Positions 1 through 30,099 of a DNA stretch of 30,099 nucleotides are shown piece by piece (the stretch's first letter is position 1; the number at the start of each line of letters is the position of its first letter). Source of the stretch: Clostridia bacterium (GTDB lineage Bacteria > Bacillota_A > Clostridia > Christensenellales > CAG-138); the NCBI GenBank assembly GCA_017394605.1, contig JAFPXU010000120.1, forward strand, positions 1-30,099. Reading direction: 5' to 3'. The notes under the pieces were generated by a model. That model was not told where the DNA came from and made no database searches. It saw only the letters and a list, made by a program, of their open reading frames with translations. The translations under genes were made by a program, and so were the position numbers.

Positions 1-705
1 AAAATAGCTAACAGCAATGAGTTTTCTTATATTGAAGCTTTTAATAATAGGACTAAGCATATATGCGACGTTTATTTAAAGCTATCAATGGCAATCATGG
101 GTGGCGAAAATGAGTCAACAATTAACCCCTTTCTAAAAAAACGAATGCAGCATCAACGGCAGACAGTTTCGGAATATCTCACATCGATTTACGATTTCGC
201 ATCGAACGCGTATTCTGAGCTATTATCTGAGTTAAAAGTGGAAATACCTAAAAAGCAGCTTGTTGAAAACAGATTTCATAAGGTTAAAGTTTATCAGCAA
301 AAATTTAAATCCGATACGGAGAACGGCTATTCAATAGTCTATATTGATGCAATTACAGATATAGCAAATATGCCCGATGAAATTGAAGTTTTACTGGTAT
401 GTGAACTGGATGGTGAAATTACAGCCAAGAATTGCCCAATAAAAACTATCTATATTAAAGATCCTCAAACGGATCATAATTATATAGGGCGGTATATATC
501 AACAGATATCAGCGGAGATGATACATTGCTAAAATATAGAAAGTATCAAAAATATCCGTATATTGAGGGAACTCTCCCCTTGTGTTTTCAAGCAATGTCT
601 GAAGCAGAGAATAAAGGCGTTTTTTATCATGCGAATCCCTTCATGGATATTACGACTATAAGCGATGACGAAGATTTCTTAAAGCGTGTCCAACTGCCAT
701 TTTGA
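1..705 (+). CDS. Hypothetical protein, 5' end cut off by the window edge
   Basis: The frame is already open at base 1 and stays open to a TGA at 703-705, so at least 234 residues are visible and the true start lies outside the window. The internal ATG codons at 79 and 88 have no convincing ribosome binding site, so I treat the gene as partial. The protein is hydrophilic, without signal peptide or membrane segment. It has a helical N-terminal half followed by a mixed alpha/beta half containing YSIVYIDAITDIA and EIEVLLVCELDGEI. I do not recognise the family. Base composition is clearly AT-rich and the codons favour A/T at third positions, unlike every gene to its right, which suggests recent transfer or an accessory locus. 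It ends in a shared bidirectional terminator facing the exonuclease gene. Confidence 0.75.
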   Translation, partial: KIANSNEFSYIEAFNNRTKHICDVYLKLSMAIMGGENESTINPFLKKRMQHQRQTVSEYLTSIYDFASNAYSELLSELKVEIPKKQLVENRFHKVKVYQQKFKSDTENGYSIVYIDAITDIANMPDEIEVLLVCELDGEITAKNCPIKTIYIKDPQTDHNYIGRYISTDISGDDTLLKYRKYQKYPYIEGTLPLCFQAMSEAENKGVFYHANPFMDITTISDDEDFLKRVQLPF

Positions 706-772
706 TACCAATACGAGAGTTCGAATCCAGCTATCAAAAACGTAAATCCATCTTTTTCGTACCCCACAGACA

Positions 773-806
773 AAACAGGGGCTGTGAAAACAGTCCCTGT
801 TTTTTG
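773..806. terminator. Bidirectional rho-independent terminator between convergent genes
   Basis: A 12-bp stem, aacaggggctgt at 774-785 and acagtccctgtt at 790-801 with one G-U pair, closes a GAAA tetraloop. It is followed by a T run to 805. On the other strand the stem is followed by a short T run from caaaa. It can end both the left-edge gene and the exonuclease gene. Confidence 0.85.
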
Positions 807-856
807 TCCCGTTAATGTATCCGTTTTTTGACTCTGCGGTTTTACCGTGCAGGCGT

Positions 857-1390
857 TCAGACCATCCGATAGGTTCTGATGATACTTCTTTCGTCGGCTC
901 CCGATTCGAAATAACGAAGCAGTATTTCCGCGCAGGCACGGCTGTCGCTGTCCGCCTTATGGTGGTCGAGACCGATCCCGTAATAATCGCAGAGAACGTC
1001 AAGACCGTGAGAAATGCCCGGGACGATCCTTCTTCCTATCTGCACCGTGCAGCAGTATTTCACCGCGGGCTTCCAAAGGATTCCGTACCCTTGCAGACAC
1101 TTTTTCAAAACGCTCAGGTCGAAAACCGCGTTATGGGCTACAAGAATGCCGGAAGACATGATCGGCTCTATTTTTCCCCACAGTTCAGGAAAGATCGGTG
1201 CGGAAGACACCGTATCCTCATCGATTCCCGTAAGCTGCGTATTGAAGTAATCGAAATAGGTCTCCGGATTCACCAGAGAGTAGAATTCATCCGATACCGC
1301 ACCGTTTTCGATCACAGAGATTCCGATCGCGCTCATTCTGTTGCAATAGCGGTTCGGCGTTTCCACATCGAACGCAACATACCGGTACAA
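857..1390 (-). CDS. DEDDh-family 3'-5' exonuclease (DnaQ/PolC epsilon-like)
   Basis: This is a stand-alone 177-residue exonuclease domain of the DnaQ superfamily, which removes nucleotides from 3' ends of DNA or RNA using two metal ions. All motifs are visible: Exo I FDVETPN near the N-terminus (Asp and Glu), Exo II HNAVFDLSVL in the middle (Asp) and Exo III HHKADSDSRACAEIL near the C-terminus (His and Asp). The start is a TTG at 1388-1390, immediately before TACCGGTATGTT, with a good GGGAGGG ribosome binding site about 6 bases upstream. There is no ATG at the right place. The length fits a single catalytic domain without polymerase or BRCT fusion. Proofreading, RNA turnover or DNA repair are all possible and the sequence does not decide. 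It is transcribed toward the terminator at 773-806. Confidence 0.9.
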   Translation of the reverse strand: MYRYVAFDVETPNRYCNRMSAIGISVIENGAVSDEFYSLVNPETYFDYFNTQLTGIDEDTVSSAPIFPELWGKIEPIMSSGILVAHNAVFDLSVLKKCLQGYGILWKPAVKYCCTVQIGRRIVPGISHGLDVLCDYYGIGLDHHKADSDSRACAEILLRYFESGADERSIIRTYRMV

Positions 1391-1451
1391 CGGACACCCT
1401 CCCTTCTGCCGGCTTCCGGCATTCTGTCCTGATCGTCTTCAAATACACGCA

Positions 1452-1496
1452 CATCCCGGACGAGGCCCTTACGGTTCGCCTCTGAAGTCCGGGATG
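1452..1496. repeat. Intergenic inverted repeat (possible terminator or RNA hairpin)
   Basis: catcccgga at 1452-1460 pairs with tccgggatg at 1488-1496. An inner arm pairs gaggc at 1462-1466 with gcctc at 1478-1482. It lies downstream of the DUF4298 gene and upstream of the exonuclease. No T run follows on either strand, so it is not a standard rho-independent terminator. It could protect an mRNA end or bind a protein. Confidence 0.5.
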
Positions 1497-1522
1497 CCTG
1501 TCCGTACATTTCGCAGCTCAGT

Positions 1523-1837
1523 TTATGTGTCGCGGGCAGCGTTCGCTGTTTCGACCGCTATCGTTCCGGTTCTTTCAAGCAGTTCCCGGTTATCGTCCAG
1601 CAGATGATCGATCCCGTCTTCCGACAATACGCCGCACAGAAGATCTTCCGGAAGCTCGTTCCGCTCGGACGCTTCGAAGTCCTCTTTCCATTCGTCGCCG
1701 GTATAATATGCTTCCAGCTCCGATATCTTCTGCTGTGCGCAGATAAACGCGTCGAGCGCTTCGCCGTATCGCTTCAATACCGACGCAGACTCATTCAGAA
1801 GGTTCTCATAGTACTGGATTCTATTGATCCGATTCAT
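1523..1837 (-). CDS. DUF4298 domain protein
   Basis: A 104-residue acidic, helical protein. It matches the DUF4298 pattern as I know it: a helical MNRINRIQYYENLLNES start, a central ELEAYYTGDEWKEDFEA segment and a C-terminal LLCGVLSEDGIDHLLDDN segment. The family has no established biochemical role. The start is the ATG at 1835-1837, which overlaps the stop of the channel gene as ATGA and has a GGCGGG-type site in front. A longer frame to 1867 exists but would begin well inside the upstream gene. Translational coupling to the channel gene suggests it works with that protein, perhaps as a small cytoplasmic partner. This is inference. There is no membrane segment or signal peptide. Confidence 0.8.
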   Translation of the reverse strand: MNRINRIQYYENLLNESASVLKRYGEALDAFICAQQKISELEAYYTGDEWKEDFEASERNELPEDLLCGVLSEDGIDHLLDDNRELLERTGTIAVETANAARDT

Positions 1838-3396
1838 GATTCGCCCGCCTCGTTTTTTTGTTCCCATTCAGCAAGTCTGCCCAGCATTTCCCATGCGTAG
1901 GCGTCTTTCTTTCTTTCCGACTCCGTCAGCATGCTGTACGGCATGATCTGCGGATGAAGCCTGAGCGCATTGTTCCGTACGGGGTCCCGGCGCCAGTTGT
2001 ACATCTGATAAAAACGCATCCATCTCCTGTGCTCCATTTCCTGAAGGATGTCGGCCTGCGTACCGTACAGTTCCAGAAACCGCTCGTACGCAGCCCTGCA
2101 GTCCTCGCGGGTCAGTTCCGTCAGGTCTTTCCTGTTCAGCAGATACCTGGCCTTCACGATCAGATGATCCGCCGCAGCGATGTTTGCCTGGCGCAGGAAC
2201 GGCGTAAGATCCCTCCATTCGACAGGCTGAGAGGCGCCCTCGTTGTAGATATCGTTGAGAAGGACAGCTCGCCGGTTCACCTCATCCTTCATCACGAACT
2301 CGGGCGTGATGCTCTTTTCCCGGTTACCGAACGAATCGATTCCGGGAACCGGATCCGAAAGCCGCACATGTACCGAGCCAGTACTGCAGAACCAGCTGCG
2401 GAGTTTCTCAAATGCGTCGACATTATCCGTGTCGTCATCGAAGGATAAGATGATGCGGTCAGCACGGCTGATCACGTCCCTCGCGCAGGTCCATTCTTCC
2501 GGATGGAAAACGAGGGTGTCCTCGTTCGGATCGCTTCCGTCCAGCGCGCGCACGATTTCCGTGTGAAGCGTTGCGAATCCCTCGCTGTCATCGAACACAT
2601 GATATTCCGCCAAGCGGCCGGGCTCGAACACGTTGGTCATCAGCGCCCGTTCCAGAAGGGCACTTCCGGCGTCCCCACACCCGATGAGCACAACGACGCT
2701 TTCATCTTTCTTCAGGGGGTGTTCCTTCCAGTACTGTCGGCTTACTGCCTCCCTGGGGCTGAACAGCTGCATGCACGGAGCCAGATGCTCCGCGTTAAGA
2801 TCTGCCATGCAGTAACTTGCAAGTTCCCGCTCCGCCGCGTCCATAGCTTCCGTATAGTTTTCCCACGGATCGGGCCTCACGCAGAATACGGAGAGTCCCT
2901 CCGTTCCGCCGCGCATCTTTATGAGCCCGGCAGAATCGAAGTTCATGCGGACCACATTCCCTCCGTCCACATATCCCTGTTTCTCTTCCGGAAAGATCAG
3001 AAGGCATTCCGGATCATCGTCGGACAGTGCCCGCGCAAGTGCGGCGGCGTCCTCGCTTTCAAAGGAAAAAGCGTACCACCGGCGGTTCCTGCCCAACCGC
3101 AGGCGAAGCCTCGGGATGAACATCCCGCCGATCAACCTGAGCCCGACGCCGATAATGGCGGTCAAAACGCCGAGGCTGCACAGAGCAAAGATCAGGCCGA
3201 GCACCCTGCCCAATCCGGTAACCGGAGAAAGATCGCCGTATCCAACGGTCGTCAGCGTAATCAGGGAGTACCACAGCGCGTCGCCGACGTTCTTAATCGT
3301 AGCGTTCGGCGCGCCGGATTCCGCAAGAAGCAGAAGTCCGAGTATCACGATATATATGACCAGCGCGGTCAGGATCAATCGGACGTTTTTCTTCAT
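1834..3396 (-). CDS. Two-TM potassium channel with TrkA-N-like and RyR-like cytoplasmic domains
   Basis: A 520-residue membrane protein. Residues 8-25 and about 64-90 are membrane helices flanking a pore loop with the canonical potassium filter TTVGYGD at 49-55. A cytoplasmic region follows. A nucleotide-binding Rossmann motif GCGDAG sits at 239-244, typical of TrkA-N/RCK domains that gate channels with NAD(H) or other nucleotides. The C-terminus (about 385-505) matches the ryanodine-receptor RyR repeat pattern: EHRRWMRFYQMYNW at 455-468, then LHPQIMPYSML at 480-490 and a conserved Asp at 499. The gene begins with ATG overlapping the upstream gene's stop (ATGA at 3393-3396) and ends overlapping the DUF4298 start. 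The likely role is a ligand-gated potassium channel in the plasma membrane. The ligand is unknown. RyR assignment is by pattern only. Confidence 0.88.
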   Translation of the reverse strand: MKKNVRLILTALVIYIVILGLLLLAESGAPNATIKNVGDALWYSLITLTTVGYGDLSPVTGLGRVLGLIFALCSLGVLTAIIGVGLRLIGGMFIPRLRLRLGRNRRWYAFSFESEDAAALARALSDDDPECLLIFPEEKQGYVDGGNVVRMNFDSAGLIKMRGGTEGLSVFCVRPDPWENYTEAMDAAERELASYCMADLNAEHLAPCMQLFSPREAVSRQYWKEHPLKKDESVVVLIGCGDAGSALLERALMTNVFEPGRLAEYHVFDDSEGFATLHTEIVRALDGSDPNEDTLVFHPEEWTCARDVISRADRIILSFDDDTDNVDAFEKLRSWFCSTGSVHVRLSDPVPGIDSFGNREKSITPEFVMKDEVNRRAVLLNDIYNEGASQPVEWRDLTPFLRQANIAAADHLIVKARYLLNRKDLTELTREDCRAAYERFLELYGTQADILQEMEHRRWMRFYQMYNWRRDPVRNNALRLHPQIMPYSMLTESERKKDAYAWEMLGRLAEWEQKNEAGES

Positions 3397-5264
3397 CTGT
3401 CAGACTCCTCGCCCGCCCGCAGAAGTTTCGGGAGAGCCAGCACATTGTTGGTATCGTACTGCTTATAATCCACGCTGCGCCCCGTTACGGCGCTAACCTT
3501 GAGAGATAGCGCGTCCAGCTCATCCCAGGAGATGAGGCACGCATGGGTGCGCGCAGCGGTATCCCTCGCGATCCGGACGGTGGGCGGAATGCCTTCCTCC
3601 TGGCAGCGGCGCCACTCGGCGGCGTTGGCTTCAAATTCCTCGTCCGACATGGTACGGTAGCCGTTTGCAAAATGAAAAGCGTTCCAGCGGAGATGCTCCG
3701 TCTTTCCCAGGTTTTCCAGCATCTTTTCCGAAGGATGCCAGTTTCCCTCGAGCATTTCCTCCCTGCTGCTTCCGGAAGCCCGGATAAAAGCCGGCAGGAA
3801 CTCTGCCGACGCGCGGGAGGACATCTTGCTGAAGCTGTCACACGCCACCCATTTTTCCCAGTCGCATTTTTCTGAGGTATCGTATACCGAATTGATGATG
3901 ATGGCATTCCGGTCCGCGTTTTCAGCGGAAAGAAACGCCTGCGAGTAGATACCCATTGTCAGGATCGGACTTCCCACCCGCTCCTGATAATACACTCCCG
4001 TATCTCCGCAGCGAACCACGGCGATGTTTTCCGCGCCGCGCCGCTGCAGATACAGCATGAGATTATCGGAGATCTCCCGGTTGTTTTCATCGTCCCCGGT
4101 GCATACCGCAATCAGTTTCAGCGAAGAAAGCCTCTGCTGAATGAAATCATAAAAATCGGAACTCCGCGCGTCCGCCTGAACGCTGCGGATCTCGTACTTG
4201 TTCAGAAGTTCCGGGCTGTCGGCTTTGATATATCCCGCCTCGGCGGAATACGACGGCGAGAAGACCGTTGCCCTGAAGCAGCTTCCCGAAAACTGGGCGT
4301 TCATCACAAGCTGTTTCAGCGCTGCCTGGCCGTGAGAACCGAATCCCACGATAACACATTCGTAATCCTCCATCGCCATACCGTCCCCGTCAAAGGAAAC
4401 GGACTCCCATGGCGGACACAGTCGGATCAGTGCCCTCGCGGTCAGATCGCTCGAGTCATATACGCTGACATAGCCGAATCCGTACTGCTCCTGCGAAACC
4501 TGAAGCATGGAAGTGATGATGTCCTCCGCTCCCGGAAGCGTGACGCGGGTATTCTCCGCCGGGATGCCCAGCTGCTCCAGGGATTCCTTCAGGCGCATCG
4601 CGAAAAACAGATCCCGGTCGGAGTCCGCGTCGATGGCGTAGACCGTAAGCGTGCGGTTGCCCAGATGAAGCCTGCGAATGGTCCTGTCGTCGCATGCCAC
4701 GGCAGAAGGGCCGATCAGTGCGGACATTCCCATTGCGTTCAGGTCATTCACCGTTATATTGGATGCGTTGTCCGAGATGAAAACCACGGAGCTCTTTCCG
4801 GTAGCAAGGCACTCCTGACCGAGAGCGATGCTTCTGTCATTGATGCCGTAGATCAGCGTCAGATCCCCGCGGCGTGAGAGAAGAAAGCTGAGATGGCGCA
4901 GGGCTTCCGCCCCGAGGGTCTTCATTGCGGCGCTCGCGGTGGAGAAAAAGGCAAGTGTATGGATCAGCCAGAATCCGACAAGACCGGCCGTGCCGGAAAC
5001 AGGCCACGTGCCGCTGATCGTCGCAAGTTCGTTGACACCAACGAACATGCGGAATATGAACACAGGCGTTCGGATCGTGGTCAGAAGCAGGTTCCCGGAC
5101 ACTTCGTAATATCCGATTCCGTAATAAAACAGGCCGCCCACCACGGTTATGATCATGGACACGACCACCAGCTTGGAAAACAAGGCAGGCTTGAGCGTCA
5201 TGGTGAGCAATACTGCCAGAATGATGGCGCCGCCCAGCAGCACCGGCGCTAGGTAAAGGGTCAT
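3393..5264 (-). CDS. Multi-TM protein with two Rossmann-like domains and a RyR-like domain
   Basis: A 623-residue relative of the downstream channel protein. It has about three to four hydrophobic segments within residues 4-115, but no TVGYG filter. A first degenerate Rossmann region starts around 134 (LTLIYGINDRS). A second has a clean GFGSHG loop at 307-312. The C-terminal RyR-like region shows EHLRWNAFHFANGY at 523-536 and HACLISWDEL at 574-583, the same arrangement as in the neighbour. It starts at ATG 5264 with AAGGAG six bases upstream, and has its own promoter in the gap before it. It is probably a regulatory or heteromeric partner of the filter-bearing channel, since the two are translationally coupled. 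Transport activity of its own is not supported by a visible motif. Confidence 0.82.
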   Translation of the reverse strand: MTLYLAPVLLGGAIILAVLLTMTLKPALFSKLVVVSMIITVVGGLFYYGIGYYEVSGNLLLTTIRTPVFIFRMFVGVNELATISGTWPVSGTAGLVGFWLIHTLAFFSTASAAMKTLGAEALRHLSFLLSRRGDLTLIYGINDRSIALGQECLATGKSSVVFISDNASNITVNDLNAMGMSALIGPSAVACDDRTIRRLHLGNRTLTVYAIDADSDRDLFFAMRLKESLEQLGIPAENTRVTLPGAEDIITSMLQVSQEQYGFGYVSVYDSSDLTARALIRLCPPWESVSFDGDGMAMEDYECVIVGFGSHGQAALKQLVMNAQFSGSCFRATVFSPSYSAEAGYIKADSPELLNKYEIRSVQADARSSDFYDFIQQRLSSLKLIAVCTGDDENNREISDNLMLYLQRRGAENIAVVRCGDTGVYYQERVGSPILTMGIYSQAFLSAENADRNAIIINSVYDTSEKCDWEKWVACDSFSKMSSRASAEFLPAFIRASGSSREEMLEGNWHPSEKMLENLGKTEHLRWNAFHFANGYRTMSDEEFEANAAEWRRCQEEGIPPTVRIARDTAARTHACLISWDELDALSLKVSAVTGRSVDYKQYDTNNVLALPKLLRAGEESDR

Positions 5265-5336
5265 ATCTGTCTCCTTGAAAAAAGGACGTTTATCGTTTGA
5301 GACGTTCGGATCTTATCCGTCCGTCTGTTTAAACTG

Positions 5337-5365
5337 ATCATAGAGGAATCGTTCCCGGAAATCAA
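5337..5365 (-). promoter_or_regulatory. Sigma-A-type promoter for the channel/DUF4298 genes
   Basis: On the minus strand a TTGATT box (5360-5365) lies 17 bases from a TATGAT box (5337-5342). The roughly 70-base leader that follows contains a small hairpin, cggat-ctt-atccg at 5307-5319. No terminator was seen between the TIR-TPR gene and this promoter, so read-through is also possible. Confidence 0.6.
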
Positions 5366-5432
5366 TCTGAAAAGCCGTCGGGATCATACCTCTTTTTCTG
5401 ACATAAACTCACGGGATGAAAACGGTACGCGT

Positions 5433-7493
5433 TCACAAAAGACCGATCCTCCTGAGGAGATCCGCCTTGTCTCCGAGCGGCATACCGGCGCGTTCCTGCG
5501 CGTCGAGATCCCTGCGGATCATCTCGACCTGTCCCTCGCCGAGAGATGCGACCGAAGTAAACAGCATTTCCGCGTCCTCCTCGTACCCACAGTAAAGGCA
5601 TGCGTATGCGAGGACCAGATCCACGAAAGCATTATCCGGTTGAAGCTGGTATGCCTCATATGCGGCGTCAAAAGCCCCGTTGAAATCCCGCTCGTGAATC
5701 AGTTTGAAGTAGGAATCCCATGCGTGGTACTGCGCCTGATCAAATTCCCCGAGTCCTTCCAACGCAGATCTGTACACCTTAAGGCCTTCTTCAAAATACT
5801 CTCTGGATCGGTCGTAGTCGGCCAATCTAAAAGTGTTTTCCCCGAGATTGAGCATGTACATCGCATAGTACGAGCTGTCAGAAATAGATCCCGTCTGCAC
5901 AGCAAGAGATTTCATAATACTCGACGCACGAATAAAAAGCTTATCTGCCCCCGCATAATCCTCATGAGTACTGTGGCTCATTGCAAAGTTATTATAGAGG
6001 TCCGCCAGATCACGCTGATACGAGGTGTTTTCCTTATCCTGTGCAAGCAGTTCCGCTTCTTCGATCGCGACAGTATAAACCTCATCTGCCTCGCTGAATT
6101 TACCAGCGTCGGTCAATACAACCGCAAGCATGCTCATGCACTGCACTGCCCACGCCCTGTTCTGAAGGGAATTGTCCGCATCCAGCAGCTTTTCACAGTA
6201 ATCGCATGCAGCCCGCAGATGAGACTCCGCCTCAGAAAACCTACCCGTGCGGTACAGCAGCACACCATAATTCTGGTGGACCCGTGAAGCGGTCTCATAA
6301 TTCATGCCTCCCGCATTGTGCTCTAGCATGCTGATAGATAGATCGAAATACTCAGCCGCTTTTTCACTGTCACCCGAATCGGTCGCATTGGCACCTGCGT
6401 TCCGATAAAAATCTGCAAGCAGTTCAGGATCTCCACCGTATGCTGCCTGTCTTTCAATCGCGGTCTGATATGCTCCCGATGCCTCCACATAACGGCCAGA
6501 AGCATGGTACAGATTACCTAGATTATTGTATGCCGAAGCAAGCTTTTCGCCGCTTCCCTCCGTGCCCCGCTCCAAGAGATTTTCATAACTCTCTATGGCC
6601 GTCTTCTGCGCTGAAACGGCATCCTCATAATGTCCGAGCACCGCTCCGGCATTGGCAAGCTTTTCGTAATTCGCCGCAGCCTCGTTCTCCGCCGCGTCAC
6701 GATTCAAGGACATCCGCAGAATGGAGTTGATATCCTCCGTGTTGCGCGTGAGGATATCTGCGATGCGGCTGTAGGCTCCGGGTATGTTGGTCAGACGGTC
6801 GGGAAGCGAATAGGTCAGTTCGTTTAGAATGCGCATGGATGCCGCTTCGCGCTTCTGCGCGGTATCACGGTAGTCACGCGCAAGATGCATGAGGCCGAGG
6901 GAAACGCCCGCCACGGCGGCGAATGCTGCGATTCCCGCTGCAACCTTCGCGGCAAATCGGCGGTTCTTCCGGAGTTTGTGCTCTCTGAGCAGCTCCGCCT
7001 CCGTGCATCCCGCGATCTCCGATATGGCGCGCAACAGTTCCGTCTCGGCTTTCGCCATCATCTTTTTGACGTTGTTTCCGGGCGTCCGGATATCCATGAT
7101 ACGCCCCTCAAGATCGGGGACTTTTTTCAGGGAAGCAGGGAAAGACCGTTCGGGATCGCCGGAGATCAGAAGCGGATAGATATGTTCCGCCCTCCCGAGT
7201 TCGATAAATGTCGCGACTTCGCGGTCGACCCACTCCGAACTCGGCGTATCAGTCGAGCAGACAATAATCAGGCAGTTGGTCGAGCGTAGCGCCTGATCGA
7301 TCGTGTCGGACAGGATCCTGCTGACGGACAGCTCCTCCGTATCCCGGAAGGCGCGCTGCACATCCACGCACCCCTGATCCCGAAGCGGTTTCGGCACACG
7401 GTAGCTCTCGACCAGATTGAAACATTTCTGGGTTATCTCGCCGTCAAGCGGCTTATGCCGGTAGCTGAAGAAGACGTCATAGGAATAACTCAT
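5433..7493 (-). CDS. TIR domain-TM-TPR protein
   Basis: A 686-residue protein. Residues 4-110 form a TIR domain: YDVFFSYRHKPLDGE at the start, then VCSTDTPSSEWVDREV. Trp88 and Glu92 in the WxxxE arrangement match the catalytic Glu region of NAD-cleaving TIR enzymes. A membrane helix (about 181-203) follows. From about 265 to the end there are roughly eight to nine tetratricopeptide repeats with the usual Gly/Tyr/Ala spacing, for example EKLASAYNNLGNLYHASGRY. TIR domains of this kind hydrolyse or cyclise NAD. TPRs bind protein partners. Because there is one TM helix, TIR and TPR should lie on opposite sides of the membrane unless the helix is not spanning, so topology is worth testing. ATG at 7493 overlaps the stop of the TIR-like gene (ATGA). 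A sensor-effector role is inferred. Confidence 0.88.
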   Translation of the reverse strand: MSYSYDVFFSYRHKPLDGEITQKCFNLVESYRVPKPLRDQGCVDVQRAFRDTEELSVSRILSDTIDQALRSTNCLIIVCSTDTPSSEWVDREVATFIELGRAEHIYPLLISGDPERSFPASLKKVPDLEGRIMDIRTPGNNVKKMMAKAETELLRAISEIAGCTEAELLREHKLRKNRRFAAKVAAGIAAFAAVAGVSLGLMHLARDYRDTAQKREAASMRILNELTYSLPDRLTNIPGAYSRIADILTRNTEDINSILRMSLNRDAAENEAAANYEKLANAGAVLGHYEDAVSAQKTAIESYENLLERGTEGSGEKLASAYNNLGNLYHASGRYVEASGAYQTAIERQAAYGGDPELLADFYRNAGANATDSGDSEKAAEYFDLSISMLEHNAGGMNYETASRVHQNYGVLLYRTGRFSEAESHLRAACDYCEKLLDADNSLQNRAWAVQCMSMLAVVLTDAGKFSEADEVYTVAIEEAELLAQDKENTSYQRDLADLYNNFAMSHSTHEDYAGADKLFIRASSIMKSLAVQTGSISDSSYYAMYMLNLGENTFRLADYDRSREYFEEGLKVYRSALEGLGEFDQAQYHAWDSYFKLIHERDFNGAFDAAYEAYQLQPDNAFVDLVLAYACLYCGYEEDAEMLFTSVASLGEGQVEMIRRDLDAQERAGMPLGDKADLLRRIGLL

Positions 7494-8413
7494 GCGCCGC
7501 CTCCCTGTTCCGCATCACCGAGCAGCCCGCTCAACCCGAGTTCTTCTAGCTCCGTCCGTGCGTTCGCGATGGCTTCATCTATATACTGAAGCGCCTGTTC
7601 GTCCTCCGCAAAGGAAGCGGGAAGTTCTTCAATGGTCCGCTTCGCGATGGAAATGCTCAGATCGGTCTGCTGTTCCGCGATCTCCCCTTCCGCCTTCGCG
7701 ATGAGACCGAGACGCAGAAATATCCCTGCGGCAGCAAGGCATACAGCGCCGGCAATGCTCAGCGCTATGGCTGCAGCCCGTCTTCTGCGCGCCCTGTGCC
7801 TCTGTTCCAGGTCGTCCGGATGCAGCCCGAGGACAGACGCAGAAATACGAACCGTTTCATACCGGAGCGCCTCCCGGCGTCTCCTCTCGGTGGCGCCGCG
7901 CAGGTCTGCCGCGACCGGTTCGATGGTTTCGGTGCGCTCGACCACGCTCATATCCGGAAGGATGTGCTGCACGGTAACCGTTTCGATAAAGCTTGGGGGA
8001 AATGAATCGATCGGCTCACCTTCCGCGATGACGGCAATGATATCCTCTTTGCCGTGATTCTCGCGGAAGCAGTCCAGTCTTTCAAGAATGACCGGATTAT
8101 TTTTGGTCGCGGGAGAACAGATCAGCACAAGAAAGCGGGATCTCTCAAGGATCCCGCGCCGCCCTGTATCCAGGGGTTCTTCTTTGCAGTCGTATAGAAG
8201 CCGTCTGTAATCCATCGCCGGATCCGACAGTTTTGTCTTCGGCGGAAGCCTGTATCCGCGGATGCTTTCGCCAAGCTTTCGTGCAGTCGGTTCGTCCGAT
8301 CTGGTTGACAGAATGCAGATATCGTATTCTTCCAGAGGATCCACCTCCGTTTCACTCGGTTTGACCGGTTCCGTCAGGCGGTCAGATTTCAACGATCTTC
8401 TCCAGTGCTTCAT
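7490..8413 (-). CDS. TIR-like membrane-anchored protein, probably catalytically degenerate
   Basis: A 307-residue protein. Residues 30-140 resemble the TIR domain of the next gene: YDICILSTRSDEPTARKLGE, then LVLICSPATKNNPVILERLDCF. In the segment that holds Trp and catalytic Glu in the neighbour, this protein has no Trp, and its Glu111 is shifted by one position, so NAD cleavage may be lost or altered. A basic stretch (RRRRAAA region, about 207-214) precedes a TM helix at about 214-234. A charged C-terminal tail of about 70 residues follows. Its start at ATG 8413 lies 32 bases inside the end of the secreted-protein gene, and its stop overlaps the TIR-TPR start, so three genes are translated in a chain. 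It may be a scaffold or regulatory subunit for the active TIR protein, which is inference. Confidence 0.75.
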   Translation of the reverse strand: MKHWRRSLKSDRLTEPVKPSETEVDPLEEYDICILSTRSDEPTARKLGESIRGYRLPPKTKLSDPAMDYRRLLYDCKEEPLDTGRRGILERSRFLVLICSPATKNNPVILERLDCFRENHGKEDIIAVIAEGEPIDSFPPSFIETVTVQHILPDMSVVERTETIEPVAADLRGATERRRREALRYETVRISASVLGLHPDDLEQRHRARRRRAAAIALSIAGAVCLAAAGIFLRLGLIAKAEGEIAEQQTDLSISIAKRTIEELPASFAEDEQALQYIDEAIANARTELEELGLSGLLGDAEQGGGA

Positions 8414-11400
8414 AGAATTCCGGTGAGAACTCTACACCGTCAAAGTCAAACGCCACAAGGGTGAAATCTCCGAGCATGTCCGTATCGAAGCTCAGCTCCG
8501 ATTTCAGACGAGAATAAGAGACTCTGAAAGCTTTTAGTGTATTATTCGCATCACGAAAAACAGCATACACTTTTTGAGCTGCTCCTATAGGTGATAGTTC
8601 CCATGGAATGACGACTTTTACATGGCCGCCTACCTCATTGAGCGTTTTCTCCCCCTCAGTAGCGTGAAGAACGTACTGTTCTCCGACGGTGATCTGCTCA
8701 ACCCAGAAAGAAGAATTTGTGTTTTCGCCAGTATGAATGGTAGCGGTTTCCGTGCTATCGTTGGAAGTATCGCCCATGTTCCCACCGTTTCCGTTTCCGT
8801 TGTCGCCGTTTCCGTTTCCGTTGTCGCCGTTTCCGTTTCCGTTGTCGCCGTTTCCGTCTCCGTTGTCGCCGTTTCCGTCTCCGTTGTCGCTATTACTCGA
8901 GGAATTATTTCCTTTTTTGCCAAGAATTCCGCTTCCGGTAAATGTCGTGTTCGTACGAGTCGCAGGGGACTCCGGTTCTACTGTAGCGGTAGCTCCGCGA
9001 AGAACAACTCGTATAGCCATTACACCGTCCATTCCATCCTCATTGATTTGAACCCTTTCGCCGGTATTATAGTTGACGATTCGAAATACTTCCCCATTAC
9101 TAACTTGATATTCTGTAAAGGAGATATCGCCGTTTGCGTCCATACGGAGAACCTGTACATATGGTAAAATTCCATCTTCACCTGTTCCAACTCCAAGCTC
9201 GGATTTATATGCGTCGATGATTTCGAGAAGGCCGCCGCCGTCGCTCATGGGAATAGTCAATTCTAAACTTGAATCATAGCCTGCGGTAATCGATGTATTA
9301 GTCCCTGTATCCTTGATTTCTATAGTGGAAGACATGTTGCTTTTTCCGTAATGCTCATCCAGATACACGCCGGAAACAGGGATCGTATCCCCAGAATTAT
9401 GCACGGGAGTCATGTTATCCGGAACGATGTGAAGCAATGCAAGATTCTCTTCCAATATTACCTCTTCCGATGTCCCAGTATAGTTATATACAATAGCACC
9501 GCTCATCTCATCGATCGAAGTCTCGTCTAAAGTCAGTCCTTCCGCAAGAATAAAAATACCCCAGTCCAATTTGATAACACCGGAACGCTGTATGTTCCCG
9601 GTAATCGTGACCGGATACCTTGAATCATAGACGCGAAGAGAGATATCGGTCCCATCTATGACACTCGCGATATCTATAGTTTCACCGTTCGGATCCCCCC
9701 GGAGAATGATAACGCAGAAGGCAGCTGTCAGATTGGATACCTCAGCATGACCTTTTTCAAGATGCACGGTGCTGTTCTTGATGTTTAGCCCCGTATAGGT
9801 TCCGGATCCGTTCAGATAGAAATGGTCTGCCACAAGCATTATTTCGCAATCCGTAACAGCTTCAGGATCCGAGAATACTATGGTACTGACTTCAATATGC
9901 CCGTCTCCTCTAAGCTTAGCACCAGGTTCGATGGTAATAGTTCCAGCACGGTTGTTATAATCTTGTCCCCAACGTAGGCCAAATACTGCGCCGCCCAAAC
10001 CTGACTCTTCCAACGTGAGCGTTCCGCCATCGGTTACAACAAGACTAGGATGACGGCAACCGTCATGAGAATCCGTGCCTCCAAGGCTTTTGAGATTCTG
10101 CAGTATGATAGCGCCGCTACGATGAGTAGACTCATTAACATCGACCACCAATTCCACGCCTTCGCCAATCGTCAGCGTACCAACATGTTCATAAACATTA
10201 TTCCAATTTGAACATTTATAATCATGGTGTGTGCCGTGATAATAATTTACCGTGACATTGCCTTCCTCGTCTTCAATCACTTCGGCACCGGTACCGCACA
10301 AAAGCAAAGCCTCGTCAGCAGGAATAACAAATCTGTATCCCAAGGCATTCTGCAGATGATTCTTATCAAGATAATAATCCTCGTCCAGAATGCCGAAAAC
10401 ACCTTCATTTGAAAGAACATAACTCTCGGATTCTTCGTCCCAGATAAAAACAGCAGCACCCACACCCTCGGCACCAACTGTTTCGTCATTCAGAATCCCT
10501 TCATATCCTATACCCTCCAGAGGCTTTATCACCAGGTCTAAGTCGTTATCAAAATAATCGATCAACAGAATTCCCGTTCCGTAAACGGTGGCTGTTCCGT
10601 TGCCAGAAATGGAATTAACATGGTTGAGACCAGCCACATAAACTGTAATATTCCCCTCGGACTCAAGCTCTTCCGTTCCGTCATGATCAACCATAATATA
10701 CTCGTCATTCCCCAAATCCCAGAATGATGTATCGCCCTCTGCATCGGGATCCGAAACGGGATCGACGTCTCCTCCATCCTCTGGATCCGTTCCGTCGGTG
10801 GCAGGCATAGTCGCAGGATCCGTCTGACCGTTATCGGTCAAATTGCCGTCCGTTGCACCCAGGATATCGTTTGAGCCGGAAATCCCGGCATCCGCTCCGA
10901 ACGCGGTCATGAATGCGCCTGTGAGGATGATATTCGAGTCTTCGGAAGGATTCGTCGTCACGACCGTGTTCCCATCGCCGCCGTCAGAAGAGCCGATTGT
11001 TAAAGCAGAATCCCCGGCACCGTTATCGCAAGTGTTGATCGCAGTCACTGTGGAAGCAGTATCGCCGTTGTCGGACGAATCTGTCGTCACGGCCGGGACA
11101 ACATCACTGCTATCGTTGGGATCCGTTATTACAGTTGGGACAACATCACTGCTATCGTTGGGATCCGTTGTTACGGTCGGAACAACGTCGCCGTTGCCGT
11201 TCGGATCCGTCACTGCTGCCGGTGCGGTATCGCCATTATCGGATGGGTCCGTCGTCACGGTCGAAACCGTATCGCCATTGTCGTTAAGATCAGTTGCTCC
11301 GGGGACGGTATCAGTACCGTCGGGTGAACCGGCCGTTGCGGAAGAACCCGCGGCCGGCATGGTGGCGAATTCGTTGGAAGGCGTCTGAACCTCGTCTCCG

Positions 11401-11630
11401 TCGTCTGCGGATCCGTCCGAGGACTGCTGAGTCTCTTCCACTGGAACATCGTTTTCCGACACGGGAGCAGCAGCATCAGGAGACGCGGTCTCGGAAGCGG
11501 GCGCAATAAACTGCGGCGGCGTTTCAGGAATCTGTCCTTCGTCAGTCTCCGCGTAAGCCTTCCCGCTGAGCGCTACGGTAAGCAATGCGGCAAATGCGAT
11601 ACCTCTGAGTTTTTTTACCCATTTTTTCAT
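8382..11630 (-). CDS. Large secreted repeat-containing protein, probable beta-helix surface protein
   Basis: A 1082-residue protein from the ATG at 11628-11630, which has GGAGG eight bases upstream. The extra upstream codons in the frame start with TTG and are not needed. Residues 1-27 form a signal peptide with a lysine-rich start and an AYA cleavage site. A Thr/Asp/Asn-rich stalk with 14-residue repeats (about 104-200) follows. Next comes a long region (about 320-700) of alternating hydrophobic and Gly/Thr/Asn residues like a right-handed beta-helix (for example GTLTIGEGVELVVDVN). A Gly-Asn-Asp seven-residue repeat linker at about 914-955 precedes a compact C-terminal domain. No LPXTG, SLH or other anchor motif is visible, so it may be released or held non-covalently. 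Being translationally linked to two TIR genes is unusual and may mean it is the extracellular part of the same system. Confidence 0.82.
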   Translation of the reverse strand: MKKWVKKLRGIAFAALLTVALSGKAYAETDEGQIPETPPQFIAPASETASPDAAAPVSENDVPVEETQQSSDGSADDGDEVQTPSNEFATMPAAGSSATAGSPDGTDTVPGATDLNDNGDTVSTVTTDPSDNGDTAPAAVTDPNGNGDVVPTVTTDPNDSSDVVPTVITDPNDSSDVVPAVTTDSSDNGDTASTVTAINTCDNGAGDSALTIGSSDGGDGNTVVTTNPSEDSNIILTGAFMTAFGADAGISGSNDILGATDGNLTDNGQTDPATMPATDGTDPEDGGDVDPVSDPDAEGDTSFWDLGNDEYIMVDHDGTEELESEGNITVYVAGLNHVNSISGNGTATVYGTGILLIDYFDNDLDLVIKPLEGIGYEGILNDETVGAEGVGAAVFIWDEESESYVLSNEGVFGILDEDYYLDKNHLQNALGYRFVIPADEALLLCGTGAEVIEDEEGNVTVNYYHGTHHDYKCSNWNNVYEHVGTLTIGEGVELVVDVNESTHRSGAIILQNLKSLGGTDSHDGCRHPSLVVTDGGTLTLEESGLGGAVFGLRWGQDYNNRAGTITIEPGAKLRGDGHIEVSTIVFSDPEAVTDCEIMLVADHFYLNGSGTYTGLNIKNSTVHLEKGHAEVSNLTAAFCVIILRGDPNGETIDIASVIDGTDISLRVYDSRYPVTITGNIQRSGVIKLDWGIFILAEGLTLDETSIDEMSGAIVYNYTGTSEEVILEENLALLHIVPDNMTPVHNSGDTIPVSGVYLDEHYGKSNMSSTIEIKDTGTNTSITAGYDSSLELTIPMSDGGGLLEIIDAYKSELGVGTGEDGILPYVQVLRMDANGDISFTEYQVSNGEVFRIVNYNTGERVQINEDGMDGVMAIRVVLRGATATVEPESPATRTNTTFTGSGILGKKGNNSSSNSDNGDGNGDNGDGNGDNGNGNGDNGNGNGDNGNGNGGNMGDTSNDSTETATIHTGENTNSSFWVEQITVGEQYVLHATEGEKTLNEVGGHVKVVIPWELSPIGAAQKVYAVFRDANNTLKAFRVSYSRLKSELSFDTDMLGDFTLVAFDFDGVEFSPEFYEALEKIVEI
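8784..8889. repeat. 21-bp tandem repeat encoding a Gly/Asn/Asp linker
   Basis: About five near-identical copies of a 21-base unit (ttgtcgccgtttccgtttccg on the plus strand, differing by single t/c changes) encode DNGNGNG or DNGDGNG heptapeptides. It lies inside the secreted-protein gene and keeps frame. It is prone to copy-number change. Confidence 0.9.
11031..11321. repeat. 42-bp tandem repeat encoding a 14-residue stalk unit
   Basis: About six to seven copies of a 42-base unit encode units such as DSSDVVPTVITDPN and DNGDTVSTVTTDPS. Two central copies, starting at 11095 and 11137, are almost identical over more than 30 bases, which points to recent duplication. The outer copies have diverged. 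Confidence 0.88.
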
Positions 11631-11648
11631 ATCTGATTCCTCCGTCAA

Positions 11649-12006
11649 TCCGCCAGTGCGATCGTTTCGAACCTATTCATCCCATTTTGAGAAAATATAT
11701 ATTTATCTACATTATATTTTACACGCTTTTTCTCGTTTTATATATGTCTTTTTCGTGAAAATGCATGAAAAAACGCAACATTTTGCTCCCGGGTATCCTT
11801 TCGCTTTGCGATGCCTTGCCCAACGGATACGGCGAACGGAAACCTGCGTCCGTCTTCATGGTCGCCGTTAAACGCAGATCGGTTCAGGTCCGCAAGGATC
11901 ACGATCATGCCCTTGCCCCGGCTCGCACAAAATGATGATTTGTTCAATACTCCGCGGCACAAAAAAAGCGCCGGCAAAAACCGGCGCCATATTCTGAATT
12001 GAAGGA
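11649..12006 (-). promoter_or_regulatory. AT-rich leader and putative promoter of the secreted protein/TIR genes
   Basis: This 358-base gap between the secreted-protein gene and ppdK holds no convincing gene. The part next to the secreted-protein gene (about 11690-11760) is very AT-rich. On the minus strand a perfect TATAAT lies at 11711-11716, about 80 bases before the start codon, but no good -35 box stands 16-18 bases before it. An activator-dependent or alternative promoter is possible. The far end holds the ppdK terminator. Confidence 0.4.
11961..11988 (-). terminator. Rho-independent terminator of the phoH-ppdK operon
   Basis: On the minus strand a perfect seven-bp GC stem (gcgccgg at 11968-11974 and ccggcgc at 11981-11987) is followed by seven T residues. 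It lies about 20 bases after the ppdK stop. Confidence 0.92.
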
Positions 12007-14637
12007 TCAGTCTCTCGGATTCCTAATCGCTGCCTGGGCTGCTGCCAGTCTCGCGATCGGTACACGGAACGGCGAGCAGGAAACATAATTCAGGCCGATC
12101 TGATGGCAGAATTCGATGGAGGAAGGATCTCCGCCGTGTTCGCCGCAGATTCCGAGTTTGATGTCGGGTCTCGTCTTGCGTCCGAGCTCCGCAGCAAGCT
12201 TCATCAGCCTTCCGACGCCCTCCTGGTCGACACGGGCGAACGGATCGAACTCGTATATCCTCTTCTTGTAATAATCGTCAAGGAACTTGCCTGCGTCGTC
12301 GCGGGACAGACCGAACGTCATCTGGGACAGGTCGTTCGTACCGAACGAGAAGAATTTGGCCTGCTCGGCGATCTTGTCCGCCGTCAGCGCGGCGCGCGGT
12401 ACTTCGATCATGGTTCCGACAACGTACGGGATCTCCACGTTGCGCTCTGTCATGACTTCCTTAGCCGTACGGTCGATGACGTCCTTAACGAATTCGAGCT
12501 CCTTGACGTCGCCTACCAACGGGACCATGATCTCCGGAACGACGGAGATGCCGGTCTCCTGCCTTGTCTCGATTGCCGCCTCAATCACGGCGCGGGTCTG
12601 CATTTCGGCGATTTCCGGATAGGTGATGGAAAGCCTGCAGCCGCGGTGTCCGAGCATCGGGTTCATTTCGCGGAGGCTGGTAACCGTCAGCTTCAGCTCT
12701 TCGAACGTCAGGCCCATCTCTTTGGCAAGCGCCTTGATATCGTTATCCTCGGAAGGAAGGAACTCATGGAGCGGCGGATCCAGGAAACGGATCGTAACCG
12801 GTCTGCTGCCCATTGCCTTATAGATTCCCTTGAAATCGGATCTCTGCATCGGGAGGAGTTTGGAAAGAGCTCTGCGCCTGCTGCTCTCATCCTTGGAAAC
12901 GATCATCTCGCGGACTGCCGGAATTCTGTTCTCGTCAAAGAACATATGCTCCGTTCTGCAGAGGCCGATGCCTTCCGCACCGAATCCGACGGCGGTTGCA
13001 GCGTCGTGGGGATTGTCGGCGTTGGTCCGGACTTTCAGTTTCCTCACCTCGTCCGCCCACTGCATGATCGTGGCGAAATTGCCGGATACCTGCGCTTCGA
13101 TCGTCGGAAGAGCCTCGCCGTACACGCTGCCCGTGCTGCCGTCCAGAGAGATCCAGTCTCCCTCGTTGAAGGAAAGACCGCTGGCGGTGGTGAACTTCCT
13201 GCTCTTCTCCAGAATCATGACTTCGGAGCATCCGGAAACGCAGCAGGTTCCCATGCCGCGCGCGACAACCGCAGCATGAGAGGTCATGCCGCCGCGTGCC
13301 GTCAGAACGCCCTCCGCGGCATACATGCCTTCGATGTCCTCCGGAGAAGTCTCAAGACGGACAAGGACGACCTTTTCGCCGCGCTTGGAAGCGTCGATAC
13401 AGTCCGCAGCGTTGAAGTACACTCTGCCGCAGGCAGCGCCCGGGGACGCCGGAAGGCCCTTGGCGATCGGCTTGGCTTTCTTCAGCGCGTTCGGTTCGAA
13501 CGTCGGATGAAGCAGCGCGTCCAGAGACTTCGGCTCGATCTTGAGGAGTGCCTCTTCCTTGGTGATGAGACCTTCGTTCACGAGGTCAACGGCGATCTTC
13601 AGCGCAGCAGACGCGGTGCGCTTGCCATTCCTTGTCTGAAGCATGAACAGCTTTCCGCGCTCGATCGTGAATTCCATATCCTGCATGTCGCGGTAATGCT
13701 GCTCAAGCGTGTTCGCAATGCGGACAAACTGCTTATAGACGGCGGGCTGTGACTGCTGCAGCTCGGAGATCTGAGACGGCGTGCGGATTCCCGCGACGAC
13801 GTCCTCGCCCTGCGCGTTCATCAGGAATTCACCGTACAGCGCTTTTTCGCCGGTGGAAGGATTCCTTGTGAAAGCAACACCGGTTCCGCAGTCGTTTCCC
13901 ATGTTTCCGAAGACCATGGACTGAACGTTGACGGCGGTACCCCAGCTGTACGGAATGTCGTTCATTCTGCGGTATACGTCCGCGCGAGGGTTATCCCAGC
14001 TGCGGAAAACGGCCTTGACGGCTTCGATCAGCTGCTCTCTCGGATCCTGCGGGAATTCCGTTCCCTTCTCCTGCCGGTAGATGTCCTTGAACTGCTCCGT
14101 GATGAGCTTCAAGTTCTCGGCGTTCAGTTCCGTATCGAGCTTGCAGTTGTTCTCCTTTTTGACTTTGTCGAAAACCGCGTCGAATTTCAGTTTGGAAATC
14201 TCCATGACAACGTCGGAAAACATCATGATGAATCTTCTGTAGCTGTCATAGGCGAATCTCTCGTTGTTCGTCAGTTTCGCGAGGCCGACGACTGTCTGAT
14301 CGTTCAGACCGAGGTTGAGGATCGTGTCCATCATGCCCGGCATGGAAGCGCGCGCTCCCGATCTGACGGAAACGAGGAACGGGTTCTCGGGATCGCCGAA
14401 TTTCTTTCCGGCCTGCTGCTCGATAACGTCCAGCGCCTCATAAATCTGTCCCAGAATCTCATCGTTGATTTTGCGGCCGTCCTCATAATACTGGGTGCAA
14501 GCCTCCGTCGATACGGTGAAACCGTAAGGAACGGGCAGACCGAGGTTGGTCATCTCGGCAAGGTTTGCGCCTTTTCCTCCGAGGATGTCACGCATGTTGG
14601 CGTTACCCTCTTTAAACAGATAAACATACTTCTTCAT
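12007..14637 (-). CDS. ppdK: Pyruvate, phosphate dikinase
   Basis: An 876-residue enzyme that interconverts pyruvate, ATP and phosphate with phosphoenolpyruvate, AMP and pyrophosphate in the cytoplasm. The N-terminal ATP-grasp domain starts with GGKGANLAEMTNLGLPVP at 20-37. The swivelling phosphohistidine domain contains GGMTSHAAVVARGMG with the carrier His454. The C-terminal PEP/pyruvate TIM barrel ends with LGICGEHGGDP, where Cys831 is the expected catalytic cysteine, and VSCSPFRVPIARLAAAQA. Length and residue numbers match the clostridial enzyme almost exactly. The start is ATG 14637. AAGGAG lies rather far upstream (about 14 bases). It is the last gene of the phoH-recO cluster, 58 bases after recO, and is followed by a strong terminator. 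No PPDK regulatory kinase gene lies nearby. Confidence 0.98.
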   Translation of the reverse strand: MKKYVYLFKEGNANMRDILGGKGANLAEMTNLGLPVPYGFTVSTEACTQYYEDGRKINDEILGQIYEALDVIEQQAGKKFGDPENPFLVSVRSGARASMPGMMDTILNLGLNDQTVVGLAKLTNNERFAYDSYRRFIMMFSDVVMEISKLKFDAVFDKVKKENNCKLDTELNAENLKLITEQFKDIYRQEKGTEFPQDPREQLIEAVKAVFRSWDNPRADVYRRMNDIPYSWGTAVNVQSMVFGNMGNDCGTGVAFTRNPSTGEKALYGEFLMNAQGEDVVAGIRTPSQISELQQSQPAVYKQFVRIANTLEQHYRDMQDMEFTIERGKLFMLQTRNGKRTASAALKIAVDLVNEGLITKEEALLKIEPKSLDALLHPTFEPNALKKAKPIAKGLPASPGAACGRVYFNAADCIDASKRGEKVVLVRLETSPEDIEGMYAAEGVLTARGGMTSHAAVVARGMGTCCVSGCSEVMILEKSRKFTTASGLSFNEGDWISLDGSTGSVYGEALPTIEAQVSGNFATIMQWADEVRKLKVRTNADNPHDAATAVGFGAEGIGLCRTEHMFFDENRIPAVREMIVSKDESSRRRALSKLLPMQRSDFKGIYKAMGSRPVTIRFLDPPLHEFLPSEDNDIKALAKEMGLTFEELKLTVTSLREMNPMLGHRGCRLSITYPEIAEMQTRAVIEAAIETRQETGISVVPEIMVPLVGDVKELEFVKDVIDRTAKEVMTERNVEIPYVVGTMIEVPRAALTADKIAEQAKFFSFGTNDLSQMTFGLSRDDAGKFLDDYYKKRIYEFDPFARVDQEGVGRLMKLAAELGRKTRPDIKLGICGEHGGDPSSIEFCHQIGLNYVSCSPFRVPIARLAAAQAAIRNPRD

Positions 14638-14695
14638 TCGGTTAATCTCTTCTCCTTCGCTAAATTGATCGATATGACGAACTCAAACTTAAATA

Positions 14696-15490
14696 TTATA
14701 ACAGATTTTCTCCGTTTGTCTGCGTTTTTTTCTCAACAAGGCGGATTTGTTTCAAAAAATCCGTGTAATACGCAAGCGCTTTCGTCCCGTAATCGAAGAA
14801 ATGCTCCACCTGACCGCTGAGAACGCGGAACAGTTCGCCCCGGAACCTGTCGCTGATCTTCACCCGGTCCATATCCCTGAAATCAAGATAGATCATCCTG
14901 CGGATCGCTTCGAGCGACGTTTTGGAAACAGCCCAGGCTCCGGTCGAACACGCGGAACAGACCGCCCCGCAGGAGGAAATGCTGTAAAAAACCTCTTTCT
15001 CCGGGCGCAGATCCTTTCCGCACTGAACACAGGTTGTCAGAACCGGGCGGTATCCGATCACATCCAGATACTTTGACAGGAAACACAGGAACAGATCCTG
15101 CGGCGCTGCCTCACCGTACGCCAGAAATGTCAGCGTGTAGTACAGGAGATAAAAAAGATCCGCGTTCTTTTCCTCTTCCTGAGATGCCTCGTGCACAAGC
15201 TGCATCGAGGAGGATGCCGCGGCAAACCGTTCCGCGTCCTCGCGGAGCGGAAAAAACGGTTCCTGAATATTCACCTGATTGACCGTCGCTCTGTCTTTCG
15301 ACACAAAAAGATCGAACTCTCCGTATACGAACGGCTGAGCGGCAGGCAGGAGCGGGCTTTTCGGCCTTCTGCATCCTCTCGCGTTCGCGTCTATCCTTCC
15401 CCGCTCCAGCGTAAAGATGGAAAGGATCCTGTCATTTTCTTTGTAATCGACGTACCGTGTGACGATTCCTGTAACCTTGCTGTACGGCAT
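14696..15490 (-). CDS. recO: DNA repair protein RecO
   Basis: A 264-residue recombination mediator that loads RecA on SSB-coated single-stranded DNA together with RecR. The N-terminal OB fold is visible (YSKVTGIVTRYVDYKENDRILSIFT, then GRIDANARGCRRPKS). The C-terminal helical part carries a four-cysteine zinc site: CVQCGKDL and, about 20 residues later, CSAC. The length is typical. ATG 15490 begins 16 bases after the era stop with GGAG about 10 bases upstream. The era-recO order is common in Bacillota and supports the assignment. Confidence 0.96.
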   Translation of the reverse strand: MPYSKVTGIVTRYVDYKENDRILSIFTLERGRIDANARGCRRPKSPLLPAAQPFVYGEFDLFVSKDRATVNQVNIQEPFFPLREDAERFAAASSSMQLVHEASQEEEKNADLFYLLYYTLTFLAYGEAAPQDLFLCFLSKYLDVIGYRPVLTTCVQCGKDLRPEKEVFYSISSCGAVCSACSTGAWAVSKTSLEAIRRMIYLDFRDMDRVKISDRFRGELFRVLSGQVEHFFDYGTKALAYYTDFLKQIRLVEKKTQTNGENLL

Positions 15491-15506
15491 CTAAAACGCT
15501 CCGGTT

Positions 15507-16397
15507 TCATTCATAGCCAAGTTCATGCAGAACGGAAGGCCTGTTGCGCCAGTCTTCCTTGAATTTGACCCAGAGCTGGAGGTTGACGTGGCAGTCCAGC
15601 AGGCTCTCGATATCCCGGCGCGCTTCAAGACCGATCCTTTTCAGCATCCTGCCCTGTTTCCCGATGATGATTCCCTTGTGCGATTCCCGTTCGCAGTAGA
15701 TCGTCGTATACAGATCGATCAGTGTTCCGGTTTCTCTGGTTTCCATCTTATCGATACTTACGCCGATCCCGTGCGGAATCTCCTCTTTCAGGAGAATTAG
15801 CGCCTTCTCCCGGATGATCTCGGCGCAGAGATTCCGTTCCGGCTGGTCCGTGACCATGTCCTCCGGAAAATACATCGGACCCGGAACCAGGTATTTCTTC
15901 AGCTCTTCCGTCAGCAGTTCGATCCCTGTCCCGTTCAATGCGGAGATCCTGGCAACAGAATCGAAGCAGTCATAGCTTCTGATCCGTTCCTCGGTTTCCG
16001 AAACGGAGGTAGGATCCGCGGCGTCGATCTTGTTGACGGCGGCGATCTTCGGAATCTTATACCGGGCAAGGCCCGAGAGAACGGCCTCGTCCTTTTCCCG
16101 GACGCCCTGCTTCGCGTCCGCGACAAACAAAACCGCTTCGATGGATTCAAGCGAATCGAAAGCGGCTTTATACATGTACTCTCCCAGCTTGTTCCTCGGC
16201 TGGGTAATGCCGGGCGTATCAAGAAAAACGATCTGATAGTCCTTTCCCGTCACGACGCCCGTGATGCGGTTACGGGTCGTCTGCGCCCTGTCCGTCACGA
16301 TCGACACCTTCTGGCCGACCAGTGCGTTCATGAGCGTCGATTTCCCGACATTCGGGCTGCCGATGATGGAAACAAACCCGGAACGAAATTCTGTCAT
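15507..16397 (-). CDS. era: GTPase Era
   Basis: A 296-residue GTPase that binds the 3' end of 16S rRNA and helps mature the small ribosomal subunit. G1 is GSPNVGKST at 13-21. The switch region follows with TDRAQTTR. G3 is DTPG at 60-63 and G4 is NKID near 121. The C-terminal KH domain has IIIGKQGRMLKRIG, the GxxG RNA-binding loop. The length is normal. The start ATG at 16397 overlaps the cdd stop as ATGA, so translation is coupled. It sits in the conserved ybeY-cdd-era-recO order, a set linked to rRNA maturation. Confidence 0.98.
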   Translation of the reverse strand: MTEFRSGFVSIIGSPNVGKSTLMNALVGQKVSIVTDRAQTTRNRITGVVTGKDYQIVFLDTPGITQPRNKLGEYMYKAAFDSLESIEAVLFVADAKQGVREKDEAVLSGLARYKIPKIAAVNKIDAADPTSVSETEERIRSYDCFDSVARISALNGTGIELLTEELKKYLVPGPMYFPEDMVTDQPERNLCAEIIREKALILLKEEIPHGIGVSIDKMETRETGTLIDLYTTIYCERESHKGIIIGKQGRMLKRIGLEARRDIESLLDCHVNLQLWVKFKEDWRNRPSVLHELGYE

Positions 16398-16810
16398 GCC
16401 TTCAGGTCTCCCATTCCGAACGAGTGCGGAAGAAGTTCGCCGAGCGAACAGACGGTGTATTCCTTTTTCCGGTTGGACGAAAGGACAGGCATCTCGGGAT
16501 CGCAGAATTCGGAGAGCACCTGTCTGCAGACGCCGCAGGGAAAGGACGGATTGTTGCCCGAGCAGATAATGGCGATACCGTCAAAATCGCGTTTCCCGTC
16601 GAATACCGCCTTGAACATGGCGGTTCGTTCCGCGCAGATCGTCGGCGTATACGTGGCGTTTTCGATATTGCACCCGAGGTAGTATTCCCCGTCCGACGTC
16701 CTCAGACATGCCCCGACCTGAAAATTGGAGTAGGGCGTATACGCGTGATGCATGGCTTCTTCCGCCATATCCAGCATCTTTTCCAGTTCTTCCCGGCCAA
16801 TCCGATTCAT
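16394..16810 (-). CDS. cdd: Cytidine deaminase
   Basis: A 138-residue tetrameric-type cytidine deaminase that converts cytidine and deoxycytidine to uridine forms in pyrimidine salvage. Zinc-site motifs are CAERTAMFKA (ligand Cys and catalytic Glu) and PCGVCRQVL (two ligand cysteines). The substrate motif NFQVGACL lies upstream of them. The start is the ATG at 16808-16810, overlapping the ybeY stop as ATGA. A frame 33 codons longer exists but runs into ybeY and adds residues unlike the family. In Bacillus the same neighbourhood also has dgkA between ybeY and cdd. It is missing here. Confidence 0.97.
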   Translation of the reverse strand: MNRIGREELEKMLDMAEEAMHHAYTPYSNFQVGACLRTSDGEYYLGCNIENATYTPTICAERTAMFKAVFDGKRDFDGIAIICSGNNPSFPCGVCRQVLSEFCDPEMPVLSSNRKKEYTVCSLGELLPHSFGMGDLKA

Positions 16811-17250
16811 CTTTCCATCTCCATTTCTTTCAGTATATCCTTTTGTCTTGCGATCATGACCTTCTCTGCTTCCGGCTGCATATGATCGTAACCAAGCAGA
16901 TGCAGGCATCCGTGCACGGTCAGAAATGCGAATTCCCTTTCCGGGGAATGGCCGTATTCCTCCGCCTGATCGTACGCCCTCTGCACACAGATGGCAATAT
17001 CTCCCGTATATCCGTCCGGACCCGGTCCGGTTCCAGGATTGGAAGCAGGAAACGTCAGAACGTCAGTCACCCTGTCGATCCCGCGGAAATCCCTGTTGAG
17101 AACGCGGATGCGTTCCTCGGTCGTCAGGAGAACGGTCATGTACGCCCGTGAACCTTCCATGGAAAAAGCCGTGTCCGCCGCGCGGCGGATCAGGGCAAGC
17201 ACAGGTTCGTCAACGGAAACGCCCTCCTGATAGATCTCGATCGAATTCAT
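16807..17250 (-). CDS. ybeY: Endoribonuclease / rRNA maturation factor YbeY
   Basis: A 147-residue metal-dependent endoribonuclease needed for 16S rRNA 3' end processing and ribosome quality control. The diagnostic zinc motif HGCLHLLGYDH lies near residues 114-124 with all three histidines. The preceding TDVLTFPAS segment is also typical. The start ATG at 17250 overlaps the phoH stop as ATGA, with AAGGAG about 8 bases upstream inside phoH. The phoH-ybeY pair is conserved across many bacteria. Confidence 0.97.
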   Translation of the reverse strand: MNSIEIYQEGVSVDEPVLALIRRAADTAFSMEGSRAYMTVLLTTEERIRVLNRDFRGIDRVTDVLTFPASNPGTGPGPDGYTGDIAICVQRAYDQAEEYGHSPEREFAFLTVHGCLHLLGYDHMQPEAEKVMIARQKDILKEMEMER

Positions 17251-18254
17251 GGCTGCGGCTCCTTCTCCGCGGGACGCGCGTGCTTTTCGTAACGGTCGTA
17301 CGCGGTGATGATCTTCTGGACGAGATCGTGCCGGACGACGTCCTTGTACGTCAGCCGGATGATGGAGATCCCCTCGACCTCCCTCAGCACGTCGAGCGCG
17401 TGGATCAGCCCGCTTTTCTTCCCCGCGGGAAGATCGATCTGCGTGATATCGCCCGTGACCACGACGCGGGAGCCCTCGCCGAAGCGAGTCAGAAACATCT
17501 TCATCTGCTCGACCGAGCAGTTCTGCGCCTCATCGAGGATGATATACGCGTTGTTCAGCGTTCTTCCGCGCATATACGCCAGCGGGGCGACCTCGATCAT
17601 GCCCCTTTCCGTATACTGCCGGTATCCCTCGTTCCCCAAGAACTCATGAAGCGCGTCGTAGAGCGGCCTTAAGTACGGATCCACCTTCGACTGGAGATCC
17701 CCGGGCAGAAACCCGAGTTTCTCCCCTGCTTCCACCGCCGGCCGCGTCAGGATGATCCGGTCCACCTCTTTATTCTTCAGCGCGAGCACGGCCATCGCCA
17801 CCGCAAGATAGGTCTTTCCGGTACCTGCCGGTCCGATTCCGAAGACAAGCTCGTACTCCTTCAGCGCGGCGACGTATTTTTTCTGGCCGATCGTCCTGCA
17901 CTTGACCTGCTTGCCCCTGCTGGTAACCGCGACGACATCCTTCATGATCGAGTCGATCAGATCGGCGTTGCCCTCCTTCGCGAGTTCGATCGCGTACCGC
18001 AGCTTCCCGCGGTTGATCTTGTCGCCGTTTCGCTGCATCTCCAGCATTTTTTCGATCACCGAGGCGGTCTGCTCCGCGCTTTCAGGCTCACCTTCGATGC
18101 GGATGCCCTGTTCGGACGCCGTCACCCGTGTGCCGGTCTCCTCCTCGATGATATGCAGGTTCTCGTCAAATATGCCGAACAAACCGATCAGATCGTCCAT
18201 CGCTTCCAGCGGCACGTTTATGACCGAGTTTTCACGAATAATCTCTTCCGTAAC
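17247..18254 (-). CDS. phoH: PhoH-like ATPase (PhoH/YbeZ); start codon uncertain
   Basis: A PhoH family P-loop protein, cytoplasmic, often linked with YbeY in RNA metabolism. Walker A is GPAGTGKT, followed by LTRPAVEAGEKLGFLPGDL. Walker B is IILDEAQNC, and VTGDITQIDLP comes next, all typical. The N-terminal KH-like part contains LIGLFGIFDENLHIIEEETG. The 5' boundary is a best guess. A TTGACG/TATAAT promoter at 18285-18314 rules out the longest frame. The ribosome binding site AAGGGAAGGAAG then points to a GTT codon at 18252-18254, not a normal start. The next in-frame normal starts are GTG at 18213-18215 and ATG at 18198-18200, which would trim a few family residues. First gene of the operon. 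Confidence 0.93.
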   Translation of the reverse strand, partial: VTEEIIRENSVINVPLEAMDDLIGLFGIFDENLHIIEEETGTRVTASEQGIRIEGEPESAEQTASVIEKMLEMQRNGDKINRGKLRYAIELAKEGNADLIDSIMKDVVAVTSRGKQVKCRTIGQKKYVAALKEYELVFGIGPAGTGKTYLAVAMAVLALKNKEVDRIILTRPAVEAGEKLGFLPGDLQSKVDPYLRPLYDALHEFLGNEGYRQYTERGMIEVAPLAYMRGRTLNNAYIILDEAQNCSVEQMKMFLTRFGEGSRVVVTGDITQIDLPAGKKSGLIHALDVLREVEGISIIRLTYKDVVRHDLVQKIITAYDRYEKHARPAEKEPQP

Positions 18255-18284
18255 GCGATTCTTCCTTCCCTTTTCAATATGGAA

Positions 18285-18314
18285 ATTATATGGTAATCCA
18301 TAATAAATCGTCAA
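18285..18314 (-). promoter_or_regulatory. Promoter of the phoH-ppdK operon
   Basis: Minus-strand TTGACG (18309-18314) and a perfect TATAAT (18285-18290) are separated by 18 bases. The predicted transcript starts near 18278 and meets the AAGGGAAGG ribosome binding site almost at once, giving a very short leader. Confidence 0.75.
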
Positions 18315-18325
18315 CAACAGACAGA

Positions 18326-18354
18326 TTGCCTGCCGTTTCAAAATCGGTTATGAT
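18326..18354 (+). promoter_or_regulatory. Promoter of dapL
   Basis: TTGCCT (18326-18331) and TATGAT (18349-18354) are 17 bases apart. A TATAAT at 18364-18369 without a good -35 is an alternative. The element lies back to back with the phoH promoter. Confidence 0.55.
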
Positions 18355-18397
18355 ACTATCATATATAATCAAACGCAACATAGTCTGGAGGTCTCAT

Positions 18398-19627
18398 ATG
18401 TTTACTGCCAACGGTTATTACAGTCTGCTGCAGGGCAGTTATCTGTTTTCTGAAATTGCCAAGCGCGCCGCCGCTTTCTCGGCCGCGCACCCCGATGCCG
18501 ACATCATCCGGATGGGAATCGGTGACGTGACCCGTCCGCTCGTTCCCGCCGTCATCGACGCCATGCACAAGGCGGTCGACGAGATGGCGCACGAGGAGAC
18601 GTTCCGGGGCTACGGACCGGAAGACGGTTACGAGTTCCTGCGCGAAGCGATCGTCAAGCGGGATTATATCAGCCGGGGAATCGCGATTGAAAAGGATGAG
18701 ATTTTCGTCTCGGACGGCGCTAAATGCGACGTCGGCAACATTCAGGAACTCTTCAGCTCCGACTGCGTGATCGCCGTGCAGGACCCTGTCTATCCCGTCT
18801 ATGTAGACACGAACGTCATGTCCGGAAGAAGTGGAAGGTTCATAAACGGGGCATACGAAAAAATCGTCTATCTCCCCGCCACCGCGGAAAACGGCTTTGT
18901 ACCCGAAATGCCGAAACAGCAGGTCGACGTCATGTATCTCTGTTATCCGAACAATCCGACCGGCGCGACGCTGACAAGGGATCAGCTGAAATCGATCGTA
19001 GACTATGCGATCGCCAATCGAGTCCTCATTCTTTATGATTCCGCGTATGAAGCCTATATCCGGACCGATTCCGCCCCGCACAGCATCTATGAGATCGAAG
19101 GCGCGAAGCAGTGCGCGATCGAATGCAGATCCATGAGCAAGACGGCGGGCTTCACCGGAACGCGATGCGCCTACACGGTCGTCCCGAAGGATCTGGTCTA
19201 CCGTGACACGTTCGGCAATGAAGTCTCCCTAAACAAGCTTTGGTTCAGGCGGATGGCCACCAAATTCAACGGCGTAGCGTACATCATCCAGCGCGCCGCG
19301 GAAGCCGCCCTCTCCGATGAGGGTTACCGCCAGATCCTGGGCGTCGTGGACGATTACATGGAAAACGCCAGGATCATCCGGACCTCTCTCGCGGAATCCG
19401 GATTCGAGGTCTACGGCGGCGTCGACGCGCCGTATATCTGGCTGAAAGTCCCTGGCGGTGACAGCTGGGCATTCTTCGACGAGCTGCTGACAAAATACCA
19501 TATTATCGCGACTCCTGGCGCAGGCTTCGGCCGCGCCGGTGAAGGGTATCTGCGCATGACCGCGTTCGCGACCCGCGCCAATACCGTCCGCGCCATGGAG
19601 AGGATCCGGGAAGGCCGCGCGCTATGA
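18398..19627 (+). CDS. dapL: LL-diaminopimelate aminotransferase
   Basis: A 409-residue PLP-dependent aminotransferase that makes LL-2,6-diaminopimelate from tetrahydrodipicolinate and glutamate, a one-step branch of lysine and peptidoglycan precursor synthesis. Family hallmarks are the N-terminal FTANGYYSLLQGSYLFSEIA, IIRMGIGDVTRPL, GYGPEDGYEFLREAI, the PNNPTGA motif at about 184-190 and SMSKTAGFTGTRCAY with the PLP-binding Lys248. The start ATG at 18398 has GGAGG six bases upstream. The frame extends further 5' through the promoter and is not used. It overlaps the kinase gene downstream by ATGA, so the two form an operon ended by the terminator at 20327. Confidence 0.97.
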   Translation: MFTANGYYSLLQGSYLFSEIAKRAAAFSAAHPDADIIRMGIGDVTRPLVPAVIDAMHKAVDEMAHEETFRGYGPEDGYEFLREAIVKRDYISRGIAIEKDEIFVSDGAKCDVGNIQELFSSDCVIAVQDPVYPVYVDTNVMSGRSGRFINGAYEKIVYLPATAENGFVPEMPKQQVDVMYLCYPNNPTGATLTRDQLKSIVDYAIANRVLILYDSAYEAYIRTDSAPHSIYEIEGAKQCAIECRSMSKTAGFTGTRCAYTVVPKDLVYRDTFGNEVSLNKLWFRRMATKFNGVAYIIQRAAEAALSDEGYRQILGVVDDYMENARIIRTSLAESGFEVYGGVDAPYIWLKVPGGDSWAFFDELLTKYHIIATPGAGFGRAGEGYLRMTAFATRANTVRAMERIREGRAL

Positions 19628-20289
19628 GCCTTATCATTTCGTTTGAAGGCATCGACGGAACCGGCAAGGGCACGCAGTTGGAGCTGTGCGAAAAATGGCT
19701 CCGCGAATCCGGAAAAAATGTCTATACCTTCTCCTTTCCCATGTACGGGACCTATTTCGGCGGGCAGGTAGGCCGTTATCTGACGGCAAAGGACGGCGTA
19801 CGAGCGGATTCCGTCGACGGAAAGAGCATGGCGCTCTGGTTCGCGCTCGACCGTTATGACGCGTTCCGCGGGTTTGATGTTTCACCGTATGACGTGATCC
19901 TCATCAACCGGTATGTTCTCTCGAACGCGGTCTACCAGAGTATCCGGGAACGCGACGGTGATCATGCGGATCTGCTTGATTTTGTGTACGATCTCGAGTT
20001 CAACCGGCTCGGCATCCCAAAACCGGACCGAATCCTTCTGTTCGACATGGATCTTCAGAGCGCGTCCGAAAACGTCAGCCGGAAGGGTTTCCGCGATTAC
20101 GTCGGTTCCTCCGGAAAGGATATCTATGAATCGGTTCCGAACATCCAGCTCAGGGCTAGAAAAAAATATCTTGACTACGCATCCCGGCTGGACAACGTAA
20201 GCGTTATCCCCTGCATGGGGCTGAACGGGCTGAAAAGCATCGGGGAAATCGCGGTTCTTGTAAGGGATGCGCTTTCCGATCTTTTCTAA
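19624..20289 (+). CDS. Thymidylate kinase-like nucleotide kinase
   Basis: A 221-residue P-loop kinase of the thymidylate kinase family, which phosphorylates dTMP to dTDP for DNA synthesis. Walker A is GIDGTGKGT at 9-17. FSFPMYGTYFGGQVGRYL matches the substrate-side loop and WFALDRYDA the following helix. RKGFRDYVGSSGKD is the likely lid. The usual DRY motif appears as NRYVLSNAVYQ, with Asn in place of Asp, and GKGT replaces the common GKST or GKTT. It is therefore a divergent member and another deoxynucleotide could be the substrate. ATGA overlap with dapL couples their translation. Whether a standard tmk exists elsewhere in the genome cannot be seen. Confidence 0.83.
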   Translation: MSLIISFEGIDGTGKGTQLELCEKWLRESGKNVYTFSFPMYGTYFGGQVGRYLTAKDGVRADSVDGKSMALWFALDRYDAFRGFDVSPYDVILINRYVLSNAVYQSIRERDGDHADLLDFVYDLEFNRLGIPKPDRILLFDMDLQSASENVSRKGFRDYVGSSGKDIYESVPNIQLRARKKYLDYASRLDNVSVIPCMGLNGLKSIGEIAVLVRDALSDLF

Positions 20290-20326
20290 TCTTCTTTTCG
20301 GGACTAATCTTAACCGCTCTTTATCC

Positions 20327-20352
20327 GCGCAGCCGCTGGGCTGCGCTTTTTT
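20327..20352 (+). terminator. Rho-independent terminator of the dapL operon
   Basis: A perfect 8-bp stem gcgcagcc/ggctgcgc (20327-20334 and 20339-20346) with a 4-base loop is followed by six T residues. The sequence from there to about 20508 shows no gene. Confidence 0.93.
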
Positions 20353-20508
20353 CGATCCCGCCGGGCTTCGACGGAGGCAGAACAATAGATCCGCCCGTGT
20401 AATTTCCATTATTTCCGGGGCATCAGGCAGAATCCGTGGACTCTGTTTTCTCCCTTTCATTCCGTCACAAGATAAAGTGCCGCAGAATCGAAGAATCCCC
20501 AATATGTA

Positions 20509-20537
20509 TTGATTTTTCCCATTTGCTCTGATATTAT
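20509..20537 (+). promoter_or_regulatory. Promoter of the Lys/Ala-rich membrane protein
   Basis: TTGATT (20509-20514) and TATTAT (20532-20537) are exactly 17 bases apart and lie 37 bases before the start codon. Confidence 0.65.
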
Positions 20538-20573
20538 ATATTCTGAATTTTGATTGAATTGGAGGATGAGTTG

Positions 20574-21467
20574 ATGGAAAAGAAAAAGCAGCCTGTTTCC
20601 GAAGAGAAAAAACGCGCTGCATTAGAGCAGGCAGCGGCCGCAAAGAAAGCAGCCGAAGCCAAAAAAGCCGCTAAAAAGGAAGCGGCTGCAGTCGCTGAAG
20701 GAGAGCCGGAAGCCGTTAAAGAGGCTCCGAAAGCCCCCAGGGCGGATTCGAAAGCTGTCCTTACCGCGGAAGACCGCAAAACGGTCAGGGGCCTGCGCAT
20801 CGGCGCAATCGTGTGCTGGGTCCTCGCGCTTGCCTGCGAAGTCCTTGCGTTCTTTGCCCTCAGATGGGCGGTCGCCAACAACGCCTCTTTCCCGTCGAAG
20901 GAAATCTGGCTTCTCATCGCGGCGCTTGTCGTTGATGTCATCTTCTGCATCATAGCGGCGCAGCTGTGGAAGAAATCGAACCGCATCGCTCCCAGCCTTG
21001 CCAGCAGCAAGCTTGTCAGGACGCTCTGGCATCAGCTCGGCGTAATCATGGTTCTCATTTGCTTCCTGCCGATCGGCATCATCCTGCTTCTGAAATCCAA
21101 GAATATGGACCAGAAGACCAAGATGATTCTCACCGTTCTTGTCGCCGCTCTCTTCGTCGGCGCAACGACGTCGAGCGTCGACTTCCAGCAGCCTTCCCAG
21201 GAGCGCGTCGAGCAGCTCCAGCAGGAAGCCATCGCTGCTTCCGCGGCAGAGCAGGTCTACTGGACGCAGTTCGGCAAGTCCTACCATTTTGACCGCGACT
21301 GCCAGCACATCCGCAATAAGACCCCCATCGAAGAAGGCGGCACACTGGTATCCGGCACCCTCGAGGAAGCTTTCGACGCAAACCGCTGGGATCCCTGCAA
21401 TGTCTGCGCAGCGGGAGATCAGTTTGAGGCGCCTGCTGAAGATGCAGCAGCGGAAAACGCCGCGTAA
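20574..21467 (+). CDS. Membrane protein with charged N-terminal tail and Ada-like Cys/His C-terminal motif
   Basis: A 297-residue protein from ATG 20574, which has GGAGG eight bases upstream; an earlier in-frame ATG at 20550 lacks a site. Residues 1-75 are a Lys/Ala/Glu-rich, probably coiled tail. About four membrane helices follow between 80 and 205. The C-terminal part (about 225-280) contains VYWTQFGKSYHFDRDCQHI and, about 36 residues on, WDPCNVC. This Tyr-His, Cys, PCxxC pattern resembles the small metal-binding motif of Ada and some nuclease tails. I know of no function for this architecture. It is a single-gene unit between a promoter and a terminator. The DNA of the N-terminal tail is repetitive because of alanine and lysine codons. 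Confidence 0.85.
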   Translation: MEKKKQPVSEEKKRAALEQAAAAKKAAEAKKAAKKEAAAVAEGEPEAVKEAPKAPRADSKAVLTAEDRKTVRGLRIGAIVCWVLALACEVLAFFALRWAVANNASFPSKEIWLLIAALVVDVIFCIIAAQLWKKSNRIAPSLASSKLVRTLWHQLGVIMVLICFLPIGIILLLKSKNMDQKTKMILTVLVAALFVGATTSSVDFQQPSQERVEQLQQEAIAASAAEQVYWTQFGKSYHFDRDCQHIRNKTPIEEGGTLVSGTLEEAFDANRWDPCNVCAAGDQFEAPAEDAAAENAA

Positions 21468-21494
21468 TACAAATAGTTCTGCTCAGCTTGTCAG

Positions 21495-21519
21495 GCCGGC
21501 TCATTTTGAGCCGGCTTTT
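21495..21519 (+). terminator. Rho-independent terminator
   Basis: A perfect 9-bp stem gccggctca/tgagccggc (21495-21503 and 21507-21515) with a 3-base loop is followed by four T residues. It ends the membrane protein gene. Confidence 0.9.
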
Positions 21520-21581
21520 CATTGTTTACGGCTTACCCAGGAACCCTTTACCGAAATACCCTATATTTGAACGTAATTCCG

Positions 21582-21610
21582 TTGACAGCAGTTTTCTGAT
21601 TTGTTATACT
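21582..21610 (+). promoter_or_regulatory. Near-consensus promoter of the tRNA-Ser pair
   Basis: A perfect TTGACA (21582-21587) is separated by 17 bases from TATACT (21605-21610). It stands 17 bases before the first tRNA, as expected for a strong stable-RNA promoter. Confidence 0.88.
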
Positions 21611-21626
21611 TTCAAAGGTGCGTTTT

Positions 21627-21715
21627 GGAGAGATGTCCGAGTGGTTTATGGAGCTGGTCTTGAAAACCAGTGATGCTGAAAGGCACCGGGGGTTCGAATC
21701 CCTCTCTCTCCGCCA
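21627..21715 (+). tRNA. tRNA-Ser (anticodon TGA)
   Basis: The acceptor stem ggagaga/tctctcc is perfect, the discriminator base is G and CCA is encoded at 21713-21715. The anticodon stem ctggt/accag encloses TGA at 21661-21663. The long variable arm and the ggttcgaatcc T-arm are typical of serine tRNAs. It reads UCA and related serine codons. Confidence 0.97.
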
Positions 21716-21739
21716 GCATCTTCCTGACAGACTTATATT

Positions 21740-21832
21740 GGAGAAGTACCCAAGTGGCTATAAGGGGCTCCCCTGCTAAGGGAGTAGGCTGGGTTGACCG
21801 GCGCCAGGGTTCAAATCCCTGCTTCTCCGCCA
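21740..21832 (+). tRNA. tRNA-Ser (anticodon GCT)
   Basis: The acceptor stem ggagaag/cttctcc, discriminator G and encoded CCA at 21830-21832 are present. The anticodon stem ctccc/gggag encloses GCT at 21775-21777. A long variable arm and T-arm ggttcaaatcc follow. It reads AGC and AGU codons and is 24 bases downstream of the first tRNA, so they share a transcript. Confidence 0.97.
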
Positions 21833-21835
21833 TAT

Positions 21836-21860
21836 AATCCCCAGAATATGGGGATTTTTT
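21836..21860 (+). terminator. Terminator of the tRNA-Ser pair
   Basis: A perfect 8-bp stem aatcccca/tggggatt (21836-21843 and 21849-21856) with a 5-base loop runs into a T tract to 21860. Confidence 0.9.
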
Positions 21861-21885
21861 ATACCCTAAAGTCTTGATCTGTTTC

Positions 21886-21920
21886 AAAAAAACAGGACGC
21901 CTGAATGTTCAGACGTCCTG
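21886..21920 (-). terminator. Terminator of the ABC exporter genes
   Basis: On the minus strand caggacg (pairing 21893-21899 with 21914-21920), with an inner ctga/tcag extension, is followed by seven T residues. It lies 36 bases past the permease stop. Confidence 0.88.
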
Positions 21921-21955
21921 ATTCATTTCTGATCAAAGCAGTGAAAGTTACCCGT

Positions 21956-22906
21956 TTATCTTTTATCCCTGTCGATGCACTTCAGTGCGATTACGGCGAT
22001 CACCGCAAAAATTACGGTCATAAGGACCAGAATGCCCCATGAAGGGAGAACGTTGGCAGAAATGCTGTCATATGCAGGATTGCCGTTGTTCTGACCGGAC
22101 CAGAGAAGAAAATCTTCTCTCATTCCGTTCTTCTCCATATTTACCAGTATCTCAAGAAGCGGTTTTTGACCGTTGATGGGAACATCCTTAAACTTCACCA
22201 ATGTATTCCAGAGTGTGACCATCGGCAGATCGTTATAGCGTCCGACAGAGCAAAGGCTGTTGATTCCCCAGTGAGAGACCGTCGTTACCTTCAGAACGTC
22301 CGCATCGCCAAGCTGGAACATGTTGCCGGAAAAGAGCAGCTGATAAATCAGAAGGAACGGCACGACCGTCATGGCTGTGGTCGTGGTTTTTACAATGCAT
22401 GAAACCATCAGTGCCATAACGTCGGCTGCATATGTTACGAGCAGGAATGTGATGCCAATGTCCAACTCGCCCCATTTTGTGATCACGCCTGCCTTCGGGA
22501 ACTTGATACCAACAATATTGCAAATCAGAAGAGTGATCAGGGTCTGGAGCAGACACAGGATCAGCTGATAGAGCATATGCGCAATGATATAGGAAGAGAT
22601 ATGCATGCCGGAACGGTGTTCGCGCTTGACAATATCCCTCTCGCGGCATACGACCTGGATCGAATTGAAAAAGCCGTTCCAGATGCACACGCAGACCAGC
22701 GCGAAAGTTCCGTTTGCGGTTCCTTCCTGGGTATAGAACAGATTTCGTCCGATAACAAGCGTAACAAGGGCAGCAATGGCAGCGCCAATCGGGATGACCT
22801 TCCAATCGCTCTGATAGACAAACATTCTCAGAAACTTTGCAAAATAGATCCCAATCTGAGACAGCCGTCCGCGATAACGAAGCTTTTGAGATGCGTTCTC
22901 CGTCAT
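21956..22906 (-). CDS. ABC-2-type transporter permease (ABCG-like)
   Basis: A 316-residue membrane protein with about six hydrophobic segments. The N-terminal cytoplasmic part precedes a first helix near 38-55. The CRERDIVKREHRSGMHISSYIIA segment is typical of ABCG/ABC-2 permeases, where an E-rich coupling helix follows the second membrane span. A large extracytoplasmic loop lies between the last two helices. The substrate is unknown. The start ATG at 22906 overlaps the ATPase stop (ATGA), so the two make one exporter. No immunity or biosynthesis genes lie next to it that would reveal the cargo. Confidence 0.9.
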   Translation of the reverse strand: MTENASQKLRYRGRLSQIGIYFAKFLRMFVYQSDWKVIPIGAAIAALVTLVIGRNLFYTQEGTANGTFALVCVCIWNGFFNSIQVVCRERDIVKREHRSGMHISSYIIAHMLYQLILCLLQTLITLLICNIVGIKFPKAGVITKWGELDIGITFLLVTYAADVMALMVSCIVKTTTTAMTVVPFLLIYQLLFSGNMFQLGDADVLKVTTVSHWGINSLCSVGRYNDLPMVTLWNTLVKFKDVPINGQKPLLEILVNMEKNGMREDFLLWSGQNNGNPAYDSISANVLPSWGILVLMTVIFAVIAVIALKCIDRDKR

Positions 22907-24255
22907 GACGCAAGCCCCCCTTCCTTTTCCGTGGAATATTCGGCGTATTTCTCGATGAGTTCGTCCGCCTTCCCTTCGCCGCCTTCCGATTTGGCGTTAA
23001 CGCTCATGACGATCTGTTCCATGGTCTCTTTTCCGAAGAACTTCCTGGCCTCCTGGGGACTGCCGCAGAACGCAAGCCGTCCGACCCGACCGGAATCTCT
23101 CGCTAGCACAATGACCTTATCAAACAGATCGATCACGCGGTCCGGCGTATGGGTGATCGCGATCACGATCCTTCCCTCGTCAGCAATCTGGCGAAGCTTG
23201 TTGAAAATCTCCCGGGAAAGCACGCCGTCCAGTCCGGAATCCGGTTCATCCAGCACAAACAGCTCCGGATCCGTTACCAGTTCCATCGCGATACAGATCC
23301 TTCGCAACTGCCCGCCGGACTTCTTCGTTACCAGTCCGTCCTGACCGGCAGTCAGGCCCAGAAGGTCCATGACGTTTCCGATTCTTTCCTTGCGTTCCTT
23401 CCCGGAAACGGACTTCGGCAGCCGTATGCGTGCGGCGTCATCCACCGTTCTGATCACGGTATCCTTCCCGCGGATGAGATTTTTCTGCGGGACAAAACCG
23501 ATCTTGTATTTCAGGCGCTTATAATTGCGGTAAACGTCGGAACCGTTCAGAAGGATCGTCGCATCCGCTTTCTCGTATCCGATCAGCGCGTTAACCAGCG
23601 TAGTCTTTCCGGAACCGGAACCACCCAGCAGCAGCACGAGCGATTTCGGCGGAATGTTCAGAGAAATATCCTTCAGCAGATACCGTTTCTTTCCGAGATC
23701 CTTTACCGTGCGTTCGCGGAGGCTGACGCTCAGGCCTTCCCGCACCGGCGAAGCGGCCCCGGGTTCCAAATTCGGGATGTCCGCGGGATTCTGGCCCGCC
23801 TCCCAGGATTCTTCCCGGACAAGGTCCATGTTCGGCTGATATTTTTTCCCGAGACCGAGAATCAGCGTCGGAAGCCAGTTTGCAATCAGCCAGAGCAGGA
23901 TCCATTTCTTTGGAAGTCCGAAAAGCTTGAGAATCTGAAGAAAGATCCTGATTCTGTAAATAAACAGGAAAACGGCCAGAACAAGGTAAACCAGCGCCAT
24001 CAGAGTTGCGAACTTCCCTTTGCTGATCGCTATGTCCGCGATACCGGATATAACATAAAACAGGTCCATGACGCCGCAGAACAATCCTTCCCTGTCAAGC
24101 CCGACGGACTCGCCGAGGAAGAAGAACCGAGCGCCGGGCACCCATGCCCAGACTCTGTTTTTCCAGCAGAGTTTTTTAGAAATGAAAAACAGCGTCAGCG
24201 AAGTAATCAGCCAGTCAAAAACGCCATGTGAAAAAAGTGACCAAACAACTTCCAT
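22903..24255 (-). CDS. ABC transporter ATPase with N-terminal membrane domain
   Basis: A protein of about 450 residues. The first 140 residues hold several hydrophobic helices plus a KKLCWKNRVWAWVPGARFFFLGE segment like the DUF5684-type membrane domain. A linker of about 50 residues leads to an ABC ATPase: Walker A GGSGSGKTT, a Q-loop in FVPQKNL, signature KKSGGQLRR (Lys in place of the usual Leu before SGGQ), Walker B LFVLDEPDSGLDG and an H-loop in AITHT. Three ATG codons stand close together at 24264, 24261 and 24255. Only the last has AAGGGA at a workable distance (about 9 bases), so I choose it. It is coupled to the permease gene. Confidence 0.88.
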   Translation of the reverse strand: MEVVWSLFSHGVFDWLITSLTLFFISKKLCWKNRVWAWVPGARFFFLGESVGLDREGLFCGVMDLFYVISGIADIAISKGKFATLMALVYLVLAVFLFIYRIRIFLQILKLFGLPKKWILLWLIANWLPTLILGLGKKYQPNMDLVREESWEAGQNPADIPNLEPGAASPVREGLSVSLRERTVKDLGKKRYLLKDISLNIPPKSLVLLLGGSGSGKTTLVNALIGYEKADATILLNGSDVYRNYKRLKYKIGFVPQKNLIRGKDTVIRTVDDAARIRLPKSVSGKERKERIGNVMDLLGLTAGQDGLVTKKSGGQLRRICIAMELVTDPELFVLDEPDSGLDGVLSREIFNKLRQIADEGRIVIAITHTPDRVIDLFDKVIVLARDSGRVGRLAFCGSPQEARKFFGKETMEQIVMSVNAKSEGGEGKADELIEKYAEYSTEKEGGLAS

Positions 24256-24306
24256 CTGCATCATTCCCTTTTTTTCAGAAATAGTAATACCTGCGATACG
24301 AGTTTT

Positions 24307-24334
24307 ATTCTACCATTTCGTTCGGAGATGTCAA
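24307..24334 (-). promoter_or_regulatory. Promoter of the ABC exporter genes
   Basis: On the minus strand a perfect TTGACA (24329-24334) lies 16 bases from TAGAAT (24307-24312), about 50 bases upstream of the ATPase start. The plus-strand promoter for the cardiolipin synthase gene in the same gap is not clear. The AT-rich stretch near 24366-24380 may contain its -10 box. Confidence 0.68.
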
Positions 24335-24430
24335 AACGTAACAGTTTTCCGGATAAGGATTCATGGATTATATAAAAAAACGGATTAATCGCGTCATGAT
24401 ACTGATGCACGGGATAGAAAGGACATTTCC

Positions 24431-25993
24431 ATGGACGAAATATTCAGACTTGCCGAGCCCCGGAAGAAGGGGCTGCTCCATCTGGTATTCAGCCGGTTCG
24501 GCGTTATCGCGGTGCTCCTTCTTATTCAGATACTGATCTATGTCTCCATCTATGGCTGGCTCAGAAGCAAACTGGCGTATTTTACGGTGCTTATGATGCT
24601 CTTTGTTATCTGCGGAGTGGTTTATCTGTTCAACAGCGGTATGGACTCCAGCGCAAAGCTGACCTGGATGCTGATCATCGCCCTCCTGCCGATCACCGGA
24701 GCCATGTTTCTCTTTTTCACAAGAATGAACGTCGGTTACCGCACAATTTCGAAAAGGGAGAACGAGCTGATCCGTCAGACCCTCGGAATCATTCCCCAGT
24801 CCAGAGAAGTGCTGGACTCACTGGAACAGGACGGCTCCGACGTCGACGATCTTGCCCGGTATCTGAACAGAAGCGGGTGCTTCCCCGTCTATGACAGGAC
24901 CGATGTCACATTTTTTCCCACCGGCGAGGATAAATTCGCCGCCATGCTGGAAGCGATCCGTACGGCGCAGAAGTTTATCTTCATGGAATACTTTATCATC
25001 GAAGAAGGCTACATGTGGGGGAAAATACTGGAATTGCTGGTCGAGAAAGCCGCGGCGGGAGTGGATGTCCGCGTGATGTACGACGGCATGTGCGAGATGT
25101 CCACTCTGCCTCCGAATTACTGCGAGCTTCTACAGCAGAAAGGCATAAAAGCCAAACGGTTTTCCCCCATCGTACCCATCGTGTCCTCCCACTACAACAA
25201 CAGGGATCACCGGAAGATCCTGGTGATCGACGGCGAAATCGCCTTCAACGGCGGCGTCAACCTGGCCGATGAGTATATCAACCGTGTCGAACGCTTCGGC
25301 CACTGGAAAGATACGGCGGTCATGCTCAGGGGAGACGCCGTAAAAAGTTTCACTCTGATGTTTCTACAGATGTGGAACATCGACGAGAAAGAGGCGGAAT
25401 TCAAGCCGTGGCTGACCGACAGCGGAACTCTTCCGGAAAACCCAAGCGGCTATGTGATTCCCTATGGAGACTGTCCGCTGGACGGCGAGCGTGTCGGCGA
25501 GAGCGTGTATATCGATATCCTGTACAGAACGACCGATTATGTGCATATCATGACGCCCTACCTGATCCTGGACGACGAACTGGAACGGGCGCTGAAATTC
25601 GCCGCGGAGAGAGGCGTTGACGTCAAGCTCATCCTTCCGGGTATACCCGATAAAAAGGCGGCATATTCACTAGCGAAATCCCATTACAGACGTCTTCTTG
25701 CCTCAGGCGTCAGAATCTATGAGTATACGCCGGGATTCGTTCACGCGAAAGTCTTTGTCAGCGATGATAAAAAGGCTGTGGTAGGAACCATCAACATGGA
25801 TTACCGCAGCCTGTACCATCACTTTGAGTGCGCCACCTTCATGTACAGGACGGCATGCATCCCCGATATCGAGCACGATTTCCAAGAGACTCTCCTGAAA
25901 TGCGGGGAGGTCACCGAACAGACCGTCCGGAACGAAAAGGCATTCTACCGGATTATGGGCGGACTGATGAAACTCATTGCCCCGCTTATGTGA
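24431..25993 (+). CDS. cls: Cardiolipin synthase (phospholipase D family)
   Basis: A 520-residue membrane enzyme that joins two phosphatidylglycerol molecules into cardiolipin and glycerol. Three hydrophobic segments lie in residues 20-100. Two PLD catalytic motifs follow: NNRDHRKILVIDGEIAFNGG (H-R-K with the Asp four residues on) and FVHAKVFVSDDKKAVVGTINMD (H-A-K and Asp). Length and the N-terminal membrane hairpin match bacterial Cls. The start ATG 24431 has AAAGGA seven bases upstream. The gene is a single unit with its own terminator. It is divergent from the ABC exporter. Confidence 0.95.
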   Translation: MDEIFRLAEPRKKGLLHLVFSRFGVIAVLLLIQILIYVSIYGWLRSKLAYFTVLMMLFVICGVVYLFNSGMDSSAKLTWMLIIALLPITGAMFLFFTRMNVGYRTISKRENELIRQTLGIIPQSREVLDSLEQDGSDVDDLARYLNRSGCFPVYDRTDVTFFPTGEDKFAAMLEAIRTAQKFIFMEYFIIEEGYMWGKILELLVEKAAAGVDVRVMYDGMCEMSTLPPNYCELLQQKGIKAKRFSPIVPIVSSHYNNRDHRKILVIDGEIAFNGGVNLADEYINRVERFGHWKDTAVMLRGDAVKSFTLMFLQMWNIDEKEAEFKPWLTDSGTLPENPSGYVIPYGDCPLDGERVGESVYIDILYRTTDYVHIMTPYLILDDELERALKFAAERGVDVKLILPGIPDKKAAYSLAKSHYRRLLASGVRIYEYTPGFVHAKVFVSDDKKAVVGTINMDYRSLYHHFECATFMYRTACIPDIEHDFQETLLKCGEVTEQTVRNEKAFYRIMGGLMKLIAPLM

Positions 25994-26050
25994 TCTTCCG
26001 GCGCTTGCGTGCCGTAACATATTCCCTGAAAGATTCTTTCGGATAAAAAA

Positions 26051-26103
26051 GGTTCCCGCAGTGCTGAAATGTTCAGCAGTATCTGTCGGGAACCATTTTT
26101 TTC
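26051..26103. terminator. Bidirectional terminator between cls and the SIMPL lipoprotein gene
   Basis: An outer stem ggttcccg/cgggaacc (26051-26058 and 26087-26094) and an inner tgctgaa/ttcagca hairpin are followed by a T run on the plus strand. On the minus strand the stem is followed by a T run from the aaaaaa at 26045-26050. Confidence 0.87.
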
Positions 26104-26200
26104 AATTATTCACCGGTTCATCTTTCCCGGGAAACAGTTTCCGGGTACCAATATGAACCGTAACGAGACGGACATGTGCCGCAGACGCGCGACCAGTACG

Positions 26201-26950
26201 TCATTTCAGACGATATGTCACCGTCACGCTTGCGTTGATCTCGGTCTCGCCAGGCTGCAGGACCGGCGCCGCAGAATCCATTGCCGCTGCTTCCTCCACG
26301 AAAAATCCTCCCATGGAATTCGCGCCTTTTCCGTATCTGGCGGAAGTATCCTGCCATCCCTCGGAGATGGATACCGGATCGCCAAGTTTTTTCCCTTCCG
26401 CCGCCGCGATCGCTTCCGCCTTGGTACGCGCTGCTTCGACCGCCTGAATGACTGCCTGCCGGTACGCCTCGTCATATCCGCTGCACAGGAAGGTGACATT
26501 CTCGATCTGATTGATTCCCGCCTCTACACAGGCTGACAGGAGTTTTCCAAGGTCTTCAATGTTCTGATCCTGAACGGACATCGTTGTCGTAACATTATAT
26601 CCTGTAATGCGCTGCTCTCCGGAGCTGTCCGACCAGGTATACTGGGGATACATGCTGTAATTGGTGGTACGGATGCTTTTCTCTTCGATCCCGCGTCCGG
26701 TCAGAAGTGCGATCACGCGGTTGACCGCCTCGGTGTTTCGCGTCTGTGCCTCGTCCGGACTATCTGCCTGCGTGTAAACACCGAAATAAACTGCCGCCTT
26801 ATCCGGCACCAGACTGACGCTCGCGGATGCGGAAACCGTGATCTCAGGAGCGGATTCTGCAGCGGACACGGATCCTGACGCGGCAGCGCCGCAGCCTGTC
26901 AGGCACAGAATCAGTACGAGACCGATTACGGCTGCCAATGATTTTTTCAT
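26201..26950 (-). CDS. SIMPL-domain (DUF541) lipoprotein
   Basis: A 249-residue lipoprotein. Residues 1-20 are a lipoprotein signal ending in the lipobox LTGC with Cys20 as the lipid site. The mature part has the SIMPL/DUF541 layout: ITVSASASVSLVPDKAAVYFGV, a long helix NTEAVNRVIALLTGRGIEEKSIRT, YSMYPQYTW, and a C-terminal SVTVTYRLK strand. The family is found in outer-surface or periplasmic proteins of uncertain function. The start ATG 26950 has AGGAGG eight bases upstream. It is a single-gene unit. Confidence 0.92.
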   Translation of the reverse strand: MKKSLAAVIGLVLILCLTGCGAAASGSVSAAESAPEITVSASASVSLVPDKAAVYFGVYTQADSPDEAQTRNTEAVNRVIALLTGRGIEEKSIRTTNYSMYPQYTWSDSSGEQRITGYNVTTTMSVQDQNIEDLGKLLSACVEAGINQIENVTFLCSGYDEAYRQAVIQAVEAARTKAEAIAAAEGKKLGDPVSISEGWQDTSARYGKGANSMGGFFVEEAAAMDSAAPVLQPGETEINASVTVTYRLK

Positions 26951-27317
26951 ATCGCTCTCCTCCTCTATGTTCTATGAGCACTTTTTTCAACTCTGTCAAT
27001 CATACGCCCCTTCTTCCGCCGGCTGCGAAGCATGGGCGCTTTTGCATCTGAAGTATATCAGACTTCGGGAAAAGCGGTTGAACAAGCAAAAAGAATTCCG
27101 ATTCTTTTCACAGCGTCATCATAATTAACATGCGGATCTGAAACCCATTCTCTATTAAAGGATAAACACGAGCGGAAAAAAATTCCAGCCGAATATTAAC
27201 CGTCACAGTATGGTCTTATCCGTTTATCGGAATACCTGAAATTGACAAGCGTCCGGGAAAAAGTATATACTTCCCCGTTGAAACGACGCCAGAAAACCCT
27301 AAGCGCAGGCAGCACAA
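26951..27317. other. Intergenic region with a YczE-gene promoter and a small inverted repeat
   Basis: No convincing gene was found in these 367 bases. An inverted repeat, aaaagaat/attctttt around a tccg loop (27089-27108), overlaps an AT-rich stretch. A plus-strand TTGACA/TATACT promoter sits at 27242-27271. The minus-strand promoter of the SIMPL gene is not clear. Confidence 0.55.
27242..27271 (+). promoter_or_regulatory. Promoter of the YczE-type gene
   Basis: A perfect TTGACA (27242-27247) and TATACT (27266-27271) lie 18 bases apart. The transcript would start about 40 bases before the start codon at 27318. Confidence 0.78.
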
Positions 27318-28037
27318 ATGATTTCTCAACTGAAGGCGAAAAAAAGCATATTCCTTCCGGTTCCCAACAGTTCCGCAGCGGCCATCGTCCGGAACATGCT
27401 GCTTGCTGCCGTAAGTCTGTTCGTGAACGGTTTCGGCGTTTATCTGACCATTCAGGCCAATATCGGCGCGGGTCCCTGGGATGTCCTGAATATCGGTGTT
27501 TCCAAAAGCCTCGGCATTCTTTACGGAACCGCCTCCGTCGCAGTGTCTCTCACCATTCTGATCATCGACATTCTCCTCCGCGAACCGATCGGGATCGCCA
27601 TGTTTATCGATGCGGTCCTGGTCGGAAAATCCGTGGATTTCTTTAATTGGATCCATGCGGTCCCGCCCTGCGGCTCCCTGCTGACCGGCATCCCCGTCAT
27701 GCTTATCGGGCTCTTCGTCATAGCGTATACACAGTTCGGCTATATGATCGCGTCTCTCGGCTGCGGTCCCCGCGACACTCTGATGGTCGGACTGGCGAAG
27801 CGGGTGAAGCGGATCCCCATCGGCGCGATGAGCATCTGCATCCTGAGCCTTGCAACGTTTATCGGATGGCTGCTTGGCGGACCGGTCGGGATCGGCACCC
27901 TGATCTGCGCTTTCGGAGCAGGTCCCGTGATGCAGTTCGCGTTCAGAACGGTCCGCTTCGACGCGACGGGAATCCGTCATCAGAATCTTCAGGAATCGTT
28001 CCGCGTCCTCTTCCCACACGGGCATCATAAACCGTAA
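27318..28037 (+). CDS. YczE/YitT-type integral membrane protein
   Basis: A 239-residue membrane protein with about five to six hydrophobic helices. FVNGFGVYLTIQANIGAGPWDVLNIGVSKSLG, with the conserved GAGPWDVL, and a second half-repeat, IASLGCGPRDTLMVGLAKR, are the signature of the YczE/YyaS family. The two related halves suggest internal duplication. The role is unknown, and transport has not been established for the family as far as I know. An in-frame TAA at 27300-27302 lies just upstream, so ATG 27318 is the first possible start. Its ribosome binding site (AGG at 27307) is weak. Confidence 0.9.
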   Translation: MISQLKAKKSIFLPVPNSSAAAIVRNMLLAAVSLFVNGFGVYLTIQANIGAGPWDVLNIGVSKSLGILYGTASVAVSLTILIIDILLREPIGIAMFIDAVLVGKSVDFFNWIHAVPPCGSLLTGIPVMLIGLFVIAYTQFGYMIASLGCGPRDTLMVGLAKRVKRIPIGAMSICILSLATFIGWLLGGPVGIGTLICAFGAGPVMQFAFRTVRFDATGIRHQNLQESFRVLFPHGHHKP

Positions 28038-28087
28038 CGGACCGTTCCGTTCTTTTCCCGTATCCGCCCGGATAACGGTACCGTTCC
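28035..28087. repeat. Two copies of a palindromic element upstream of the CDF gene
   Basis: taacggaccgttcc at 28035-28048 and taacggtaccgttcc at 28073-28087 differ by one inserted t and are 38 bases apart. The second contains the perfect palindrome aacggtaccgtt (28074-28085). The first could also fold as a weak terminator (aacgga/tccgtt then cttttc). They may be operator sites for the CDF promoter. Confidence 0.5.
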
Positions 28088-28103
28088 TGCATGGATGCCG
28101 TTC

Positions 28104-28132
28104 TTTACAATCAAACCGATTCTATTTATCAT
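28104..28132 (+). promoter_or_regulatory. Promoter of the CDF transporter gene
   Basis: TTTACA (28104-28109) and TATCAT (28127-28132) are 17 bases apart, about 45 bases upstream of the start codon. Confidence 0.65.
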
Positions 28133-28177
28133 GGTAATCAGTAAACACGTATTGTGTATCATTCTGGAGGTCATACA

Positions 28178-29335
28178 ATGAAACTGCCGTCAACCGTGAA
28201 TCAGGACGAAATCGCCCGCAAAGAGGAGGCAAGAGGAAAAATCATCGTTCGGACAAGCGTGATCGGTATCCTTGCGAACGTGCTTCTTGCCGCATTCAAA
28301 GCTGCCGTCGGCATACTGACCCACTCCATCGCCATCGTTCTGGACGCAGTCAACAACCTGTCCGACGCGGCTTCCTCGTTCATTACGATCATCGGAACGA
28401 AACTCGCCGCCCGGGAACCGGATAAGAAGCATCCATTCGGTTACGGAAGGATCGAGTATCTGAGCGCCATGATCATCTCGGTCATCGTCCTGTATGCGGG
28501 CGTCACTTCCTTCATCGAGTCGGTCAAAAAGATCATTCATCCCGAAACGCCGGACTACAGCGTTACTGCGCTTATCATTGTCGGTGTCGGTGTTCTGGTC
28601 AAGATCTTTCTCGGCAGATATGTCAAAGGCGTCGGTGAAAAAGTCAATTCCGACTCCCTCATCAATTCCGGAAAAGACGCTACTCTCGATTCCATCATCT
28701 CCGCTTCGACCCTTGTGGCTGCGATCATCTTTCTTGTCAGCGGACTGTCTCTGGAGGCATGGCTCGGCGCCGTCATCTCCCTCATTATCGTAAAATCCGG
28801 CGTGGAGATGCTCCGCGACACACTGTCCGAGATTCTGGGCGAACGCGCCGACGCGGAACTTGCGAAAGAAATCAAAAAAACCGTCCTCTCCTTCCCCGAC
28901 GTGTCGGGAGCATACGATCTGATCCTCAACAATTACGGTCCGGATACGTTCAACGGATCCATTCATATCGAGGTGCCGGACACCTATTCGGCGGCGGACC
29001 TCGATGAGCTGATCCGCAGCATTTCGCTTGAAGTCTATGCGAAACATCATGTCGCGCTGACCGCGATCGGCGTTTATTCGATCAATACAAAAGATGAGCA
29101 CGTGGCAGTCATGCGGGAAGCGATCCGGAAGGCGGTCATGGAAGAGGAGCACGTGCTTCAGCTGCACGGATTCTATGTAAACGAAGGAAAGAAGACTATC
29201 CGCTTCGACGTGGTGATCAGCTTCGACGCGCCGGACCGGCATGCGGTTCACAAGGCGGTCTTTGAAAAAATCCAGGCAATGTTCCCCGAATACACGCTTC
29301 AGATCGCAATGGATACGGACTTCAGCGATCTGTAA
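28178..29335 (+). CDS. Cation diffusion facilitator family transporter
   Basis: A 385-residue efflux transporter for divalent metals such as zinc, manganese or iron, working by proton exchange at the plasma membrane. Helices start near residue 24. VLDAVNNLSDAASS supplies the helix-2 DxxxD site, where the first residue is Asp as in manganese- or iron-type members and not His as in zinc-type ones. HPFGYGRIEYLSA follows, then NSGKDATLDSIIS, the helix-5 site. A cytoplasmic domain of about 170 residues at the C-terminus is longer than usual. The start ATG 28178 has GGAGG seven bases upstream. The frame extends eight codons further without a site. Confidence 0.94.
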   Translation: MKLPSTVNQDEIARKEEARGKIIVRTSVIGILANVLLAAFKAAVGILTHSIAIVLDAVNNLSDAASSFITIIGTKLAAREPDKKHPFGYGRIEYLSAMIISVIVLYAGVTSFIESVKKIIHPETPDYSVTALIIVGVGVLVKIFLGRYVKGVGEKVNSDSLINSGKDATLDSIISASTLVAAIIFLVSGLSLEAWLGAVISLIIVKSGVEMLRDTLSEILGERADAELAKEIKKTVLSFPDVSGAYDLILNNYGPDTFNGSIHIEVPDTYSAADLDELIRSISLEVYAKHHVALTAIGVYSINTKDEHVAVMREAIRKAVMEEEHVLQLHGFYVNEGKKTIRFDVVISFDAPDRHAVHKAVFEKIQAMFPEYTLQIAMDTDFSDL

Positions 29336-29391
29336 GATTTCAAAACGGCGCCATATGTTTTATTGAATTTTGTAAAAAGAGGGTTCCTGTT

Positions 29392-29799
29392 ATGAAAAAA
29401 GTGGTTGTGATCGACGGTCAGGGCGGACGTCTCGGCAGGCTGCTGATCGAATCGATTCTGAAAGACGGTCTGTCCTGTGAACTCTACGCGATTGGCACGA
29501 ACAGCATCGCGACCGGATCCATGCTGAAAGCCGGCGCTGTTCACGGCGCGACCGGAGAAAACCCCGTTACCGTTGCGGCAAGGGATGCGGATATCATCAT
29601 CGGGCCGATCGGAATCATTTCCGCCGACTCCCTGCTTGGTGAGATCACCCCGAAAATCGCCGTCGCGGTCGGTCAGAGTCCCGCGATCAAACTGCTGATC
29701 CCGCTCGGACAGTGCAACAATCAGGTGATCGGCGTTCAGGACATGTCCATGAACGATCTGGTCAGATCTGCGGTCGAACGTTTAAAAATGCTGCTTTAA
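29392..29799 (+). CDS. DUF3842 family protein
   Basis: A 135-residue cytoplasmic protein with the full DUF3842 pattern: KKVVVIDGQGGRLGRLL at the start (a Gly-rich Rossmann-like loop), AIGTNSIATGSMLKAGA, HGATGENPV and the GEITPKIAVAVG segment, then LIPLGQCNNQVIGV. The family is common in Clostridia and its function is unknown. The start ATG 29392 has AGAGGG eight bases upstream. It lies 56 bases after the CDF gene without a clear terminator between, so they may be cotranscribed. The IS-like end begins 30 bases after its stop. Confidence 0.93.
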   Translation: MKKVVVIDGQGGRLGRLLIESILKDGLSCELYAIGTNSIATGSMLKAGAVHGATGENPVTVAARDADIIIGPIGIISADSLLGEITPKIAVAVGQSPAIKLLIPLGQCNNQVIGVQDMSMNDLVRSAVERLKMLL

Positions 29800-29830
29800 T
29801 CTGCGTTTCAGGTTTATTTGAAAAGGAAAG

Positions 29831-29878
29831 GGGCTGTCTCAAAAGCTAACGAAAAGAGCATTTGAGGCAGCTCTTTTC
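29831..29878. terminator. Stem-loop at the IS end, terminator-like on the plus strand
   Basis: ggctgtctcaaa (29832-29843) pairs with tttgaggcagct (29861-29872) with one G-U pair and one weaker end pair. It is followed by tttt on the plus strand. It could stop transcription from DUF3842 and insulate the IS. Confidence 0.6.
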
Positions 29879-30004
29879 ATTTGTCCCCAAGTTCAGGAAT
29901 AATTCAACTGTATTGGTTTTGCCCGGAAAGAATTGATCATTCAAGTTTGGCCAATTTACGGGTACAGCAAACAAACCTCCGAGAGGCAGATCCGTGTTTT
30001 GCGT

Positions 30005-30099
30005 TCAGGCCGATTCCTTAATGTTTTCCGGAAGCAGGAGGGATTTGCCGAGACGGTCCCCCTGTATTCGGTAATGCAGTTTATTGATGTTGAATCCGA
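30005..30099 (-). CDS. Transposase C-terminal fragment (IS1182-like), partial
   Basis: Thirty codons enter from the right edge and end in TGA at 30005-30007. They encode NINKLHYRIQGDRLGKSLLL plus a short tail. The N-I-x-K-L-H-x-x-I-Q pattern just before the end is what I recall from C-termini of IS1182-family transposases. The reading is by memory and short. A second minus-strand frame stays open to 29956 but has no recognisable pattern. Confidence 0.5.
   Translation of the reverse strand, partial: GFNINKLHYRIQGDRLGKSLLLPENIKESA

Follow-up and report, generated by a model that had tools for sequence, protein, structure and literature searches.

A gene cluster of gut bacteria combining membrane-anchored TIR proteins with a ryanodine-domain potassium channel, a candidate nucleotide-signalling circuit

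The response of animal ryanodine channels to cyclic ADP-ribose is disputed. Among RCK-gated potassium channels, GsuK has been solved with ADP and with NAD. The available part of a preprint dealing with phage proteins describes how phage RyDEP binds cyclic ADP-ribose signals by four residues (PMC13232231). Literature searches brought up no paper connecting bacterial RyR domains with either TIR genes or potassium channels; part of what is described here may be anticipated by a comparative work of 2015 on nucleotide-centred conflict systems or by a 2025 preprint of Yirmiya on systems built around TIR.

The window analysed here, a 30,099-nucleotide stretch of a contig from a Clostridia bacterium, contains, at positions 1523-11630, a run of six minus-strand open reading frames (Table 1), just where the preliminary description had placed six packed genes. 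Neighbouring genes overlap by 4 to 34 bp throughout, save for TIR and TRK, which are 168 bp apart, and two modules can be distinguished, SEC-TIRL-TIR and TRK-CHAN. The gene sets recur in many genomes, so the arrangement is not due to chance. The evidence leans towards a reading in which a receptor-like TIR protein makes an ADPR-type nucleotide, and RyR domains sense this nucleotide and gate potassium flux. Rfam identified two tRNAs in the window, and scans for promoters (11 found, 8.7 expected) and terminators (14 found, 9.7 expected) gave numbers near chance. A terminator-like site is located at 11988-11967, downstream of ppdK.

Table 1. Features of the locus and their positions in the window
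Feature	Position	Strand	Description
DUF4298 gene	1523-1867	-	Overlaps the end of CHAN; PF14131, 3.8e-20
CHAN	1834-3396	-	Potassium-channel protein; two-TM pore, tandem RCK, C-terminal RyR domain
RyR domain region of CHAN	1855-2109	-	Residues 430-514, with H456, W459, H481 and D498; PF02026
Selectivity filter TVGYGD of CHAN	3232-3249	-	Residues 50-55
TRK	3393-5264	-	Pore-less channel-like membrane protein; tandem RCK/TrkA-N-type domains, C-terminal RyR-type domain
RyR-type region of TRK	3405-3773	-	About residues 498-620; from profile comparison and conserved residues
TIR	5433-7493	-	TIR domain, one TM helix, TPR domain
TIR transmembrane helix	6888-6944	-	Residues 184-202; from hydropathy; net charge +6 before, +1 after
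TIR domain	7014-7493	-	Residues 1-160; predicted cytosolic
TIRL	7490-8413	-	Membrane-anchored pseudo-TIR
SEC	8382-11630	-	ORF with ATG start (alternative TTG at 11648 possible); large protein, putative signal peptide (by eye), conserved C-terminal domain; first gene of SEC-TIRL-TIR

The TIR protein matches the Pfam families ThsB_TIR (6.5e-8, 33.3 bits against a cut-off of 21.2) and TPR_12 (3.7e-22). Glu92, which we take to be the catalytic position from its placement in TIR NADases, is invariant in the 17 TIR-TPR proteins compared, and a catalytic-type Glu is also present in 14 of 14 other TIRs. The TIR protein is of the catalytic type by this residue, and its sequence predicts NADase or cyclase activity. 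TIRL has no Pfam family at E ≤ 10; hhalign nevertheless aligns it with the TIR profile at E 2.4e-20. All 16 TIRL sequences compared have Arg or Lys at the catalytic Glu position, and TIRL is predicted to be a catalytically dead partner of TIR. It has one transmembrane helix (residues 215-233), as do all 19 TIR-TPR proteins and 16 of 17 other TIRs, the exception being a 112-aa fragment; the TIR of locus L039 lacks the helix. The two membrane-anchored proteins described previously as TIR and TIR-like are thus confirmed as such. The orientation of the TIR proteins was taken from charge, which is ambiguous in several of them, and the repeat domains that they carry vary among loci. In sequence searches against solved structures, the TIR domain had no relative at E ≤ 0.001 and TIRL a single match at chance level. 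SEC of the window has no Pfam family at E ≤ 10; four of its six relatives have none at E ≤ 0.01, and the other two have weak Cornifin or Collagen matches below the cut-off. A SEC relative stands next to TIRL in 14 of 18 loci in a first set and in 13 of 15 later ones.

The channel protein CHAN matches Ion_trans_2 (6.2e-13), and the motif T[VA]GYGD is present in all 62 CHAN ORFs. The tandem RCK gating-ring fold is found in CHAN, and its AlphaFold2 model (pLDDT 85.7) has GsuK as the closest fold match. Sequence and predicted fold therefore bear out the earlier assignment of RCK domains and a potassium channel. The match of CHAN to the RyR family PF02026 (1.5e-4) scores 22.3 bits, below the curated 27.4; the family is matched by 21 of 21 aligned CHAN members at E ≤ 0.01 (best 2.6e-7), and many relatives already carry a precomputed PF02026 annotation. 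By sequence profile, the RyR region of CHAN matches ryanodine receptor chains with a best E of 1.8e-24. His, Trp, His and Asp are positioned at offsets 0, +3, +25 and +42 in 60 of the 62 sequences, with the spacing of RyDEP; one of the two exceptions has Asn for Asp (L021) and the other is a cut sequence (L056). RCK and pore domains took up the fold-match lists of the whole CHAN and TRK models, so that the RyR (R12) fold did not appear there; these searches hardly reached the RyR part. The RyR-like region proposed in the preliminary description consequently stands for CHAN by profile and residue spacing, and not by whole-model fold search.

TRK is homologous to CHAN, both being RCK/TrkA-N membrane proteins. 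Early iterative models mixed the two, as they did TIR and TIRL, and separate profiles were used instead. The TrkA_N match of TRK (1.3e-3) reaches 19.5 bits, below the curated 23.8; of 22 aligned members, 19 match the family at E ≤ 1, the best at 3.6e-6. The AlphaFold2 model (pLDDT 87.7) resembles the gating rings of GsuK and CASTOR/DMI1. The potassium selectivity filter is absent from all 81 TRK sequences. Pfam gives no RyR match in the C-terminal region of TRK; this region does align with the CHAN RyR domain by hhalign (E 4.2e-10) and with an RyR1 chimera (E 1.6e-4; none of the individual stretches passes). Its His and Trp are invariant in 31 of 31 sequences, and the second His and the Asp are kept in at least 90%.

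CHAN, and for the most part TRK, keep the His and Asp that are catalytic in RyDEP. This would fit RyR domains acting as enzymes or sponges that clear the TIR product, with TRK and CHAN damping or ending the signal. We regard this as quite unlikely. In the phage preprint, the founding phage protein was the single one to cut signals; of eight homologues tested, six bound them, and cutting was seen in no other protein (PMC13232231). The joining of RyR to both a pore and an RCK gating ring also points to gating.

The proteins of the two modules are associated in many genomes. CHAN adjoins TRK in 62 of 81 TRK loci, always on the same strand (62/62) and at most 60 bp away in 61 of the 62 pairs. A TIR gene is positioned within 8 kb of TRK in 36 of the 81 loci by model, or 37 if L039 is counted, and TIR and channel genes overlap in some loci. 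The genes previously noted side by side in the window are thus also found together elsewhere. Three candidates were left out of the TIR counts: one suspected TIR that proved to have leucine-rich repeats in Pfam and a start that is cut off (L075), one with no match (L080) and a TIR-like ORF judged by eye (L153). The two modules also tend to share a genome where they are not linked: by strict criteria, TIRL is present in 4 of the 12 genomes with TRK and in none of 388 without it (P 4.7e-7), and in 2 of 10 TRK genomes after removal of the seed genomes (P 5.7e-4). In an independent RyR scan of 197 genomes, a TIR was present in 14 of 16 RyR genomes and 42 of 181 others (P 4.5e-7), counts that, like the others on co-occurrence, are weakened by MAG incompleteness and shared ancestry. 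Among the 15 non-seed genomes with RyR, 7 have a TIR that is fused to RyR or located no more than 10 kb from it; the other 8 have an RyR gene without a nearby TIR. One protein, L173, is a TIR-RyR fusion without RCK. Overall, the link between TIR and channel is better supported than could be known from the window alone.

The association has exceptions. Of 243 genomes, 28 have TIR relatives and no TRK. Some of the 51 genomes without TIRL at the TRK locus have another TIR nearby. In one group of genomes TRK and CHAN are separated, among ordinary genes, with no adjoining TIR. Some genomes have TRK near uvrA and CHAN among housekeeping genes, without TIR, which would fit plain potassium homeostasis genes that stand beside TIR by chance or in shared islands. 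This explanation is disfavoured, and we consider it very improbable, given the co-occurrence statistics for TIRL in TRK genomes and TIR in RyR genomes, the overlap of TIR and channel genes and the fusion L173. TRK adjoins TIR in L008, L039, L054 and L071, and a CHAN search of these four genomes at E ≤ 1e-20 found none; the selectivity filter was present in 0 of 9 distant RyR proteins checked. The pore is therefore not a constant partner. By manual count, the phosphate-binding His is missing from several of the distant RyR domains. The DUF4298 gene, proposed earlier as a component, was found in 2 of 81 loci, the window and L001, by a model built from two sequences that could miss distant copies, and is probably not part of the system.

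It is also conceivable that adenine nucleotides or NAD(H) are the ligands of the RyR and RCK domains, which would then register the loss of energy or NAD, and that TIR acts by depleting NAD+ alone. The ligands of GsuK agree with this, as do the adenine-containing ligands bound by animal R12 domains according to the phage preprint (PMC13232231). We nevertheless hold it to be unlikely, as it leaves the specific linkage of TIR to RyR and the RCK-less fusion unexplained.

In the preferred reading of a TIR-made nucleotide sensed by RyR domains, the first module would be receptor-like, with a single transmembrane helix between the TIR domain inside the cell and a large repeat domain that is predicted to face outwards, and TIR would be paired with the dead pseudo-TIR and a secreted partner. 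A trigger, which may be a surface cue, stress or phage, would cause TIR to cut NAD+ and free an ADP-ribose-type nucleotide. TRK and CHAN, possibly as a heteromer, would form the reader: binding of the nucleotide by their RyR domains would act through the RCK gating ring to open or close the potassium channel, and the changed membrane potential or potassium level would alter growth. The more specific version, that a transmembrane TIR receptor and a pseudo-TIR make a cyclic ADP-ribose-type messenger gating a ryanodine-domain potassium channel, is put forward tentatively.

The same circuit may serve anti-phage abortive infection, with a phage trigger and suicidal potassium loss or growth arrest. 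The distribution of TRK is patchy (1/197, 5/150 and 7/250 genomes in three samples), the repeat domains on the TIRs are varied, and conflict with phages is known to involve both nucleotides made by TIRs and anti-defence RyR proteins of phages (PMC13232231). However, the defence purpose suggested in the preliminary description found no support in the surroundings of the genes. PADLOC detected a single family, GlgB, with two members, among 85 flank proteins of 18 TIR-bearing loci, a set in which some ORFs are possibly spurious antisense frames and which has no control set for comparison. No integrase or transposase is among the 25 of 63 Pfam families listed for these proteins, and the flanks of the loci are housekeeping genes. 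No defence-island setting was found in this set. Viral carriage was not found either: CHAN and TIRL profiles gave pattern matches and no relatives in viral contigs, and TRK had none in phage records. A cue at the cell surface is suggested by the secreted partner and by the domains predicted to face outwards. Abortive infection is accordingly a possible but doubtful purpose of the circuit.

That bacterial RyR domains accompany TIR proteins, in one case as a fusion, provides a prediction of function for a little-studied family, and agrees with the binding or cutting of TIR-made signals by RyR proteins of phages. Should a TIR product be bound by the RyR domain of CHAN, an ion-channel output would be added to TIR nucleotide signalling, and a small purifiable system would be at hand for studying whether and how RyR-type domains respond to cyclic ADP-ribose. 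In the more specific version of the reading, the TIR of Toll receptors and the cADPR-ryanodine channel, known separately in animals, would be united in one bacterial circuit, with an ion channel gated by a TIR-made nucleotide.

The locus shares features with several known systems. As in Thoeris, a TIR gene of the ThsB_TIR family is adjacent to a gene for a domain able to bind ADPR-type nucleotides. In contrast to Thoeris, the TIRs are membrane anchored with repeat domains, and the reader is an RyR-RCK membrane protein or channel. PADLOC 2023 gave ThsB-like and generic weak matches to TIR and no ThsA (SIR2-SLOG or another effector catalogued there) among the six proteins encoded in the island; the system is not Thoeris by its classical effector. 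CHAN has the two-TM pore with TVGYGD and the tandem RCK of GsuK and other RCK-gated potassium channels, from which it differs in its C-terminal RyR domain and adjoining pore-less paralogue. The four residues of CHAN have the offsets of the phage RyDEP/R12 family PF02026, whereas the domain here is bacterial, fused to RCK membrane proteins and near TIR genes, any glycosidase activity on 2'cADPR or 3'cADPR being hypothetical. Animal ryanodine receptors also carry an RyR-type regulatory domain on an ion channel, but the channel here is a potassium-type RCK channel rather than a calcium-release channel, with one copy of the domain. The resemblance to Toll-like receptors is one of plan, an analogy without a claim of homology: a putatively cytosolic TIR, one transmembrane helix and predicted outside repeats, here with the opposite chain direction, TPR or other repeats and a catalytic-type TIR.

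The six minus-strand genes recognized by ORF reading in the window form a compact run, in which neighbors overlap by 4 to 34 bases, with the exception of TIR and TRK, which are 168 bases apart. TRK proteins with 97-99% identity were found, one of them from a Clostridia bacterium, and L001, from a Clostridia bacterium of the goat omasum, is the closest genome locus to the window TRK (83%).

Features of the window and of loci in other genomes (L numbers); the gene run is listed in the order of transcription
Feature	Location	Strand	Size	Description
Window start	1-705			AT-rich, first kilobase 39% GC; plus-strand ORF runs off the start, best Pfam match no better than E 0.06
Exonuclease	857-1390			Flanks run; RNase_T (Pfam)
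SEC		-	1088 aa	Counted from TTG start
TIRL		-	307 aa
TIR		-	686 aa
TRK		-	623 aa
CHAN		-	520 aa
DUF4298 protein		-	114 aa
ORF	12007-14637			Flanks run on other side; pyruvate phosphate dikinase, read by eye
tRNA-Ser pair	21627-21832			Adjoining; anticodons TGA and GCT
SEC copies	L013:3383-9676; L018:13411-18673; L006:12988-18416			Two or three tandem diverged copies
TIR-RyR fusion	L173:8796-10805	-		TIR_2 8.8e-12, RyR 4.2e-18
AAA-type protein, two TIR genes	L172:4351-11945	-	954 aa (AAA-type protein)	Two RyR domains; the TIR genes come after it and also encode DUF5050
Stand-alone RyR proteins	L165:8919-9203; L166:5110-5400; L168:8946-9245		about 95-100 aa	Bacterial; size of phage RyDEP domains

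The first three genes encode a receptor-like module. TIR carries a ThsB_TIR domain (Pfam), and all 17 TIR-TPR proteins have a glutamate at the WxxxE position, which we take to be catalytic, as in TIR NADases. The pseudo-TIR protein TIRL is related to TIR (E 2.4e-20, hhalign profile comparison) and is predicted to be catalytically dead, because arginine or lysine replaces the glutamate in 16 of 16 cases. After the TIR domain, 19/19 TIR-TPR proteins, 17/18 TIRL proteins, and 16/17 other TIRs have a single hydrophobic helix; the TIR of L039 has none. The TIR side of the helix is more positively charged in most, not all, of the proteins, which suggests that the TIR domain would be inside and the repeats outside. 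Read by eye, SEC seems to have a signal peptide, and its C-terminal domain is conserved. Of the 18 loci in the first set, 14 have SEC near TIRL, as do 13 of 15 later loci, several of which are cut by contig ends. Tandem SEC copies occur in three loci.

TRK and CHAN are homologous RCK/TrkA-N membrane proteins with C-terminal RyR-type domains. The residues H456, W459, H481, and D498 of CHAN have spacing identical to that of the ligand residues of the phage protein RyDEP, as given in a 2026 preprint (PMC13232231). The exact four-residue pattern is present in 60 of 62 CHAN ORFs; in L021 the aspartate is replaced by asparagine, and the L056 ORF is cut by the contig end. The RyR copy of the window CHAN scores below the Pfam cut-off for PF02026. 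The corresponding region of TRK has a longer insert; among 31 sequences its histidine and tryptophan are invariant, and the second histidine and aspartate are at least 90% conserved.

A TRK profile search of genome contigs identified 225 relatives, the best 80 of which, together with the window, constitute 81 loci. CHAN adjoins TRK in 62 of these, always on the same strand and in 61 pairs with a gap of at most 60 bases; of the remaining 19 genomes, 10 encode it elsewhere. According to our model, 36 of the 81 loci have a TIR gene no more than 8 kb from TRK (in L026 it is a 112-residue fragment), and Pfam adds L039. In 35 loci, TRK is flanked on each side by 6 kb or more of sequence; 24 of these contain CHAN and 19 contain TIR. 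The gene order is SEC-TIRL-TIR-TRK-CHAN in the window versus TRK-CHAN-SEC-TIRL-TIR in many other loci. Other TRK loci contain quite different TIRs, some with beta-propeller, PQQ, MORN, RHS, or Sel1 regions; all 14 scanned match TIR_2 and have the catalytic-type glutamate, and several of their genes overlap or touch the channel gene. In L008, L039, L054, and L071, TRK adjoins a TIR gene and CHAN was not found in the genome. L014, L020, and L040 (about 9.9-14.9 kb) have a settled, TIR-free arrangement, with TRK beside a uvrA-like gene (by eye) and CHAN elsewhere among ordinary genes.

Strict TIRL matches (>300 bits) are encoded elsewhere in 13 of the 51 genomes whose TRK locus is without TIRL, a few of which have another TIR at that locus, and each of the 13 genes adjoins a TIR-TPR gene. 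In samples of two families, TRK was found in 5/150 and 7/250 genomes and strict TIRL in 3 and 1, all TRK-positive. Pooled, strict TIRL occurs in 4/12 TRK genomes versus 0/388 others (P 4.7e-7) and, without the two seeds, in 2/10 TRK genomes (P 5.7e-4). CHAN is present in 7 of the 150 first-family genomes, including all five with TRK. TIR relatives (E<=1e-12) in the second family occur in 6/7 TRK genomes versus 28/243 others (P 2.7e-5, or 1e-3 once G225 and G246 are dropped). Therefore, TIRL is tied to TRK, and the wider TIR family also occurs without it.

When 197 genomes from a single order were scanned with PF02026, 16 proved to be RyR genomes, 14 of them above the Pfam cut-off, with RyR proteins mostly far from CHAN. 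TIR_2 matches are present in 14 of the 16 versus 42 of the 181 others (P 4.5e-7; 13/15 without the seed, P 1.4e-6). In 7 of the 15 non-seed genomes (L165, L170, L172, L173, L175, L176, and L177), the RyR protein itself contains a TIR or its gene has one at most 10 kb away, compared with an expectation of 0.026 per locus (P 4e-8); the P values are optimistic, since related genomes are not independent draws. L173, from this unbiased scan, encodes a TIR-RyR fusion, and in L165 the RyR, TIR, and TrkA_N genes stand in a row. L172 has a different RyR-TIR arrangement. The stand-alone RyR proteins of L165 and L168 have threonine at the position of the phosphate-binding histidine of RyDEP. The potassium filter is absent from all nine distant RyR proteins checked, and several lack the second histidine; thus, neither the pore nor the full pocket is constant.

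The repeated association of RyR domains with TIRs, their fusion, and the intact cyclic ADP-ribose-type pocket on an RCK channel make a candidate TIR-product-sensing channel the best explanation. Counter to it are the four TIR-adjoining TRK loci in whose genomes no CHAN was found, the distant proteins just described, the genome group with the uvrA-like neighbor, the 8 of 15 non-seed RyR genomes without a nearby TIR, and the related TIRs without TRK. Defence as the purpose of the system is not strongly favored: the distribution is patchy, which speaks for it, but 85 flank proteins gave a single, non-specific PADLOC family, no mobile-element family is among the 25 listed of their 63 Pfam families, and no copies were found in viral contigs.

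The system of the proposed sensing channel was not filed as Thoeris, because PADLOC found no ThsA-type effector among the six window proteins. The literature searched, outside which possibly relevant works lay, yielded no paper that brings RyR domains together with TIRs and bacterial potassium channels. The features that mark an RCK potassium channel are present in CHAN, which carries the RyR residues as well.
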